This document shows positions 1 to 64,000 of a stretch of 64,000 nucleotides of DNA, piece by piece (the stretch's first letter is position 1; each line of letters starts with the position of its first letter). The position numbers were made by a program, and so were the translations under genes. The notes under the pieces were generated by a model, which saw only the letters and a program-made list of their open reading frames with translations, was not told the DNA's origin and ran no database searches. Location of the stretch: contig NZ_LR134173.1 in assembly GCF_900635815.1 (NCBI RefSeq), positions 1,091,501 through 1,155,500 of the forward strand, in the 5' to 3' direction. This DNA comes from Legionella cherrii (GTDB taxonomy: Bacteria; Pseudomonadota; Gammaproteobacteria; Legionellales; Legionellaceae).

Positions 1-1292
1 TCCATATCAACCACATAGCCATTAATCCAAGTATTTAACTCACGTTCTATATCATCACGTTCTTTCGCTAGACCAATTTTTTCACGTTGTATCACTTTCA
101 AATAATGAGCAAGTCTGCAAATGATAAACATATAAGGAAACTGAGTTCCTAATCTATAATTGGTTTGAGCTGTTTTACCTTCAGGGGTATCTGGAAAATG
201 TTTCGCTTTTTGGATTGAGTTTGCTGAGAAAAACGCAGCATTATCTGCCCCTTTACGCATCGTGAGTGGAATAAATCCTTGCTCCGATAACTCATATTCA
301 CGACGTTCGGAAATGAGTAATTCAGTAGGGATTTTAGTTTGAATTTCACCCATTGCCTCAAAAAAATAAGAAGGTAAGTTTTCAACCGCCCCACCGCCTT
401 GAGGACCAATAATGTTGACGCACCAACGATATTTGGCAAAACTTTGAGATAAGCATCCAGCAAAAGCAAAAGCACTATTTCCCCATGAAAAAGCATTTTC
501 GCCAGAACTTACATCCTCCTCATAATTGAATGAACGAACTCCATAAGTGTCTTTACCGTAGGGCATTCGTAACATAAACCGTGGTAATACCAGGCCTATA
601 TATCGTGAATCTTCAGATTCCCGTAAACTGTGCCAAGGGATGTACACAGGGCTTTCAAATATTGCTTCGATGTCATTCAAATGAGGTAATTCAGACATTG
701 ATTTGATATTGAAAAATTCAGGACTCGCTGCGGCTATGAAAGGCACATGGGCCATCGCACAAACAGCTGCGATATTTCTGAGCAGCGTGACATCTTTATA
801 ACTTGGAGTAAATGAGTAATTACCAATGATGGCACCATAAGGTCTACCACCAAATTGTCCGTATTCTTTCGTATAAACCTGTTTATACAAGCCTGATTTA
901 GGAATTTCAGGTGCATCAATAAAGTCATCAAACAGTTCATCTTTTGATACATGAATGAATTCAATCAAACTGTTTTCACGGAAATCGGTACGGTCCACCA
1001 AATATTTTAAACTGCGCCATGCGGATTCGAGTTTTTGAAACTCAGAATTATGGAGGATTTCATCCATTTGTACCGAGAGCTGCTTATCCAATATTGCAAT
1101 CACGTCATCCACTAGAGCAGGGGTTACCGTTTCATCGGTGCGTTTGTTTTCAATAATATTATCTATAAAAGCAAGCAAGCCTTTCTGGGTGAGGGCATAT
1201 TGCTCTTCATCCTCAGTAATATTGGTTCCTGCAAATAACTCCTTCAGTGCTTTTTCTTCTTTTTTCTTAGCATTATCTTGTGCATCAGCCAT
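1..1292 (-). CDS. tssC: Type VI secretion contractile sheath large subunit TssC (VipB/EvpB), 3' end outside window
   Basis: TssC pairs with TssB to form the cytoplasmic contractile sheath that propels the Hcp tube and VgrG spike. About 430 codons are visible from an ATG at 1292 with GGAG just upstream. The frame stays open to the window edge, so roughly the last 60-70 residues of a usual ~495-residue TssC are missing. Family hallmarks read directly: an N-terminal AWRSLKYLV segment, then FIDAPEIPKSGLY, FGGRPYGAIIGNY and FGVRSFNYEE-like stretches (here YGVRSFNYEE), followed by the typical AKYRWCVNIIGPQGGGAVE region. It lies 34 bp downstream of tssB in the same direction, so the two are almost certainly co-transcribed. 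No frameshift is seen. Identification is secure. Confidence 0.95.
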   Translation of the reverse strand, partial: MADAQDNAKKKEEKALKELFAGTNITEDEEQYALTQKGLLAFIDNIIENKRTDETVTPALVDDVIAILDKQLSVQMDEILHNSEFQKLESAWRSLKYLVDRTDFRENSLIEFIHVSKDELFDDFIDAPEIPKSGLYKQVYTKEYGQFGGRPYGAIIGNYSFTPSYKDVTLLRNIAAVCAMAHVPFIAAASPEFFNIKSMSELPHLNDIEAIFESPVYIPWHSLRESEDSRYIGLVLPRFMLRMPYGKDTYGVRSFNYEEDVSSGENAFSWGNSAFAFAGCLSQSFAKYRWCVNIIGPQGGGAVENLPSYFFEAMGEIQTKIPTELLISERREYELSEQGFIPLTMRKGADNAAFFSANSIQKAKHFPDTPEGKTAQTNYRLGTQFPYMFIICRLAHYLKVIQREKIGLAKERDDIERELNTWINGYVVDM

Positions 1293-1326
1293 GGCTGTCT
1301 CCTTGATCCGGCGGCTCTATTTGGGC

Positions 1327-1815
1327 TTATTTTTTGTCCTTAATTTCCTTGATAAGTTCTTCGCGTGCCGCAGAATCTTTAACAATAGCATCCAGTCTGC
1401 GTCGAAACTCCGGAATATTTCCCAGTGGGCCCTTTAGTGCTTTTAATGCTTCTCGTACCTCAAATAGTTTTTGTAACTGTGGGACTTGATGTAAGATTCC
1501 ATCAGGATCAAAGTCTCTCATTGTTTCAAATTTTAAATCAATGCTTACGGTATCATCTTTATTTTTGCTAAAACGATTTGGTACGCGTAGTGATAATTTA
1601 ATGTGATGTTCTTTGAGCACATCATTAAAATTGTCTTTGTTAATATTTACGGTTCGACGCTTTTCTAAAGGAGTATTGTCTCCTCCAGGATAGAACTCAC
1701 CGAGAACGAGTTGTCGTAGAGGAAGTTCAATCTCTTCCTCAACTCCTTCTATCAGCGCTTTATAAACAATATTAATACGTTCCTTTGGAGCGACAGATTG
1801 TTCCTTGTTCGTCAT
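1327..1815 (-). CDS. tssB: Type VI secretion sheath small subunit TssB (VipA)
   Basis: TssB heterodimerises with TssC to build the T6SS sheath. The protein has 162 residues, close to the usual ~165. It has the expected opening with KERINIVYKA, the conserved ELPLRQLVLGEF segment, LEKRRTVNINKDNF (residues ~50-63), and the C-terminal LKALKGPLGNIPEFRRRLD region that binds TssC. The ATG at 1815 has AAGGA a few bases upstream. It sits between vgrG (219 bp upstream) and tssC (34 bp downstream). The relatively long gap to vgrG contains a repeat-like segment, so tssBC may have its own promoter. Confidence 0.95.
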   Translation of the reverse strand: MTNKEQSVAPKERINIVYKALIEGVEEEIELPLRQLVLGEFYPGGDNTPLEKRRTVNINKDNFNDVLKEHHIKLSLRVPNRFSKNKDDTVSIDLKFETMRDFDPDGILHQVPQLQKLFEVREALKALKGPLGNIPEFRRRLDAIVKDSAAREELIKEIKDKK

Positions 1816-1929
1816 TTTTTATCCTTAATAAACCGAATTCATTATAATAAAAAATCCTGTAATAATAAAAAATTAGCATATATTTCAAGATTTACAAAAT
1901 TATTCCAGAAACAATTTTGTTCCTTTATC

Positions 1930-2015
1930 TCGAGGGGAGCGGGGGAACCCCATCGGAACGCAGAGCGATGGTATGGAGAGCCTTCGCTGAACTCGGGATC
2001 ACGGGGTATAAAACC
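1930..2015. repeat. Degenerate intergenic repeat between vgrG and tssB
   Basis: GC-rich island in an AT-rich gap. It contains GCAGAGCGATGG and ATGGAGAGCC, which recur (the first in inverse complement) near 17520-17545 in the gap upstream of the LysR gene terminus. It looks like a decayed member of a dispersed non-coding repeat family. No transposase or clear terminal repeats are seen. Confidence 0.35.
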
Positions 2016-2033
2016 TAATCCTAATTATTGGAT

Positions 2034-4430
2034 TTATTCTTTTGATTCTTCAATATAACCTGGGGTATGAATTGTGGGGCCTAATACGTGCCCTGTATCG
2101 GCCAGATCCACTGCCTTTCCCGCTTTTGCCAAAACAGCATTAGTAACTGATTCCTTGGCTTTACTCAGCTGATTGACCAAAGTTGCTCCTGCCTCTGCAG
2201 CTGCTTCCAACCCAGGAATCTCTTCTTTAGCTGCAACCCAGGCTGCAGCTGCGGATGCTTTAAGCGTTGCTGTTAAACCGGTAGCCATTACCAATTCCTC
2301 TTCAACAATAGCCTCAGCTAGTGCTGCCGCTGCCGCTGCTGCTTCCCCAGCACCAGGACCGAGTTCTGCCGTGGGTCCTCCAGACATCTCGCCTGATATA
2401 TTGACAATGGCGCTTGCCAAATTGATTGTTGGCGCAGCTAAGGTTATTGTTGATTCTGCTACAAACTCAAGTGCCGGTGCTTGTAAGGTAATTGCACCAT
2501 CGGTAATGGTAAGGGAACTGGTACCTACCGTCAGGGAAATGCTTGCTTCGGCTTCCAACATCACAACAGGGGCTGTTTTCAAACTCGTCGAGCTGTCTTC
2601 TTCGTAGCGCCAACCACTCGTGAGTTTCACTTGAAATCCAGATGTTACGTCAATCGTGGCACCTGTTCGTTCTATAAAATCAAGTCCCAAGACGGATTGG
2701 GCTCGTGCACCATAATAAACGTAATAAGCGGCTCCTTTATTCGAATAAGAAGTAACACCCCAGACATCAGTGAAGTTGTTACCTCCAATATTCTGCGCCT
2801 GATGTCCGGATATGTCACTTATAGAGTTTTTTTCAATTCGTTGATAGGCATTACTTTTAGTATTAAGAAAAAAACCTGCATCAAGTTGTGATTCAAATAC
2901 ATTATCGGTCCCCAGAGTGAGCGTGGTCTCATTATGAGGTGTTGACAGTTGTATCCCTTTGGTATCGCCATCTTGTTCGTTAATAAAGAACAGATTTTCT
3001 TCTTTAGTATAGAGCCCCATATAATTTTGATTTTTTGAGGTAATGACGTTTCGATGCGTGGAATTACTCACTGTACCCAGTAAGATCGGTAGATCAGGAT
3101 TACCAAATTGAAAACCGATTAATACTTCATCGCCTTTACGAAGTGGCAGGCTGAATGCGTATTGGTCGCCAATATAGGATTCCATTTTGCGCACCCATCC
3201 CGATCCTTTCCCTGGCTTGTCATCACTAATGGCAATTCGAAATTTGTAGAATCCTTTTTTGCTGATTTGGACGGTATTATCATCGCCCTCATGATCGACA
3301 AAACCGGGCAACATGCCATTGATGCGCGGAGTACGATCTTGGATGGTCTGTCTGTAGGCGATGGATTTATTGATCGCTTTATACTCACATTTAAAATAAT
3401 CTTCAGGGTGGTGTTCCTCGCCACTGTGAAGTGATGCAAAGGAGCGCTTTTGCGAGCCATGATAAGTACTTTCAACAATCAACATCGGACAATTTAATGA
3501 AGCCACTTTGAAATTTTTATGGTGAATTATTGTTCCTGGATTAATGAAAGATCCTGAAGAAATTCCCGTTAAAATTTCTTTTTTCCATTGATAACTTTCG
3601 CTAATAAATTTCGCTAATTGCTGATTCTCCTTATTGCTTTTGATGTTCTCTGCCCAATACATTATTTCGCCGTGGCCCATTGCATCAATAATCGCGCTCG
3701 AAGAATAGGGTTTTGATGATTGATCTGAATTATAAGCTTTAACTGTGACTTTGTGTGGCTGTGCCTCGGTAGTCAATTGAAAATTGTATAACAAATTTGC
3801 GGTAGGGTTATTTTGACTGGCCATAGTATAAGACTGGTAATACATTTCATGGATGTCTTGATTATTCTTTAAAGTAGAATTGGCATCCGTTATGACCAGC
3901 TTTTCCTCGTTTTTATCCTGGCTAAAATAATAAAATAATCCTTCAAACTCCATCCAGCGGGTAATAAAATCCCAATTGATTTCATTGTATTGAAAAATAA
4001 ACTCTCTGGGTTTATGTTCCATTATCAAGTCGAGTTCGACTTGTGTCATTCCATTTTTATTTAATATGTGTTTAATGACTTGAGGTATTGATTTATTAAG
4101 AAATACCTCTGTATTACGGATGTGTTGTAGACGATGAACTTTAGGCATGAATTGAATTTTATAGCGGTGATACTTATCGTAATTATCAAGTTGAGTAAAA
4201 GATACAACCTCACCATTCAACGGAGTTGTCCCGCCCCCTTTTTTAGCAAAGCTTAATTGCACTTTTTGACTCATGACTTGTTGCGCATGAATGGGGGTTT
4301 TGCTCACAAACTCAACGGTAAAGCGATATAATGAGGAAATAGCCAGGGTACCTGCAAATTCGATGACAATGATTTCTGACTGAGCGCCGCCTGGAATTTG
4401 TAATTTGGGCATCAATACCTTGGCTTGCAT
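2034..4430 (-). CDS. vgrG: T6SS spike protein VgrG (TssI) with Ala-rich C-terminal extension
   Basis: VgrG trimers form the puncturing spike at the tip of the T6SS tube. The 798-residue protein shows a gp27-like N-terminal part (to ~400, with REFIFQYNEINWDFITRWMEFEGLFYYF at ~147-174), a gp5-like OB domain (~405-490, PGFVDHEGDD, GSGWVRKMESYIGDQYAFSLPLRKGDEVLIGF), and a gp5 beta-helix with acidic/threonine-rich repeats to ~665. The remaining ~130 residues are unusual: alanine- and glutamate-rich helix with a run of seven alanines, ending in GPTIHTPGYIEESKE. The start ATG has AGGAG upstream. The tail has no recognised toxin motif, so it may be an adaptor segment for the PAAR-like protein or cargo. 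Transcription is divergent from the DUF2169 operon. Confidence 0.95.
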   Translation of the reverse strand: MQAKVLMPKLQIPGGAQSEIIVIEFAGTLAISSLYRFTVEFVSKTPIHAQQVMSQKVQLSFAKKGGGTTPLNGEVVSFTQLDNYDKYHRYKIQFMPKVHRLQHIRNTEVFLNKSIPQVIKHILNKNGMTQVELDLIMEHKPREFIFQYNEINWDFITRWMEFEGLFYYFSQDKNEEKLVITDANSTLKNNQDIHEMYYQSYTMASQNNPTANLLYNFQLTTEAQPHKVTVKAYNSDQSSKPYSSSAIIDAMGHGEIMYWAENIKSNKENQQLAKFISESYQWKKEILTGISSGSFINPGTIIHHKNFKVASLNCPMLIVESTYHGSQKRSFASLHSGEEHHPEDYFKCEYKAINKSIAYRQTIQDRTPRINGMLPGFVDHEGDDNTVQISKKGFYKFRIAISDDKPGKGSGWVRKMESYIGDQYAFSLPLRKGDEVLIGFQFGNPDLPILLGTVSNSTHRNVITSKNQNYMGLYTKEENLFFINEQDGDTKGIQLSTPHNETTLTLGTDNVFESQLDAGFFLNTKSNAYQRIEKNSISDISGHQAQNIGGNNFTDVWGVTSYSNKGAAYYVYYGARAQSVLGLDFIERTGATIDVTSGFQVKLTSGWRYEEDSSTSLKTAPVVMLEAEASISLTVGTSSLTITDGAITLQAPALEFVAESTITLAAPTINLASAIVNISGEMSGGPTAELGPGAGEAAAAAAALAEAIVEEELVMATGLTATLKASAAAAWVAAKEEIPGLEAAAEAGATLVNQLSKAKESVTNAVLAKAGKAVDLADTGHVLGPTIHTPGYIEESKE

Positions 4431-4720
4431 GGAGACTCCTGTTGCCTTGATTGTTACGGTATATGAAAAACATCCTGTTCTAAAAAGAATGAGGTTTTTG
4501 CACTATAAGTGGATGCATTGACAATAACGAAGGATTCTCATTCATGTCAAGGCAGATCAGTATGCTTGCCCCGGAAGGACAGGCATTTAGAGCAAAATGT
4601 ATAACCGCCTGATATAGATTATTAAAATCTCTTGTGTATCTCATTGACAACCATTAGTACATCACGCATATTGTCAGCAACTCTCGAAGTTGATTGTTGC
4701 ATTAGGACTATTCTTCAAAG

Positions 4721-7387
4721 ATGAAGATATTTAAAGAAAAATCACACACCGTAATCACCTTCAATTACCGACATCAGGGCAAATCAAAATTAGCCATTAC
4801 GATCATGGCCATGTTTTCTTTCGCAAAGCAAAATCAATTCCTCAGTTATGCTGATTTTTGGCGTGTCGCCAAAAAAACTTTTAATTTTAATCAAGGCGAA
4901 TTTATTGATTTGCATATGGCAAAGCAAAGAGCGGAATTTTTGGTTAAAGGCTCTTGCTACAGCTATGATAGTGAAACTCGCCAAAGTTTTGTGAAAATCA
5001 TATTAGATAATCTGGAAAAACAACTTACTGTATGGGGCGACAGACGATGGATAAAAGACGATACACGCTACCATTTATCTCAACCTAATACCTTCGACAA
5101 AATACCGATTACTTTAAACAATGCTTATGGTGGTATTGGTCATGCACTCAATCCTGATGGGAGAGGACTCGCGCCTATGGATTTGATTACTGACATCAAT
5201 TTGCCTAATGTGGAATTACCTGGGCAATCGATAAAACAGCCAACCGATACCCCTGTGCCTGCATTATTATTGCCTCACTCACCAACCTGCACGCAACAAC
5301 TGAGCAAATTCGGAACGATTGATAACGATTGGCTACGCAATGAAAGTCCTTACTATCCCCAAGATATTGATTGGCTCTATTTTAATCTCGCCCCAGCAGA
5401 TCAACAAAGAGAACATTTTTTTAAAGGGGATGAGACGTTTTCGTGTATCCATATGCATCCCGAGAAAAAAATCATCAATGGTCAATTGCCTGGGGTGCGC
5501 CTACGCTGTTTTTATAAACGGATTGGTAGCATCGACCGCCTGAGCGAACTCAATGTGAATCTGGATACCCTCTGGCTACTGCCTGATCAAGAAAAAGGAA
5601 TACTTATTTGGCATGGCATCATCGATACACAAGATATTGCTGCTAATGATATTGAGTTTATTTATAGTGCAAATGAAATTTTGGCCGAAGCACCTAAGGA
5701 TATCGATTTTTATGCGAACCTGCGCAGCAAACCTAAAGAGGCAATTCCAAGAAAAGCACGCAGCGATTCCAGTACTACGAATCAATCCTCTCTGAGGGGG
5801 ATGGGTTTTAATTTAGAGGCGGAAATAAATGAAATAGCAGAGCATTGGTTTCCAGAAAGGAAAAAATTTTTGGAGCAAAACGAAGCGCTCAAGATATTTC
5901 AGGGAAAAACGCCGGCAGAGTCTTTAATGGCAATAGAGCGCTATTATAAAAATCGCAACCAAGCATTTCCAGCACACGCTTCAGTTAAAAATATTCTCAG
6001 GACCGAAGCACAGACTGAAAACAGGCCTTATGGAGGGAATCGACACGGGCGTCAGTTTCTGGACTTTCTTAAAAAACAGATTACGAATAGAACCTCCTCA
6101 ACATCATCACCCTCCGAAGCGTTGGGTCGGATTGAAAAGTTGGAACAACAGATTGAATACCTGGATAAACTCAGTGCGATAACTCAATTTCGATCAGGGG
6201 CACCTGGAAAATCAACACATTCACGCGAGGAAGTTGTGGCGGGTTTTAAACAGGGAAAAAATTTTTCTGGAGAAAATTTGGCAGGGATTGATTTATCCGA
6301 TTTGGATTTATCAGGGATTAATTTATCCGGGTGTAATTTAAGCGAATGTAATTTGACCCGTACCCGATTAACTCAAGCCAATTTATCGATGGCAACATTA
6401 TTCCATGCTAATTTATCTGAGACACACTTGGCTAATGCCAATTTAATCCACGTGTTAATAAAAAATGCTTCTTTAGATGGAGCAAATTTTTCAGAATGTG
6501 CTCTGCAACATGCATTGATTGAAGACTGTTCCGGTAAAAAATGTAACTTCGCAAATGCTATTTTAAATCAAGTACATTTTAAGAAATGCCATTTGAGTAA
6601 GGGACACTTTGTTGGCATAAAAGCTAATTTTCTTGATATTGTAGACAGTACATTTGAGGAGAGTGATTTTTCTGAAGCGAGAATGCAATTTGCGAACGTT
6701 CATCAAGGGAGTTGGAGCACGATAAATTTCACCAAAGCAGATTTGTCTCGCGCGCTTTTTGCAGGCATTCAATTATCCGAGGTGGTCGGGAATAATTTAA
6801 GCGCCCCCCATCTCTCGCTAACTAATTGTTCTATTGAGAAGCTCGTTTTGAATAACAGTCAGTGTGAGCGCCTTAGTTGTAAAGGGTCAACCATTTCTGA
6901 GAGTACTTTTTCTTGTAGTGCATTAACCGGATTCAATTTGCTGAACGCCAAAGTGGCACAAAGCCGTTTCATCAATTGCAACCTGACTCAAATTCGTGGC
7001 AATGAACTGACCAAAATATCAACGAGTCATTTTGAACAGTGCAATCTGAGCAATTCGGCATTACTCGGCGGTCATTATGAAGAGCTTGCTTTGAGTGATT
7101 CCACCCTGGATGCATCTCAGCTGGTGAAAAACTCCTGGAAAAAAGCCAGTTTCCGCAAATGCAGTGCAAAAAAATTCAGGTTTGTGAATTCAAACATTGA
7201 TTCGTGTTCGTTCCAAGACATCAATTTCTTTCAAGGTATATTCCATAGCTCAACTTTTGAAAATACTGAATTTAATCATTGTAATTTATACAGTATTGCG
7301 TTCACCGATTGCCAAAGAAAGGAGGTAACAATTCAGGATTGCCTCGTGAAAAATATTGCTTTGCATGAGGAGGAGCAGTCCTCATGA
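4721..7387 (+). CDS. DUF2169 domain protein with C-terminal pentapeptide repeats (T6SS accessory)
   Basis: The 888-residue protein has two parts. Residues ~30-330 match DUF2169: a KGSCYSY segment, VWGDRRW, NAYGGIGHALNPDGRG and LPNVELPG, all typical of this family. A charged linker (~335-500) leads into pentapeptide repeats from ~510 to ~880, with repeated A/S-N-L-S/T-x and NFS/DLS units that would form a right-handed beta-helix. DUF2169 proteins sit beside VgrG and PAAR-like genes and are thought to help load spike tips or effectors. The stop codon overlaps the start of the next gene (ATGA), implying translational coupling. The ribosome site before the chosen ATG is weak, so the exact start is uncertain. 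Confidence 0.85.
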   Translation: MKIFKEKSHTVITFNYRHQGKSKLAITIMAMFSFAKQNQFLSYADFWRVAKKTFNFNQGEFIDLHMAKQRAEFLVKGSCYSYDSETRQSFVKIILDNLEKQLTVWGDRRWIKDDTRYHLSQPNTFDKIPITLNNAYGGIGHALNPDGRGLAPMDLITDINLPNVELPGQSIKQPTDTPVPALLLPHSPTCTQQLSKFGTIDNDWLRNESPYYPQDIDWLYFNLAPADQQREHFFKGDETFSCIHMHPEKKIINGQLPGVRLRCFYKRIGSIDRLSELNVNLDTLWLLPDQEKGILIWHGIIDTQDIAANDIEFIYSANEILAEAPKDIDFYANLRSKPKEAIPRKARSDSSTTNQSSLRGMGFNLEAEINEIAEHWFPERKKFLEQNEALKIFQGKTPAESLMAIERYYKNRNQAFPAHASVKNILRTEAQTENRPYGGNRHGRQFLDFLKKQITNRTSSTSSPSEALGRIEKLEQQIEYLDKLSAITQFRSGAPGKSTHSREEVVAGFKQGKNFSGENLAGIDLSDLDLSGINLSGCNLSECNLTRTRLTQANLSMATLFHANLSETHLANANLIHVLIKNASLDGANFSECALQHALIEDCSGKKCNFANAILNQVHFKKCHLSKGHFVGIKANFLDIVDSTFEESDFSEARMQFANVHQGSWSTINFTKADLSRALFAGIQLSEVVGNNLSAPHLSLTNCSIEKLVLNNSQCERLSCKGSTISESTFSCSALTGFNLLNAKVAQSRFINCNLTQIRGNELTKISTSHFEQCNLSNSALLGGHYEELALSDSTLDASQLVKNSWKKASFRKCSAKKFRFVNSNIDSCSFQDINFFQGIFHSSTFENTEFNHCNLYSIAFTDCQRKEVTIQDCLVKNIALHEEEQSS

Positions 7388-8436
7388 ATGCTGAAGAATT
7401 GGCAACAAATCTGGCGCAACGAAAAATCGTCAAAAAAGTTTCGTTTGACTCCATAACCCTTGAAGGTATTGAAGCAAGACGCGCTGTATTTGTGGAGGTC
7501 GAATTTAAGAAAGTCGTGTTTAAGAATGTGAAGTTTATCGCTTCTGTTTTTGAAAAATGCCGATTTGAACAGGTTACATTTGAAGCATGCGACATGCAGC
7601 TGTGTACGGTTATTTCCTGCACCCTAAACCATTTAACCAGTACTCAAACCAATTGGAGTTCTTCTATGTTTCAATTAAATGAAGGAGCCATTTCCCTGCA
7701 TGCAACAGAATCCAATTTTTCGAAGAGCAAATTGCTTGGGCATCATTTGCAAAAGAGTCATTTTAAAAATTGCACGTTGAACCAAACAAATCTTTCAAAA
7801 TGTGATTTATCTGAGTGTGTGTTCATGAATACAACCATGGAAAAAATTACCGCAAAAAACACACGCTTTGTTTCTGTTTTATTTGATACAGTTAATTTAA
7901 CGGCAGCAAATTTTCAGGCCAGTGAATTCAATAAAATAAAGTTCAATCACTGCAATCTTTTTAGAAGCCTATTTATTGATGCGAAGATTTATGAGTCTGA
8001 TTTTTCTGTCGCTTCAGGGATAAAACAGATCAATTTATTTAAAGCAACCATTAATCAAACCACGTTTAAGGGAATGGACTTGGCACCAGCAGTTTTACAG
8101 AAAACTCAATTAAATGGGGTCGATTTTTCTCATTGTCACCTCAATCAATGCAATTTGAGTCAGTCCCAAATAAATCATTGTCTTTTTGTTGCTGCCGATT
8201 TAACTCAGTCCTTGTTTGAAGAGTCCGAAATACAGAATTCCTCATTCACTAAGGCGGTACTCAATTACGCTCGCTTCAATAACAGTTATTTAACGGCTTG
8301 CGACTTCTCCGAATCAAAATTAAACCTGGCTTCTTTACACCATGTTACTGAAGAACAGGTCAATTGGGCGCATGCAGAATGCGATAATGTATTGAAAACA
8401 AATCCAGAATTATTGGAAGCAGAACAGTGGTCATAG
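7384..8436 (+). CDS. Pentapeptide repeat protein (T6SS accessory)
   Basis: A 350-residue protein made almost wholly of pentapeptide-type coils, for example NLSKCDLSECVF, NLTAANFQASEF and DFSESKLNLASL, predicting a quadrilateral beta-helix. It overlaps the upstream DUF2169/pentapeptide gene by 4 bp and its repeats resemble that gene's C-terminal half, so it may have arisen by duplication of that half. It belongs to the VgrG-adaptor operon; the specific role is not known. Cys is frequent in the repeats, as in the upstream protein. Confidence 0.85.
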   Translation: MNAEELATNLAQRKIVKKVSFDSITLEGIEARRAVFVEVEFKKVVFKNVKFIASVFEKCRFEQVTFEACDMQLCTVISCTLNHLTSTQTNWSSSMFQLNEGAISLHATESNFSKSKLLGHHLQKSHFKNCTLNQTNLSKCDLSECVFMNTTMEKITAKNTRFVSVLFDTVNLTAANFQASEFNKIKFNHCNLFRSLFIDAKIYESDFSVASGIKQINLFKATINQTTFKGMDLAPAVLQKTQLNGVDFSHCHLNQCNLSQSQINHCLFVAADLTQSLFEESEIQNSSFTKAVLNYARFNNSYLTACDFSESKLNLASLHHVTEEQVNWAHAECDNVLKTNPELLEAEQWS

Positions 8437-8452
8437 AAACAAAAAGGAGTCC

Positions 8453-9100
8453 ATGATGCTTGAACCTGAATTAACAATTACCGGCACTCAAGGTGAATTA
8501 GTGAGAGGAAAAATTAAATTTTTTTCAGACGATGGCTATCATATCTTGATTCAAGGTCATTTAGTGAATGCTCAACCTGCATTTTCATGCGTTATCACAC
8601 CTATAGTTGATGATGAAGTGTTGTTGTTTAAAGAGGCAAATAACTATTATATTTTGTCAATTATCCATCGTCCCAAACCCGCTCCGGTGACCATGAAACT
8701 GGGGGAGAACTTGAGTCTTATTGGCGAGAATCAAGAATTAAAATTGAATGCCCCCCATATTCACCTGGTCGCCCAGGAAACGATTAATTTAAGTTCATCC
8801 GTGCAAAATATCGATTGCAATCAAGGTACATTTTCAATAAAAAATGCCTTATTTAAAGGGGATGTACTGAACTTTTCCTATCAGTCATTGAAAATAATCT
8901 GTAACTACATCCAAACAATGAGTGACACAATCAATACGCAAGCAATACGTTTTTATCAGCAGATTAATGAGCTAGAGCATCAACTCATAGGCCACTTCCG
9001 AAGTATTGTAAAACACACGTATCGGATTGATTGCGATGAAATGGAAATTCATGCTCAGGGTGATGCAAAGATCGCGGCGAAACAAGTTCAGTTAGGATAA
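8453..9100 (+). CDS. DUF3540 domain-containing protein (T6SS spike-associated)
   Basis: A 215-residue protein matching the DUF3540 family, which is found almost only beside DUF2169, pentapeptide and DUF4150 genes in T6SS loci. Its N-terminal ~90 residues have a VgrG/OB-like character (VIDDEV-type loop, here PIVDDEVLLF). The C-terminal part has spike-like strands (KLNAPHIHLVAQETINLSS) resembling a VgrG beta-helix. The ATG at 8453 or the second ATG at 8456 could be used; AAGGAG lies just upstream. It is 16 bp downstream of the pentapeptide gene and 4 bp upstream of the PAAR-like gene. Confidence 0.8.
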   Translation: MMLEPELTITGTQGELVRGKIKFFSDDGYHILIQGHLVNAQPAFSCVITPIVDDEVLLFKEANNYYILSIIHRPKPAPVTMKLGENLSLIGENQELKLNAPHIHLVAQETINLSSSVQNIDCNQGTFSIKNALFKGDVLNFSYQSLKIICNYIQTMSDTINTQAIRFYQQINELEHQLIGHFRSIVKHTYRIDCDEMEIHAQGDAKIAAKQVQLG

Positions 9101-9104
9101 AAAT

Positions 9105-9497
9105 ATGACAATCGCATGTATGATAGGTGGAGAAGTAATGACTGCGGGCCCAATTGATATATGCAAAATGCCTCCTCGTGGGACCCCTAACCCGTTTATG
9201 AATATCGGTACCTGGCTGATGTGCGTTGATTTTGTGCCGATGGTATTAATCAATTCATCACCAAGCTGTAATACAGGAACCATTATTCCTGAATCGAATG
9301 GGGATCAAGCTGGGACCATGGGGGGCGTTCTTTCAGGCACATTTATGGCTTTAGTGACCCCATTAACCGGTGCCTTTAATGTACTTATAGATGGCTTACC
9401 CGCAAATAATCTAGGGATGACGGTTACTCTTTCAAATGATACAAACACCATAGGCATTTATTCGGTGCCCTCACAAACAGACGTTATTGCGCTTTAA
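9105..9497 (+). CDS. DUF4150 PAAR-like protein (T6SS spike tip)
   Basis: A 130-residue protein with the DUF4150/PAAR-like signature: PNPFMNIG near residues 29-36, SNGDQAGTMGGV around 64-75 and a closing NxxGMTVTLSNDTN segment. PAAR-like proteins cap the VgrG trimer and carry effectors. It is the last gene of the four-gene operon starting at 4721. No C-terminal toxin domain is present, so any cargo would have to be encoded separately. Confidence 0.88.
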   Translation: MTIACMIGGEVMTAGPIDICKMPPRGTPNPFMNIGTWLMCVDFVPMVLINSSPSCNTGTIIPESNGDQAGTMGGVLSGTFMALVTPLTGAFNVLIDGLPANNLGMTVTLSNDTNTIGIYSVPSQTDVIAL

Positions 9498-9499
9498 AT

Positions 9500-9605
9500 T
9501 GGTAGCCTGGGTTAGGCGTAAGCCGTACTCCGCTAGTTATTCAGTGGATTGAAGTCCAACAATCCCTGGTTACCCTAGGCTAAGCCCGCCTGCGATGACT
9601 CTCGT
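9500..9605. repeat. Intergenic imperfect inverted repeat
   Basis: Just after the PAAR-like stop lies GTAGCCTGGGTTAGGCG and, about 70 bp later, GGTTACCCTAGGCTAAGC, which are near reverse complements. The segment is GC-richer than its surroundings. It resembles the dispersed AGCCTGGGTTAGG-type non-coding repeats found between genes in many proteobacteria and could also serve as a transcription end for the T6SS accessory operon. Confidence 0.4.
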
Positions 9606-9620
9606 TACGGTCCGATTATT

Positions 9621-10145
9621 TTATAAATGAGGCTTAATTTGGTCATATACAGAAGCTTCTATCCCAATATGGAAAAAGCCATCGAAAGCATGTAAGGGTA
9701 AGTCCATGACCTGCGCAAAAGTATGATAGATAGAGTTACTATTGATGGTCGCAGATAAAGGAATAGTGAATCCAGCGAAAGGATAATCAAGATCCAAGTC
9801 GTTAATTGCCTTCACAGCGTTTATTGCGCGTAACCAATGGTGCACGCAATCCTCTTTTTGATACACGGTGAAGTAGGCATGAATAGGCAGTGCAAAAGAA
9901 TTTAGTGGTAAACCATATTGATGAGCGAACCGGGCATCATAAGTAAGACCATATGCCCTTAAACTATGATCTCTGCGGTAGCCAATAGGTACAATGCATC
10001 CAGTACTTCGTGACATAGCAAGCCCATGCAATTGGGCGATTACCGTATTTCGCTCCAGATCTCTTAAAATCCAAAAGTCATGCACAAAACGATTAAAATA
10101 AGGGATTGGTAAACGAAACATAGCCGCTTGAATGCAATAGCTCAT
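9621..10145 (-). CDS. Conserved hypothetical protein next to T6SS module (possible cargo or immunity)
   Basis: A 174-residue soluble protein with a good ribosome site (GGGAGA) before ATG 10145. Visible motifs are FNRFVHDFWILRD (~17-29), LHGLAMSRSTG (~39-49), HHWLRAINAVKAINDLDLDYPFAGF (~100-124) and NSNSIYHTFAQVM (~136-148). The HG and NSNS-containing segments recall proteins found beside VgrG/PAAR genes in other proteobacteria, but no catalytic site can be assigned with confidence. It has no signal peptide or membrane segment. Its position, convergent with the PAAR-like gene, makes a T6SS link plausible but unproven. Confidence 0.6.
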   Translation of the reverse strand: MSYCIQAAMFRLPIPYFNRFVHDFWILRDLERNTVIAQLHGLAMSRSTGCIVPIGYRRDHSLRAYGLTYDARFAHQYGLPLNSFALPIHAYFTVYQKEDCVHHWLRAINAVKAINDLDLDYPFAGFTIPLSATINSNSIYHTFAQVMDLPLHAFDGFFHIGIEASVYDQIKPHL

Positions 10146-10269
10146 AAAATCTCCCGTTCAGTCCTGTTCCTGATTGAACTTCCTAATCTCCTTTTTTTCG
10201 TTATCCCTAATACATTGAGTATAGGAGCTATTTCATATTTGGAAACAGTCCTGTTTTGTGAGTTATAAG

Positions 10270-10308
10270 CTTAAGACAGTTTTAAGGATAAATGTGTTAA
10301 AATAATAC
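10270..10308 (+). promoter_or_regulatory. Candidate PmrA box and -10 element upstream of the coiled-coil gene
   Basis: CTTAAG (10270-10275) and TTTAAG (10281-10286) form a direct repeat with 11-bp period, as in PmrA-type response-regulator sites. A TTAAAAT -10-like element begins 10 bp after the second half-site. The layout matches five other candidate boxes in this window. Confidence 0.45.
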
Positions 10309-10334
10309 TATATGATTAATATTCGGTATTTGTA

Positions 10335-11165
10335 ATGGCAAAATCTCTATCCAGTTTATCGGGATTTAATAAAGATGTGCGCTCACGTTTGAAGAACTCA
10401 ATACGTAAGATTCTAAGCCTAGATGAGGAAGATATCAGCTACGATTGTTATAACGCATTTGCTATTTTAAAAAATGCTGTCTGGCAAGCCGAACTTTTTA
10501 CCCAGCGCACCTATACAAAATATTCTGTTTTAGATGTTCTTACCGACGACGACTTATTAAAAGTGATTGCCGAACTTGAAAAATCACTTCCCGAAGTTTC
10601 GGCAAAGATCGAAAGAATGAAGGATGAGGTAAAAGGACTTAAGCTGCTAGAAACGCAAAAGGATGAAATAGAAAAGACGCTGAACGAATGCCGTACAATG
10701 ATTGCTGGTAAGCGAAGAATATTGGATAAGGCACCCATACCTGAGGAACCCGGAGGCTGGAGCATTTTTATTGCCGATAAAAAACCGGGACTATTGAAGA
10801 GTATATTCTTATTTTTTGTACCCCAGACATCAATCGAGGCGGCACAGCACTTGTGTGAGTGTTATGAGGTAGAATCGAGAGTTCGCCAAAGACTAGTTTG
10901 TGAAATCAAAACATTAAGCTCGAATAATGAAATGTTACGGACTGATTTAGATTCAAAACAAAAGCAAATTCAGGGACTAAAAACAACGCAAAAATTTCTT
11001 AAGCAAGCAGAAAAAAACATAAAAATTTTGAAAGATAATTTTAAAGTACTCGAAGAAAATGCTACTAAGCTAGAACTTTCTGCAAAACAAAAGGAGAGGA
11101 CTCAAACTGTAGCGCAGAAACAAAATGAGGAGGACGATGATTTGCTATTTTCCTTGGAAATGTAA
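10335..11165 (+). CDS. Coiled-coil protein, candidate Dot/Icm effector
   Basis: A 276-residue protein without signal peptide. Residues ~75-130 and ~180-265 are strongly heptad-like and rich in K, E, L and Q. Between them is a hydrophobic stretch (GLLKSIFLFFVPQT, ~152-165) that may be a membrane hairpin. The C-terminus (EEDDDLLFSLEM) is acidic, like the E-block seen in many Dot/Icm substrates. A candidate PmrA box lies 50-65 bp upstream. No known catalytic domain is recognised. The ribosome site before ATG 10335 is weak. Confidence 0.65.
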   Translation: MAKSLSSLSGFNKDVRSRLKNSIRKILSLDEEDISYDCYNAFAILKNAVWQAELFTQRTYTKYSVLDVLTDDDLLKVIAELEKSLPEVSAKIERMKDEVKGLKLLETQKDEIEKTLNECRTMIAGKRRILDKAPIPEEPGGWSIFIADKKPGLLKSIFLFFVPQTSIEAAQHLCECYEVESRVRQRLVCEIKTLSSNNEMLRTDLDSKQKQIQGLKTTQKFLKQAEKNIKILKDNFKVLEENATKLELSAKQKERTQTVAQKQNEEDDDLLFSLEM

Positions 11166-11281
11166 CTCATTGGTCAAAAACCAATGAGAACCATGAGATT
11201 AAGCTTGAGACGTTTTCATTGGTCGATTAACTGCAAAAACAGGACGTGCTTTCAGGATAACCGTTTAAACATCCCCATTGA

Positions 11282-14200
11282 TTAACATAAACTATGCCTT
11301 CCCACCAAATCTAAGGATGGAGTATCTCTATGGTGTTGTTTTTTCGTTTTGAAAAGCCCATGAGACTTCAATGATGCGCCCCTCTCAGTATTTTGATTTT
11401 CCTCAGTGCGACCTTCAATTTCTACTCGATGATCAACGGTTAAGCGGTGATGATTTTCTGCGTTGTTATTATCCTCTTCTGGATTGCTCGTAATTTCTCT
11501 ATCCGTTTCGGAATCATTATCAAGCTCTGAAAAGTGACTAAACTCTGAATCGCTATGAGTCCCTGAACTATTATCCAGTTCATGGTCTATTTTTTTCTGG
11601 GTTTTTGTTTTACTTCGCAATTGTTCACGCAAGTATTCAGCCACAGCAGTTTGATTGCTTGCAGCTGCTTTATTAACAGCCATTTTTAATGATTTATTTT
11701 CGGGTGAGTTGATTGAAAGTTCACATAAATAACGAACAATCTCGGGTTTTTTATGTTTTACTGCTAAAATTAATGCCTTCTCAACAGTACGTTGGTTGAG
11801 CGCGCTCATTTCATAAGTACAGATACAGCCAACACTATCCAGTTTCCCCATTTTCACTGCGAGAAGAAATGACTCTCTTATAGCCAGGTTACTTGGAGCA
11901 TGCTGAGGTGAACGACATAATTCAATAAATATCTCTACCTGGTTATTTTTAATTGTCTCCAGCAAAGCTTGATTGACACCGTGCTGGGTCGGCTGATTTG
12001 GGGTAGTCATGGAGCAAAAAAATTGAACGGGTTCTCGTTTTCCTGCTTTTGCTGCGGCTACCAGCCCATGATTTATTGAAGATTGGTTTGGAGGGTTAGT
12101 GGATAAATTACATAAATGACTAATAATGTCCATATGCCCATAGATACTTGCTTGTGCCAGGGCTTCTCCAACTATTGCCGGGGGTAATTGTTTAGGAAAC
12201 TTACAAAGGCTTTGCACCACGGGTAAATTGCCATCTTGGCAGGCTTTTACAAATACGCGCTGAATGGTCTGCGCACGTGGGGCATTGGTTGATAAAAGGC
12301 AAAGTTTTGTCATTGCTTCCAGCTGCATGGTATTTGCTGTGTGGGTAAATGCTTTTTCAATAGCCACAAGTGAAGGGGGATTGTTCTCTGATTGAGCAAT
12401 AAATAGGGCAATATCCCAATGCCCTAGTTCAATTGCTGCCTGAAACAGCTTATTAATCCCTGATTGTTTTGGCATATTATCCACAGAATAATAAAACAAT
12501 TGAATAACACCCAGTTGATCATAGGTAATTGCCGCATTGAGAATGTGCATCAGTTCCGTTGAGGATGGCTCATAATCATAAGTGTTTAAAAGATACTTTA
12601 TAACCTTTGATTGGCCTTGTTCTGCTGCCAGGAAAATTATTCTTTCGAGCTCAGCTGAGCTCAATTGTGTTTTATTGTTTCGACAAAGATGATCTACAAC
12701 GCGCCATTGATTTGCTCTTGCCGCAGTTCTTATTGCTTTACTCAATGCGTTGGAGGCAATTTGATCTTCTAAAAGAGCGATTAAACCCAAATTGCCATGT
12801 TGTGCCGCTTTTATAAAAATTGTTTTGCCTTCATATTCTTTTTCAGCCCAATTAAGCCGTTGTATTGGCTCATCTTCTAAATGTTTAAGAATTTGGTTTC
12901 TGATGAACTCATCATCGATGACGGCAAGAATTTCAATCAAAACGCGTTCGTACTCACTGACTTCATCAGCAACTACTGGCGGTAAAGACAGGGCATCGAT
13001 AAAGGCATTTAAATCAAAATGTTGCCCATGACAAAGGAAGGCGGCTTGAGCTATTTTTGCTTGCAGAGCATATTTGTTATTGAGTTCGAACTTTGCTTGT
13101 GGTTTGATTAAATCCAATACGGTAAGTTTGCGAGTTGCATTAAGCCAGGTATCTTCGATGAGATGATAATTGCGGCTACTAAATGTGGATTCGCGCGTTT
13201 GCGCGATAATGCATGTATTCACATGTTGTTTTATTGCTTCACTTTTTTGGTCAATGATTCGGCCGCAATCTGGGTATTTTCTTAACCGGCATAGTAATTT
13301 TTCGTCTTCCAGCAACATGGGATGGAGCACAAGGTTATCGAGAATTGCCTCAAATACGCGTTGAGTCACAGGATTTTTTTCCTTAGACAACATCGAGAAT
13401 AAGGCCATCAATTGAAAAATGATTTCAGGATCCGACGTATTTCCTACCGTGATTTGTTGAATAAAGCGAGTCACATTTTCTTCATTGATATGCTCTAAAA
13501 GCTTCGGTTTATAAGGTAATAGATAAAATACCGCACCTTCATTATTGGATAAAAGTTGTTGTGCGGTATCGTCACCGATTAAATGAGCTAAGTGTTCTAA
13601 AATTTGAGGGGAATATTCCCGAGCAACAATAGTAATAATGGTCGGTAACTCCTGCGCAATAACTTGAGGTTGATTTAAGGTATGGTTTAATGTGTTTAAC
13701 CATTTTGAATTTTTTTGTTCTTCTGAAGTGATTGCTGCTATAAGAAATTGTTGGCCAAAGAGTTTGTGTAAAGCTAAAAAATTGGTTGGTTTTAAAGAAA
13801 ATTGTAAAGGGTATTCTGTTCGAGGAATATCCTGTAATTCATTCTTGCTCAAAGTTCCGTCGAGTGCATAGTGCTGAAATGCTGGCTCATCGCTACGTGT
13901 TTGTTTCGCTGCTTCCAGGAGGAGCTTGGTTTCCGGAAAGTCATTAAGTAGAGCAAATAAGTGAAAAATTTCATTGTCTTCCGAGTACAAAGTAAATAAA
14001 TGGTATTTAAGAAAGTCATGAAATAAGTAGGTTTGCAGAATTTGTTTCGTAGTGACATTACGCTGTAAAAGCCAGAGTATTAATGCAGCAAACAACTCGG
14101 GTTCGCTGATCCATTCCCGACATAATCCAATGATTCCTAATGGATTTTTTTGATTGGCTAATTGTCCGGTTAAACGCATTAAATGGTTTTCAACTCGTTT

Positions 14201-14683
14201 AATTGCTTCCTTATGCTTTTGTTCATGCAACTCAAGCACAACGCGTTTTTGAATTTCAGGATGATTTTTAAATAAATCTTCATTACCTTGATAAAAAGAA
14301 AGGAGTTTGTTTTTATCTGTCTTCAATAAGGCAAAAAATAATTCATTCCATCGAGCGCCCAGATACGGTATTCCCGGTTGAGATTTAGATAATACATATT
14401 TAAATGTGATTAAAAATAAAGAACTTGCCGAATCTTCAACAAATTTTTGACTGCAAAATTCAAGATAATCCATAAACACTTGGTGTTGTTCTAATTTGTC
14501 TATGAGCTCATCTGTTTTTTGTTTATTTAATTTGGCAATGCGGACCTCAGCCAAAAGTCTTCGGTGTGTTGTTTTTGCTTGGATTTGTTCTGATTCGAGA
14601 AGATCTCTGGAAAGGTAGTTATCGGAAAGATGAAGTGATTCTTCATGGGCATGAAGCCAGTTAAATAGCTCATTAATGATCAT
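11282..14683 (-). CDS. Large ankyrin-like repeat protein, candidate effector
   Basis: A 1133-residue soluble protein. The first ~600 residues are helical with no recognised domain. Residues ~610-1020 contain about ten degenerate ankyrin-like helix pairs with AAxxGxxxxVxxL patterns, for example AAQHGNLGLIALL, ACQDGNLPVVQSLC, ASIYGHMDIISHLC and AVKHKKPEIVRYLC. A long polar, acidic tail (~1030-1133, many D, S, N) follows. Such layouts are common among Legionella effectors that act inside host cells. No signal peptide is present. The start has no clear Shine-Dalgarno; a period-11 TTAA direct repeat lies ~60-80 bp upstream. Host target unknown. Confidence 0.7.
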   Translation of the reverse strand: MIINELFNWLHAHEESLHLSDNYLSRDLLESEQIQAKTTHRRLLAEVRIAKLNKQKTDELIDKLEQHQVFMDYLEFCSQKFVEDSASSLFLITFKYVLSKSQPGIPYLGARWNELFFALLKTDKNKLLSFYQGNEDLFKNHPEIQKRVVLELHEQKHKEAIKRVENHLMRLTGQLANQKNPLGIIGLCREWISEPELFAALILWLLQRNVTTKQILQTYLFHDFLKYHLFTLYSEDNEIFHLFALLNDFPETKLLLEAAKQTRSDEPAFQHYALDGTLSKNELQDIPRTEYPLQFSLKPTNFLALHKLFGQQFLIAAITSEEQKNSKWLNTLNHTLNQPQVIAQELPTIITIVAREYSPQILEHLAHLIGDDTAQQLLSNNEGAVFYLLPYKPKLLEHINEENVTRFIQQITVGNTSDPEIIFQLMALFSMLSKEKNPVTQRVFEAILDNLVLHPMLLEDEKLLCRLRKYPDCGRIIDQKSEAIKQHVNTCIIAQTRESTFSSRNYHLIEDTWLNATRKLTVLDLIKPQAKFELNNKYALQAKIAQAAFLCHGQHFDLNAFIDALSLPPVVADEVSEYERVLIEILAVIDDEFIRNQILKHLEDEPIQRLNWAEKEYEGKTIFIKAAQHGNLGLIALLEDQIASNALSKAIRTAARANQWRVVDHLCRNNKTQLSSAELERIIFLAAEQGQSKVIKYLLNTYDYEPSSTELMHILNAAITYDQLGVIQLFYYSVDNMPKQSGINKLFQAAIELGHWDIALFIAQSENNPPSLVAIEKAFTHTANTMQLEAMTKLCLLSTNAPRAQTIQRVFVKACQDGNLPVVQSLCKFPKQLPPAIVGEALAQASIYGHMDIISHLCNLSTNPPNQSSINHGLVAAAKAGKREPVQFFCSMTTPNQPTQHGVNQALLETIKNNQVEIFIELCRSPQHAPSNLAIRESFLLAVKMGKLDSVGCICTYEMSALNQRTVEKALILAVKHKKPEIVRYLCELSINSPENKSLKMAVNKAAASNQTAVAEYLREQLRSKTKTQKKIDHELDNSSGTHSDSEFSHFSELDNDSETDREITSNPEEDNNNAENHHRLTVDHRVEIEGRTEENQNTERGASLKSHGLFKTKKQHHRDTPSLDLVGRHSLC

Positions 14684-15302
14684 CTTTTGGCTCGAGCGGG
14701 TAAAGTTGGTATAAGATGTACTACAAATGAGCTTCAGTCAAGATATTAAATGGACTTTAAGTTGCTAATTTGGCCTTTGTGTTATGTAAATAGATGCTTT
14801 ATCTAAAATGAATATAAACAGGAATTAACTTGGCCAAAATAAAAGGAGCATTGAGCAAAAATTGTGGTGTTACATATTCTTAAGATGAGTGAAACAACTG
14901 AATCAGATCCTATCTCAGTGGGAATCGCGTGCGTCACTCGTCCGACTGACGGAGGACAGAGATGACATGCGGGATGAGGGCATTCTCAATCGAATATGTT
15001 AAGTAAATTATGGGCTAGTAAATCTAAGGAAAATAAAAAAAATTAAGTCTGATTAATGGGCATAACCAGACTTATATGCAGACTAATACGAGGAGAGTAA
15101 CCACATCCATGTGGTATAGCTTCTTCCATGATGCTATAAATTCCCTGTAAGACATCCACTGTCATTCCTCGTTGATTTAAGCATAACAAACTGTTCTAAA
15201 TTATCATCGCTTTTTTATCTCATATTCGTGTAAGAAATTTCTCAAAGTGAAAGTAGAACAAATCCTTATCAATTTTTAAAATTGGGGGTAAAATATGAGA
15301 AC
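14684..15302. other. Intergenic region without a convincing gene
   Basis: A 619-bp gap. It holds the promoter side of the ankyrin gene, a GC-richer repeat-like patch at ~14920-14985, and an open minus-strand frame at 15043-15195 (about 50 codons, ATG for the last 40) that might be a gene remnant. No RNA gene is recognised. Confidence 0.6.
14745..14761 (-). promoter_or_regulatory. Candidate PmrA-like box upstream of the large ankyrin gene
   Basis: On the minus strand CTTAAA (14761-14756) and TTTAAT (14750-14745) form an 11-bp-period TTAA repeat 62-78 bp before the start codon. No good -10 element lies at the expected 10-bp distance, so this is the weakest of the set. Confidence 0.3.
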
Positions 15303-16208
15303 CTAACTCCATTGCTCAATTGCAGCAAACGGTACAAATACTTTCAGGCTTCCCCAGGAATTACTCCAGAATACATCACCATCCGTTCCGTCGCCATCTG
15401 AGTATCCCCATACCCATAAGTTATACAAACGATCACTCGTTGCTTGAAAATAAAGTGTACTTTGGGCTACGGGAAATAATTCGTCGTCATCTGAGTTTGA
15501 GTGATCTTCAGACCAACCGGTTCCATCACTCCATAGTTGAAAGCGGGGATCTTGTTCAATCCGAACATCATTACCATTAAAATCAAAACTAATGATCCGA
15601 ATTGCAAGATAGCCATCACTATGTGCCGTGGGGCCCAAATTGGACCAATCGTGCCATGCAAAACTGTATTTTATAAAGGGCGAAAAACGGACCCAGGTAC
15701 TCTCAGCAATCGGTCTAAAAAATATCCCCACACCGGAAGCGCCCAATGCGGTACCACCACTAAAAACACTGTAGTCAGCGATAAAGCGACCATCTGCTTT
15801 AGATGCCTCTGCTTGACCTCCTGTATTATCATGAACTAACGAATCAAAGGTCCATTCAAAATCATAAGGAGGAGCGGTCACAATAAGCAATGAGCCACTT
15901 TTTATTTTGGGTTTTATTTTAGGATAGGTTGGTAAAACCAATTTAGTCTTTGAATGCTCCGATATTTTCCGCAATTCCTTAAGACTTTTTTGTGCCTCTT
16001 TATCTTCATAAATGAGTTTCGCTAAAGGGTTAAAAATGGTGGTATAATGCTTTAATTTTTCCGCATTGATAGTCTCACGTAAGTCCATCTTTTTTTTGAA
16101 CTCTTGCTCTATGTAATCCATTCCTTTTAAAGCAATATTTTGTGAAAAAGGTTTGCCATTAATAGCAACAATCCGCTGGCGTGTATCATCATGATTTCTA
16201 TCGTCCAT
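15303..16208 (-). CDS. Hypothetical protein with C-terminal beta-rich domain
   Basis: A 301-residue protein with a strong ribosome site (AAGGAGAG) 5 bp before ATG 16208. The N-terminal ~100 residues are charged and helical (EFKKKMDLRETINAEKLKHY). From ~105 onward it is rich in W, F, G, S and D, with many short strands (SGSLLIVTAPPYDFEWTF, WSDGTGWSEDHSN), suggesting a jelly-roll or carbohydrate-binding-type fold. No signal peptide. No family is recognised with confidence. It sits alone between the ankyrin gene and the arylamine N-acetyltransferase gene. Confidence 0.6.
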   Translation of the reverse strand: MDDRNHDDTRQRIVAINGKPFSQNIALKGMDYIEQEFKKKMDLRETINAEKLKHYTTIFNPLAKLIYEDKEAQKSLKELRKISEHSKTKLVLPTYPKIKPKIKSGSLLIVTAPPYDFEWTFDSLVHDNTGGQAEASKADGRFIADYSVFSGGTALGASGVGIFFRPIAESTWVRFSPFIKYSFAWHDWSNLGPTAHSDGYLAIRIISFDFNGNDVRIEQDPRFQLWSDGTGWSEDHSNSDDDELFPVAQSTLYFQATSDRLYNLWVWGYSDGDGTDGDVFWSNSWGSLKVFVPFAAIEQWS

Positions 16209-16384
16209 GGCTCTCTCCTTGAACTGGTAACTCCTTCCTAGGAGTTAAATTTCCTCCTCTTTTTTGTCATTAAACAACCCTTATTGATTAATATTTTGAC
16301 AATAAGTATAGCATATTTTTAGTGCTTACTGAGTTGAAAACCGATATCACGAAACAGGACATATTCGTTTTTCTGTACTACCCA

Positions 16385-17344
16385 TCATGTAAATTTTAGA
16401 TTTTTTTCCATTTCGGTTTGTTCCAATTTATCAATAGGAAAATTTATGGTCCACGGCTTTATGGGTTGTGGTAAAACGGTTTCTGTACAGTAACTTTCTA
16501 AATCTTCAGCTGAAATATGGTCAATATTGAATTCGTCAACAAGGAGTTGATGTGCCTCTTCAAAATCAGTCACTATTTTTTGAATGGAATCATTTCCTTC
16601 GCTTTTAGAGAATTTCAATTGTTTCGATTGGGCATCCCAAGCTAATGATTTACGGCCATGTTCGGTAATGATCCCAATTACAGTTTTAGAATCGCGTATT
16701 CCAATTGCTAAGGGATAGCGCTCCAGTTTGAGTAAATTCATTGCTGCTTTCTCTTGACTTATAGGGCATAAATTAGTCTGCATTAAGCGAAGCCATCCCT
16801 GTCTTGTCTTTTTCTCGAGCACATAAACGTTATCAATCGAGTGAAACTTGAATTCATCTTCATTTTGAGTAATCGGCTCATTTTTTCCTGTAATCTGTAT
16901 CGGAAATCGAGGCGCGGAAGAACCGAGGCCCGGATCTAAAAGAAATTTTTGTTCATCAATTTGTACCGTTAAAATGAGATGCGTCAGAGGAAGTTGAAGT
17001 ATTTCGGGTGCATTGACCATCGCCCCCATAAGGACGCGCGCGGCACAAAATGAAACGGCATACCCTAGTTGTGATAATGCATCAAATAATAAGGCAGCTG
17101 ATTGAAAACAATATCCACCATGTTCCGCGGTAAGTAAATTCTTGTAGCTAAAAAAAGATAATGAATCTCTATAGACAGGGTGCTGTCGGGAAATTTTCCT
17201 TAATTCAAAATTTGAATAGGGAAAGGTTTGAACATGTGCAAAATAGATGGCGTTTAAATAATTGATTTTCTCCTCACTTGAGGTTTTATCGGCTAAGGGC
17301 ACAATTTTTATTGTATTCAGGTACTGTTTTAAGTTTATTTTCAT
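16385..17344 (-). CDS. Arylamine N-acetyltransferase family protein
   Basis: NAT enzymes transfer acetyl groups from acetyl-CoA to arylamines and hydrazines through a Cys-His-Asp triad. All three are visible: Cys79 in EHGGYCFQ, His122 in PLTHLIL and Asp137 in LLDPGLG. The usual RGG(Y/x)CFE motif is slightly altered (HGGYCFQ). Length 319 is a little above the ~280 norm because of a C-terminal extension (~275-319). Cytoplasmic. No operon partner. Hydrazines are classical NAT substrates, which is curious given the possible hydrazine-forming cluster 40 kb away, but no link is shown. Confidence 0.85.
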   Translation of the reverse strand: MKINLKQYLNTIKIVPLADKTSSEEKINYLNAIYFAHVQTFPYSNFELRKISRQHPVYRDSLSFFSYKNLLTAEHGGYCFQSAALLFDALSQLGYAVSFCAARVLMGAMVNAPEILQLPLTHLILTVQIDEQKFLLDPGLGSSAPRFPIQITGKNEPITQNEDEFKFHSIDNVYVLEKKTRQGWLRLMQTNLCPISQEKAAMNLLKLERYPLAIGIRDSKTVIGIITEHGRKSLAWDAQSKQLKFSKSEGNDSIQKIVTDFEEAHQLLVDEFNIDHISAEDLESYCTETVLPQPIKPWTINFPIDKLEQTEMEKNLKFT

Positions 17345-17519
17345 GGTGAATATTCAACCTATTGTCTCATCATAACGGTACTTAATATTTTGGTTTAATT
17401 CCAGTAGGGTAAAGAAGTACAGCGAAGAAATTTATAACCATCCTTGCATTCTGCGAACATTTTATCCCCTCTCTGTCATCCCCAGTGCAATGAGTGATCT
17501 CCTCATTGTGATAATGTGT

Positions 17520-17620
17520 TACAACATGGAGAGCCATCGCTCTGCTTGGGACGACGGGGGCGGGGAATAAGGGTCGCGTTTAACTTTAAAAATCCCCTCA
17601 CCCGCTTGTAGGAGAAGGGC
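17520..17620. repeat. Intergenic repeat cluster downstream of the LysR gene
   Basis: Contains ATGGAGAGCC and CCATCGCTCTGC (also found, the latter inverted, near 1965-1985), then CCCCTCACCCGCTTGTAGG at 17593-17611, a variant of the CCTCTCCCGCTTGTGGGAGAGG hairpin repeat found at 27483-27504. Non-coding. Confidence 0.45.
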
Positions 17621-17638
17621 AGGAATTGAAGGCATCGC

Positions 17639-18532
17639 TTATCTGCGCTGATGATTCACATGAACTTCACGCACTAAAGCGAGCCATGCTTTCGCAGCTT
17701 CAGAAAGATAGGCGTTTCTGCGCCAGGTCATGGCCATATTCCATTGAAGTTCTTTTTCTTTAAGTAAAAGAGAATGAATTTGGATGTGTTGCCTTTGCAT
17801 CGCAATCATTCGTGGCAAAAACGTAACCCCAAGACCTGCAGAAACCAGTTCTAACATAAAATCAATTTGACTGCTTTGTGCCACTATTTTGGGCTCGAAA
17901 CCTATTTGCTGGCTTGCATCCATTATCATTCGATGTAAAGCAAATCCACTACCGAAAAGAATAAATGGAATCTCTTTCAGCTCAGATAAAGAAACGGAAT
18001 GTTTTGTTGCTAATGGATGGTTTGATGCTAAGAGCGCAACCAGGGGTTCAGAGCGGATCGGTTGACAATCAAACTCTTCAGGAATTGGTAACAAGGTTCC
18101 CGCGAAGTCTATGTCTCCTGCCCGCAAACATTCTGCGAGCTTATCACTTCCATGTTCAATGAGTTCCACCTCAATACCAGGATAAAGCTGGTTATAACGA
18201 GCAAAAAGGGGAGCAAAAAGAGTGCTACTCCCTACAGGGGAAATACCTAGGCGCAATCGTCCTTGCTTTAAGCCACGTATCTCATCAAGTTCTTTCAGAA
18301 GATCATCGCGCTCTGCAATCAGTTTGAGGCCTCGGTGATAAACAATTTCACCCGCTTTCGTAGGTACATTACGTTTCTTAAATCGCTCAATGAGAGGCAA
18401 ACCCAATTCATCTTCAAGCTGTTTAATTGCTTTACTCACTGTTGACTGAGTAGTGAAGAGAAGTTCCGCTGCTTTGGAAAAACTCCCTTGGCGTACAACT
18501 TCGACAAATGTATGAAGCGGTTTAAATTCCAT
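17639..18532 (-). CDS. LysR family transcriptional regulator
   Basis: A 297-residue LysR protein. The N-terminal winged HTH is clear (FVEVVRQGSFSKAAELLFTTQSTVSKAIKQLEDELGLPLIER broken over residues ~7-48) and is followed by a periplasmic-binding-like effector domain (RLRLGISPVGSSTLFAPLF onward). ATG 18532 is chosen over an upstream ATG because the family begins M-E/D-F-x-x-L right before the HTH. It is transcribed divergently from the cidA/lrgB-like pair, the usual arrangement for CidR-type regulators, and probably controls that pair. Confidence 0.9.
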   Translation of the reverse strand: MEFKPLHTFVEVVRQGSFSKAAELLFTTQSTVSKAIKQLEDELGLPLIERFKKRNVPTKAGEIVYHRGLKLIAERDDLLKELDEIRGLKQGRLRLGISPVGSSTLFAPLFARYNQLYPGIEVELIEHGSDKLAECLRAGDIDFAGTLLPIPEEFDCQPIRSEPLVALLASNHPLATKHSVSLSELKEIPFILFGSGFALHRMIMDASQQIGFEPKIVAQSSQIDFMLELVSAGLGVTFLPRMIAMQRQHIQIHSLLLKEKELQWNMAMTWRRNAYLSEAAKAWLALVREVHVNHQRR

Positions 18533-18616
18533 AACTATTCCAAAATAGAATGAATACAAGTCTATAAATTCATTTTATTCATAATAAATAAAGATGTACA
18601 CTTATTTGGGAGAATA
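18533..18616. promoter_or_regulatory. Divergent promoter region between lysR and cidA-like genes
   Basis: An AT-rich 84-bp intergenic region with GAATGAAT and ATTCATTTTATTC as inverted arms and ATTCCAAAATAGAAT matching a T-N11-A LysR box. It probably contains the LysR operator controlling both directions. GGGAG sits just ahead of ATG 18617. Confidence 0.5.
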
Positions 18617-19027
18617 ATGATCATAACGGCTGAATATATGGCATTAAAATGTGTAAAAAAGCCCCTATTTCAAGTTGGACTGGTTTGCCTATTTTGGCTG
18701 GCTAGCGATCTGGTTGTTAAGGTTACCAAACTGCCTGTGCCTGCCGGAATCCTGGGCTTAGGTGTGGTTTTGCTTCTTTTGATGACCAAATGCATGAGAT
18801 TAGACAGTATAAAGCGTGGTACTGAACTCCTCCTTGGGGATATGCTGCTTTTCTTTGTTCCAGCGGTGCTTGCAGTCCTGGAACATCAGGAATTTTTGAG
18901 TGTCCTGGGTCTTAAAATTCTGTTAGTTATTGTGTTAAGTACACTTTTGGTGATGTTAGTTACCGCGGTGGTTGTGGATTGCTGTTATCGTTGGAGAACT
19001 GCTCATGTTCAGTCATCTGCTGGCTAA
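18617..19027 (+). CDS. CidA/LrgA family holin-like membrane protein
   Basis: A 136-residue protein with four predicted hydrophobic segments (~17-33, 40-57, 72-90, 98-120) and the family pattern PVPAGILGLGVVLLLL plus GTELLLGDMLLFFVPAVLAVLEH. CidA/LrgA proteins act with CidB/LrgB in the inner membrane, affecting murein hydrolase export or small-molecule (pyruvate-type) transport. It overlaps the downstream lrgB-like gene by 23 bp, so the two are co-translated. Regulation by the divergent LysR gene is likely. Confidence 0.88.
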   Translation: MIITAEYMALKCVKKPLFQVGLVCLFWLASDLVVKVTKLPVPAGILGLGVVLLLLMTKCMRLDSIKRGTELLLGDMLLFFVPAVLAVLEHQEFLSVLGLKILLVIVLSTLLVMLVTAVVVDCCYRWRTAHVQSSAG

Positions 19028-19712
19028 CTCAGCGACACAAACGGTCTTTTGGTCATTTATAACCATAAGCCTGTACTTTATTGTCAAACAAATGTATCGC
19101 CGGTGGTCATTTTGGTGGCTCATGCCGCTTATTCTTACTCCCCTTCTGATTGCAGTGATGATTCATCTATTGCAGGTCAGTTACCAGGATTATTTTCGAG
19201 GGACACAATGGCTGGTCTTATTACTTGGACCAGCTACTGTCGCCTTTGCAATTCCTATATATGAACAACGTATGCTCATTCGTAAACACTGGCCCGTGCT
19301 GTTCATTGGTGTCATTACTGGAAGTTTAACTGCCATACTCTCAAGTTGGGCATTAGCTGTTCTTTTAGGCCTTGATGAAAATGTACGCCTGAGCCTATTA
19401 CCGCGCTCGATTAGTACACCATTCGCAATGGAAGTCTCTCGTGCCATTGGTGGCACACCGGATCTGACCGCCATTTTCGTTATTATTACGGGCATATTGG
19501 GAGCAGTTATTGGTGAGCTGATCCTCATGTATGTATCGTTCAATTCATCCCTTGCCCGAGGTACTTTTTTAGGTGTTGGCGCCCATGCAGCAGGAACCGC
19601 CCAGGCGCGTAAAATAGGGCAAACCGAAGGAACAATTGCTAGCTTGTCGATGATCTTGGTTGGTCTTTTAAATGTCCTTCTTCTTCCTTTTATTAGCCAT
19701 TTTCTGAAATAA
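19005..19712 (+). CDS. CidB/LrgB family membrane protein
   Basis: Integral inner-membrane partner of the CidA/LrgA-like protein. The start at 19005 gives 235 residues and is preferred over an in-frame ATG at 18972, because GGAGA lies 8 bp upstream and LrgB proteins begin close to the first membrane helix. Typical features are LLGPATVAFAIPIY, LLPRSISTPFAMEVSRAIGG and GVGAHAAGTAQARKIG, the last a strong LrgB signature. Six or more hydrophobic helices. Confidence 0.9.
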   Translation: MFSHLLANSATQTVFWSFITISLYFIVKQMYRRWSFWWLMPLILTPLLIAVMIHLLQVSYQDYFRGTQWLVLLLGPATVAFAIPIYEQRMLIRKHWPVLFIGVITGSLTAILSSWALAVLLGLDENVRLSLLPRSISTPFAMEVSRAIGGTPDLTAIFVIITGILGAVIGELILMYVSFNSSLARGTFLGVGAHAAGTAQARKIGQTEGTIASLSMILVGLLNVLLLPFISHFLK

Positions 19713-19913
19713 CAATTCTAGTTTCTGGCCGCTCCCACATCATCCCGAGCATCACGGGTATCCCGCAGCCGACTCTTGTGCTACAGCGCGGAGATCCCTG
19801 GTTGTACTCGAGATGAAGTGTAGCGAATTGTGAACCGACATTAAATTTCGGATGTTAATCAATCCTTAAGCTTATTTGTTTTAAACTGATAAAAAGCGAA
19901 AGAGGAGACTACC

Positions 19914-20159
19914 ATGTCAAACAAAAAATTCACTGAACGTTTGAACCAGGAGCTCGATGAGCTTGGTGTTCCTGAGTTAATGACTGAGCGTGTACAAGTA
20001 TGCTCCAAATTATTTCAATTACCTAAATTTAAAATTGAAGCGCTCTTGCACGGTGTTGTTGCTTTAGATGGCGATTCCATGCAAAAAATTGCCGATGAGC
20101 TTGAAGTCAGTGCGGATTGGTTGTTTGGCGACGCTAAAGGGAAAACAAAGCTTCACTAG
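19914..20159 (+). CDS. Small HTH-like (XRE-type) protein
   Basis: An 81-residue protein with a helix-turn-helix-like pattern in the C-terminal half (FKIEALLHGVVALDGDSMQKIADELEVSADWLFG), like the end of an XRE/Cro domain where the last helix is followed by a WLF motif. Good ribosome site (GAGGAG). Probably a small DNA-binding regulator; the target is unknown. Confidence 0.65.
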   Translation: MSNKKFTERLNQELDELGVPELMTERVQVCSKLFQLPKFKIEALLHGVVALDGDSMQKIADELEVSADWLFGDAKGKTKLH

Positions 20160-20167
20160 CTCTTAAC

Positions 20168-20194
20168 AAGCCCAGTTCGCTATGTTCTGGGCTT
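20168..20194 (+). terminator. Hairpin after the small HTH gene
   Basis: AAGCCCAG (20168-20175) and CTGGGCTT (20187-20194) form an 8-bp stem with an 11-nt loop, 9 bp past the stop. There is no clear T-tract, so termination is tentative. Confidence 0.5.
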
Positions 20195-20214
20195 ATGACA
20201 AGGAGTTTTGTCGG

Positions 20215-20367
20215 TTAGCTAAGACTTGGCTCATGTGCAAACGGCTCCGCTTCTTTGTCTATGTCTAGTTCAGCTTGTGCCAATGAAATAATGCCATCTA
20301 ATGCACGGGCAATCGCACCTTGAGTAAATGGGTTGAATGAATTGGTAGTGTAGGCTGAATATAACAT
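20215..20367 (-). CDS. Possible small membrane protein or gene remnant
   Basis: A minus-strand frame open from ~20457, with its first ATG at 20367, encodes 50 residues (or ~80 if read from the preceding stop). The upstream part is hydrophobic (FLVLFPFAMLYSAY) and the C-terminus acidic. No ribosome site is obvious and the hydrophobic part lacks a start codon, which suggests a truncated gene. Possible remnant of a paralogue of the neighbouring small hydrophobic-protein gene, but this is a guess. Confidence 0.25.
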   Translation of the reverse strand: MLYSAYTTNSFNPFTQGAIARALDGIISLAQAELDIDKEAEPFAHEPSLS

Positions 20368-20436
20368 AGCGAATGGAAATAGAACTAAGAATACTACTTG
20401 CCTTATCGATTCACAAAAATAAGCTGTCGCTATTAC

Positions 20437-20468
20437 AATCAGGTTAAGGATGATTTCTTAACCTGATT
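20437..20468. terminator. Strong hairpin between convergent genes
   Basis: A perfect 12-bp inverted repeat (AATCAGGTTAAG / CTTAACCTGATT) with an 8-nt loop, 16 bp beyond the stop of the minus-strand gene ending at 20485. T-rich sequence follows on the plus strand. Probably a (bidirectional) terminator. Confidence 0.65.
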
Positions 20469-20484
20469 CAATCTGTTTTGTTTG

Positions 20485-20838
20485 TTATTGTAGGATTCGG
20501 TGGAACGTGTTGACTCCGTGATTGATTACATCAACACCGTTAGCAACCCTGGGAATTGTAGAATTGGGTGAGAAAAATCCGAGTCCCGCTTGAATTCCTC
20601 GAACGATGTTGGCACCTGCGGCCCAATTATTTAATGTATTAGGGGCAATGGCTTCGAACGCATGAATTGCAACATCGGGGAGATACTCGATTACTGCCGC
20701 TTCTGGATTATTGAGGTATTGATACATAACAAGCCCAGCAACCAATGCATTGTAGCCTCGATACACAGTGCTCCAGCTTAACAGGTTATACATAGTCAGC
20801 GATTTTTGGGGTGTTGCAGATTGTTTTTCATAAGCCAT
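20485..20838 (-). CDS. Small hypothetical protein, possibly membrane-associated
   Basis: A 117-residue protein with moderately hydrophobic segments (~28-42, ~70-90) and a sequence rich in A, N and V. AAGGAG lies upstream of the ATG. No family recognised. It ends just before a strong hairpin terminator. Confidence 0.55.
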   Translation of the reverse strand: MAYEKQSATPQKSLTMYNLLSWSTVYRGYNALVAGLVMYQYLNNPEAAVIEYLPDVAIHAFEAIAPNTLNNWAAGANIVRGIQAGLGFFSPNSTIPRVANGVDVINHGVNTFHRILQ

Positions 20839-21111
20839 GTTTCCTACTCCTTGTTATTGTAAATTATAAAAATCCGTTTATCGTGCAACATTATAAAGTA
20901 AGTTTTGAATTTATATAAGAAATCATTCTACTGAGACCCCTTAAATTCCTTCTGTAATTAAGGTTGAAGTTGAAAAAAAACAAGTTAAAATAATCACTTG
21001 CTTCTGGAAAACCTTAATAAAAAAATGAACAGGCATTTTCAGTAGCTCAATTACGCAGTGGATTAAGCCAGGATTTAATCCCCATTTATATTTTTTTAAA
21101 AGGATTTTGAA

Positions 21112-21696
21112 ATGCCAGGATCAACTTCAAACATATTAACTCGTCTTCAGGCACGCGTGCCTACTTCTTCCTCAGCCCATAGGAATACGCAAAGAACGAA
21201 TGGCGGTTTATTGGTGACGCAAAGTACAATACAAGCAGGAATGCAAATTAATAATACAACAAGTCCTATTGCTTTAATCCCTATCGCTTTTGCCCAGACC
21301 CTAAATTCCGGATATGCTGTAGTACGCTCCGATACCCACCTCAATGAAAAATTGATCCAAGGGCTTCAAGCAATTTTTTCTGCTGTGATCCTGGGATTGG
21401 CAATCAGTTTGGTATTTCATGATGACCAAATAGTGAGGCAAGTTATGTTCTTATTTCAACTCCTCTATGGAGCCTTATTCCTCGTTACCTGGGGTGGTAG
21501 CGAGGTTTCTAAAGATACAACGTCAACACCTGCCAACAATGGAGTCGCACCTCTTCTACTTAAATCGATTATTAAGAGCCCTGCTGAGGACGATTTAGAA
21601 AAGGGTGAAAAAAGTGAAAATGAGGAAGAAGTTGAAGCAAGTGATGACGAGAAAATAGAAATAGAGGAACAGAGAAAACTCTCTAACTCGAAGTAA
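21112..21696 (+). CDS. Two-helix membrane protein with acidic tail, candidate effector
   Basis: A 194-residue protein with a polar S/T/Q-rich N-terminus (1-75), two adjacent membrane helices (~86-103 and ~109-127) and a strongly acidic C-terminus (EEEVEASDDEKIEIEEQ near 170-186) that resembles the E-block Dot/Icm secretion signal. It has no signal peptide. The ribosome site AAAGGA is well placed. Effectors with a paired helix hairpin commonly insert in host membranes. No homologue is recognised. Confidence 0.6.
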   Translation: MPGSTSNILTRLQARVPTSSSAHRNTQRTNGGLLVTQSTIQAGMQINNTTSPIALIPIAFAQTLNSGYAVVRSDTHLNEKLIQGLQAIFSAVILGLAISLVFHDDQIVRQVMFLFQLLYGALFLVTWGGSEVSKDTTSTPANNGVAPLLLKSIIKSPAEDDLEKGEKSENEEEVEASDDEKIEIEEQRKLSNSK

Positions 21697-21808
21697 TCTT
21701 GGTAGCGAGGGGATATTCTCATTCTGCATAGGCTTGCCTTGAGCAGTTCTCTGCCAAAGTCTCGTGAATAAGTCGCGGGAGGGAAGCATTGCAAATTAGA
21801 GCGGGATT

Positions 21809-22909
21809 TTAAATATGGGATGAAGGCTGCGGTGAGCTATCCTCTCCAAGTTTTATACCAGTCAATATTTTTTGAAATATATCAAAATTTTTGCTTTGTG
21901 AGCGGGTATCAATAATTGGAAACATGATATGGTGGAAAAAAGAGGCTCTTTTTTCAATTTCCTCAGCATAAATTTCAGCGATGAGTTCTGGCTCATTTTT
22001 AAATTCGCCACAACCCCAAGCGCCAAACATCGCATAAGGTTGGTTGGCAATAATTAATGTGTCCAGTTGTGCCGCAATGCGTCGTCTTAAATCATCCCGG
22101 TGTTCTTTGACTACTTCCGGCGCTTTTGAATGGGATTCAGCAAAGTGTTCTGGTGCTGCAGATCTTAATTCACGAAAAGGAAAAATATTTGTTGGCACAA
22201 GAAATGAAAAGCTCATGTCAGGATCAGAAACCTTATTGTTTGAAAAATCATCCATTGATGCTGTAAGCAACACTTCCGGACCTCTAAAACAAATTCTCGG
22301 TTCATCACTATGGAATGTTTTACATGCGTTGGGTGAATAGGCTTCTTTACAGCGTTTCTTTAAAGTTTCGAGTTCTTCAGTAGTCATTCTCCTTCGGCCT
22401 TCGACTAATTCCACGCCTTCAGGAGTATAAAGAAATGTATTCTCATAATTCTTATCATGTCGGACTATTTTATCCATTAATGAAAGCGCGCAAGTGGTTC
22501 GATGCCACATGTTTTCTTCTTGAGCACTTCCACCTTCCAATGACGCTCCACCGGGATAGAGGGAATTGGCCATATTTAATACGGAATAAATTTTTGCATA
22601 CTTTTGGGTAGCCTCCATCGCCGTAACACCCCAATCTTGGTATACGACTTCAACCTCAGGAGGAGGCTCAGATCTTTTTTTCTCCCAAGAAATTAAATTT
22701 CTGGCTGCTATCTTTTTTAATTCCTGTAATTTTTTCAAATCAGTGATTGTACTTAAAGTTTTGCCCATGCTTTCATGACGCCAACGCTCACCAGAAAGAG
22801 TACCTTTGAATAAGCTGGGTTTATGGGCTTCATGAACACTAAAAATGGCAGCATGTTCTACTACTTGACTTGGGCTGGGAGATTTTCCTCTAAAAAATTT
22901 TAGCAACAT
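21809..22909 (-). CDS. TIGR02452-type microbial PARG / MavL-like macrodomain protein
   Basis: A 366-residue protein of the TIGR02452 family, whose members bind or hydrolyse ADP-ribose. The signature loop is present: NSLYPGGASLEGGSAQEE at 115-132 (compare PGGG...QEE in microbial poly(ADP-ribose) glycohydrolases), as are the closing FGAWGCGEFKNEP (~307-319) and an FFHHIMFPI strand. The Gly-rich loop is altered (PGGAS for GGG) while the Gln-Glu-Glu is kept. Legionella MavL is a related effector acting on ADP-ribosylated ubiquitin, so this could be a paralogous effector, though a bacterial housekeeping role is possible. Confidence 0.8.
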   Translation of the reverse strand: MLLKFFRGKSPSPSQVVEHAAIFSVHEAHKPSLFKGTLSGERWRHESMGKTLSTITDLKKLQELKKIAARNLISWEKKRSEPPPEVEVVYQDWGVTAMEATQKYAKIYSVLNMANSLYPGGASLEGGSAQEENMWHRTTCALSLMDKIVRHDKNYENTFLYTPEGVELVEGRRRMTTEELETLKKRCKEAYSPNACKTFHSDEPRICFRGPEVLLTASMDDFSNNKVSDPDMSFSFLVPTNIFPFRELRSAAPEHFAESHSKAPEVVKEHRDDLRRRIAAQLDTLIIANQPYAMFGAWGCGEFKNEPELIAEIYAEEIEKRASFFHHIMFPIIDTRSQSKNFDIFQKILTGIKLGEDSSPQPSSHI

Positions 22910-23346
22910 AATTCACAAACCCTTATTTTATTTTGTACTCAATATGCGCTTTTTTTGGAGCGCTCTGAATCAATATTCTGCAATAAATACATCAAACAAA
23001 CAGCCAACAAAAAGTTTAATATAGGGTTCTGCGGAGGACCTTATATCCATACATTTCTATCAAAATTAGAGTGGAAAAACTCTAATTCTATTCGTAGACG
23101 AATTCACCTGACTATATATTGATAATAGTGTATGTAATTTGGAATTCAAGAGCAGCACGCAGGTCTCCAAGTGTTGACCGCTATGAAACACGGAATTGAT
23201 TCATCGGACTCGCCCTACTGGTTTATTCTTAAGAGAATAACCAGAAACAAGCTTGAATTAGAAAATTGTCAGGATTTAGTTGAACTTATATTCCTTAAGC
23301 CTTAAATAAGTTATATTAAGAGAATCATAGAACAAGGAGCGTTTAT
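22910..23346. other. Intergenic region without a recognised gene
   Basis: A 437-bp AT-rich gap. It contains a hairpin at 23218-23244 (CTGGTTTATTCT / AGAATAACCAG, one bulged T, 4-nt loop) and a short dyad GAATCAATATTC near 22970. No coding signal or RNA gene seen; the 3' part should hold the promoter of the secreted protein gene at 23347. Confidence 0.6.
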
Positions 23347-23673
23347 ATGATGAAAAATTTAATAAAAAATTGGATTGGGCTTATTCTATTTTCTTTTACA
23401 ATTCAAGCCATCGCCAAGGATACAATCACCGTTCAAGTAAAAACAGATGAAAAAACAGCTGCTGCTTTGGGATTTACTGTGGAGGGTAAAAAATCGGGGG
23501 CTCGAGGCAAGTCCTACTCAGGCAAAGGACCAGCGAATAAAGTATATATCTTTGGTTATCGAAAAAATTCAGCATTTGGTCCGGATATTTTATGTGGCTC
23601 CCAAAAGCTGGCAAAAGACAGTATTGTGACTTTAGTGACCTCAGGAGATCATTGCTCCATTGAAATCGATTAG
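23347..23673 (+). CDS. Small secreted basic protein
   Basis: A 108-residue protein with a typical signal peptide (MMKNLIKNWIGLILFSFTIQ, cleavage likely after AIA at ~24). The mature part is small, with a G/K/S-rich basic loop (KKSGARGKSYSGKGP) and two cysteines (CGSQKL, DHCSIEID) that may form a disulfide. AAGGAG precedes the ATG. Small periplasmic or secreted proteins of this kind are common in Legionella; function unknown. Confidence 0.7.
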   Translation: MMKNLIKNWIGLILFSFTIQAIAKDTITVQVKTDEKTAAALGFTVEGKKSGARGKSYSGKGPANKVYIFGYRKNSAFGPDILCGSQKLAKDSIVTLVTSGDHCSIEID

Positions 23674-23726
23674 GGGCTGTTTACCATTGTCCGATACTCG
23701 GGTTTTGCAGGATGATTGTAGTGTCT

Positions 23727-24386
23727 TTATGGATTAGCGAACATGAGTCCCGCATCCTCAATCATTTGCTCATATATCAAAACCAAAACCGAGCCTTGAT
23801 GAATTTCCAAAACAATGTCAGATAGTCGAGTTCGATTGAAACACGAAGTTTTTCCTGGAAAAGAAAGTTGCGATTGATTGAGCTCCCATTGAAGCCCTTT
23901 TGAAGAAATAGTTGCTGTGGGTATTCCGATTAATGAAATTTTTGTATGCATGGGTAATGAGCAACCCATACTTGATTTTTCATTTAAAACAAAGCCGCGT
24001 ATCGGGGGCGCATACAAAAGACAATTGGTTTCCATAAAAATATTAATATTATTCAGTATATGATCTAAATGCCCGCCATTGATTCCCACTATAATGGCAG
24101 GTAATAAATCATTTTCTTTCAAATAATGCATCGCCTTTTGATAATCACTAAAATTTTGATCGGCTGAATGAAGAAAAGGATGGTTTTCTAAGAGAGCTGG
24201 TCGGACAGAATCGAAATCCCCAGTGATTAAGTGCGGGCTAATTCCACGCTCTAATAGACTATTTGCTGCCCCATCCGCTGCGATAATGGGCAGGCTCAAC
24301 GTTTTGAAAAAGGAGGACTCAGGTAATTCTCCATTGAGGCATAGAATCGATTGATAGCCTGTTAAATTAATTACATCGTGCATCAT
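23727..24386 (-). CDS. thiN: Thiamine pyrophosphokinase
   Basis: Converts thiamine plus ATP to thiamine pyrophosphate and AMP. Motifs are clear in the 219 residues: AADGAANSLLERGISPHLITGDFDS broken across ~36-60 (metal-binding GDFDS at 56-60), DQNFSDYQKAM (~75-86) and NGGHLDHILNNI (~103-114). The C-terminal domain (SLIGIPTATISSKGLQWELN) is the thiamine-binding beta-roll. It overlaps the SemiSWEET gene by 20 bp and sits downstream of a TPP riboswitch, so its expression should fall when TPP is plentiful. Confidence 0.9.
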   Translation of the reverse strand: MMHDVINLTGYQSILCLNGELPESSFFKTLSLPIIAADGAANSLLERGISPHLITGDFDSVRPALLENHPFLHSADQNFSDYQKAMHYLKENDLLPAIIVGINGGHLDHILNNINIFMETNCLLYAPPIRGFVLNEKSSMGCSLPMHTKISLIGIPTATISSKGLQWELNQSQLSFPGKTSCFNRTRLSDIVLEIHQGSVLVLIYEQMIEDAGLMFANP

Positions 24387-24633
24387 AATGTCTTTTTAAA
24401 AAAATAAGCAGCACACTGACAATTAAGCCTACGACGTTAGAACTGATCACAAAAAAGGAATCCGTGCTGCTTCCATAAATAATCCACGCTACAGAACAGA
24501 CGAGGTAATTAATCAACATGATCATCGAAAGATCCTGTGTTGATCGTGTTTTTAAGGATTTGATAATTTGCGGTAATAAGCCAATAAACGAAGTAATAAA
24601 AGCAATAACACCTGAGAACATAACAATAGACAC
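24367..24633 (-). CDS. SemiSWEET / PQ-loop transporter, predicted thiamine transporter
   Basis: An 88-residue protein with three membrane helices (~3-21, 37-54, 60-79) and the PQ-loop motif (LLPQIIKSLKTRSTQDLS), characteristic of SemiSWEETs, which act as dimers. A GTG start at 24633 is chosen because GGAGG is 5 bp upstream and an in-frame ATG at 24621 is too far away. It directly follows a TPP riboswitch and overlaps thiN, so thiamine or a precursor is the most likely substrate. SemiSWEETs usually carry sugars, but PnuT thiamine carriers share a similar fold. Confidence 0.82.
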   Translation of the reverse strand: MSIVMFSGVIAFITSFIGLLPQIIKSLKTRSTQDLSMIMLINYLVCSVAWIIYGSSTDSFFVISSNVVGLIVSVLLIFLKRHYDARCN

Positions 24634-24634
24634 A

Positions 24635-24712
24635 TTTTCCTCCGCTCAGACGAATGAGATCAGGTTCAAAGGGTTGGTTCATCCTCTCAGCCATAACTGG
24701 CACCCCTAATGT
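24635..24712 (-). promoter_or_regulatory. TPP riboswitch (THI element)
   Basis: Read on the minus strand, the segment has the conserved core in order: TTAGGGGTGCC, GGCTGAGAGGATG, CCCTTTGAACCTGATC and a closing GAGCGGAGGA that contains the ribosome binding site of the SemiSWEET gene. TPP binding would hide this site and lower translation of the transporter and thiamine pyrophosphokinase. Confidence 0.93.
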
Positions 24713-24906
24713 ACGAACAATATTTTACCATGAAGGGTAAAAGCTGAAAAGTAAATCCTCTCAATGCTTCATTACTTGATCATTTTATTTGCTATCACAT
24801 CATTTTGCCTGCCTTTAACTCAGAAAAATGCATTCAAATACAATCTAATTACTTTTAATTAAAAATGGCATCGCAACAACCCAATGAATCATAAAAAATA
24901 CTAAAT

Positions 24907-24944
24907 GTTAAGATTTTGTTAAGGTTGGCGTTCTAAAATATAGT
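24907..24944 (+). promoter_or_regulatory. Candidate PmrA box and -10 upstream of the GT-like ankyrin gene
   Basis: GTTAAG (24907-24912) and GTTAAG (24918-24923) are exact copies with an 11-bp period. TAAAAT, a -10-like hexamer, starts 10 bp after the second copy. The start codon is 32 bp further on. Confidence 0.45.
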
Positions 24945-24975
24945 TTATAAATTGGTCAGTTAGAGGATTCATTTT

Positions 24976-26631
24976 ATGGGTAAGGTTATTGTTATTCATG
25001 CTAATTGTCATAATCCAACCGCAAAAGGTGATTTTGCTTTCGCCGGTAATATTGCTAAGGATGTTGTCCGCGAGCTCGAAAAAAAGGGCGTACAGGATAT
25101 TGATGTCGTTTTAGTCAGTACGCTTGATGGGATTCCTCGATTTAAAAGTATGTACGGGACTCCAGTCAATGGTCGGGTATCAATAGAGGGGACTGATGTT
25201 GGACTGTCTTCCTTGGAAGAGTTTGATGCAGTTGAAAATACTGTGGTAGCCTTTATCGATGCCAATCGGTGTAAGCATTCAGCTGCTCATCTTGTGAAAC
25301 GAGTTCTCTCTCCTGACAGCAAATTCTTATTTGTAGGAAACGTAAACCAAGCGGCCTTTGCAGACATGTTTATGCAAACATTATACCGTATGCAAGCCAA
25401 GCAGGATCAACCTGAGGTCTATGACTCATTTAGTGATAAGGATATGTTGATTGGCAGTGCAGGTATTGGCCAGGATCGATTAGGTTTACCTACCATTACT
25501 AAAGCAGAAGATTTACCGGCATTAAGTAATCCTGAGAAAGCGTCACTTCCGACAGGTAAATATGGTTTTATGTATCTTGCCGCAGTAGATTCTTCTAAAG
25601 ATTATAAATTAATCGCACAATACATTAAGTTAAGTGGTCAAGATAAATATGTTCTAGTCGGGGATTTTGGCAGTAAAAAATCGGATATCCAATATGCATA
25701 TTATCATGATACGACATTGCCTACTTCCAAGTCACTGCCAGCAATAGAATACCATCAAAGCTTACCCAATGGAGTAATGCGCCAAACAGTTGCTCATTCA
25801 TCAGGCGATTTGGTTTTGTCAACGGGTGTTACCAGTACTTTGGAAGCGATGAGGGATAAAAAGCTGACCTATTATCAAGATATGTCAAACAATACCGAAT
25901 TCGTTGCCGCTTATTTAATTGCTGTGAAATCACTGGTTGCGAGTGATACCACTTTATTTGGCGCCATGCCCAATATGATTATCGAATTATCAAATCTGCT
26001 TTTTGCTAACAAGCCACTCAGTCGGGTTGATATGGAGCGTACCCATGAGTTGTTAGAAATCTCTTCTATCAGCTCCAGATTGGTGGACACGAACCAGACG
26101 ATTATGGATCAAGCCAGTGGAAAACTCGCACCAAGACTGCTTACTTTTTTGGGTGAGTCACGTAAGACACACGATTCAGTTCAACTCGCCAATGTCTGTG
26201 CTTCATTACGTAAAACAGGTGAATTGGGTAGTCCAGTGCACGATCAGGCCCTCAGAAGAGCTGCAACTTGGGGGCGATTATTTGAACTTAAGGTGCTCAT
26301 CAAATCAATGCCGAAACCGGATTTGGATAAAACAGACTCTAATTATCAACGCACAGCACTGCATTGGGCCGTTTATAGCAAAAATTTGGATTGCGCGCGC
26401 GCATTAGTGAGAGCTGGAGCATCTCTAGATCTTCAGGATAGCGAGGGGCAAACGCCGCTTCATAAGGCCGTGGTACGGGGTGATCGAGAAATGATCAAAA
26501 TGCTTATAGAGGCAGGTGCTTCCATAGATATTCCTGATAAGTCGCACCATAGTCCTAAAGATTGTGCCCCAGATGGTGGTGTCCTGGCATTTATTAATGA
26601 TTGTCATTCTCACCTGCAACCTAAAGGCTAA
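24976..26631 (+). CDS. Ankyrin-repeat protein with possible glycosyltransferase-like N-terminal domain, candidate effector
   Basis: A 551-residue soluble protein. The N-terminal ~330 residues look like a two-domain Rossmann-like fold: GKVIVIHANCHNPTAKGDFAFAGNIAKDVVREL at the start, KYVLVGDFGSKKSDIQYAYYHD (~225-246), and SSGDLVLSTGVTSTLEAM (~275-292), a pattern like the donor-binding loop of GT-B enzymes. Residues ~425-540 carry three good ankyrin repeats (RTALHWAVYSKNLDCARALVRAGASLD; QTPLHKAVVRGDREMIKMLIEAGA). The domain pairing and candidate PmrA box suggest a Dot/Icm effector. The enzymatic assignment is tentative. It has no signal peptide. Confidence 0.7.
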   Translation: MGKVIVIHANCHNPTAKGDFAFAGNIAKDVVRELEKKGVQDIDVVLVSTLDGIPRFKSMYGTPVNGRVSIEGTDVGLSSLEEFDAVENTVVAFIDANRCKHSAAHLVKRVLSPDSKFLFVGNVNQAAFADMFMQTLYRMQAKQDQPEVYDSFSDKDMLIGSAGIGQDRLGLPTITKAEDLPALSNPEKASLPTGKYGFMYLAAVDSSKDYKLIAQYIKLSGQDKYVLVGDFGSKKSDIQYAYYHDTTLPTSKSLPAIEYHQSLPNGVMRQTVAHSSGDLVLSTGVTSTLEAMRDKKLTYYQDMSNNTEFVAAYLIAVKSLVASDTTLFGAMPNMIIELSNLLFANKPLSRVDMERTHELLEISSISSRLVDTNQTIMDQASGKLAPRLLTFLGESRKTHDSVQLANVCASLRKTGELGSPVHDQALRRAATWGRLFELKVLIKSMPKPDLDKTDSNYQRTALHWAVYSKNLDCARALVRAGASLDLQDSEGQTPLHKAVVRGDREMIKMLIEAGASIDIPDKSHHSPKDCAPDGGVLAFINDCHSHLQPKG

Positions 26632-26672
26632 AACATCTAAACAAGCCATAAAATTGGGTTTTCACCTCAAGG

Positions 26673-26702
26673 TTGGGGAGCTTAATAGTCCCCAATCTTT
26701 CT
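26673..26702 (+). terminator. Rho-independent terminator
   Basis: TTGGGGA (26673-26679) pairs with TCCCCAA (26689-26695) across a 9-nt loop, followed by TCTTTCTT. It lies ~40 bp after the ankyrin gene stop. Confidence 0.65.
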
Positions 26703-26920
26703 TCGTACTGACGAAGTTTTATCCTTATTTGACAGAATCACCATGTTAAACTTTGTGCAAAAAGTCAACTTTTTTCATCTGTTCAAAAGGCTTTCTTTTT
26801 TGCATAATGGACTGCGATGTCAGTTTGGTTAAAATTTTTTCTTTCTAAATTGACATTAGAGTTGATTATTGATCCTTAAAGACATGTTCCTTGAGGATGT
26901 TTTTCAGATAAGGAATAAAA

Positions 26921-27421
26921 ATGAAAAAAATTGTTTTGTTAATCATGGGATGGACTTTAATGGGTTTGGCAGTAGCTGCAAACAACCCCAAAGAAGAGGT
27001 CCGGCATATTGTGACGCTCAATGGTCTGGCTCAAGGCGAGGGACGGTTTATTCGGACTGATGTTATTGAGAATGGTAAATATAAATTTGGCTATTATTTT
27101 TGCGGGACCCGCCATAGCGTAGTCTATGGAGATATCGTTTTTGCTGACGAAGTGGGTGAGTCCTATCGTGTAGAACGATCCATTAAGTTTTCCATTTGCC
27201 AGGATGAAACGTTAACGGATTGCCAGGAATTTGCTACGGACCAGTTTACTATTTTTAAGAATAAAGACGGTTATTTGGAAACCGATAGTCGCCCTGTTTT
27301 ACCTCTAAGTATTGCCTCCGTAAAAGATGCATTTAAAGCCTGTGAGCCTAATCCGGAAGAAGATAATCGGATGAAAAAAATAATTCATGCGGGCAGTCAT
27401 TATCTGATTCGCCAAGGCTGA
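26921..27421 (+). CDS. Secreted hypothetical protein
   Basis: A 166-residue protein with a signal peptide (MKKIVLLIMGWTLMGLAVAA, cleavage near residue 20). The mature domain is beta-rich with four cysteines (YFCGTRH, SICQDE, DCQEFA, KACEPN) that could form two disulfides. Ribosome site AAGGAAT upstream. No family recognised; probably periplasmic or secreted by the type II system. Confidence 0.65.
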   Translation: MKKIVLLIMGWTLMGLAVAANNPKEEVRHIVTLNGLAQGEGRFIRTDVIENGKYKFGYYFCGTRHSVVYGDIVFADEVGESYRVERSIKFSICQDETLTDCQEFATDQFTIFKNKDGYLETDSRPVLPLSIASVKDAFKACEPNPEEDNRMKKIIHAGSHYLIRQG

Positions 27422-27479
27422 TTTTTTAGCCTGGGTATAGCGGCGCGTATTTCGTGGCGCCAAGAAGTTTTCTGTTAAA

Positions 27480-27520
27480 AAAACCTCTCCCGCTTGTGGG
27501 AGAGGGGCAGGGGTAAGGGC
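27480..27520. repeat. Dispersed CCTCTCCC-GGGAGAGG hairpin repeat
   Basis: CCTCTCCC (27483-27490) and GGGAGAGG (27497-27504) form a perfect 8-bp stem with a 6-nt loop, followed by GGCAGGGGTAAGGGC. Variants occur at 17593-17618 and 48245-48335. This is the common proteobacterial intergenic GGGAGAGGG-type repeat and could act as a terminator. Confidence 0.6.
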
Positions 27521-27672
27521 TATTAATCGACTTTACCTACATCCACCCTGATGTGCAGCGGCTATTGATGGGGAGAAGGGAAATACCTATAAAATCTTGA
27601 TTCCAGATTTTTTTGCAAATTTAGAGCAAAAGTATAGAGATTTTACTATAATGCCCACTATTTTTTTACAAA

Positions 27673-28893
27673 ATGAATATTATGTCACAACCAAAACCTT
27701 CGATTTTATTTATTGGCTTACTATCCGCTTTTTCTTTACTGACATTTGATCTCTATCAACCTTCGCTACCCTATATCACCAATTTTTTTGGTACCACACA
27801 TAACTTAAGTCAATTAACCTTAAGCATTTACCTGTTTGTTTTTGGAGTGACTCAACTCGTTTGGGGGCCGCTCATTGATCATTTTGGACGGCGTCGTTTA
27901 TTGCCTGGAAGCTTACTTATTGCCGCTCTTGCCAGTTTAATCTGTGCCTTTGCTCCCAATATCTTTGTGCTCATTCTAGGCCGCGCATTACAGGGATTTG
28001 CTCTGTGTTGTGCTAATCTGGTTGCATTTTCAATCTCGCGAGACTTTGAAGATACTGTAGAGCGCGCCAAGGTTTTATCCTATGTTTCTATGATTGTTTC
28101 AATATCTCCTATTCTGGCTCCAGTATTGGGTTCGCTCATTTTTACTTATTGCAGTTGGCAAGCGAATTTCATGTTAATGGCTGTAATTGGTTTAATACTC
28201 CTACTGAAATCGCGCAATGGATTATTGGAATCGCCATTTTGGACTCAGCCCAAAGAGCCTTTTAATGTGAAACAAGTGATCAAAGCCTATCAAGAGATCA
28301 TTCCATCGCCTACACTTTGGAGTGGTTCTTTTATTATGATGTTTAGTTTTGCGGCCGTAATGCTTTCAGTGATTAATTCGTCCTATATTATTATCGATCA
28401 ATTGGGTTATTCACCTTTAGTGTACGGTATTATTTTTATAATCAATGGCTTAAATATTATTGTTGGTAATTACTTAGGTATTTGGCTGCGTAAGTATTTC
28501 AGCATGGCTTCGACAATTTATCTTGGTAGCTGGTTTATCATTAGTGGCGGTTTTGCGATGTTATTGTGCGCAAATCTCTCTGAATTTAATTTATACGTAC
28601 TATCTTTTGCTTTAATTTGTAATTTAGGTATTAGTTTAACTGCGCCGGCTACTATGTCGATGATGCTTGCAGACTATAAGGAAAATGCAGGTCTTGCACT
28701 GGCCATAATTCATACGGTACGTATGTTTGGCTCATCCCTATTAACTATTTTAAGTGCCTATTTACTGATGCAATCACTCATTGCCTTGCCTTTAGGATTA
28801 ATTGTTTGTGGATTAGGTGCTCTTTACAGTTCTTGGTATTTTAACCGTTTGACGACGAGTGATTCTGAATTTGATGGGGCAGAAGCCGCTTAG
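27673..28893 (+). CDS. MFS drug transporter, Bcr/CflA family
   Basis: A 406-residue inner-membrane transporter with twelve predicted helices. The DHA1 hallmarks are present: DLYQPSLPYI near the start, motif A in GPLIDHFGRRRLLPGSLL (~68-85), LILGRALQGF (~101-110), and a motif-C-like SPILAPVLGSLIF (~146-158). Bcr/CflA proteins export antibiotics or small metabolites in exchange for protons. ATG 27673 or the in-frame ATG at 27682 (MSQPKP) could be used; neither has a strong ribosome site. Confidence 0.9.
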   Translation: MNIMSQPKPSILFIGLLSAFSLLTFDLYQPSLPYITNFFGTTHNLSQLTLSIYLFVFGVTQLVWGPLIDHFGRRRLLPGSLLIAALASLICAFAPNIFVLILGRALQGFALCCANLVAFSISRDFEDTVERAKVLSYVSMIVSISPILAPVLGSLIFTYCSWQANFMLMAVIGLILLLKSRNGLLESPFWTQPKEPFNVKQVIKAYQEIIPSPTLWSGSFIMMFSFAAVMLSVINSSYIIIDQLGYSPLVYGIIFIINGLNIIVGNYLGIWLRKYFSMASTIYLGSWFIISGGFAMLLCANLSEFNLYVLSFALICNLGISLTAPATMSMMLADYKENAGLALAIIHTVRMFGSSLLTILSAYLLMQSLIALPLGLIVCGLGALYSSWYFNRLTTSDSEFDGAEAA

Positions 28894-28980
28894 TATGTCT
28901 ATTTGTTGCTCATCGTGCTGCTTGTTATAAACAATCAGTCGATATAGAATCAAAAATTTATTGATGAGTTTGGTGATCTT

Positions 28981-29832
28981 ATGATGCTACGATTTAGCTT
29001 GCTTCGTACTAATAAAGCGGTTACGAATCAGAAACCTAATTTTTTTCATAGTAATTCTTCTGATACAGTCAAAAAAAATGTTCCTTTAAGAGTCATTGAC
29101 CTTAATTTTTTCAAGGATACGACGTTTAGAGGAAAACCAATTGGGCAAAATTTTGTAAGCGATGTTTTAAAGGAATCTGGAGTTTCTGTTGGATTTAAAG
29201 AAGTATCGGCAGAAGAGTTAGGTAGTAAGCCAGCTCAAACTCTGTTAGGGTTATTATGGGATGAAGATTTGGCATTAGAAAAAAAGAAAAAAATAACCAA
29301 ACAAAAATTTCTTGAACATTCCTCAGATGATGCTACGAAAAAACCAAAAGCCATGATACCAGGGTTTCATTTTTCAGATTTTGTATCCCCAAAAATGCAT
29401 GATGTATTAGTGGTTGACTATAACAACATCCCCAATGAGTCACAAATCACACCGATGAATGAAACAAAGGCATTATCCTTGAAACCAACAGGAAGAATAA
29501 TAAGTGCGGTACCTGCTTGGGCCATTATCATGAAATTAGCCAAAGATGCAATGAGAGTGCGGGCTGATGTGAATCCTTTTTATGTAGATCAAGCAATTTT
29601 ATCACCCCAGCTCAAAGCTGACCTTGATAATTTAGCCGCACAATTTTATAGAGTATGTCATGTGGTGAAAGAGGATATAGATCATCCCGATGTCCATCAA
29701 TATCGCAAGAATTTTCATAAGTTTTATGAGAACTATGCGATTGAAGCAAAATCTGGACAAAATCAGCTGGATGCTATCCGAAATGAAATAGAGCAATCAA
29801 CTGAGAGTCACCGGATCTCTCCAGAGCTATAA
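28981..29832 (+). CDS. Hypothetical protein, paralogue of the convergent neighbour; candidate effector
   Basis: A 283-residue soluble protein homologous along most of its length to the convergent gene at 29996-30973. Shared segments include FFKDTTFRGKPIG / FFTDTTFRGNLIG (~40-52), NPFYVDQAILSPQLKAD / NPLYVDQAILSPELKAD, and EDIDHPDVxxYRKxxHKFYENYAIEAK. Its central part is shorter than in the partner. No signal peptide, membrane helix or known domain is seen; the N-terminus is S/T/N-rich. A Legionella-specific effector family is a reasonable guess. Confidence 0.6.
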   Translation: MMLRFSLLRTNKAVTNQKPNFFHSNSSDTVKKNVPLRVIDLNFFKDTTFRGKPIGQNFVSDVLKESGVSVGFKEVSAEELGSKPAQTLLGLLWDEDLALEKKKKITKQKFLEHSSDDATKKPKAMIPGFHFSDFVSPKMHDVLVVDYNNIPNESQITPMNETKALSLKPTGRIISAVPAWAIIMKLAKDAMRVRADVNPFYVDQAILSPQLKADLDNLAAQFYRVCHVVKEDIDHPDVHQYRKNFHKFYENYAIEAKSGQNQLDAIRNEIEQSTESHRISPEL

Positions 29833-29938
29833 AAAGCATACAGCATCTCGCTAATGCTTGGCTTCACTTATATGTTTCTAAGCAGAAGAGAGAGTTATCC
29901 CCACATCATAATGCTTCTAATGAAGTAGAGTATGTGTA

Positions 29939-29987
29939 AAAAGTCTCCTCTATAAATTTTTCTTGGCAATTTATAGGGAAGACTTTT
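29939..29987. terminator. Bidirectional terminator between convergent paralogues
   Basis: Twenty-base arms (29939-29958 and 29968-29987) pair with two mismatches around a 9-nt loop. A-tracts and T-tracts flank both ends (AAAAAGTCT ... GACTTTT), giving a U-run in either direction. Confidence 0.8.
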
Positions 29988-29995
29988 GCCTCGTG

Positions 29996-30973
29996 CTAAG
30001 ATTTGGTGGGTGTGGTATCTGGAGTATCCTCTATTCCCATGCCATATTGTTCTAAATTTTCCTTTATAGCCTGTATTTGCTTGCTTCCCAGCTTTGCTTC
30101 AATCGCATAGTTCTCATAAAATTTATGCAGGCTCTTGCGATACTCCCGGACGTCTGGATGATCTATATCTTCTCTAACGACACGACATGCTTTATAAAAC
30201 TCTTCAGTTAAATTATCAAAGTCAGCTTTGAGCTCGGGTGATAAAATTGCTTGGTCTACATATAAAGGATTCAAGTCAACATTGAATGTGAATCCATCTC
30301 TGGTTATTTTCATGAGAATAGCCCATGCCGGCACGTTGCTTATGGTTCTTTCATACTCACCCGTATATATAGCTGGCTCACCTTCAGGGGAGCGAGATGG
30401 AGTGGTATCAGATTGCTCTGCTAATGGGGAAAATTGTTGATCGGCGGGGATGCTGGTGTAATCAACAACGACAACTGTTTTAGTGGATGGTAATAAAAAG
30501 CTGGAGAATTTAAATCCCACGAAGATACTATCGGAAACGGATATCCCATGAACTTTTGCCGTATCTGATGCATGGGCTGCAAGGTTTGCTTTGGTTTGTA
30601 CAAGGTCTCTGGTTCCATCAGAGTTATAAGCCACAATCTCTTTTTTTCCTACCATTCCTAACATGGCTCTTGATTCATTTTTCTTTAATTCACTTAAGGA
30701 CATACCTCTAAACCCGAGCTTGAATCCCGATTCATTCCATACGGCAGAAAGAAAATCTTTGCCAATAAGGTTTCCTCTAAACGTAGTATCTGTAAAAAAT
30801 TTAAGGTTTGAAATTATTAATGGCACTCCTTGGAGGTGGTTATCATAAATGGGAGCAGTAGCAGCATTTTTTGCAGAAAATATACTTCTGGCTTGTTGTT
30901 GGGATTGCATAAGGCTTGTTGGCTTAGCTGTTTTGGTGGTTATGCTCTTTGCTTCATATAAAAATCTCATCAT
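29996..30973 (-). CDS. Hypothetical protein, paralogue of the convergent neighbour; candidate effector
   Basis: A 325-residue paralogue of the protein encoded at 28981-29832 (see the shared motifs there). It is longer because of extra residues around 95-200 and has an intact conserved C-terminal helix-rich block (LNPLYVDQAILSPELKAD to YENYAIEAK). An excellent ribosome site (AGGAGG) precedes ATG 30973. No known domain. The C-terminus is polar (DTPDTTPTKS). Confidence 0.6.
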   Translation of the reverse strand: MMRFLYEAKSITTKTAKPTSLMQSQQQARSIFSAKNAATAPIYDNHLQGVPLIISNLKFFTDTTFRGNLIGKDFLSAVWNESGFKLGFRGMSLSELKKNESRAMLGMVGKKEIVAYNSDGTRDLVQTKANLAAHASDTAKVHGISVSDSIFVGFKFSSFLLPSTKTVVVVDYTSIPADQQFSPLAEQSDTTPSRSPEGEPAIYTGEYERTISNVPAWAILMKITRDGFTFNVDLNPLYVDQAILSPELKADFDNLTEEFYKACRVVREDIDHPDVREYRKSLHKFYENYAIEAKLGSKQIQAIKENLEQYGMGIEDTPDTTPTKS

Positions 30974-31220
30974 TTACCTCCTGAGGAATTTAAAAATTAT
31001 GCATCTAAGATGCTTTAATTATAGTTTATATGTTCAATATTTGATTAATTAAATGGTAATTAGTTTGTAAATTTACTTAAAATCTGGATTGGGACTATAA
31101 TCTTGGGTTAGAAAATTTGGCAAAATGGACAAACAGACTGTACACTTAATGTATTTAAGGTTTTATTATTGGTCAGTTGGCTGGCTTTATTACCCAAAGC
31201 ACCAATCATGGAGGATATAA

Positions 31221-31736
31221 ATGAGAATATGGCGAGCTGTTGCACTAGGAGTTTCATGGCTCCTTTTATTAAATCAGACAAATGCACAAAATACGGTATT
31301 CAATAATACAATCAACAATAATATCACTAATTTTGCTCAATTAGTGCAAGCTGTTGAGAGTGGGGAAGATGTACGCGCAATCATCCATTTTGATAATTGC
31401 CAGGTCACAGGCCCCGCACTCCCGACTCAATTAAGAAGACGGTTGGATGGAGCGACCACTCGATTTAATTTTACTAACTTTTTCCATGGCCAAGAGACTG
31501 TGAATAACGAGTTAACCGATACGGTGACCACGTCCATGAAGTTTTATATCCAGAATGCTTCAGGAGAGTTCTTAACGTTATCAGGACGTTTAAGTGTTTT
31601 TGAAGATAATACAGCAACGTTACATGTGAATTTTTTTGATCCCATTTTGCATAAGCAACAATTAGTAGTCGATTGGCTTTGTAATATTAGTAATGGCGAA
31701 GACAATAATGGTTTAGTATTGTTTAATTTTTCTTAG
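31221..31736 (+). CDS. Secreted VirK-like protein
   Basis: A 171-residue protein with a signal peptide (MRIWRAVALGVSWLLLLNQ, cleavage near TNA-Q). The pattern NFAQLVQAVESGEDVRAIIHFDNCQ (~36-60) is the start of VirK-type domains, in which an L-x-x-A-x-x-x-G-x-x-V-R segment is followed by a single Cys, and a second Cys lies near the C-terminus (DWLCNISNG). Several VirK-family proteins occur in Legionella, but their function is unclear. Good ribosome site (GGAGG). Confidence 0.65.
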   Translation: MRIWRAVALGVSWLLLLNQTNAQNTVFNNTINNNITNFAQLVQAVESGEDVRAIIHFDNCQVTGPALPTQLRRRLDGATTRFNFTNFFHGQETVNNELTDTVTTSMKFYIQNASGEFLTLSGRLSVFEDNTATLHVNFFDPILHKQQLVVDWLCNISNGEDNNGLVLFNFS

Positions 31737-31867
31737 GGAAGTGCGCTACAGAAAAAAACAAATCATGGGATCCTGGAACTAAGAGCCCTGGTTTTTCATG
31801 GTTCATTTTTAGAATTAACAACCTATCTATGATATCCTTTTATTTTAACAATCAGTTGTCGTATGCG

Positions 31868-32938
31868 ATGAAAATAAAAGTTTTTTTTGGTGCTTTTTTC
31901 TTATTAATGAACCTTGGAGCAGTTGCTGCCCCTCATTTTGTGCCAGCTCAACCCTCACCAACTGCTCGCTATGAAATCAACGGGCCTGCCTTATGTGCTA
32001 CGGCTAAAGAAACCTTGGCTTATTTAAATAAAGGCAATCGTTATGATCCTCGAGTTATTCATGAAGGAAAAGTTTTTAAAGTCCCGCTTACCCGAGTCAA
32101 AGCTACCCTGATGTTTATTTGCCAGCATCAAAGCGAATTGAATAATCCAGCTTTTGTTAAAGAACACTTCGATTTTATTCGGTGGTATCCCGATCTTGAG
32201 CAAGCCAAGTCACTGAGTGCGCAAAAACCGCTTGTTGCTCGTTTACCCAAAGATAAAATTTTAATGACCAAGTATTACGTTCATCGTGCTCAGGCATCAA
32301 GCAAGCGCAGTGCTGCCTTTCCTTTTGCTCTTTATGGTCTTCCTAAGGATGAGGCGTTACTGACTCTAGAAGAAGCAGATGCCAAGCCTGGACTCATACG
32401 TTTTCAATATGGAAAGCAAGCTATCCTAAAAGGTGCCTTAACGAATAAGAATGTCCCCGCTCTGGGTTATTTGAGTCGAGAAGACCTTGAAGCGGCATTA
32501 ATGCAGGGTACTGTGGTTGCTGATTTTGGTAAGAACCAGACAAAGACCTTTAATGTTCATCGTTGTAACAATATTGCCTACGACAAAACCCAAAACCCTT
32601 ATCAGCAAGAGCGCTATTGGTATTTTAAACAGGTGTCCGGCATCAAAGGTTATGGAAAGGATGCCGATCATAAAATCACGGTGAATACGGAGGTAACTTT
32701 TGCAGCAGATCTTGAGCAGTTTGGTTTGGGTAAATTATTGATGGTGCAATATCCTACTCGGACAGGAAATCTGGTGACGCGCGCGGGTATTTTTGCGGAC
32801 ACAGGCGGGGCTTTCGAAAATAATGTGTATCAAGTTGATTTTTTAGCGGGTAGCTATGCAGGAAGAGGAGCTTTCGCTCAGGCAACCCGCCACTTACCCG
32901 ATTATGTGGCCGCTTATTTTATGGTATTAAAAAAATAA
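31868..32938 (+). CDS. MltA-like lytic transglycosylase with 3D domain
   Basis: Predicted periplasmic murein hydrolase that cleaves the MurNAc-GlcNAc bond with formation of 1,6-anhydroMurNAc. The ATG at 31868 gives a clean signal peptide (MKIKVFFGAFFLLMNLGAVA), unlike an upstream ATG at 31829. MltA-like features are a YLSREDLEAAL segment, a KQVSGIKGYGKD loop and the 3D-domain aspartates in AADLEQFG, ADTGGAF (~311-316) and YQVDFLAG. Sequence is divergent from classical MltA (no lipobox Cys). The next gene, an amidase, starts 1 bp after its stop, so both act together on peptidoglycan. Confidence 0.72.
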   Translation: MKIKVFFGAFFLLMNLGAVAAPHFVPAQPSPTARYEINGPALCATAKETLAYLNKGNRYDPRVIHEGKVFKVPLTRVKATLMFICQHQSELNNPAFVKEHFDFIRWYPDLEQAKSLSAQKPLVARLPKDKILMTKYYVHRAQASSKRSAAFPFALYGLPKDEALLTLEEADAKPGLIRFQYGKQAILKGALTNKNVPALGYLSREDLEAALMQGTVVADFGKNQTKTFNVHRCNNIAYDKTQNPYQQERYWYFKQVSGIKGYGKDADHKITVNTEVTFAADLEQFGLGKLLMVQYPTRTGNLVTRAGIFADTGGAFENNVYQVDFLAGSYAGRGAFAQATRHLPDYVAAYFMVLKK

Positions 32939-32939
32939 T

Positions 32940-33593
32940 ATGAAAATTTTCTTATTTTGCTCATTCTTTATAAGCTCTATGGTTCATGCTTTTTCTTGCA
33001 ATGATTCGCAAGAAATCCATAAAGCACCCATTCAATTTGATCAACAACGTATTGCCTTAACACGCCAGTATCAATTAACTCATTATGGAATTGACTCAAA
33101 ATCCATTGAAATTGAACCGAGAATGATTGTTTTGCATTGGACGTGTATTCCGACGTTGGCCGCCACTCTTCGTGTATTTAATCCCCCCACATTCCCTAAA
33201 AATTCACCACGAATTAAAGAGCTACCTGGTGACTTGAACGTATCAACCCATTTTGTAGTGGATCGGGATGGAAGTATTTATCAACTCATGCCGGAGCATT
33301 GGATGGCACGACATGTTATAGGATTGAATCATTATGCAATTGGCATTGAAAATGTAGGTGGAATTGACAGTAAAGATGATCTAACCGACGCCCAAACCAA
33401 AGCAAATGCTTTTTTGGTGTGTTATCTCAAAAAGAAATATCCAAAAATAAAATATGTTATCGGACATAATGAGTATTTAAATTTTAAAAAAACTTCTCTT
33501 TGGCTCGAACGGGATCCAAATTATCAGACAGATAAAGATGATCCTGGCCCTGATTTTATCAATCGGGTGATGAAGTTGGTTCACAGTAGCTGA
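32940..33593 (+). CDS. Secreted N-acetylmuramoyl-L-alanine amidase (Amidase_2)
   Basis: Zinc amidase that removes stem peptides from MurNAc. It has 217 residues with a signal peptide (MKIFLFCSFFISSMVHAFS). Probable zinc ligands are His66 in IVLHWT, His176 in VIGHNEY and Asp201 in the DPGPDF motif; the THFVVDRDGSIYQL strand (~103-116) and NHYAIGIENVG (~130-140) are typical AmpD/PGRP features. It directly follows the MltA-like gene and lacks a ribosome site of its own apart from the upstream gene's end, implying coupled translation. Confidence 0.9.
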   Translation: MKIFLFCSFFISSMVHAFSCNDSQEIHKAPIQFDQQRIALTRQYQLTHYGIDSKSIEIEPRMIVLHWTCIPTLAATLRVFNPPTFPKNSPRIKELPGDLNVSTHFVVDRDGSIYQLMPEHWMARHVIGLNHYAIGIENVGGIDSKDDLTDAQTKANAFLVCYLKKKYPKIKYVIGHNEYLNFKKTSLWLERDPNYQTDKDDPGPDFINRVMKLVHSS

Positions 33594-33748
33594 ATTTTTA
33601 AATATGAAAAATACAAGAAAAATCAATAGGTTTTTTAGCCTATGGCGAAGATTAACTACGCTTAATATACTATAATAAAGCATATGATTAATCCCTTCAT
33701 ATAATAGTTCTTTGCCCTAAATGACCAGATTAAAAACAGGGAGTGAAT

Positions 33749-35380
33749 ATGTCTGATAAGTTATTGGATGTACTAATCGTTGGAGCTGGGCCTGTTGGTT
33801 TATTTTGCGCAAACGAGCTGACTCGTCAGGGGTTGAGTTGTCGGATCATTGATAAAAAGTCGGCACTCAGTGATAAATCTAAGGCATTGGCCATTCATAT
33901 TCGAACACTTGATCTGCTTAGGGATTGTAGTTTCCTGGATGAAGTACTCATCCAGGGACAAAAAGTAGATGGAGTTTTGTTTAAATCTAAGGGAAAAGAG
34001 TTAATTCACGCCACCTATGCACATGTTGAAGCGGATTATCATTTTGTGATTGACCTTCCTCAAAGCAAAACGGAACACATTTTTCATCAGGGGCTGGTTG
34101 ATCGAGGTTTGCATGTTGAATGGCAAACTGAATTAACTGAAATCGAAGAAACAGCAAACCATACCGTTTCTACTTTAAAACAGGCTGATGGCAGCATTGA
34201 AAAAGTTCAATCACACTGGATTATTGCTTGCGATGGTTCGCACAGTACGCTGAGAAAATTAGTTAATGCTGAATTTATAGGCTCTTCTTTTAAACAAACT
34301 TGGTGGCTAGCTGATCTGCTTATTGATTGGGGACTCCCGGAAAATAAATTTATTATCTACGTAAGTGATGAAGGACCTGCTGCGTGTTTCCCAATGGGAG
34401 AAAAACGTTATCGTTTGGTCATGACTGCGCCCGAAAAAGTCATGCATCAAGCCCCCACAATGGAAGACATCATTCGCGTCTTTCAAGCACGCTGTACGGA
34501 TCCGGCAACCCTACATGATCCAGTTTGGATCAGTCAATTTGGCATTGATCACAAGCAAATCCAAAACTATCGTTATGGACGAGTATTTTTTGCTGGGGAC
34601 TCCGCTCATGTTCATAGTCCTATGGGTGGGCAAGGATTAAATACTGGATTACAAGATATTTATAATCTCGCTTGGAAATTAGCACTGGTGCAAAAAGGAC
34701 TGGCAAGCGATGCCTTACTTGATAGTTATCATCGCGAACGTCATCCCATTGCTGCAGGGGTATTGAAAGATACCGGAGTAATGACTCGTTTGATTATGAT
34801 AAGTAATCCGGTGATGATTTTTTTACGTAATTTCCTTTTACAGATGGCCATGTCATTCGACTCAGTTAAAAATTTTATCATGTATAATCTTGCTGAGTTG
34901 TCGGTGAGCTATGCGAAAAGTCCTATAGTCAAAGTATTGGGTGAAAAAACCCGATTCAAAATAGGTGGATTTCTCATTAATTCTCCATTTATTGATGCAA
35001 AAAGCAAAGAAAAAAAGGAATTGCAGCAAATTACTCAGGGAACGCTGCATCACTTATTTTTATTTATGGGACTGGAAACTGACCATAAGAATCAATTGTT
35101 GGTTTTCTCTGAACTTGCAAGGGCTGTTACACAGCAATTTAAAGGTTTAATCAAGACTCATATTATACTGCCTCAATCTGAAATGACTCCAGTTGACGAA
35201 GGGATTTCCATCTTGATTGATGAAAGTCAAAAAATGCATCAACGATTTAAAATTGATCGACCTACTGCTGTATTGGTTCGTCCAGATAAATATATAGGTT
35301 TAACTCAGATGCCGTTCAATAAAGAGGAATTAATGAGGTATATGGAAAATTCATATCTTCTTACGAACTCAAAAGTATGA
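33749..35380 (+). CDS. FAD-dependent aromatic-ring monooxygenase (PheA/TfdB family)
   Basis: A 543-residue flavoprotein hydroxylase. Group A signatures are GAGPVG (12-17) for FAD binding, the ACDGSHSTLRK motif (~160-170) and FFAGDSAHVHSPMGGQGLNTGLQD (~280-303, second FAD motif). The C-terminal thioredoxin-like domain (~420-543) is typical of phenol hydroxylase and rifampicin monooxygenase relatives. ATG 33749 is preferred over the in-frame GTG at 33743 because GGGAG is correctly spaced. Isolated gene; substrate unknown, possibly an aromatic compound or antibiotic. Confidence 0.88.
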   Translation: MSDKLLDVLIVGAGPVGLFCANELTRQGLSCRIIDKKSALSDKSKALAIHIRTLDLLRDCSFLDEVLIQGQKVDGVLFKSKGKELIHATYAHVEADYHFVIDLPQSKTEHIFHQGLVDRGLHVEWQTELTEIEETANHTVSTLKQADGSIEKVQSHWIIACDGSHSTLRKLVNAEFIGSSFKQTWWLADLLIDWGLPENKFIIYVSDEGPAACFPMGEKRYRLVMTAPEKVMHQAPTMEDIIRVFQARCTDPATLHDPVWISQFGIDHKQIQNYRYGRVFFAGDSAHVHSPMGGQGLNTGLQDIYNLAWKLALVQKGLASDALLDSYHRERHPIAAGVLKDTGVMTRLIMISNPVMIFLRNFLLQMAMSFDSVKNFIMYNLAELSVSYAKSPIVKVLGEKTRFKIGGFLINSPFIDAKSKEKKELQQITQGTLHHLFLFMGLETDHKNQLLVFSELARAVTQQFKGLIKTHIILPQSEMTPVDEGISILIDESQKMHQRFKIDRPTAVLVRPDKYIGLTQMPFNKEELMRYMENSYLLTNSKV

Positions 35381-35993
35381 GGCAAAAGAGTAAGCATGAA
35401 GACTTAAATCAAAATGATTCTTGATGATCTTGGGGTGTTGTATATAATTTGCGGCCATATTTTTGTTAATTTAGGACTTTTAATCACCGCTTCGGGCAAA
35501 CAAACACGAACTGGAAAAGGGCAAAGTAAACTTCTTAAGTAAATGGCCTCAGCGCTTATAAAACAAATAAAAGAGAACTAAGCGACCGGAGTTTTATTCA
35601 GGATAATAGGAATGAATTTGTTTTAAAGGAAAGGAGCTGAACTAAGAAGAGAGTGTGATGGGCATTTTTTGTTCTTTGTGAATCAATAGTGGGTAAAGTG
35701 TTTCTCAAAGTGCGCAATAGGTTGTAATCAATTTAAAAATAGAATAAAAATTGCTACATGCATTATAAGTTTTATTGCATTGACAGTGAAAATGGTCACA
35801 ATGCGATAAAGAAAAATTAAATCCCTTATCTAAGTTACAAACCTTCCTTACACACTATGGACTGTTACATGCGGATAGGGAAATTTCTAACGTACGCTTT
35901 ATCATACGATTTAAAAGATACAGTAGTGAATATATTACTGGTTATTACGCTAAAAAATTGAATAAAAATAATGAGCAATGGATTAAATATCTT
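35381..35993. other. Long intergenic region upstream of the beta-lactamase-like gene
   Basis: A 613-bp AT-rich gap with no convincing gene. It contains a nested dyad at 35777-35804 (GCATTG/AATGC outside, GTGA/TCAC inside) and several stretches able to serve as promoters. No small ORF with a proper ribosome site is recognised, although AAAGGAAAGGAG at ~35625 is an unused Shine-Dalgarno-like sequence. Confidence 0.5.
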
Positions 35994-37025
35994 ATGAAAA
36001 AATTACTGGCGTGTTGGTTTTTGGGTTTTGTCTGTTCAGTGAGCGGTTTTGCTGCTCCAAGTGATGCAGAACTGATTAAAAAATTAAATGCTATTGAAAA
36101 AAACTCAAATACAGTCATGGGGATTACTGCCATTTATATAGAAAAAAATAAAGTGATTGCGCATAATAGCAATCAGCGTTTTTTCATGGCCAGTACAATC
36201 AAATTACCCATTGCGATGGCTTTTTTACACCGCGTTGATGAGAAAAAAGACTCTTTAAATCGTGTAATTAAAATGGATTCACGTAATTCGGTTCCTGGTT
36301 CTGGGGCACTTCATTATTTATTCGAAAAGAAAAAATTGAATATTTCTTTGAAACAAATCTTGATGCATACCCTCAAAAATAGTGATAACAGCGCAAGTGA
36401 TGCATTATTACAGGCGGCTAATGGTCCTAAATATGTAGCACAGCGTATGAGTGCGCTTGGTTTAAAAAATATTTTTATTAATCGCTCCATTATGGAAATG
36501 TTTGTGGATACAAATCATGTGGATCGTTCATTTTTAACAAAACGTCAGCCGGTATATTCTTGGCAAAAAATATCGAATCGTGTTCCTCTGAAAGAAAAGC
36601 AGCAAGCTTGGCAGCGTTTTGAAAAGGACATACGCGATACCACAACGCCTTATGATATGGCAAAATTGTTGGTTAAACTATATAAAAAACAAGCACTTTC
36701 AGAATCCAGTACTAATCTTCTGATGAACATTATGGAGCAATGCCGAACTGGTCGCAGCAGAATAAAAGGATTATTGCCTTCCAATGTTAAAGTAGCCCAT
36801 AAAACAGGAACATGGTCTATTTATGAGCGGGACTATTTAAGATACCCTGGGTCGAAAAAACTTTATCGTTTTGTTAGTGACGTTGGCATTATTACTTTGC
36901 CCAATAATAAAGGCCATGTTGCCATTGCAGTATATGTTAAATCGAAATCAGCCAGTGATTATCCACGCAGTCGCGCCATCGCTCTTGCAAGTCGAGCTAT
37001 TTATGATCATTTTATGAAGTCATGA
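35994..37025 (+). CDS. Class A beta-lactamase-like serine hydrolase
   Basis: An exported protein of 343 residues from ATG 35994, chosen because it starts a good signal peptide (MKKLLACWFLGFVCSVSGFA). Active-site motifs are Ser67-Thr-Ile-Lys70, Ser130-Asp131-Asn132 and Lys270-Thr-Gly272. The omega-loop ExxLN signature is not found; the nearest candidate general base is Glu168 in RSIMEMF. The segment between SDN and KTG is about 35 residues longer than usual. It may be a divergent beta-lactamase or a related DD-peptidase-like enzyme, so resistance should not be assumed. Confidence 0.82.
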   Translation: MKKLLACWFLGFVCSVSGFAAPSDAELIKKLNAIEKNSNTVMGITAIYIEKNKVIAHNSNQRFFMASTIKLPIAMAFLHRVDEKKDSLNRVIKMDSRNSVPGSGALHYLFEKKKLNISLKQILMHTLKNSDNSASDALLQAANGPKYVAQRMSALGLKNIFINRSIMEMFVDTNHVDRSFLTKRQPVYSWQKISNRVPLKEKQQAWQRFEKDIRDTTTPYDMAKLLVKLYKKQALSESSTNLLMNIMEQCRTGRSRIKGLLPSNVKVAHKTGTWSIYERDYLRYPGSKKLYRFVSDVGIITLPNNKGHVAIAVYVKSKSASDYPRSRAIALASRAIYDHFMKS

Positions 37026-37297
37026 TTAGGCACACGCTCAATGGAGCCAGGGTGAAGGCAAAGCTCTAGTCGAGGTTATTTGCTGTTACTCCAAGTGCTG
37101 CGAAAATCTTCTCTTGTTGTATTGTGCTACAGCAAGGACGCTCTTGTTATGTTCGGTTTGGTGGGGCTTTTTTTATCTTTGTGTTGCAAATTATCCCTAT
37201 TTTTCTTAACAAAACTTAATGAATACATCACCTGGAAAACCCTTGTCATTTCGTATACTCTGTCAAAAAAAATAACTTTGAAGACAAGGAGGTTGAG

Positions 37298-38200
37298 ATG
37301 TATCGTCGTTTGATTTTGATTTTTAGCGGACTCATCTATTTTTTCATGAGTTTTGGTTTATATGCTCAATTGCCTTGCTACTACCAGGAATTAACTGCTG
37401 ATGAAAAGCGTGATCTATTATGGGCTGAAATTACCTCAAGCCATGAAGAAGATCCCTTACCCCAGCTTACGGGCAATAGTTTTAATGAAGTGCTCGAAAA
37501 ATTAAAAGGATTGTTTAACTTAAGCCCTACGTTTGATACTGCCAGTGATGAAATTCCTGAAGGACGAGTAAAAATCATTCACGCCAACGGTTCAGTAGGA
37601 AAAATAGCATTAGTTCCTTCACCAGATCATCCCTTCACAGGCATTTATCAGACGGGGGCAATAGGCATAGCACGTCTTTCGCTAGCAACTCCTCCAGCTG
37701 ATGATAGTTATATTCCTGGCATGGCGATTAAATTTTTAATCACAGGGCATCCCTCTTTAAATTTGCAAGTGATGAATTTGCTTGAGGGACAAAAAGGCAA
37801 TTGGAATTATTTTGCGAAAGATTTTTCGAACCAAATACCTCATCCTGCCAGTTGGACCTTAAGTGCTATTGAGAAAATATTTGAATGGACTCGCGACCCT
37901 GCGAATAACCTTCCTTTATGGCATTTAGCAGCTTGGACGAGTGATGGGAAATTTGATGGAATTCCTGTGTACCCTGAGCGGCTCTATTTCCGACCAACGA
38001 GCTTGGTTAAGGATTTAATCCCTGAAAATTCACGCGAAGACTTCAGAATCTCTTTTGCAGAGGTACCCATGGGTCCAATCTATGAAGTCTATGGCGAATA
38101 TCAAGGTATCGAGTATCGTATAGGGACATTAATCTTGGAAAGTCCTTTATTGGCTTCCAATTACGGTGATAAGAAATTATTTTTCCAGCACCAACGATAA
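37298..38200 (+). CDS. Secreted protein with catalase-like segments
   Basis: A 300-residue protein with a signal peptide (MYRRLILIFSGLIYFFMSFG, cleavage near YAQ) and a strong ribosome site (AAGGAGG). Residues ~90-165 read HANGSVGKIALV, TGIYQTGAIGIARLSLATP, PGMAIKFLITGHPSLNLQVMN, recalling the catalase-fold order H-(A/K)-x-G, F-x-x-G-x-x-x-x-(A)R-x-S, G-x-A-x-K-F, N. A heme-protein or catalase-like fold is therefore possible, with His94 as the distal His. No Tyr heme-ligand motif is evident. Treat as tentative. Confidence 0.6.
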   Translation: MYRRLILIFSGLIYFFMSFGLYAQLPCYYQELTADEKRDLLWAEITSSHEEDPLPQLTGNSFNEVLEKLKGLFNLSPTFDTASDEIPEGRVKIIHANGSVGKIALVPSPDHPFTGIYQTGAIGIARLSLATPPADDSYIPGMAIKFLITGHPSLNLQVMNLLEGQKGNWNYFAKDFSNQIPHPASWTLSAIEKIFEWTRDPANNLPLWHLAAWTSDGKFDGIPVYPERLYFRPTSLVKDLIPENSREDFRISFAEVPMGPIYEVYGEYQGIEYRIGTLILESPLLASNYGDKKLFFQHQR

Positions 38201-38201
38201 T

Positions 38202-39824
38202 TCAGTATCCATTAGGTCTTGATCTAGATTGATCATAGGTCAAGACTACCTGATCTTCCTCGTTTTCTGGACTAATCATTAACTCTCTTGGGACCGGCTC
38301 GGTTTTGGGTGTATTGAATTCCACGGATGAGGTGAAGCTCTGAATTATAGGTTTTCCAAGAAGGCCTAATTTTTTTATGCTCTCATTAAGATCTGCATTG
38401 GGTGATTTTTGTTTATTGTGCAATTCAAATCCTAAGCAGCGTTCGTCGGAGTCAAACACTTTATATCTTAAAACTTCTCGAAGATAGGATTCTGATGGTG
38501 TTGTATCGATGGTTGTATGGCGATTCTCATTGATACAGCGAACTGCTTTGTTAATCTGTTCCTCTTCATTTTTTCGCGAATCTTTGCCGCAAAGGGTATC
38601 CAGGTTATAAATGTGGGGCAGAAGACTTTGAAAACCATCATGACCATGAACATAAGTAATATAATAGCCTTTGTGAGTCGCAGGCCTTGCCATCTCGCTT
38701 TCTTTAGCGTCATCCCAGCGATTCCATAAAAGATAAATTAAAGGCCAGGCTGTTCTTTCTTGTTCTGACATATTGGTCCGGTCATGAATTGCATCCGTAT
38801 GAAACAGTGAATTCATGACATTGTTTTCAATGAAGAATTGAAATTGATGATTAATCTGATCAATGGTTTCCGCTAAAGCATTCGCAGTGGAATCATTATA
38901 ATTTACCCCAAGACGTGCTGCCAGCAATTGAATGGTATCGAAACGAATGGGAGCATGGCTAAATAAAGTAATACCCTTTTCATTGAGTGTATAATCCAAG
39001 ATCTTAAGTGAGGGTTTATAGCTTTCGTTGATTAACTCGGTTAATTCCTGATGGTGAATAATATGATGCTCAAGTAACAGGTTAAGACCCCAAAAAGAAG
39101 GAATTTGTACATCACCAATATATCCTGGGGGAACAAAGGATTGCCCCGCCGTGAATTGTTCAAAGGCATAAATAAACTCGCTGCTATGGTTTGAAATCAA
39201 AATATTTAATCGGCAATGGTGTCGACGAAGCATACTAAGAATTCTAAAGGTGAAATAATCGCAATTTCCGCGATCAGCTACTTCATCTCCGATGAGGCGA
39301 ATCAGGGTTTGATTATCGTGGATTTCTAATAGGGACATGAACTCATTAAATTGACTAACACAATAAGCCAGCTTCTCTTTGGGTTCAGATAGTTTTTGCT
39401 GTAACTGCCTTTGCTCTTCTTCAGCTGCTTGCAGCTTTATTAGGGCTTGTTCTCGCAATTGAGACAGGGAGTTCGGTGTTTGGGTTTCAGCAGTTGCTGC
39501 GCTGATTATTTGTTTCTCTAGATGGGCAATTCGTTCTTTAGCATTATCGATTTTGATTTGTGTACATTGTAAGAGCGTACGGTTTTCCAAATATTCCTGA
39601 AGAAGCGCGCCGTACAGCTCATAAAGCGTTACAAATTGTTGATAAGCTTCCTCGACATTCTTAATTTTAGGGTTGAATTGAATGATTTGATGGCGAAAAA
39701 GAAAATGTATGAGTTTGATCGGATTGCCATGTAAATCGCCAAGAGTGATTGAACCTAAATTCGATTCCAGTTCATCAGGAAATTTATAAATATCAACATT
39801 CTTATTGATAAGACGGTAGGTCAT
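38202..39824 (-). CDS. Wip-family PPP phosphatase-like protein, candidate Dot/Icm effector
   Basis: A 540-residue protein with metallophosphoesterase motifs of the PPP type: GDLHGN (29-34), GDEVADRG (~178-185), SNHSSEF (~211-217, in place of GNHE), FSHAPIR (~285-291) and VHGHDG (~386-391). A charged helical insertion (~85-160, many E, Q, L and A) separates the first two motifs and predicts a coiled-coil hairpin, as in Legionella WipA. WipA and WipB are Dot/Icm effectors with this architecture. TAAGGA immediately precedes the ATG. The C-terminus is polar. Confidence 0.78.
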   Translation of the reverse strand: MTYRLINKNVDIYKFPDELESNLGSITLGDLHGNPIKLIHFLFRHQIIQFNPKIKNVEEAYQQFVTLYELYGALLQEYLENRTLLQCTQIKIDNAKERIAHLEKQIISAATAETQTPNSLSQLREQALIKLQAAEEEQRQLQQKLSEPKEKLAYCVSQFNEFMSLLEIHDNQTLIRLIGDEVADRGNCDYFTFRILSMLRRHHCRLNILISNHSSEFIYAFEQFTAGQSFVPPGYIGDVQIPSFWGLNLLLEHHIIHHQELTELINESYKPSLKILDYTLNEKGITLFSHAPIRFDTIQLLAARLGVNYNDSTANALAETIDQINHQFQFFIENNVMNSLFHTDAIHDRTNMSEQERTAWPLIYLLWNRWDDAKESEMARPATHKGYYITYVHGHDGFQSLLPHIYNLDTLCGKDSRKNEEEQINKAVRCINENRHTTIDTTPSESYLREVLRYKVFDSDERCLGFELHNKQKSPNADLNESIKKLGLLGKPIIQSFTSSVEFNTPKTEPVPRELMISPENEEDQVVLTYDQSRSRPNGY

Positions 39825-39972
39825 TCCTTAACCTAAATGGAGCAATTCTCCTGACAAACATAATGGATTCAATCAGAAATATCAATCAAGACCATGTAAA
39901 TCACCCCTTAGGACGGGTAAATAGAATGCCTGCTGTAGCGGTTAAAATTTTTCGGGATGTTTCACTTCCTTG

Positions 39973-40362
39973 TCATTGTATAAAAAGAAGTATTAAATTT
40001 AAAAACGAAAGGCAGGCAATAACGCTAAAGGTCAAAATCATCCCGCGGACACGAAATTTAAGGTGATGTTCTTTGGCCAGAAACGCATAAGCATGAAAGA
40101 TTCGTCCCAAGATAAACAAAAAAATCAAAGCTAAAAGTACCATCCAGTTGGCTTTATTTGCTTCAGCACAAAAGAGTAAGATCAGTGTAAACGGAACATA
40201 CTCAACAAAATTGCCGTGTGCTCTTATTGCCATTTCCAAATCAACTAACTCGTTGCTTCCGACTCTCACTTTATATTTTCGACGCAAGGTAATAACACGG
40301 GCTGAAAGATAGATGTAGGCAAAGGCTAACAGGGAGCCGGTTACGGTTGTCATTGGATACAT
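39973..40362 (-). CDS. MAPEG family membrane protein
   Basis: A 129-residue protein with four membrane helices and the MAPEG signature (YKVRVGSNELVDLEMAIRAHGNFVEYVPFTLILL, in pieces over ~30-63), where the AIRAHGNFxEYVP block is diagnostic. MAPEG proteins are glutathione-dependent membrane enzymes. It starts 13 bp after the alpha/beta hydrolase gene, so the two form an operon. Confidence 0.9.
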   Translation of the reverse strand: MYPMTTVTGSLLAFAYIYLSARVITLRRKYKVRVGSNELVDLEMAIRAHGNFVEYVPFTLILLFCAEANKANWMVLLALIFLFILGRIFHAYAFLAKEHHLKFRVRGMILTFSVIACLSFLNLILLFIQ

Positions 40363-40375
40363 TTTATTCTCCTAA

Positions 40376-41203
40376 TCAATAGAGCGACTCATTTGTTGTC
40401 ACAGAATTTAGTTTCATTACAAAATCATCAAAGCAATGCTGAACATCATTCAAAAAAAGTAACCAAGGACAATGACCTGCTTTGCTAATTACTTTATGGA
40501 TACAATTTTTGCCTTGGAATTTTTCATTGTTCATAAAAATTAAGGGTGGACAAACAAAGTCATTCTCGCTGGCAATTGTCATGGTGGGTATTGTTTCTGG
40601 AAACCATTTACATGAATAATCCGGGTAAAAATGTTCAATGGCATAATGATAAGCAGTATTATTAAAGGCAAAAAGAGGCATGATTTTTTCTCCTTCCACC
40701 AATTCTTCAGCTGTAAAACAATAATGTTTATAGGTATTCCAAAACATTTTATATGCCTCATCCGAAGGTGCCAAATGATACTGGCTGGCGGGAGGAATTA
40801 AATCGGGTAAATGGTGTTGCTGTTGCATGGCACTCACATGCTGAAAAAAACTGTTTTCGGTGGTGGTATTCATTAACACCAGACCCGCCAGATGATGTTT
40901 TAGTTCCGGTAAATTTAATGCAAACATCCCGGAAAAGCTGTGGGTGACTAATACCGGTTTAGGAAGGTCTTTTAATAAATCAATTAAACCCTCTTTCCAA
41001 TATTTGAAATCAAGTTTGCCTTGAGTATTGATGCCATCTTGCGGGAAATCTAATAGAAAAATAGATCCAGGTAACTGCAACCTACTGCATAAGTTATTGA
41101 GGTACTCAGAGCCCAAACCAGGACCACCTGGTAAGAATAACCAGTTGCATCCAGGACCTTCAGTGATTTGTTTTATTTTATAACCATATTTTGTGTATTG
41201 CAT
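40376..41203 (-). CDS. Alpha/beta hydrolase
   Basis: A 275-residue hydrolase. The oxyanion loop LPGGPGLGSEYL (~25-36), nucleophile elbow THSFSGMFAL (Ser ~93), an acid candidate in SENDFVCPP (~213-221) and the closing AGHCPW (His ~243) make up a full catalytic set. No signal peptide. Substrate unknown; the GGPG motif is shared with prolyl aminopeptidases and related esterases. It leads an operon with the MAPEG gene. Confidence 0.82.
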   Translation of the reverse strand: MQYTKYGYKIKQITEGPGCNWLFLPGGPGLGSEYLNNLCSRLQLPGSIFLLDFPQDGINTQGKLDFKYWKEGLIDLLKDLPKPVLVTHSFSGMFALNLPELKHHLAGLVLMNTTTENSFFQHVSAMQQQHHLPDLIPPASQYHLAPSDEAYKMFWNTYKHYCFTAEELVEGEKIMPLFAFNNTAYHYAIEHFYPDYSCKWFPETIPTMTIASENDFVCPPLIFMNNEKFQGKNCIHKVISKAGHCPWLLFLNDVQHCFDDFVMKLNSVTTNESLY

Positions 41204-41349
41204 GTGGGAATCACTACTTTTTATTCAGTTGTTAATCATAACACACAGCCTAGTTGAATTAATGCGTCGTTAGCATTTATAGTGGATTAAGTCGTTTCCC
41301 ATTTAACTGAACTAGGCACAAAAGCCGAACTACTAAACCAGGTGAGGGT

Positions 41350-41808
41350 ATGATGAAAAAAACATATTATATTGTTTTTTTATTCAGTCTTTTTTTAGCT
41401 TCGGCTTATGTGCATGCAAATTATTTACGATACAGCGGTAAATGCCAATTTTCTCTGACTCGGGATCGTTATGCTTATTGTTTAGAGAAGGAGATGGTTT
41501 TTTATGATAATGAGTTTAGAAGACTGTATGGTAATTTAACACCGGATGCTTCGCTACTTGCTTCTGAAGCATTAGCAACACAAATTGTTGAACCTAATTG
41601 TGATGCGATTGCACAAAAAATTGGTGCTGGTTTGGAATATCATATTGCTTTTCGCACCTGCATGATTTACATCACCAAAGAAAAGATTGCTTGTATTAGG
41701 CGATTTGTTCCTTGTCAAATATGTTGGGGGAGGAAATGGGCCAATGCGATAAAAAAACCTTTATTATTCCTCGAAGGAGTTTCGATTAATCTATCGGATC
41801 CCACTTGA
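41350..41808 (+). CDS. Secreted cysteine-containing hypothetical protein
   Basis: A 152-residue protein with a signal peptide (MMKKTYYIVFLFSLFLASAY, cleavage near VHA-N). The mature part carries about seven cysteines (GKCQF, AYCLEK, PNCDAI, RTCMIY, IACIRRFVPCQICW), and the CLxxE...YDNEFRRLY segment faintly recalls LprI-type lysozyme-inhibitor domains. That similarity is too weak to name. Good ribosome site (GGTGAGGG region). Likely periplasmic. Confidence 0.55.
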   Translation: MMKKTYYIVFLFSLFLASAYVHANYLRYSGKCQFSLTRDRYAYCLEKEMVFYDNEFRRLYGNLTPDASLLASEALATQIVEPNCDAIAQKIGAGLEYHIAFRTCMIYITKEKIACIRRFVPCQICWGRKWANAIKKPLLFLEGVSINLSDPT

Positions 41809-41816
41809 GAAAATGT

Positions 41817-41844
41817 CCCCGTCTTCCCCCTTTGAGGAGACGGG
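41817..41844. terminator. Hairpin terminator between convergent genes
   Basis: CCCCGTCTTCC (41817-41827) pairs with GGAGACGGG (41836-41844) with one bulge, in the 43-bp gap between two convergent genes, consistent with a shared terminator. Confidence 0.7.
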
Positions 41845-41851
41845 AAATTGA

Positions 41852-42397
41852 TTAGTTTGTTGGGGTGGGTTTTGAGGCAACAGCATTATCAGCACAATTA
41901 TCAGCAATGCTATCTATTTCATCGCTATATTGTTTATCCGTCATATCATTTGATCTTTTGAGCAGATCCACTAACTTGGGCTTAGCGCATTCACAATAAG
42001 CACTAATTAATTTCTTATCCTCGTCTGTTTGTTTGGGATCAACAAGATTCCATCTGTCTTGGCAAAAATCAGTGACGTCGCTGTCTTTTGCTTTACTCAA
42101 TCCTACTTCATCCTCCAACGAATCCATTGCATCATGCAGCAGGGTTCTTGACATGCAGAGATGGACTGCTTTTTGAACTGCGGCGTCATTGTCTAAAGGT
42201 TGTTTGGCAGCACAACCACAATATTTTTCGCCAAAATTTTTAAAGTCTACTTTATCTTTTGCTTCATCTGCTTTTTTCATCCAGGCATTAGTACAAAGCG
42301 TTTGAAAGTCTCCGCCACCCGCCGTATCTGCTGCATAAGTTGGTACAGCAAACATAAGGGAAAGAACAGGAATAGCCATTCTTTTGAGAAAATTCAT
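41852..42397 (-). CDS. Periplasmic protein with duplicated CxC domain
   Basis: A 181-residue exported protein (signal peptide MNFLKRMAIPVLSLMFAVPT, cleavage after YAA). The mature part contains two related units: LCTNAW...KYCGCAAKQP...HLCMS (~34-83) and FCQDRW...AYCECAKPK...NCADN (~111-171). Each has a C, a C-x-C and a final C, suggesting internal duplication with disulfides or metal binding. No family name is recalled. A signal-bearing acidic periplasmic protein with no clear operon partner. Confidence 0.6.
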   Translation of the reverse strand: MNFLKRMAIPVLSLMFAVPTYAADTAGGGDFQTLCTNAWMKKADEAKDKVDFKNFGEKYCGCAAKQPLDNDAAVQKAVHLCMSRTLLHDAMDSLEDEVGLSKAKDSDVTDFCQDRWNLVDPKQTDEDKKLISAYCECAKPKLVDLLKRSNDMTDKQYSDEIDSIADNCADNAVASKPTPTN

Positions 42398-42541
42398 AAT
42401 TAATCACTCCTTTGATTTAATAGTACTTCTTCCTCATTGAGGATAGCCAATGTTTTTGGGGTTATCTACACTATTTTAAAAAATTTAGTTTTTGCTTCTT
42501 TTTTGGATAGAATGCAACTTTTTAAAGGAACGATCATCATC

Positions 42542-43228
42542 ATGACGGCAGTAGAGAAACATTGGTCTCGGGTAGAGTACCTGCACAAGAATGTCAAGAA
42601 TCACAACATTCATATTAAAGGCACCCACAGTTACTACAGTGATGCATGGACAGGAAGTTTTGAGGAAACGGTCGTCAGGTATCTCTATGGAGATGAGTTC
42701 AGTTTAAAAAATTGGCAGCCACAATGGAACATTGACCAACTCTTTATTGGGGATTATGTCTGTATTGCGGCTGAGGTAATTATTATGTTGGGAGGGAATC
42801 ATAATCATCGTGCGGATTGGTTTTGCTTGTATCCTTTTGCAGACAATTATGTGCAAGCATACCAAGGCAAGGGGGATACAATCATTCATGATGGCGTTTG
42901 GCTTGGCATGCGTTCCATGATTATGCCGGGTATCACCATTGGTGAGGGCGCTATTATCGCCGCCAATAGTGTGGTGACAAAAGATGTTGAACCTTACAGT
43001 ATTGTTGCCGGTAGCCCTGCACAATTGGTTAAAAAACGTTTTGACGACACGGTTATTCAGCGCCTTCTTCGCTTGGGCATCTATGGGTGGGATGAAGAAA
43101 AATTTAATCGCTTGCAGCCGTATATTTGTAGCAGTGATATAGCGGCCCTGGAAGAACAAAGCAGGAAGTATGATGCCTTACATCAGGGTGTCTCTTTAAG
43201 TGCGCATGCAGATTATGGCAGCAAGTGA
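42542..43228 (+). CDS. Vat/CatB-type xenobiotic acetyltransferase
   Basis: A left-handed beta-helix (hexapeptide) acetyltransferase of 228 residues. Family signatures are the THSYYSDAW segment (~24-32), GDYVCIAAEVIIMLGGNHNHRADWF (catalytic His in NHNHR, ~79-83), IHDGVWLGMRSMIMPGITIGEGAIIAANSVVTKDV and SIVAGSPAQLVKKRF. Relatives acetylate streptogramin A or chloramphenicol. The start ATG 42542 matches the family N-terminus; in-frame ATGs at 42512 and 42437 would add an unusual leader. Substrate is unproven. Confidence 0.85.
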   Translation: MTAVEKHWSRVEYLHKNVKNHNIHIKGTHSYYSDAWTGSFEETVVRYLYGDEFSLKNWQPQWNIDQLFIGDYVCIAAEVIIMLGGNHNHRADWFCLYPFADNYVQAYQGKGDTIIHDGVWLGMRSMIMPGITIGEGAIIAANSVVTKDVEPYSIVAGSPAQLVKKRFDDTVIQRLLRLGIYGWDEEKFNRLQPYICSSDIAALEEQSRKYDALHQGVSLSAHADYGSK

Positions 43229-43265
43229 AGGCTGGATTGAGCCAGCCCGGATTAAGTTAGGTCCC

Positions 43266-43622
43266 TTAGATACATACTGCTTTTATGGGTTGCGTGCCTA
43301 AATTCGTGACTTGAGCTTTGGCTCCAGGTTCTGCTGCTATGGGAATTTGTTGTAGGTTGGTTAAAGCAGAAACTAAAGAATCACCTTGTTTCAGGCTGGT
43401 TCCATTGAACATGCCTTTTCCACTAATAACCTGAATGGAAATATAATTTTTTACGCTTGCAACCGCATGTATTTCACATAATAAAGAAAGTGTTTGTTTG
43501 TTCGTATTGGCCAAAACAGCAGCTTTATTGGGTTCAAGATTGATTTCAATGGGGGCAGAACAAACGGAAGTGCTCATTAAAACCAGAACACTAGAGAGTA
43601 ATTTAGTAATAAATCGATACAT
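43266..43622 (-). CDS. Small secreted hypothetical protein
   Basis: A 118-residue protein with a signal peptide (MYRFITKLLSSVLVLMSTSV, cleavage near CSA). The mature domain is beta-rich with two cysteines (LLCEIHA, KAVCI at the very end) and a closing QPIKAVCI strand. Rather like small periplasmic proteins abundant in Legionella. Function unknown. Confidence 0.6.
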   Translation of the reverse strand: MYRFITKLLSSVLVLMSTSVCSAPIEINLEPNKAAVLANTNKQTLSLLCEIHAVASVKNYISIQVISGKGMFNGTSLKQGDSLVSALTNLQQIPIAAEPGAKAQVTNLGTQPIKAVCI

Positions 43623-43878
43623 AATTGTCCTTTTTTATTATTTTTATCGAATAAAAATAGAAGATTTGTTTTTGCAGCTTTTATTATCATGCAATCAATA
43701 ACAGAAATAAAGAATCCAAGATAAGTAAGCGTAACCTCCATGTTATATAAAAGGATGATGCAATAATGAGGAATATGAAAATGAAGGATTTATTGGTGTG
43801 CTCCCTGAGCATCAGTGCCACATTGCGGCGGCACTTAACTTGGTTTCGGCCGTAATAAATGGAGCCGAAAATAACCAT

Positions 43879-44499
43879 TTATCCCTTTAGAATTTTGCCA
43901 GTACGTCCTTGTTCCACCACATCAGGATCGCAGGCCTCGCCATGAAGCAATTTAGTGATCTCTCTGATTTTCTCTGTTTTGGTACGTCCCTGGCAAAAAA
44001 ATAAATAATCATGGATACGACGTTCAAACCACCGACCCTCAAGCATTGTTTTGTGTGCTTTTAGCATGTCTATTTGCTGAGGATTCAAGGTATAAGATTT
44101 TAGTTTGGTGGTGGGTTGATTGGAAGAAGCCGGTTTATGGGATATTGTTTCATCACTCTCATTAGTTTCCTTCTCTTGGAATGGCACTAAGCTTTTATCG
44201 ATTAAAGTAAGAGAAGAGCTTAGGGTTTGTCCAAAAACATTTGAGGGTGAGGGAGTAAAAAATGATAAACTAATTTTGTCATAAACATCATTGACGGTAA
44301 TCAGAGTAATCTTGGTTGTTTCAATTTTCCCCAGATCATATTCCCAACCCCAGTCAGTTCTCCTCTTGCCTATAATGGGTAATGGTGTCCATTGTTTGTT
44401 GAATAAATGATAAAACTCAGGAATTCCCTTATCGTTAGTCCCCCATTTATAATAATTCTTTTGATCAGTGTAATAGTAAAACATCTTCATGCCCCCCAT
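43879..44499 (-). CDS. Hypothetical protein, candidate effector with PmrA-like box
   Basis: A 206-residue soluble protein. Its N-terminal ~85 residues are rich in aromatic residues (MFYYYTDQKNYYKWG, DWGWEYDLG) and look like a small beta domain; a Ser/Thr-rich linker (~105-135) leads to a helical C-terminal part (DMLKAHKTMLEGRWFERRIHDYLFF broken over ~144-168). A candidate PmrA box lies 33-49 bp upstream. ATGs at 44499, 44490 and 44484 are all possible starts; the last has the best-spaced G-rich site. No recognised family. Confidence 0.5.
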   Translation of the reverse strand: MGGMKMFYYYTDQKNYYKWGTNDKGIPEFYHLFNKQWTPLPIIGKRRTDWGWEYDLGKIETTKITLITVNDVYDKISLSFFTPSPSNVFGQTLSSSLTLIDKSLVPFQEKETNESDETISHKPASSNQPTTKLKSYTLNPQQIDMLKAHKTMLEGRWFERRIHDYLFFCQGRTKTEKIREITKLLHGEACDPDVVEQGRTGKILKG

Positions 44500-44528
44500 A
44501 TTCCAATTGCTACTTATATTACCAATAT

Positions 44529-44548
44529 ATTATTAACGTATCCTTAAT
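44529..44548 (-). promoter_or_regulatory. Candidate PmrA box upstream of the 206-residue gene
   Basis: On the minus strand ATTAAG (44548-44543) and GTTAAT (44537-44532) repeat with 11-bp period. TAATAT, a possible -10, begins 10 bp after the second half-site. Confidence 0.4.
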
Positions 44549-44696
44549 CCTATTGAATAGACACGGTTTTTATTACTCGATTTGTTACTCTGGGCCTCAG
44601 AGAGGTGATTCATGAGATTCGGGATTGAAAAGTGAAAAATACCATGTAAGAATCTTGTGTGAACATTTTGGACCTAAATTGTTAAAGGATGATCAA

Positions 44697-45059
44697 ATGC
44701 TCAAAAAACTTCTTATCAGTGTTTCATTGTTACTATGTTCTCTTTCTGCATACAGTATGCCTGAAGAGGAGAAAGCTTATCTTGCCAATCAATGTCATGA
44801 ATTATCGCAAAAAATTGACGAATTAAGTACGAATCAAACGAACTCTTGTTCCTCTTTGATGCAAGAGTCTGCCCGATTAGTAGAGCATGGCGGGCAATTT
44901 ATATTAAAAGAATACTGGTTTAATGCCAGAACGAATTTGCATCGTTCTTACAGGCTGTTAGGGGATGCGAATCAAATGAACTGTAAAACTGCCTCAGCAA
45001 TTTTAGCTGCTCGAAAAGGCATAGATGAAATTCTAGAACAGCTATATGGTCTAGAATAG
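44697..45059 (+). CDS. Small secreted helical protein
   Basis: A 120-residue protein from ATG 44697 (AAAGGA 7 bp upstream; an upstream in-frame ATG at 44625 would mask the signal peptide). The signal peptide MLKKLLISVSLLLCSLSAYS is clear. The mature part is helical and contains three cysteines (NQCHELS, NSCSSLM, MNCKTAS). Function unknown, likely periplasmic. Confidence 0.6.
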   Translation: MLKKLLISVSLLLCSLSAYSMPEEEKAYLANQCHELSQKIDELSTNQTNSCSSLMQESARLVEHGGQFILKEYWFNARTNLHRSYRLLGDANQMNCKTASAILAARKGIDEILEQLYGLE

Positions 45060-45099
45060 GTCTTGCTAAGGACTGATCTCTGACAAAAGGAAATGCAAA

Positions 45100-45699
45100 A
45101 TGAAAGTTATCGTAGTCGGTGGAACTGGAACAATAGGTGGTGCAGTTTGTAAAGAATTAGCCCAACGTCACACGGTAATTACAGTGGGGCATACGAATGG
45201 TGATTTTCAAGTTGACATTCGAGATAGCCGCTCCATTCAATTACTTTACCAATCAATCGGTTCGTTCGATGCCGTTGTTGCTGTAACCGGAGAAGTATGT
45301 TTTGAGGCATTAACCCAATTTTCTGAGGAACAATATACTGTAGGTCTGAATAGTAAATTAATGGGGCAAGTTCGACTGGTGTTAGAGGGGATCAAATACA
45401 TCAATAAAGGGGGATCATTTACTTTAACGAGTGGTATTTTAAGTCATGATCCCATCCCTATGGGTACCTCTGCAGCCATGGTCAATGGCGCGATTGATTC
45501 TTTTGTAAAAAGTGCGGCGATTGAATTACCTCATCATCTTCGTATTAATGCGGTAAGCCCTACTGTTCTCTCAGAATCAATGAATCAATATGCTCCTTTT
45601 TTTCGCGGATTTGAACCGGTACCTGCGCGTCGCGTTGCTTTAGCGTTTAGTAAAAGCGTTGAGGGGGCACAAACGGGTATGGTTTATTCTGTCGAATAA
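45100..45699 (+). CDS. Atypical short-chain dehydrogenase/reductase
   Basis: A 199-residue Rossmann-fold protein with the dinucleotide motif GGTGTIGG (8-15), VDIRD (~39-43), AVTGE (~62-66), and the C-terminal RINAVSPTVLSESM block typical of SDRs. The usual YxxxK active site is not conserved: the aligned segment reads SAAMVNGAIDSF, with Ser at the Tyr position and Val at the Lys position. The TSG serine is kept (~109-111). It may still bind NAD(P), but catalysis by the standard mechanism is doubtful. It lies alone between small secreted protein genes. Confidence 0.82.
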   Translation: MKVIVVGGTGTIGGAVCKELAQRHTVITVGHTNGDFQVDIRDSRSIQLLYQSIGSFDAVVAVTGEVCFEALTQFSEEQYTVGLNSKLMGQVRLVLEGIKYINKGGSFTLTSGILSHDPIPMGTSAAMVNGAIDSFVKSAAIELPHHLRINAVSPTVLSESMNQYAPFFRGFEPVPARRVALAFSKSVEGAQTGMVYSVE

Positions 45700-45740
45700 A
45701 ACCTTAGCATCACTATGACATTTAAGGAATGGCTTTTAAA

Positions 45741-46541
45741 ATGAAGATTAGAATATTCGGCTTTATTATTTTTTCCTCTGTATTTGCCGCAAAAATGAGT
45801 GCAGCTGTTCCTGCTGATTTGATGTTTCATAATAAACCCATTGATGCTCTATGTTTTTTTAACTCGGAAGGAAAGGAAATTGATCTCGAACACTGTGGAT
45901 TAGCAAAAGCTAAATATGCTGTGAAAGGACATAATTCCAGTTTAATTGCTAAAGGGTATATAGGCTATAATTGGCAAGATCCGGAATATCCAGGTCCAGC
46001 AGAAGGCTATAGTTATTATAAATTTTTTAATGCTGGAAAAAATGAGTATTGGCTTTACACCATTAATAGCGGCGGAGGTACAGGAGACTTTACTACCCTC
46101 TATAAGGTAAAGAGAAAAAATACCCGTACTTTGGAAATCGAAATGCTGGTTGGTGGTGATCGTTGTAATGGTGGCGTACAAGATGTATCAGTAGTAAATA
46201 ATCACTTAAGTTTTAGCCAAAACCTGACTGCCTATGATCTTATTGTATTATCCAAGACATCTGATTTAAAAGTTAAAGCATATGATGATTTGGCGGCTTG
46301 TGCCGTTTGTTGTGTTGCAAAAGCATATTATGAGCTCAACTCCAATGCGCAGTTGCAGTTGAATTTTGTTGATTTAGAACATGCTAAAGACATGCAAGAG
46401 ATGACTGAGCAAGGAACACTGCAGCCATGTTTTAATCAACTATTCGCTTCTTATAATGCTGAGGGTAAAAATAAGTTAACGCAAAACATGCTCGATGAAT
46501 TCGTGGCGAAATTTAAGCAAACCTGTAAGAAGGCTGATTAA
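45741..46541 (+). CDS. Secreted hypothetical protein
   Basis: A 266-residue protein with a signal peptide (MKIRIFGFIIFSSVFAAKMS, cleavage near SAA). The mature part has an EYWLYTINSGGGTGDFTTLYKVKR segment (in part ~105-128) like beta-propeller or lipocalin-type strands, a GGDRCNGG turn, and a CAVCC cluster (~191-195) in the C-terminal helical part. ATG 45741 is chosen over 45729 for spacing to AAGGA. No family recognised. Confidence 0.6.
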   Translation: MKIRIFGFIIFSSVFAAKMSAAVPADLMFHNKPIDALCFFNSEGKEIDLEHCGLAKAKYAVKGHNSSLIAKGYIGYNWQDPEYPGPAEGYSYYKFFNAGKNEYWLYTINSGGGTGDFTTLYKVKRKNTRTLEIEMLVGGDRCNGGVQDVSVVNNHLSFSQNLTAYDLIVLSKTSDLKVKAYDDLAACAVCCVAKAYYELNSNAQLQLNFVDLEHAKDMQEMTEQGTLQPCFNQLFASYNAEGKNKLTQNMLDEFVAKFKQTCKKAD

Positions 46542-46626
46542 AATAATTGTCGCTTTGGGAACACGTTCAATTTTTTAAGAAGCAAGTGGACTGACGTAAA
46601 AAGCGTGGGGCTTTTAGGTCTCTCAA

Positions 46627-47097
46627 CTACTTGAGAATTTTGCCACTAGGATCCTTAATAATTTTCTTTCCATCAGGATTCACTTGAACTGATGAACCGT
46701 CTGCGTTCGTGATGATCTTGGTTCCATCGGGTTTATAGATTACAGACGAATGATCCACGTTAGTTACAATCTTGGTCCCATCGGGTTTGGTTTGAACTGA
46801 TGAGCCATCCGCATTCGTCACAATTTGAGTGCCATCGGATTTGGTTACTACAGATGAGCCATTGGCATTGGTAATAATCTTAGTTCCATCGGGCTTGGTT
46901 ACCACTGAAGATCCATTCGCGTTGGTAATAATCTTCGTCCCATCGGCCTTGGTTTCTACAGATGAGCCATCCGGATTTTTTATTAGGACAGGTTGGGCTG
47001 CAAAAGAGGTTATGCTCAAACAATCTAGTAATAAAAAGATGATGAAACTAAAAAAGTGTTTTTTTATTTGGGACCAATCAAAGTAATGAACATTCAT
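46627..47097 (-). CDS. Secreted tandem-repeat protein (18-residue DGxxVxTKPDGTKIxTNA repeats)
   Basis: A 156-residue protein from ATG 47097, preceded by AGGGAAG (a TTG 21 bp upstream is a poorer start). After a signal-like segment (~15-35, FFSFIIFLLLDCLSITSFAA) the remaining ~115 residues are six near-identical 18-residue repeats of the form GSSVVTKPDGTKIITNAN. The repeats resemble T-complex/TCP10-type beta-strand repeats and probably stack into a long free-standing beta-sheet. The underlying 54-bp DNA repeats are highly similar, so copy number could vary between strains. Surface or periplasmic location likely. Confidence 0.72.
   Translation of the reverse strand: MNVHYFDWSQIKKHFFSFIIFLLLDCLSITSFAAQPVLIKNPDGSSVETKADGTKIITNANGSSVVTKPDGTKIITNANGSSVVTKSDGTQIVTNADGSSVQTKPDGTKIVTNVDHSSVIYKPDGTKIITNADGSSVQVNPDGKKIIKDPSGKILK
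46645..46975. repeat. 54-bp tandem repeats within the secreted repeat protein
   Basis: About six direct copies of a 54-bp unit, each containing a variant of GTTCCATCGGGTTTGGTTAC on the plus strand. The units remain in frame and encode the 18-residue protein repeats. Confidence 0.85.
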
Positions 47098-47287
47098 ATT
47101 AATTCTTCCCTGACACAAAGTTATTTATAAGTATAGTCATTAAAGAGGTTGAGAGTTAATTTTTTATCATTATGTCTCAGTATTTTCTTTCATTTTGAAA
47201 GCGACAGAAACGCTTAATTTAGGCTATGCTTATCAAATGCTGCAGTACGAATATTGTGACCTAGAATTGTCTAGGAGAGTAGGAAGT

Positions 47288-48205
47288 ATGAGTTATTTTG
47301 ATGGAAAAGCCCCAATAGGTGAGACCGAGGATTGTCCCAAGCAAATCAGCGTGGAGTTGATTCCGAGAACAGTGGATCTTGGTGGGTTTCAAGTAAAACG
47401 TATATTACCCTCTAAAGAAAAAAGAACGGTGGGGCCTTTTGTTTTCTGGGATCAAGCAGGACCTAGTGAACTGCATACGGGAAAAGGGATTGATGTACGC
47501 CCGCACCCCCATATCGGTTTATCAACGATGACTTATTTATTCTCGGGGCGATTGGAGCATCGAGATACGCTTGGAAGCCATCAAATTATTGTTCCAGGTG
47601 AGGTTAACTTAATGACTGCTGGACGAGGAATTGCACATTCAGAACGTTCGCCGCAACAGGACCGTTTTTATCCCCAACATTTTTTTGGCATTCAATGTTG
47701 GCTTGCATTACCTCTTAATAAAGAAGAAACGAATCCTTCATTTACACATTATGATAAAAACGTAATTCCTGCTCATCATGATACGAGGATGCATTTTCGA
47801 GTAATTGCTGGGGAGTGGATGGGACTTAAATCTTCTGTAATGACTCAAACTGATGCACTTTTTGTGGAATGCAAGTTGGAGGCACATTCTGAGTGGATCA
47901 TCCCATCTACCGTAGAAGAACGCGCAATTCATCTTTTAAGTGGTAAGATAATCATTGACAATATAATCTATAATGCCACGCAGATGTTAGTTCTTAAGCC
48001 AGGAGCTGAGCTCAAAGTGGTGGCGGATTCAGAGGTGCATATGATTATTTTGGGAGGTTCTGCCTTAGAGGAAAGACGATACGTGTGGTGGAATTTTGTG
48101 TCCAGTTCGAGAGAACGAATTGAGCAAGCGAAACTGGATTGGAAAGAAGGAAAGTTTGGGAAAATACCTGGTGATGAAAAAGAATTTATCCCTTTGCCAG
48201 AGTAG
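47288..48205 (+). CDS. Pirin family protein
   Basis: A 305-residue bicupin from ATG 47288 (AGGAAG just upstream). Pirin signatures: VGPFVFWDQAGP, RPHPHIGLSTMTYLFSGRLEHRDTLG (in pieces, ~72-97) and MTAGRGIAHSE (~114-124), with metal-binding His in HPH and His/Glu in the AHSE segment. The C-terminal cupin includes LSGKIII and GGSALEERRYVWWNFVSSSRERI. Pirins bind iron and some act as quercetinases or transcription co-factors; the role here is unknown. Stand-alone gene. Confidence 0.92.
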   Translation: MSYFDGKAPIGETEDCPKQISVELIPRTVDLGGFQVKRILPSKEKRTVGPFVFWDQAGPSELHTGKGIDVRPHPHIGLSTMTYLFSGRLEHRDTLGSHQIIVPGEVNLMTAGRGIAHSERSPQQDRFYPQHFFGIQCWLALPLNKEETNPSFTHYDKNVIPAHHDTRMHFRVIAGEWMGLKSSVMTQTDALFVECKLEAHSEWIIPSTVEERAIHLLSGKIIIDNIIYNATQMLVLKPGAELKVVADSEVHMIILGGSALEERRYVWWNFVSSSRERIEQAKLDWKEGKFGKIPGDEKEFIPLPE

Positions 48206-48244
48206 GGGCCTTCAAGTCCATTAAGTGAAATACAATTCCCTTCT

Positions 48245-48335
48245 TTCCAGGGGGAGAGGGTGCCTTTCAGGGCGGATGAGGGTGTTGAGTTGGTTCATGA
48301 ACCCAGTCCCTCTTCCACTAATGGGAGAGGGGATT
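48245..48335. repeat. Dispersed GGGAGAGGG-type repeat upstream of malic enzyme
   Basis: Contains GGGGGAGAGGGTG near the left end and CCCTCTTCC / GGGAGAGGGG on the right (48308-48331), an imperfect hairpin of the same family as 27480-27520. Confidence 0.5.
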
Positions 48336-48431
48336 CTTGTAACTTAATGGCAGCGAGTCTTGCCCTGAGTCGTGCGATGCTTTGTTAACGTAAACTTTTA
48401 TACACTTAATCTCATCAAAAAGGACCTTGAA

Positions 48432-50141
48432 ATGAAAAAGTCGGATCAAGAAACTCAATATCTCAAAGATGGCGTCATCAAAACAAAATTAACCGGTTAT
48501 AATCTGCTCAATAACTCCAGATTAAATAAAGGCACTGCGTTTACTAATGCTGAAAGGGATATTTTCGCACTTCATGGTTTATTACCGCCCCAAGTAAGTA
48601 CCTTACAGGAACAGCAAAAACGTCGTCATGATGGATTGATGGCATTGCCAACCTCTTTAGAAAAATACAGCTTTTTGCGCGATCTGCAAGATAACAATGA
48701 AACCCTTTTTTATTCATTGATCATTAACAATATTGAGGAAATGCTCCCTATCGTTTATACCCCTGTAGTTGGGGAAGGATGTCAAAAGTTCAGTGAAGTA
48801 TTTCGTAAGCCTCGCGGTCTGTTTCTTAGTTATCCCAATAAGAACCTGATTGATAAAATCTTTTCTCATCCACGTTATGACTTGATTAAATGTATTGTCG
48901 TCAGTGACGGTGAACGTATTCTTGGCCTTGGTGATCAAGGTGCCGGTGGAATGGGAATCCCGATTGGTAAAATGGCACTTTACACTGCTTTGGCTGGCAT
49001 TCCACCTCAATATTGTTTACCCATTTTACTGGATGTAGGAACAGACAATGAAGAACGATTGGCCGATCCGCTCTATGTTGGGTGGCGACATAAGCGAATT
49101 CGCGGTGCTGAGTATGATGAATTTGTTGATGCATTTATATCCGCAGTAAAACGTCGTTGGCCACATGTTCTACTGCAATGGGAAGATTTCGCTGGTGCAA
49201 ATGCGGCACGTTTGTTGAGCCGTTATCGAGATAAACTATGTACTTTTAATGATGATATCCAGGGAACGGCTGCGATGGCGACAGGTACACTGCTTTCCGC
49301 TATTAATGTCACTGGAATTCCACTAAAGGAGCAAAAAATTGTGTTCCTTGGTTTTGGGGGAACTGGCCATGGAATTGCGCAATTAATACGCGGTGCTCTT
49401 AAGGGGGCAGGATTAAGCGATGAAGAAGCTGGAGATCGCATCTATGCTGTAGACCGGTATGGCCTTCTGGTAGAAGGCGGCAAAGGATTGACCGATGATC
49501 AGGCCGCTTTTGCTCGCAAACGATCCGAAGTCGCTGGATGGCAAGTCAGTAACCGTGAGGAAATTGGCTTGCTGGATGTCGTTCGTAATGTAAAACCTAC
49601 CGCATTAATCGGGGTTTCGGCGCAACAAGGTGCGTTTACTGAAGAAGTGGTGCGTACCATGGCTAAATACACAGACAGACCTGTTATTTTCCCTCTATCT
49701 AATCCAACTTCTCATAGTGAGGCAGTACCACAAGACCTTCTTACTTGGACTGATGGACGTGCTCTGATTGGAACAGGAAGTCCATTTGCACCTGTTCAGT
49801 ATAATGGAAAAGTGTTTCATATAGACCAAACCAATAATTCATACATCTTCCCTGGATTAGCATTAGGGATCATCTCAGCAAAAGCAAAGCGCGTTTCTGA
49901 TGGCATGATCAAGGCCTCGGCGCTTGCGCTAGCAGAATGTTCTCCTGCGAGAAAAAATAAGTCGGCAAATCTTCTTCCCCCCATTGCCGATCTTCGCGCA
50001 ATTAGTCTTGAGGTAGCTAAAGCCGTGGGGAAACAGGCCATTTCAGAAGGTCTGGCTGGGGTCAATGAGGCTGAGCTTGAAAATGAACTTGCTGCCAATA
50101 TATGGAATCCAATTTATATTCCTTATGAATTAGCTGACTGA
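48432..50141 (+). CDS. maeA: NAD(P)-dependent malic enzyme
   Basis: Oxidative decarboxylation of malate to pyruvate. The ATG at 48432 (AAAGGA 7 bp upstream) yields 569 residues, the normal size; an in-frame ATG at 48372 lacks a site. Typical motifs are YTPVVGEGCQKFSEVFRKPRG (in part ~104-123), DGERILGLGDQGAGGMGIPIGK (in part ~157-178), EDFAGANAARLLSRYR with the metal-binding FNDDIQGTAA (~263-281), and the nucleotide site FLGFGGTGHGIA. Large NAD-type (SfcA) form. It is followed by a strong terminator and appears monocistronic. Confidence 0.95.
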   Translation: MKKSDQETQYLKDGVIKTKLTGYNLLNNSRLNKGTAFTNAERDIFALHGLLPPQVSTLQEQQKRRHDGLMALPTSLEKYSFLRDLQDNNETLFYSLIINNIEEMLPIVYTPVVGEGCQKFSEVFRKPRGLFLSYPNKNLIDKIFSHPRYDLIKCIVVSDGERILGLGDQGAGGMGIPIGKMALYTALAGIPPQYCLPILLDVGTDNEERLADPLYVGWRHKRIRGAEYDEFVDAFISAVKRRWPHVLLQWEDFAGANAARLLSRYRDKLCTFNDDIQGTAAMATGTLLSAINVTGIPLKEQKIVFLGFGGTGHGIAQLIRGALKGAGLSDEEAGDRIYAVDRYGLLVEGGKGLTDDQAAFARKRSEVAGWQVSNREEIGLLDVVRNVKPTALIGVSAQQGAFTEEVVRTMAKYTDRPVIFPLSNPTSHSEAVPQDLLTWTDGRALIGTGSPFAPVQYNGKVFHIDQTNNSYIFPGLALGIISAKAKRVSDGMIKASALALAECSPARKNKSANLLPPIADLRAISLEVAKAVGKQAISEGLAGVNEAELENELAANIWNPIYIPYELAD

Positions 50142-50164
50142 GCTCAATTTAAACCCTTTCAATA

Positions 50165-50201
50165 ACGACTTGGAAAAAAGAATCCAAGTCGTATTTTTTT
50201 T
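50165..50201 (+). terminator. Rho-independent terminator of maeA
   Basis: ACGACTTGGA (50165-50174) and TCCAAGTCGT (50183-50192) form a perfect 10-bp stem with an 8-nt loop followed by ATTTTTTTTA. Confidence 0.93.
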
Positions 50202-50360
50202 ATGCTCAATTAAATGTTTAGATAAAAAAACATTATGGTATATATTAACTCATATTATGTATTAATACTGTGTTATCATTTTCAATAGCGAAAGAATGGT
50301 TTCTTATGCGACGAACTGTATGAATCATGGAAAGGATGACTCAATCACAGAGGATACATA

Positions 50361-51545
50361 ATGATAAAATCCAAGATGTCTATTGATTTAAAATGCGTTG
50401 AGGATCTATTCGCAGATAAGCTCACTTACGAAATCTCTCGTGATTATTTAATGGAGTTATTAGAGGTCGGTAAATTAAACGTCTGGCAGTGGGATTTGAG
50501 CACCAATGAAATCATTGATTTTGGTTATTCTAAATCTTTATCCGTTTTAAACCCAGACAGCGTAGTGGGACATATTGATCATTTTATAACACGACTTCAC
50601 CCAGAAGATCGTGAAGAGGTTGCTAATAAATTACTCGAATCTTTCGCCTATTTTGAGGATCATAAGGCGGATTTCAGGATTCAATCGATGCAAGGGCATT
50701 ATGAATGGGTATCGGCCCAGAGTCGTTATATTCGCGATGCAGAGAATAATGCGATTAAAATGATTGGAACGTGGCATTTTGTTACCGAACACAAAAAGAA
50801 CGAGGAATTAATTAAACTGCAGCAGGCAACGCTCGATCGTATCTCAAGATGTTATTTTTCAGGGGAGTCTGCATCCTCATTAGCTCATGAAATCGCTCAA
50901 CCCATATCAGCCCTAAACTCTTATCTTCTTGGGAGTATTTTACGTTTGCAGCAGGGGGGTAGGGAGGCTGATGAATTTATCAATGTACTTCAAAAGGCAC
51001 TGGAACAAGTTGAATTAATCAATACGATTATTAAGCGGATGAAAAGTTTTGTAACTCATGGAGAACTACACTTTGAACGCGTTAATTTGGCTTTATTAGC
51101 TAAACAATCTGTTGTTTTGTCCAAGTTGTATTCCAATTTTTCTGGAACCGTTCAATATGAAGTAGATGAACATGTAACAGAAGTCTCTTTAGATCGAAAT
51201 CAAATGCGGCAGGTATTTTTAAACCTTATTAATAATGCGTTTGAGGCCATGGCTGATGCACAAACAACGAACCCAATCTTGTTGATTCAAATAAAAAATA
51301 ATGATGCTGAGGTACTGGTTACCATTAGGGATAATGGTCCAGGAGTGGCACAAAATGTGCTCGATAATCTACTTGCTTCATGTTATAGCACTAAGGAATA
51401 TGGTTTAGGCCTTGGCTTAAGCATTTGTAGAAAAATAATTGAAGCCCATGGTGGGAATTTCAAGATAGAAAAAAATCCCTCAGGTGAGGGGACGATATGT
51501 TCTTTTAGGCTGCCTAAGCAAACTTCGGGGCTTTGCAATGAATAA
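50361..51545 (+). CDS. PAS-domain sensor histidine kinase (FixL/NtrB-like)
   Basis: A 394-residue cytoplasmic kinase without membrane helices. A PAS/PAC domain spans ~32-142 (LEVGKLNVWQWDLSTNEI, RLHPEDRE, WHFVTEHKK). The H-box is LAHEIAQPISAL with phosphoacceptor His176; N-box NLINNAFEAM (~286-295), G1 DNGPGV, G2 GLGLGLSICRKIIEAHGG. Most similar in layout to FixL-type kinases that phosphorylate FixJ-type regulators. It overlaps the response-regulator gene by 8 bp, so the two are co-translated. The sensed signal is unknown. Confidence 0.92.
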   Translation: MIKSKMSIDLKCVEDLFADKLTYEISRDYLMELLEVGKLNVWQWDLSTNEIIDFGYSKSLSVLNPDSVVGHIDHFITRLHPEDREEVANKLLESFAYFEDHKADFRIQSMQGHYEWVSAQSRYIRDAENNAIKMIGTWHFVTEHKKNEELIKLQQATLDRISRCYFSGESASSLAHEIAQPISALNSYLLGSILRLQQGGREADEFINVLQKALEQVELINTIIKRMKSFVTHGELHFERVNLALLAKQSVVLSKLYSNFSGTVQYEVDEHVTEVSLDRNQMRQVFLNLINNAFEAMADAQTTNPILLIQIKNNDAEVLVTIRDNGPGVAQNVLDNLLASCYSTKEYGLGLGLSICRKIIEAHGGNFKIEKNPSGEGTICSFRLPKQTSGLCNE

Positions 51546-52002
51546 AACCATTTATATTGTCGATGATGATGAGAATGTATTACGTGCTTTAAAATGGCTT
51601 TTTGAGTCTATGAACTTTGAGGTGAAAACCTATTCGAATGCAAAAACTTTTCTGGAACAATATAATCCGGATCATACAGGCTGTTTGATTACTGATGTGC
51701 GTATGCCGGACATGGATGGGTTAGAGCTATTTGAACGATTAAAACGGCAAAACAGCTTGCTCAAGGTAATTATTATCACAGCCTATGGAGACATACCTAT
51801 GGCTGTTAAAGCGATAAAAGCAGGGGCGATTGATTTTATAACCAAGCCTATAAATGAAAGTGATTTATTAAAGCTAATTAAAAAATGCCTTGAGCATTAC
51901 CCAAACCTTACCACAAATGCCATGAGCAAATATGAACTTTTAACCGAGAAAGAGCTGCAAGCTTTAGATCTCATTTGGACTAATAGCTCAATAAAGCTCT
52001 GA
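51538..52002 (+). CDS. FixJ-like response regulator, truncated before the LuxR HTH
   Basis: A 154-residue regulator with an intact receiver domain: acidic pocket DDD (9-11), phosphoacceptor Asp53 in ITDVRMPDMDG, Thr81 and Lys103 in ITKP. After a linker the sequence enters a LuxR-type output domain (LLTEKELQALDLIWTNSSIKL, in part) and stops where FixJ proteins would read about ten residues into the HTH. The remaining ~45 residues are missing, and the DNA beyond belongs to the convergent GST-like gene, which overlaps by 23 bp. It either works by protein contacts or is non-functional as a transcription factor. Confidence 0.88.
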   Translation: MNKTIYIVDDDENVLRALKWLFESMNFEVKTYSNAKTFLEQYNPDHTGCLITDVRMPDMDGLELFERLKRQNSLLKVIIITAYGDIPMAVKAIKAGAIDFITKPINESDLLKLIKKCLEHYPNLTTNAMSKYELLTEKELQALDLIWTNSSIKL

Positions 52003-52669
52003 TTCGATGGGTATAATCACTTAGAGAGGTTTGCTTCATAAATTCCTTTAACGGCGTATCGATATCAAAATAAACAATATTGGCTAAAAATCCATAACAA
52101 CATGCATCCAAAGCATGGATAGTAGTACCGAATATATACTCATTAGCTCCTAAAATATGATGAATTGCCTGCAAATCCTCAATACCTGATTGATATACCT
52201 CCTTGCTGGAGTATCTGCCAATCCCTTGATAATGATATTTCTCAATATTGTATTTTCTTACCTTTTCAAGAAAGGTTTCGGATAACTCAGGACGCTGTTT
52301 TAAGAATTCCGCTTTGAATAAAGGCCAAAATTGATCATCTTGCCAACGCGAATAGGACATAACCCAATACAAATGATTGTCTAACATCCGATTAACTAAA
52401 AAATGAGTATTTTTTTGTTCTGATGTTAAATGGTGATCCAAGTTAACGTATTTTTGTGACAGATAATGCAGGATGTTATTACTTTCTGTAATGATGCGTC
52501 CTGCATCATCCAGATAAGGTAATTGTCCTCGCGGTGCATTCTGGGTATTAACAATATGTTCATGCTGATACTCTATTTGGGCTAATCGAAGAAAGGTATC
52601 CACTTTCAATCCAAACGGATTATTATCGGGTAAGCCAAAGAGTTCTGGGTAGGAATACAAAATTATCAT
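51980..52669 (-). CDS. Glutathione S-transferase-like protein
   Basis: A 229-residue protein from ATG 52669 (AAGGAGA 6 bp upstream). An N-terminal thioredoxin-like domain (LYSYPELFGLPDNNPFGLKVDTFLRLA in part, then PRGQLPYLDDAGRIITESNNILHYL) precedes an all-helical C-terminal domain with LDNHLYWVMSYSRWQ and an LDACCYGFLANI motif. The pattern resembles the FAX/metaxin-like branch of GSTs rather than classical detoxifying GSTs. Its 3' end overlaps the truncated response-regulator gene. Confidence 0.82.
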   Translation of the reverse strand: MIILYSYPELFGLPDNNPFGLKVDTFLRLAQIEYQHEHIVNTQNAPRGQLPYLDDAGRIITESNNILHYLSQKYVNLDHHLTSEQKNTHFLVNRMLDNHLYWVMSYSRWQDDQFWPLFKAEFLKQRPELSETFLEKVRKYNIEKYHYQGIGRYSSKEVYQSGIEDLQAIHHILGANEYIFGTTIHALDACCYGFLANIVYFDIDTPLKEFMKQTSLSDYTHRIRALLSY

Positions 52670-52901
52670 AGAGAATCTCCTTTTATTCATGAGGTGGAGC
52701 AGTAATTGAGGTTAATCCCTTCTCCTAAAAATGGAATAGGAGCGATTTTTTCGAAGCGGCACATCATCCTCATGCCACTGTCCCTTAGCATACAATTTTT
52801 CTACTGCTGGAAAAAGAAGCGAGTTATTTTTAGATTATTTTCGCCTGATTTTACTACTATTTAACAAAATAAAAGCATTTTTTTACAAATTACATCCACA
52901 A

Positions 52902-52934
52902 CTTAATATTTGTTTAATAAATAACCAGTATCAT
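52902..52934 (+). promoter_or_regulatory. Candidate PmrA box and -10 upstream of the 428-residue gene
   Basis: CTTAATATT (52902-52910), TG, then TTTAATAAA (52913-52921) agrees closely with the Legionella PmrA consensus (cTTAATatT, two bases, cTTAATatT). TATCAT, a -10-like hexamer, begins 10 bp after the second TTTAAT. Confidence 0.6.
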
Positions 52935-53001
52935 ATACAAGTTATTCCCTAATTTTGCCATAGAAGAGCAAATAAGCCAGTAATATAGGGGAGATTACTG
53001 T

Positions 53002-54288
53002 ATGACAATTGAACTGAGTCCAAACAGCCAAGAGCTGATTAAAAAATTAAGTGCAAGCAACCTTGATCGCACTTCGTTGTTGCAAAAAAGCACAACAACC
53101 ATTGAAATACCGGATTTGTTAGGTTGGTTTGCACTTACCACTAACACCAAAACTACTGATGAAGCATTTTTTTTAATTGCTTCATTGAAAGCCTCTCTTT
53201 TAAAAGATCTGCATAATTCACTAAATCCTGCTGGACAAAAGGATGATGAAAATAAAAAATCAGATATGTCTGCAACTGTCAAATATGGGTTATTAGCACT
53301 TGCAGGAACAATTTATTTTGGTTGTGAAGGATTTGATGGCGTTACCGCATTTATGGGGATGTTTTCAGCTATTCCTTCGCTTGCTCTTTTTGCTGTGGGA
53401 ATTTTGTTTTCAATCCTTTCCATGATTGTTTTTTATAGCTTTGACTTAGTGGAAATTTCCAAAAACTTAGGTATAAAATCTTCAGATACCCCTCAATTGC
53501 TTGATATGTTACTGGAGCAATTAAAACAAATAAAAGCAATTAGGGCCCGTCTGCAAGGGATTGGAAATAAAACTAAGGAACAATTAAGTGAAGATCTTGA
53601 AATCGCAAGGATGTTGCTTCAACAACTTTTGGATATAAAAGAAGCTGGAGATCAGCTTAATGCTGCGTTAGACAATCCTTACTTAAAAGCTGGGAAATAC
53701 ATCACTGCGGGTGTTGCCGGTTTTCTCTTTTTTAGTGGAGGCCTTTTTGCGGGCCAAACTGTGGCTACGGCGATTGCCGGTTTATTTGTTGCTTCGGTAG
53801 TTGGAACAGCATGGCCTCTTGCTATTTTTGCTGTGGGTATTCTTGTTGGTTTAGGGGCACTGAGTGTTTATTGGTATGTTGAACGTCCAAAAATCGAGAA
53901 TCTGATCAGCCGTTGGCTGGGACTAGACAAAGAAAAAATTGATGAGTTACGCAACTCTGACGTTCTTAATGAAGAAACCGCGAATCTAAACCACTTAATC
54001 AAAGATCTTGATTTCGGTATTGCTCAATTGGAGAAAAGCGAAGCAGATCAATTGACGATACAAAAATCGGAAAAAGAGGCATCACGAGTGCCGGAGTTGG
54101 AAAAAGAAATAGCTCGTTTGAAGGGGGAAGTGAAGCTACAGCAATTTATAAGTTCTAAAAAAGAAGAGCACTCATCATCAGCGCTTCAATCACTTTCTCA
54201 TTTTAGTAATCTTAGAAGAACACGATCTCTAAATGATCTTCACCACATGGATGATGTATATTCTTCTCAATACAATCAACAGCAGTAG
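53002..54288 (+). CDS. Multi-helix membrane protein with coiled coil, candidate Dot/Icm effector
   Basis: A 428-residue protein with no signal peptide. Two clusters of membrane helices occur: ~92-150 (YGLLALAGTIYFG, FAVGILFSILSMIVFYS) and ~232-295 (ITAGVAGFLFFSGGLFAGQ, FAVGILVGLGALSVYW). Between them and after them are helical, charged segments, including a coiled coil at ~355-392 (EKEASRVPELEKEIARLKGE). The short polar C-terminus (NDLHHMDDVYSSQ) is consistent with a secretion signal. The nearly consensus PmrA box upstream strengthens the effector prediction. No catalytic motif. Confidence 0.65.
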   Translation: MTIELSPNSQELIKKLSASNLDRTSLLQKSTTTIEIPDLLGWFALTTNTKTTDEAFFLIASLKASLLKDLHNSLNPAGQKDDENKKSDMSATVKYGLLALAGTIYFGCEGFDGVTAFMGMFSAIPSLALFAVGILFSILSMIVFYSFDLVEISKNLGIKSSDTPQLLDMLLEQLKQIKAIRARLQGIGNKTKEQLSEDLEIARMLLQQLLDIKEAGDQLNAALDNPYLKAGKYITAGVAGFLFFSGGLFAGQTVATAIAGLFVASVVGTAWPLAIFAVGILVGLGALSVYWYVERPKIENLISRWLGLDKEKIDELRNSDVLNEETANLNHLIKDLDFGIAQLEKSEADQLTIQKSEKEASRVPELEKEIARLKGEVKLQQFISSKKEEHSSSALQSLSHFSNLRRTRSLNDLHHMDDVYSSQYNQQQ

Positions 54289-54472
54289 GAAAGAGATCAG
54301 GGCAAGGAAAATATGGGTATATTGGCCCTCGCTTGAGCAAGAAATTTGGATTGGGAGTTATATTTAAATGCGGGATAGGGTATGCCTTGAACTATTTTTG
54401 TTATCCATCTCGAATATGGCTATAGTTATGTCATAAGAACAATTTATAATGGCAGAGATTTATTCTATTTAC

Positions 54473-54499
54473 ATTGGGCGTGTTGACAACACGCCCAAT
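54473..54499. terminator. Hairpin terminator between convergent genes
   Basis: A perfect 12-bp stem (ATTGGGCGTGTT / AACACGCCCAAT) with a 3-nt loop, placed 10 bp past the minus-strand gene's stop and ~185 bp past the plus-strand gene's stop. Confidence 0.8.
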
Positions 54500-54508
54500 A
54501 ACCTTCAT

Positions 54509-56116
54509 TCAGAGCGAATAACTTAAAGTTGTCTTTGCATCTAAAATCAGTTCTTGTTCCAACGGATGAGCTTTACCCGAAGCAGTCAATAAGCCATTTT
54601 TGGCTAGCCCCTGCATGACCACCTGATCGCTTGCAGGTTGTTGCCAAACTGGAATCGCAACAGGCTTTTGTACGAGTACGGTTGGTGGTTGAGGTATCGG
54701 TTTTCTCCCTGGATTGAGTTCACTTTCTTCCGCTTCCAACAACTTAAGTTGCTCGGCAGTAAGTGGTTTGACTTGGCTGCTGTAGAAGGGGAGTACGCGA
54801 AGTTTGAACACTAATGAAAATGCCTCCAGTGTACTGCTTAATTCAGTATATCCATGACTCAAGGGATCATTAAAGGTTCTCTTTAATTGAGACGGAGATA
54901 AGATATCAATGTGATTGAGATCGGTACGATAATAAATTTTTTGATCTTTACCTAATAGAAGCAGTGGTTGGGGTTGGCGATAGTGATAATCAACATCCGG
55001 CATTTGTTCTAGGCCACCGTATTGTGTTTGCCCAGGAAGTTCATGGCCTTTAAATACCTGACGTAGATCTTGCAATGAACACGTCATTCCCGCCAAACAG
55101 GCTTGCTTATTAAAATAATTATTTGCAACATCAAAATCATCATCGCCACCAGCTTCGACAGGGGGCTCGCTGCTATCGGGAGTTGGATCATAGGCGCGTT
55201 TGGTGTACACGGTTACCCGGTTTAACTCATCGTGTAAATTATTGACTAAAATACTGCCCCAAACTCCGAAACGTTTTGGAAGTAAGTCACGTAAGTCACC
55301 CACGAAAGCAATATGGCCTGCAGCAAAGTGATCGGTATAATAGTGGAAACAAAAAAATTCCATTCCCAAAGCCAAAGCCTGATAGCGATAGGCCATATCT
55401 TGCAAGGTATCACGATTTAAGCCCTCAGGTGTCTGCTCGATAATCTTGAGTAATGCATTGAAGTCGCTATTATCTGATTGATAATCTGAATCAGCCAGCA
55501 ATTGAGTTAGCTCATAGTAAATGCGGGCATATCGAAGCGCTAGATGATGGCCTATAGTGTATACACGCACTGACCATGGAGTAAAATGGGATAAATTTCT
55601 ATTCAAAATTTCACTATAATTTTTTACCCTCAGGGCAAACATCAGTTGTTGTACATAGAAATTGAGCGTACTTGAAAATGGGATGTAGTTGGCATTATTT
55701 ATTTTATAAATAGTATCTATATCACTTTGATGTACGTTGTCGTTTGCCAGACGTTTATAAGAGCAAATTAATTTTTGCTCCTCGCTTTCGTTAACCGGCT
55801 CTTTAATTAAATATTGTCCTAATGTCTCACAAGAGCCTGTACTATCATACCTTTCGGGATTTGCATTATATTCAGCAATACTTGGCAAATTAAGCGATAC
55901 CTCTCGACCACCAAAATAGTCTCCAGACATGGCCACAATGTTGCCTGGTGAGAGATTTAATCCAATAGATTGGGGAAGGCCAAGCTCGTTAAACCCTTGC
56001 ACCTGTAGATGTAAGCCCCCTTGCTCATCAATATCGACATAGGGATTTTTTTTTAAGACCTCCCAATCTAGAAAACGTAATGCATCGCCCAGTTCCGTAT
56101 GTTCTTTTGTATTCAT
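54509..56116 (-). CDS. Phospholipase C-like metalloenzyme homologue (paralogue of 62125-63765)
   Basis: A 535-residue protein from ATG 56116 (GGAG 7 bp upstream). It aligns with the protein encoded at 62125-63765: both have SGDYF / AGDYY, the HFTPWSVRVYTIGHHLAL / HFAPWSLRGYIVGHQSAL segment, HYYTDHFAAGH / HFYSDHFAGGH, FGVWGSILVNNLHDE / FGVLGSILVNTMHNE, YGGLEQMPDVDYHYRQPQPLLL, and closing PFYSSQV / PFYYSPQV. The regularly placed His and Asp residues resemble the zinc sites of Legionella/Pseudomonas phospholipases C (PlcA-C), which share a D-x-F-x-x-G-H motif. No signal peptide, so an effector is possible. Function assignment is inferred. Confidence 0.6.
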   Translation of the reverse strand: MNTKEHTELGDALRFLDWEVLKKNPYVDIDEQGGLHLQVQGFNELGLPQSIGLNLSPGNIVAMSGDYFGGREVSLNLPSIAEYNANPERYDSTGSCETLGQYLIKEPVNESEEQKLICSYKRLANDNVHQSDIDTIYKINNANYIPFSSTLNFYVQQLMFALRVKNYSEILNRNLSHFTPWSVRVYTIGHHLALRYARIYYELTQLLADSDYQSDNSDFNALLKIIEQTPEGLNRDTLQDMAYRYQALALGMEFFCFHYYTDHFAAGHIAFVGDLRDLLPKRFGVWGSILVNNLHDELNRVTVYTKRAYDPTPDSSEPPVEAGGDDDFDVANNYFNKQACLAGMTCSLQDLRQVFKGHELPGQTQYGGLEQMPDVDYHYRQPQPLLLLGKDQKIYYRTDLNHIDILSPSQLKRTFNDPLSHGYTELSSTLEAFSLVFKLRVLPFYSSQVKPLTAEQLKLLEAEESELNPGRKPIPQPPTVLVQKPVAIPVWQQPASDQVVMQGLAKNGLLTASGKAHPLEQELILDAKTTLSYSL

Positions 56117-56360
56117 AAGCAAGCTCCATTTTTCTTATTTTGAGTACACTCCGAAAATTATTAATTACTTAATGCTATGCCAGCATGATGTTCAGTAATA
56201 AGGGGCAAAAATTTAACTATAGAAGTGAACTATAAAATCTTCAAATAATCTAAGACTCACTGGCAAGAAAATGAATTCGCGATGCTTTAAATATGGATTT
56301 TCTTCCTTGAGCGAGGAGGCTTTTTCACTTCTATAATTAAAAAAAGAGCCGCTTGAGATA

Positions 56361-57404
56361 ATGATGTCTAACGAAAAAAAAGAATCTTTAGGATTATTTC
56401 GTAACACCCTATTTTCGACTTCGGAACAAAGTACCGCTTCTTCTAAAGATCGCGGCAAAGATTTTGATGCAACGAAACAGACTCAATGGCTTCAACTGAG
56501 CAAAAACATTATTGATGAGTTAGGGAAAAAAATATCCTCTTTTCCGCAAATACCACCCGTAGTGCATCAAGATATCCATTGTCCTCCTGAGATGCTCTTG
56601 TCTCGTGTAGGTTGTACTTATGCCTGGTTGGCCGATAAACGTCGCGAAGTCGCTAAGATGTTAAAACAAGGCCCGTTTCGGCATCAATTTGGGTTGATTA
56701 ATAAAGCGGGTTTTGTATCGACAGACCAATTTAATTTGACTCGGGATCTACCCACCCAAAAAAATCTAATTTACAAGCAGCTGATGGATTTAATTCATCA
56801 TAACCAGGAACACGTTGAGCTGATCGGGCAACAAATGGAAAACGGGACAAAATATGCGATTAGGATCAAATTAACCCCAGAGGAATGTGATCTAGTACAT
56901 CAAAAAAATGCAGAGTCCCTATTTCCATTTATCGAAGACGATGTGATTCTCACGATTACTTTTGACGACTACGGTCAAGAGGATAGCAGAACATCGCTCG
57001 TCGTGGATCATCGTCCTACCCCGTTTAATCAAAATTATCGTGATCGATCCAGTTATTTTCAGGTGCAATATGAATTAATCGAGCCTTATTTTCAGGCTTG
57101 CTGTGATTGGGATTCGAGTCAAGAGATTCAGGAGTTTTTAATTAACGCAGGAAAACTTGCCTATCGCCTTGCTCAATTACAACCCGTTGGCCGAGGAAAT
57201 TCAGCTATTGTTGAATGGATGATCCGAGGGCTTGCCAAAGAAAAGAATATTGAATTGGGACCTTTTAATCATGATGAATTGGGATGGGATTTTAAAGCGT
57301 TCTTTACCCCAGATATCAATGTGTACGCCCATTGGTTTTCTGAAAAAGCATTTACTAGGCCTGAATTAGTAGAAAACAAAAGTGTAACACCCAAAATATT
57401 TTAA
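56361..57404 (+). CDS. Hypothetical protein, possible effector
   Basis: A 347-residue soluble protein. Notable segments are DIHCPPEMLLSRVGCTYAWLADKRREV (in part ~72-97), FNLTRDLPTQ, an acidic strand region DDVILTITFDDYG (~195-207) and AQLQPVGRGNSAIVEWMIRGLA (~271-291). The last one looks like a conserved active-site or binding segment and superficially recalls RGNx motifs in effector-type enzymes, but no family is recognised. It lies upstream of the hydrazine-type operon but is separated by a promoter with palindromes and so is probably not part of it. Confidence 0.55.
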   Translation: MMSNEKKESLGLFRNTLFSTSEQSTASSKDRGKDFDATKQTQWLQLSKNIIDELGKKISSFPQIPPVVHQDIHCPPEMLLSRVGCTYAWLADKRREVAKMLKQGPFRHQFGLINKAGFVSTDQFNLTRDLPTQKNLIYKQLMDLIHHNQEHVELIGQQMENGTKYAIRIKLTPEECDLVHQKNAESLFPFIEDDVILTITFDDYGQEDSRTSLVVDHRPTPFNQNYRDRSSYFQVQYELIEPYFQACCDWDSSQEIQEFLINAGKLAYRLAQLQPVGRGNSAIVEWMIRGLAKEKNIELGPFNHDELGWDFKAFFTPDINVYAHWFSEKAFTRPELVENKSVTPKIF

Positions 57405-57454
57405 GATTCTGGTTTGAAGTATTCATCAACAATTCAAAGAACTATTTACTTATT

Positions 57455-57496
57455 TTATTTTCGATAATTTACAAATTTTCGAAAATAATTAATACT
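57455..57496 (+). promoter_or_regulatory. Promoter with tandem palindromes upstream of the GntR operon
   Basis: ATTTTCGATAAT (57457-57468) and the perfect 12-bp palindrome ATTTTCGAAAAT (57475-57486) are centred 18 bp apart; the outer arms TTATTTTCGA / TCGAAAATAA also form a 10-bp inverted repeat. TTTACA (57468-57473) and AATACT (57491-57496) form a -35/-10 pair with a 17-bp spacer. The second palindrome lies inside the spacer, an ideal place for repression, presumably by the GntR protein encoded just downstream. Confidence 0.6.
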
Positions 57497-57526
57497 GTAT
57501 CTAGTTTTCAAACGAGTATCAAAAAC

Positions 57527-58216
57527 ATGTCTCACATTAAAACCAAAAAATCCAAGACAAGCTCCGTATTGGAAAAGTTACGCCATGACCTCATCAGTGG
57601 TTATTTTGACCCTGGTCAAAAATTACAAATGGAACACTTAAAAGAACGGTATGGGGTGGGATATAGTCCCTTACGTGAAGCCTTATCGCGATTGGTCTCT
57701 CATGGATTGGTCAACCTTGAGGATTTATGTGGCTTTTCTGTTCCTCCTTTATCTTTAGAAGAGTTATATGATCTTTATGCAGTCAGAATTCAGATTGAAA
57801 CACGTGCTCTAGAGTTAGCCATCCAATATGGAGATGCATATTGGGAGGCGGATGTTCTCGCCTGTTGGCATCGATACGCCCAATATCTTACCCCATCACC
57901 CAATAATCCATTGGATCCGGGGGAGTGGAATGCATTACAAAAGGAATTTACTTTTACGCTCATTAAAGCGTGTCAATCACCCTGGCTGCTCAAAATACAA
58001 AATATGTTGTACGACCATTCATCACGTTATCGTTTTCTATGTTTAGGACGCCATCATCAGGATGAAAAGGTACTCGCTGAATTCAGACAAGAAAATGAAG
58101 CGCTGGTCGCTGCGGTATTAGCACGAGATAAAGAAAAGGCGATTCAGATTTCGCAGGCTGGATGGGATAACTCAATCAAAATTATGGCAGACAGTTTAAA
58201 GGATAAAAAAAGCTAA
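57527..58216 (+). CDS. GntR-family transcriptional regulator (FCD type) of the cluster
   Basis: A 229-residue regulator. The winged HTH spans ~12-72 (EKLRHDLISGYFDPGQKLQMEHLKERYGVGYSPLREALSRL in pieces), with the GntR hallmark SPLREALSRLVSHGLV. The C-terminal FCD domain (~85-220) includes LYDLYAVRIQIETRALELAI and metal-ligand-type His residues (DHSSRYRFLCLGRHHQDEK). FCD regulators usually sense an organic acid or pathway intermediate. It starts 38 bp after a palindrome-bearing promoter and is 9 bp from the MetRS-like gene, so it is the first gene of the operon and probably autoregulated. Confidence 0.92.
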   Translation: MSHIKTKKSKTSSVLEKLRHDLISGYFDPGQKLQMEHLKERYGVGYSPLREALSRLVSHGLVNLEDLCGFSVPPLSLEELYDLYAVRIQIETRALELAIQYGDAYWEADVLACWHRYAQYLTPSPNNPLDPGEWNALQKEFTFTLIKACQSPWLLKIQNMLYDHSSRYRFLCLGRHHQDEKVLAEFRQENEALVAAVLARDKEKAIQISQAGWDNSIKIMADSLKDKKS

Positions 58217-58225
58217 GGATTCGCG

Positions 58226-59803
58226 ATGGCTAAGTATAAAAAAAATTATTTACTCATTCCTTCCGTACCTACGCCAAATGGGCGATTGCATTTGGGACAT
58301 ATTGGCGGTCCCTTTTTAAGTGTGGATATACTGGCACGCTACCTGCGTCTGCGTGGGCATTCGGCGTGGATAATCTCAGGGACTGACAGTTATGAGTCCT
58401 ACACAGCAGGAAAGGCAGAGGAAGAAGGCTTAACCCCTGAAGAAACAGGTAATCATTATCATGACTTAATTGCTCATGATTTAAAGTCCATGCATATCCA
58501 ATGCGATCAATTCGTTAATCCACTCGCCGAACCGTGGAACACATCTTATCACACATGGCATGAACAAATTATGCAACAATTATTGCACAATAAGGCAATG
58601 GTCTTATTAAAAGAGAAGATGCCTTGGGATCAAAAGAATCAGCGCTATCTGAACGGATATTGGCTCCAAGGCAATTGCCCGGTGTGTTTTGAAAAAACAG
58701 CAAGTTACTTTTGTGAATGTTGTGGGGCGCATTTTCGTCCCGAAGAAATGATTTGCGATACTCATTTAGGGCCAAGGGAAGTTGAAAATATATTTTTAGA
58801 GCTGCCAAAACACGTTGAACTGAATTCCAAAGGAATCAATAAAAACCTAGAAACATTGTTTCACCGTTATCAAATGTTGCAAAACAATCGATTTAGGCTC
58901 ACTACCCAGTGTAATTGGGGTTTAGCCGATAACACCGATAATACGGGTACGCGAACTTTGTTTAGTTACGGTTTTATATTTGCCTATTTTTTAATGTTTG
59001 GGGAAATCGCAGGAACACTCATGGGGAGCAACAAAAATGCATTTGCTGTTGATTCTGAGGTGATTACGATTTCCAGTTTTGGTATCGATAACGCGTTGCC
59101 CTTTTTAAGCAGTGCCTTAGGGATTAGTACCGCATGCCCGCAATACAAGCCCTTTGATTATTACCTGGTTAATTATTTTTATTATCTTGATGGCAGTAAA
59201 TTTTCAACAAGTCGCCAGCATATGATTGGTGTAGATGATGCCATTAATCAAAAGGGACTGTCCAGTGACCTTATTCGACTCTACCTTGCCTCGCTTGATG
59301 TACGTAATCAAACAGGAAATTTTGTCCTGGATGAGTTTATCCAATATTACAACAGGACCTTAGATTGGCTTGAGTGCTATGTCATGCGGGGAATACCCAA
59401 TATACCTGCAGTGATTACTTCCCCGTGTGAGGAGCGATTACAACATCAACTCCGTGATTTGTTTGCAATCCAAGAGGATGCCTTGCAACCTCATCATTTT
59501 TTGCCACATCTTGGGGTTCGTTCGCTCAGTGATTGGATGATACTGGGGCAAAATTTAGAACCAAATTCAAATGATTATTTTTGGTGGCTCAAAGGATTTA
59601 CTTTGGTGATTTATCCCTATATGCCGGAACTGGGTGGAAAAATTTGGAGTGCGCTCGGATATAAGCATTCCCCCGTTCAAACAGATTTTTTTGCTCAACC
59701 TGCTCGTCCATTGCAGAAGGAAATAAAACTCACTCTAAAACGAATTACTCATGAATTTGAATCGCATACTGAAGGATTAAGTTATGAACCCAACGCATCA
59801 TGA
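58226..59803 (+). CDS. Methionyl-tRNA synthetase-like enzyme, predicted hydrazine synthetase component
   Basis: A 525-residue class I aminoacyl-tRNA synthetase homologue. The signature HIGH is HLGH (22-25), the zinc-knuckle CPVC...CECC is retained (~150-172), and KMSKS is degenerate: KFSTS at 325-329. A C-terminal anticodon-like helical part is present but lacks clear tRNA-binding residues. Sitting next to a lysine N6-hydroxylase and a cupin, it matches the MetRS-like domain of Spb40-type enzymes (also in formycin, pyrazomycin and triacsin pathways), which activate N6-hydroxylysine as an ester before N-N bond formation. It overlaps the hydroxylase gene by 20 bp. A duplicate MetRS for translation or antibiotic resistance is less likely. 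Confidence 0.85.
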   Translation: MAKYKKNYLLIPSVPTPNGRLHLGHIGGPFLSVDILARYLRLRGHSAWIISGTDSYESYTAGKAEEEGLTPEETGNHYHDLIAHDLKSMHIQCDQFVNPLAEPWNTSYHTWHEQIMQQLLHNKAMVLLKEKMPWDQKNQRYLNGYWLQGNCPVCFEKTASYFCECCGAHFRPEEMICDTHLGPREVENIFLELPKHVELNSKGINKNLETLFHRYQMLQNNRFRLTTQCNWGLADNTDNTGTRTLFSYGFIFAYFLMFGEIAGTLMGSNKNAFAVDSEVITISSFGIDNALPFLSSALGISTACPQYKPFDYYLVNYFYYLDGSKFSTSRQHMIGVDDAINQKGLSSDLIRLYLASLDVRNQTGNFVLDEFIQYYNRTLDWLECYVMRGIPNIPAVITSPCEERLQHQLRDLFAIQEDALQPHHFLPHLGVRSLSDWMILGQNLEPNSNDYFWWLKGFTLVIYPYMPELGGKIWSALGYKHSPVQTDFFAQPARPLQKEIKLTLKRITHEFESHTEGLSYEPNAS

Positions 59804-61106
59804 TGAGCTGTTTGATTTATTAGGAGTAGGCGTTGGCCCTTTTAATTTGAGTATCGCTGCTCTTTTATCGTCTGTTGAAGAAATTTCCAGTGTTTTTTTT
59901 GAACAAAACGAAGAGATGATTTGGCATCCGGGGATGTTATTTCCTAATGCCGAAATCCAAGTCAGTTACTTAAATGATTTAGTGACACTCGTTGAGCCTA
60001 CTAATCCCTATTCATTTATTGCCTATCTGGCACAGCACAAACGATTGTATCGTTTTATCAATGCCCAATTCAAAAATGTATTACGCGCTGAATTTAGCCA
60101 TTATTTACATTGGGTGAGCCGGTCTTTACCCAATTTACTTTTTAAAGAAAAAGTTGAGGATATTTATTTTGATAAAACCCATTTTGTCATGCACACCACA
60201 AAGAGGAAAACTAAAGGAACGCATCTTGTTTTAGGCAACGGTTTAAGCGCGAAAATTCCTGCCTGCGCCAGACCTTATTTGAGTAAGAATGTGTTTCATA
60301 ATCAGGGCTTCTTGCTCAATCCGATAAATTGGCAAGGAAAAAAAGTGGCACTTATTGGTGGAGGGCAAAGTGGCGCCGAAATCGTCCACTATATTTTATC
60401 TCATGGTGAGCAATTACCTTCAGAATTAAATTGGATTTCAAAAAGACATCAGTTATTGCCTATGGATACTTCGCCTTTTGTAAGTGAGTTTTTCACACCG
60501 AAATATGCTGAGTATTTCTTCCATTTACCCGAGAAAGAAAAAGAGTTTTTATTACAAGAGCAGCACTTGGCGAGTGACGGTATTTCTTTTCATTTGTTAC
60601 AAACCATCTATCAAAAACTGTATAGTCTGGAATTTTTGGAGCATAAGGATAAATTTTTTAAGTTTTTATCACGGCATGAATTAACTCATATGGACAGCGA
60701 ATTAGGGAGATATCAACTCCTGCTGACGGAACTTGGCACCGCAAAAAAAAGCATAATTTCTGCGGATATTGTGATTTTGTGCACGGGGTATCAATGGGAG
60801 TTTCCTTCTTATCTTTCTTCATTAGCTGAAAAAATACCTTTAAATGAGGAGGGAAGGTTTTGTGTCAATCAGGATTTTTCCATCACTTGGGAGGGACCGA
60901 AACAACATCGTATTTATGTCCAAAATGCAGCACGCCATTCCCATGGAATTGCGGATCCCAATTTAAACGTTATGGCATGGCGAAGTGCAACGATTATCAA
61001 CAGCATAGCGCAAGCGCAAATTTATGATCTCAATCATGAGAACACCTTTTTAGATTGGGAGCGAGAGTTCGTACCTGAGGAGCGAAAATATGCCTTGTTT
61101 GCTTGA
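59784..61106 (+). CDS. Lysine N6-hydroxylase-like flavin monooxygenase
   Basis: A 440-residue N-hydroxylating monooxygenase of the IucD/PvdA family. Motifs: FAD-binding GVGVGPFN (14-21), the WHPGMLFPNAEIQVSYLNDLVTLVEPTNPYSF substrate region (in part, ~47-77), NADPH-binding IGGGQSGAE (~190-198), MDTSPFVSEFFTP, and the ATGY-like CTGYQWE (~330-336). It should convert L-lysine (or ornithine) to the N-hydroxy amino acid. No IucA/IucC siderophore synthetase or NRPS is nearby, so a siderophore is less likely than hydrazine formation with the flanking MetRS-like and cupin genes. It overlaps both neighbours. Confidence 0.9.
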   Translation: MNPTHHDELFDLLGVGVGPFNLSIAALLSSVEEISSVFFEQNEEMIWHPGMLFPNAEIQVSYLNDLVTLVEPTNPYSFIAYLAQHKRLYRFINAQFKNVLRAEFSHYLHWVSRSLPNLLFKEKVEDIYFDKTHFVMHTTKRKTKGTHLVLGNGLSAKIPACARPYLSKNVFHNQGFLLNPINWQGKKVALIGGGQSGAEIVHYILSHGEQLPSELNWISKRHQLLPMDTSPFVSEFFTPKYAEYFFHLPEKEKEFLLQEQHLASDGISFHLLQTIYQKLYSLEFLEHKDKFFKFLSRHELTHMDSELGRYQLLLTELGTAKKSIISADIVILCTGYQWEFPSYLSSLAEKIPLNEEGRFCVNQDFSITWEGPKQHRIYVQNAARHSHGIADPNLNVMAWRSATIINSIAQAQIYDLNHENTFLDWEREFVPEERKYALFA

Positions 61107-61440
61107 GTCTGGAGTTGTAACCAATCCAAGATTGTTTTTTTCTGCTTCAGAATATCTTGCTCCCGGGATTGTAGTAAACCCTGTTGATTTTGTAACAAAT
61201 CAGGCTTGTCCTCCCGTTCAAGTCACTTATTTTCAAGTATTGCCGCATTGTGAAACGCCAATCGATTGTCACCAGGAAGAAGAAATTTGGATAGTATTAA
61301 ATGGGAGTGGTATTTTGACTTATGAGGGGGATGTTTATGGAGTTAATGCTGAAGATATTTTTTACTTTGCATCTTTTAAATCGCATCAAATACGTAACCA
61401 CAGCCAACAGCCTCTGCACATCTGCTCTGTTTATTGGTAG
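61090..61440 (+). CDS. Stand-alone cupin, predicted N-N bond-forming component
   Basis: A 116-residue single-domain cupin. Motif 1 is CHQEEEIWIVLNGSG (60-74), with metal-ligand candidates His61 and Glu65, and motif 2 is FASFKSHQIRNHS (93-105) with His99. It overlaps the hydroxylase gene by 17 bp and precedes the GNAT gene by 30 bp. In Spb40-type hydrazine synthetases a cupin domain is joined to the MetRS-like domain and catalyses attack of glycine nitrogen on the hydroxylamine nitrogen of the ester; here it is separate. A general small-molecule cupin is the alternative reading. Confidence 0.85.
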   Translation: MPCLLESGVVTNPRLFFSASEYLAPGIVVNPVDFVTNQACPPVQVTYFQVLPHCETPIDCHQEEEIWIVLNGSGILTYEGDVYGVNAEDIFYFASFKSHQIRNHSQQPLHICSVYW

Positions 61441-61470
61441 GGGATTGTGGTGGGCGCAAGGGGAGTTTGA

Positions 61471-61935
61471 ATGAAGAACTATGAGGTCAGGTGGTTACAG
61501 CCTGATGACAAAGAAAATTGGTTAAGGATGTGGCAGGAGTATATGGAATTTTATGACACATCGTTACCTTCCGAGGTAGTGGATAATACACTGCGTACCT
61601 TACTTTCTGATAACCAAAACTCAGGTTGTCTTGTTGCTTGCGATTCCCCTGATTTAGCGGTTGGTTTTTTAACTTTTATCGTACATCAGAGTACTTGGGC
61701 TATAGAGCCAGAATGTTATTTACATGATTTATACGTGAAACCGGAATATCGAAAAACAGGGGCGGCCAAAAAACTCATGGATGAGTTAAAACAACTGAGC
61801 GTCCTAAGGCACTGGAGTCGAGTATATTGGCTCACCAGGCCCGATAATCGGGTGGCTCAATCTCTTTACGATAAAATGGGAAAAGGCGAATCCTGGATGG
61901 TTTATACCCTATTTCATCGCACTTCAAATAAGTAA
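61471..61935 (+). CDS. GNAT-family N-acetyltransferase of the cluster
   Basis: A 154-residue acetyltransferase with the acetyl-CoA motif A: LHDLYVKPEYRKTGAAKKLMDEL (in part; R-x-x-G-x-A at ~98-103) and a GNAT-like C-terminus (YWLTRPDNRVAQSLYDKMG). A ribosome site AAGGGGAG sits upstream. As the last gene of the operon, it could acetylate the hydrazino product or confer self-protection; both are inference. Confidence 0.85.
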   Translation: MKNYEVRWLQPDDKENWLRMWQEYMEFYDTSLPSEVVDNTLRTLLSDNQNSGCLVACDSPDLAVGFLTFIVHQSTWAIEPECYLHDLYVKPEYRKTGAAKKLMDELKQLSVLRHWSRVYWLTRPDNRVAQSLYDKMGKGESWMVYTLFHRTSNK

Positions 61936-61973
61936 ACTTTGTTGAAAAAACAGCCTGTAAAAATCGATTCACA

Positions 61974-62010
61974 AAGAAAGCATGAGTTCACCTGCTCATT
62001 TTCTTTCAGA
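61974..62010 (+). terminator. Possible weak terminator after the cluster
   Basis: GCATGAG / CTCATT with an 8-nt loop and T-rich sequence (TTTTCTTTC) about 40 bp beyond the GNAT stop. The stem is short, so confidence is low. Confidence 0.3.
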
Positions 62011-62059
62011 CACGCATATGCCTATTTTGAGGTTAATAAAAAAGCAACTTAGCAACCCA

Positions 62060-62092
62060 TTTAAGGCTTCTTTAATCTTTATTGAGTATAAT
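62060..62092 (+). promoter_or_regulatory. Candidate PmrA box and consensus -10 upstream of the phospholipase C-like gene
   Basis: TTTAAG (62060-62065) and TTTAAT (62071-62076) repeat with 11-bp period; a perfect TATAAT (62087-62092) begins 10 bp after the second half-site. Confidence 0.55.
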
Positions 62093-62124
62093 TATGTTTA
62101 ATTTACTATCATGATGTTGTTTTT

Positions 62125-63765
62125 ATGGAAACCAACGAACATAAAAATGCTGGCGATCAAATACGCATTCAAACATTAGGCAATCGTTATCTGAAAGGTA
62201 GTAAGAATTTATCCCCAGAAAATACCAATAATTTGCGTCTTAAAATGATGCAGGAAGTTGATGGAATCCCTGTGCCGCTTGAAATGAAGTTAAGCGCTGG
62301 GGATATCGTTGCTTTAGCTGGTGATTATTATACAAAAGCAGGCTGGTGGGAACAATTACAAATTCCTGCAAAAACCGGAGATGGTACTCAAGAAAATGAG
62401 CGATTACTCCACACTCCGGTGATGCAAGCCGAAACCGATGCGTTCAAGCAAGCCTTTGATGATTTAGCCTCACCCGCTGTAACAAAAAGCGCGATCAGCC
62501 GAATTTTCGCTATCGATGGATCACGCTTTATTCCCAGCTTATTGAAACAATTAATTTATGCAGTCACTGTAAAAGAGTACGGAGCAAAATTAGCAAGCAA
62601 CGAGGATCATTTTGCTCCCTGGTCATTGCGTGGGTATATTGTGGGCCATCAATCTGCCTTGGATATGGCGGAGACAGCCTATTATTGTCATCAAATTGCT
62701 GAAGGGAAAATGAGTAAAGAGGATAAAAAAATTCCTCAAGAAATTCGGGATCGATTAGCGAAAATACTCCAGCAAATCGCAATAGATCCTGCAAAATATA
62801 AACTGGTCCCTGAATCAAAAGAAGGAAAGTTAACCGAGAAAGAACTGTTTACGGAACTGGGCCATCGTTTTCATGCTATGGCAGTGGCTCGTGATTTATT
62901 TGCAATGCATTTTTATTCGGATCATTTTGCTGGAGGCCATTTGAGCCGCATGGGCGAAATGAGAAAGCTTCTTCCAAAAGAGTTCGGTGTATTGGGCAGT
63001 ATCCTCGTTAATACCATGCATAATGAAGACAATAAAGACAGCGTTGCCGTTACCAATTCTTTTCAGCCTTTAAGTAGAGAGCAAGACATGATCAAGGAGG
63101 ATAGCCAGGCTTATGGTGATGGAACTTATTTTAATCATGAGAATGATGCAAACGCGAACATGCTGATCAATGGGATGGATAATTCCTTGGGAGATATTGC
63201 GCGTTTAATGAAAACTGGTGAAAAGCGAGAATCTGTTGAGTACGGAGGTTTGGAATTTTTACCGCAAATCAATTACAAGGTATCTCAACCGCAACCTTTG
63301 TTGATTCAGGATCCCAATGATAAAAAAATTTATTTTCGTTCCGATGTGAAGCACATTAAGATGTTATCCCCCAATGAATATACGGAGACAACCAAAAATC
63401 CAAGCCTTCATGGATATCAAGAACTGACCCCCACGAAAGCCTTCTGGCTGGTTGTGAAACTTTGGTTGTTTCCGTTTTATTATTCACCTCAAGTTGAATT
63501 AAGTAAAAAAGAACAAGCAAAAATTCGTGATGTTGAACAAGAGAATGAGTCTGAGAACCGTCAAACTGACGTGCAGCAATCTAAATTGAGCCCAAACCCT
63601 ATTCCGCAAAGCGAGAGCCATTTGTCCATGATGGGCAAATGGCGTAAAACGACCACTTCCCATTCAATTGCAAAACTAAGTTTCTTAGCCGGACCTCAAA
63701 AAGGAAATCCTGAGGAAACAATTAGCCCTGAAAATGGCGCGGTTTATTCCCAAATCAATCATTGA
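62125..63765 (+). CDS. Phospholipase C-like metalloenzyme homologue (paralogue of 54509-56116), candidate effector
   Basis: A 546-residue protein. Conserved segments shared with its paralogue: LSAGDIVALAGDYY (~58-71), EDHFAPWSLRGYIVGHQSALDMA (in part, ~155-177), AMHFYSDHFAGGHLSRMGEMR (in part, ~264-283), SILVNTMHNEDN (~295-306), YGGLEFLPQINYKVSQPQPLL (in part) and LWLFPFYYSPQV (~453-464). The pattern of GDYY, W-S, H-x3-A, DHFxxGH and HNED resembles zinc phospholipases C, giving a tentative role. No signal peptide; a PmrA-like box upstream supports an effector rather than a periplasmic enzyme. The C-terminal ~60 residues are polar and variable. Confidence 0.6.
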   Translation: METNEHKNAGDQIRIQTLGNRYLKGSKNLSPENTNNLRLKMMQEVDGIPVPLEMKLSAGDIVALAGDYYTKAGWWEQLQIPAKTGDGTQENERLLHTPVMQAETDAFKQAFDDLASPAVTKSAISRIFAIDGSRFIPSLLKQLIYAVTVKEYGAKLASNEDHFAPWSLRGYIVGHQSALDMAETAYYCHQIAEGKMSKEDKKIPQEIRDRLAKILQQIAIDPAKYKLVPESKEGKLTEKELFTELGHRFHAMAVARDLFAMHFYSDHFAGGHLSRMGEMRKLLPKEFGVLGSILVNTMHNEDNKDSVAVTNSFQPLSREQDMIKEDSQAYGDGTYFNHENDANANMLINGMDNSLGDIARLMKTGEKRESVEYGGLEFLPQINYKVSQPQPLLIQDPNDKKIYFRSDVKHIKMLSPNEYTETTKNPSLHGYQELTPTKAFWLVVKLWLFPFYYSPQVELSKKEQAKIRDVEQENESENRQTDVQQSKLSPNPIPQSESHLSMMGKWRKTTTSHSIAKLSFLAGPQKGNPEETISPENGAVYSQINH

Positions 63766-63839
63766 TTGTAAAAAAATTAATAATATATTAACCTTATTGA
63801 CTATTACTAATCCAGACACTCCCATAAGGCTCGTTAAAA

Positions 63840-64000
63840 ATGAATAAGTTGATGAGTATGGTGTTGGCTGTTTTTGTTGTTACAGCCCAATTGAATTCGG
63901 CGAGCGCTAGTGATTCTTTTGCAGCACAGCCCACTTCGTGTATCAACTCCAGTTTTAGTGCAACGGGTAATTCAAATTGGCAAAACATTTCGCTTAAGTT
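63840..64000 (+). CDS. Secreted protein, N-terminal part only (cut by window end)
   Basis: An ATG at 63840, with ATAAGG about 9 bp upstream, begins a signal peptide (MNKLMSMVLAVFVVTAQLNS, cleavage after ASA near 24) and runs in frame to the window end with the mature start SDSFAAQPTSCINSSFSATG. The rest is outside, so no function can be assigned. Confidence 0.6.
   Translation, partial: MNKLMSMVLAVFVVTAQLNSASASDSFAAQPTSCINSSFSATGNSNWQNISLK

What the first reader, a model, noticed from the sequence alone, without database searches (positions are those of the whole stretch)
57527..61935. Candidate hydrazine (N-N bond) biosynthesis operon in a Legionella-like genome
Five tightly spaced genes encode a GntR regulator, MetRS-like enzyme, lysine N6-hydroxylase, cupin and GNAT. 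The hydroxylase, cupin and MetRS-like combination is the established machinery for hydrazine formation from N6-hydroxylysine and glycine (Spb38/Spb40 type; also in formycin, pyrazomycin and triacsin pathways). No siderophore synthetase or NRPS is near. The expected product would be a lysine-glycine hydrazine or an acetylated derivative. I know of no such cluster characterised in Legionella.
Basis: partly seen in the sequence, partly recalled or inferred. Interest (0 to 1): 0.93.

Follow-up and report, generated by a model that had tools for sequence, protein, structure and literature searches.

The report
Compact hydrazine-making operon in Legionella
A five-gene switch-controlled operon in a Legionella genome carries all the parts of a known enzyme pair that joins two nitrogen atoms, so the bacterium probably makes a small hydrazine compound, although which one is not yet known.

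The parts
57457..57489 (.). Candidate GntR operator, ATTTTCGATAATTTACAAATTTTCGAAAATAAT; core 57458-57485
   Evidence: One match in the window, 0 in 100 shuffles. Present once in each of 15 of 15 operon loci, 36-45 bp before the gntR start in 14 of them and overlapping my mechanical start in L045, and in the G081 remnant. Only site in the genome; the backwards control pattern gave 1 match
57468..57496 (+). Candidate promoter TTTACA-17-AATACT overlapping the operator
   Evidence: by itself no better than shuffles (13 found, 16.3 expected). Its place on the conserved block is the only support
57527..58216 (+). GntR/FCD transcriptional regulator (nearest model CsiR, below its cut-off)
   Evidence: Pfam PF00392, PF07729; CsiR 154 bits against cut-off 218
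58226..59803 (+). MetRS-like ligase half of a hydrazine synthetase; HLGH (22-25), KFSTS (325-329), cysteines 151/154/163/166, Asp54
59784..61106 (+). Flavin-dependent N-hydroxylase grouping with IucD and several hydrazine-cluster hydroxylases; Asn64 where Lys/Orn enzymes have the carboxylate-binding Lys
61090..61440 (+). Stand-alone cupin, N-N-forming half; Asp59, His61, Glu65, His99 align with RHS1 Asp63, His65, Glu69, His103
   Evidence: RHS1 residues from PMC8664883
61471..61935 (+). GNAT acetyltransferase, nearest to Hpa2 and more weakly to thialysine N-epsilon- and diamine/polyamine acetyltransferases
   Evidence: present in 10 of 15 operon loci

Best explanation
A GntR-controlled operon encodes a flavin N-hydroxylase and a two-protein hydrazine synthetase. 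Inferred steps: (1) the hydroxylase turns a terminal amine of a lysine-like or diamine substrate into a hydroxylamine; (2) the MetRS-like protein adenylates an amino acid and esterifies it onto that hydroxylamine, without tRNA; (3) the zinc cupin rearranges the unstable O-acyl ester, breaking N-O and forming N-N, giving an internal hydrazine; (4) the GNAT acetylates an amine of the substrate or product; (5) GntR represses the operon by sitting on the palindrome over its promoter until a small-molecule signal releases it. No other biosynthetic gene is attached, so the hydrazine amino acid itself, or its acetyl form, is probably the released product. Steps 1-3 rest on homology to PyrN and RHS1, shown in vitro by others; steps 4-5 and the product are inference.
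Against: No activity was shown for these proteins. Identity to PyrN is only 22%. In the MetRS-like tree, which does not hold PyrN, the RHS1-cluster and oxidase-linked fusion ligases fall on the other side of the midpoint root from the window clade, with the housekeeping MetRS among them on a very long branch; the tool calls such joins unsure, so monophyly of hydrazine synthetases is not shown. The GNAT is missing in 5 of 15 loci and stands alone in G088, so its role in the pathway is uncertain. The operon is reduced to a remnant in G081 and apparently lost in G088, so it is dispensable.
Confidence: 0.85

Rival explanations
1. One reading: lysine plus glycine by Spb38/Spb40 chemistry, giving N6-(carboxymethylamino)lysine, possibly acetylated.
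For: The hydroxylase lies in the group that holds IucD and several hydrazine-cluster enzymes with the lysine-type residues (support 88/75, below the tool's star), apart from the diamine/histamine clade (100/99). Asp54, equivalent to MetRS Asp52, is kept as in the four fusion ligases compared and is lost in the RHS1-cluster Glu-type ligase; the PyrN alignment shows no Asp there either.
Against: The carboxylate-binding Lys is Asn in the window, in 11 of 11 window-genus carriers and in the 12 best homologues plus P0141 (13 of 120; 90 of 120 have Lys). Pocket columns read S-V-T-D-Y-I-F-F against T/A-P-T-D-W-M-A/S-F/Y in the four fusion ligases compared. No Spb39-like DAO gene in the operon.
Confidence: 0.3
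2. Diamine variant: the hydroxylase uses cadaverine, putrescine or an acetylated diamine; the GNAT, of the thialysine/diamine acetyltransferase kind, acts on the same chain.
For: Loss of the carboxylate anchor. The top three solved relatives are diamine enzymes (229, 221, 213 bits against 154 for the lysine enzyme MbtG; 6xbb identified as a cadaverine enzyme). GNAT relatives include thialysine, polyamine and diamine acetyltransferases. A Robbsia plasmid operon joins a GNAT, DABA aminotransferase, DABA-decarboxylase-like gene, hydroxylase, MetRS-like and cupin. N-hydroxyputrescine and an N-hydroxydiamine called DAPN are reported hydrazine-synthetase substrates (PMC11705231, passages).
Against: The tree places the hydroxylase outside the diamine clade, and it lacks that clade's Leu/Gln and Tyr/Phe residues. 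IucD, a lysine enzyme absent from the solved-structure list, scores 298 bits by tblastn (a different scoring), so the solved-structure ranking may mislead. No decarboxylase in the operon.
Confidence: 0.3
3. Siderophore or hydroxamate pathway: hydroxylase plus GNAT make N-acetyl-N-hydroxylysine as in aerobactin.
For: IucD similarity (37.6%) and an adjacent GNAT.
Against: No IucA/IucC in the genome; no NRPS among thirteen neighbours scanned; strict link with MetRS-like and cupin in 15 of 15; the GNAT matches PF00583 and other GNAT models listed, none of them the IucB-type model as I recall it.
Confidence: 0.04
4. Peptide-ligase reading of Iyer et al. 2010: methionine joined to a modified lysine, cupin as dioxygenase.
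For: Same genes; proposed before the chemistry was known.
Against: Later biochemistry on PyrN/RHS1 shows tRNA-independent ester formation and N-N rearrangement (PMC8664883). Methionine-pocket residues of the housekeeping MetRS (Leu13, Tyr15, Trp253, Pro257; E. coli numbering and roles recalled) are replaced here.
Confidence: 0.04

Closest known systems
PyrN (pyrazomycin) and RHS1 with its MetRS-like partner (Rhodococcus): Glu-type hydrazine synthetases
   Different: 22% identity to PyrN; MetRS Asp52 equivalent kept here but absent in both; no saccharopine-dehydrogenase or other pathway genes attached
Spb38/39/40 and Tri26-28 (hydrazinoacetic acid route)
   Same: Hydroxylase plus MetRS-like/cupin chemistry
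   Different: No DAO-family oxidase (Spb39/Tri27); hydroxylase lacks the carboxylate Lys; pocket unlike that of the fusion ligases compared, three of which stand beside an FAD oxidoreductase. Spb and Tri sequences themselves were not compared
MtRS-paralogue/cupin/lysine N6-monooxygenase operons of Iyer et al. 2010
   Same: Same gene set, GNAT included; L. pneumophila named as a carrier
   Different: They inferred a methionine peptide ligase; this regulator, operator, pocket change and the losses were not in the section and passages read
Robbsia andropogonis plasmid p1 operon (L055)
   Same: MetRS-like (30% over 91% of the query), cupin, hydroxylase and a GNAT 30% identical
   Different: Has its own diaminobutyrate aminotransferase and decarboxylase-like genes and a diamine-clade hydroxylase

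Membership tests
MetRS-like/cupin hydrazine synthetase | Ligase nearer to PyrN than to MetRS | tested here: met
MetRS-like/cupin hydrazine synthetase | Intact adenylation motifs | tested here: met
   HLGH and KFSTS; H22, L23, G24, H25, K325, F326, S327 invariant in 40 sequences
MetRS-like/cupin hydrazine synthetase | Zinc cupin with the essential Glu | tested here: met
   Asp59, His61, Glu65, His99 aligned with RHS1; metal content not testable
MetRS-like/cupin hydrazine synthetase | Co-encoded amine N-hydroxylase | tested here: met
   15 of 15 loci
MetRS-like/cupin hydrazine synthetase | Ligase falls in one clade with all known hydrazine synthetases, apart from MetRS | tested here: inconclusive
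   Long branches; the housekeeping MetRS falls among other hydrazine-cluster ligases
MetRS-like/cupin hydrazine synthetase | Forms an N-N bond | not testable with these tools
   Needs an assay
Spb/Tri hydrazinoacetic-acid pathway | DAO-family cleaving oxidase in the cluster | tested here: not met
   Absent in the window operon. Of the genes after the cupin examined in the four GNAT-less distant loci's representatives, a DAO gene follows directly only in L046, L. beliardensis
Spb/Tri hydrazinoacetic-acid pathway | Glycine-type ligase pocket | tested here: inconclusive
   Differs from four fusion ligases, whose own specificity is inferred; the published eight-residue code was not available
Lysine N6-hydroxylase | Lys equivalent to SidA Lys107 that binds the substrate carboxylate | tested here: not met
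   Asn64; role of Lys107 from PMC7347517 and PMC8009421 (passages)
Diamine N-hydroxylase | Falls in the diamine clade with its Ala/Ser and Leu residues | tested here: not met
Housekeeping MetRS | Reaches the metG model cut-off | tested here: not met
   TIGR00398 112.9 bits against 336; it does pass NF008863 (664 against 551), a model named MetRS
Aerobactin-type siderophore operon | IucA/IucC synthetase | tested here: not met
   0 matches in the genome

The most novel reading that the evidence does not exclude
The window's genus has switched to a new hydrazine: its hydroxylase no longer needs a substrate carboxylate, a GNAT joined the operon in the same group, and with no downstream pathway the acetylated hydrazine itself is the end product, made on demand under a dedicated product- or precursor-sensing GntR switch.
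Probability: 0.3. Interest if true: 0.7.

Novelty: new member of a known kind. Interest (0 to 1): 0.5.

Why it matters
In the passages read of the review PMC11705231, hydrazine synthetases with a known product feed larger natural-product pathways. A self-contained, locally regulated four- to five-gene version in Legionella suggests the simple hydrazine is itself useful to the cell. It offers a small system in which hydroxylase pocket, ligase pocket and product could be linked, and a clear case of probable misannotation: these ligases are called methionine--tRNA ligase in databases.

Tried and rejected
Diamine reading from solved-structure ranking alone: the top hits are diamine enzymes, but IucD is not in that list and the tree puts the window protein outside the diamine clade; kept only as a rival. 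Hydrazine-cluster hydroxylases as one clade: not so; Robbsia's falls with diamine/histamine enzymes and G047's with PvdA/MbtG. Spb39-like oxidase: the DAO gene in L. beliardensis is only 23% identical to the Sinorhizobium cluster enzyme and reaches no curated NCBIfam cut-off, so orthology is not claimed. GNAT as a hydrazine-specific marker: it resembles the Robbsia GNAT (30%) and the G047 GNAT (29%), but GNATs in G003 and G015, which have no MetRS-like match at 1e-60, pass E 1e-15 and G047's does not, so the link is weak. Defence system: no PADLOC hit. Recent import by composition: GC is like the surroundings. Wider surveys at E 1e-40 found 1 further genome of 369 in the class sample and none besides the window's own of 398 in the phylum sample; such a cut-off misses distant hydrazine synthetases, as G047's (E 7e-26). 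The genome-contig scan with a single protein returned only 3 loci.

Full report
Observation. The window is part of a one-contig 3,729,541-base genome, in the same genus as L. steigerwaltii and Legionella sp. PATHC038.

The cupin. Its nearest solved protein is 5uqp. Zhao et al. 2021 (PMC8664883, whole Results section read) identify 5UQP as RHS1, show zinc-dependent N-N formation, and find Asp63, His65, Glu69 and His103 all needed. The window's Asp59, His61, Glu65 and His99 align with these. The same accession as RHS1, WP_007299751, stands in one cluster with a hydroxylase and a stand-alone MetRS-like gene on a Rhodococcus plasmid, the same division into separate proteins as here.

The hydroxylase. 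It falls with IucD and several hydrazine-cluster hydroxylases (25-row group, support 88/75) and apart from the diamine/histamine clade (100/99) and the PvdA/MbtG group (100/100). But the lysine that binds the substrate carboxylate (SidA Lys107; Lys107Ala is inactive: PMC7347517, PMC8009421, passages) is Asn64 here. Among the 120 best homologues, 90 have Lys, 13 Asn, 6 Gln, 4 Tyr, 3 Glu, 2 Arg, 1 Ser and 1 a gap. The 12 best, which include L. steigerwaltii, anisa, gormanii, bozemanae, gratiana, santicrucis, sainthelensi and an L. pneumophila cluster of 118 sequences, are all Asn. Read directly from the 15 operon loci, 11 of 11 of the window's genus have Asn, and the other four have Tyr, Lys, Lys, Lys. 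The SidA Asn293 equivalent is Ser in the window and 5 other loci, Asn in the rest. Lysine is therefore doubtful as the substrate, though the enzyme is not a typical diamine enzyme either.

The partner amino acid. At eight MetRS pocket columns the window reads S-V-T-D-Y-I-F-F. Four cupin-fused ligases of hydrazine clusters read T/A-P-T-D-W-M-A/S-F/Y, and the RHS1-cluster ligase reads S-N-T-A-A-L-A-Y. The Asp kept here is absent in the RHS1-cluster ligase and in the PyrN alignment, which argues weakly against glutamate. Glycine is possible but not shown. Column roles are recalled from E. coli MetRS.

Distribution. The MetRS-like gene occurs at E 1e-60 in 15 of 143 genomes of the family, window included. 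Hydroxylase orthologues of at least 58% identity occur in the same 15; two weak 28-29% hits lie elsewhere, one as a second copy in G054 and one in G047, where it belongs to a different, fusion-type hydrazine cluster. GntR, MetRS-like, hydroxylase and cupin keep their order in 15 of 15; GNAT follows in 10 of 15. The eleven carriers in the window's genus share one chromosomal neighbourhood; the four more distant ones lie in three others. G081 keeps only the operator and a MetRS fragment between the flanking genes; G088 has only the GNAT there, without operator. So the operon has decayed at least once, probably twice. dN/dS for the five genes in three species pairs is 0.09-0.28. GC content is like the surroundings.

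Control. A palindromic block, ATTTTCGA-14-TCGAAAAT in outline, lies before gntR in 15 of 15 loci, across different upstream contexts. In the window it spans 57457-57489 and overlaps a TTTACA-17-AATACT promoter-like pair (such pairs alone are no rarer than in shuffles). It has one match in the window and none in 100 shuffles, and is the only site in the genome, against one match for the backwards control pattern. In L045 the site overlaps my mechanical ORF start, so the true start there is probably further in. The simplest reading is autoregulation by the adjacent GntR.

The GNAT. Nearest solved relatives are Hpa2 (79 bits) and, more weakly, thialysine (48, 45), polyamine (33) and diamine (29) acetyltransferases. 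It may acetylate the chain end of a lysine-like or diamine compound. Within the operon carriers it is found only with Asn-type hydroxylases (10 of 11 against 0 of 4), but that may be one evolutionary event.

Literature. Iyer et al. 2010 (PMC2922099: section 6 read, other passages) described this MetRS paralogue, always with a cupin and a lysine N6-monooxygenase, several times with a GNAT, and named L. pneumophila as a carrier; they inferred a peptide ligase. The review PMC11705231 (passages) lists characterised hydrazine synthetases and has no occurrence of Legionella. The Spb38-40 steps are also summarised in PMC13274452 (passages). The survey of Legionella secondary metabolism PMC5126622 has no occurrence of hydrazine, hydroxylase, monooxygenase or tRNA synthetase (term search). 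No paper on hydrazine synthetases of Legionella appeared in the listings, which show at most 20 or 30 papers each (20 of 3,587); the library lacks most subscription papers.

Verdict. The enzymes are very likely a hydrazine synthetase with its hydroxylase (0.85). The product is open. It is a new member of a known kind with some unusual features.

Noticed in passing
window 54509-56122 (-) and 62125-63765 (+): Two distant paralogues (about 32% identical) with no Pfam match flank the operon; related copies are found near it in several Legionella.
   Followed up: partly
L085 5729-14737 (G047, another genus of the family): A second, richer hydrazine-synthetase cluster: GNAT-dehydrogenase fusion, hydroxylase, DAO oxidase, DHDPS-like, HMGL-like, HAD and a cupin-MetRS fusion.
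   Followed up: partly
L065 (G210 MAG) 942-5542: A PLP decarboxylase gene, nearest to FslC but below its cut-off, stands directly before MetRS-like, hydroxylase and cupin genes.
   Followed up: partly
L055 3935-10835 (Robbsia plasmid p1): Probable 1,3-diaminopropane hydrazine operon with its own diaminobutyrate aminotransferase and decarboxylase-like genes, with an IS6-family transposase gene just after it.
   Followed up: partly
L056 6694-10590 (Klebsiella plasmid pC240_3): A MetRS-like gene between a KamA radical SAM gene and an MFS transporter, with no annotated cupin or hydroxylase in the stretch.
   Followed up: no
L045 5870-6851 (-) (G124, probably L. hackeliae): Two overlapping reading frames after the cupin, the larger with a Pyr_redox_2 match and the smaller with a weak FAD-NAD(P)-binding match; they may be one split gene.
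   Followed up: no
NCBIfam NF008863 and NF008861: These models name hydrazine-synthetase ligases as methionine--tRNA ligase; probable systematic misannotation.
   Followed up: partly
L021 1150-2919 (G006): A 589-aa MetRS-like frame with the hydrazine-synthetase style PPTPNG and KFSTS motifs in another genus of the family.
   Followed up: no
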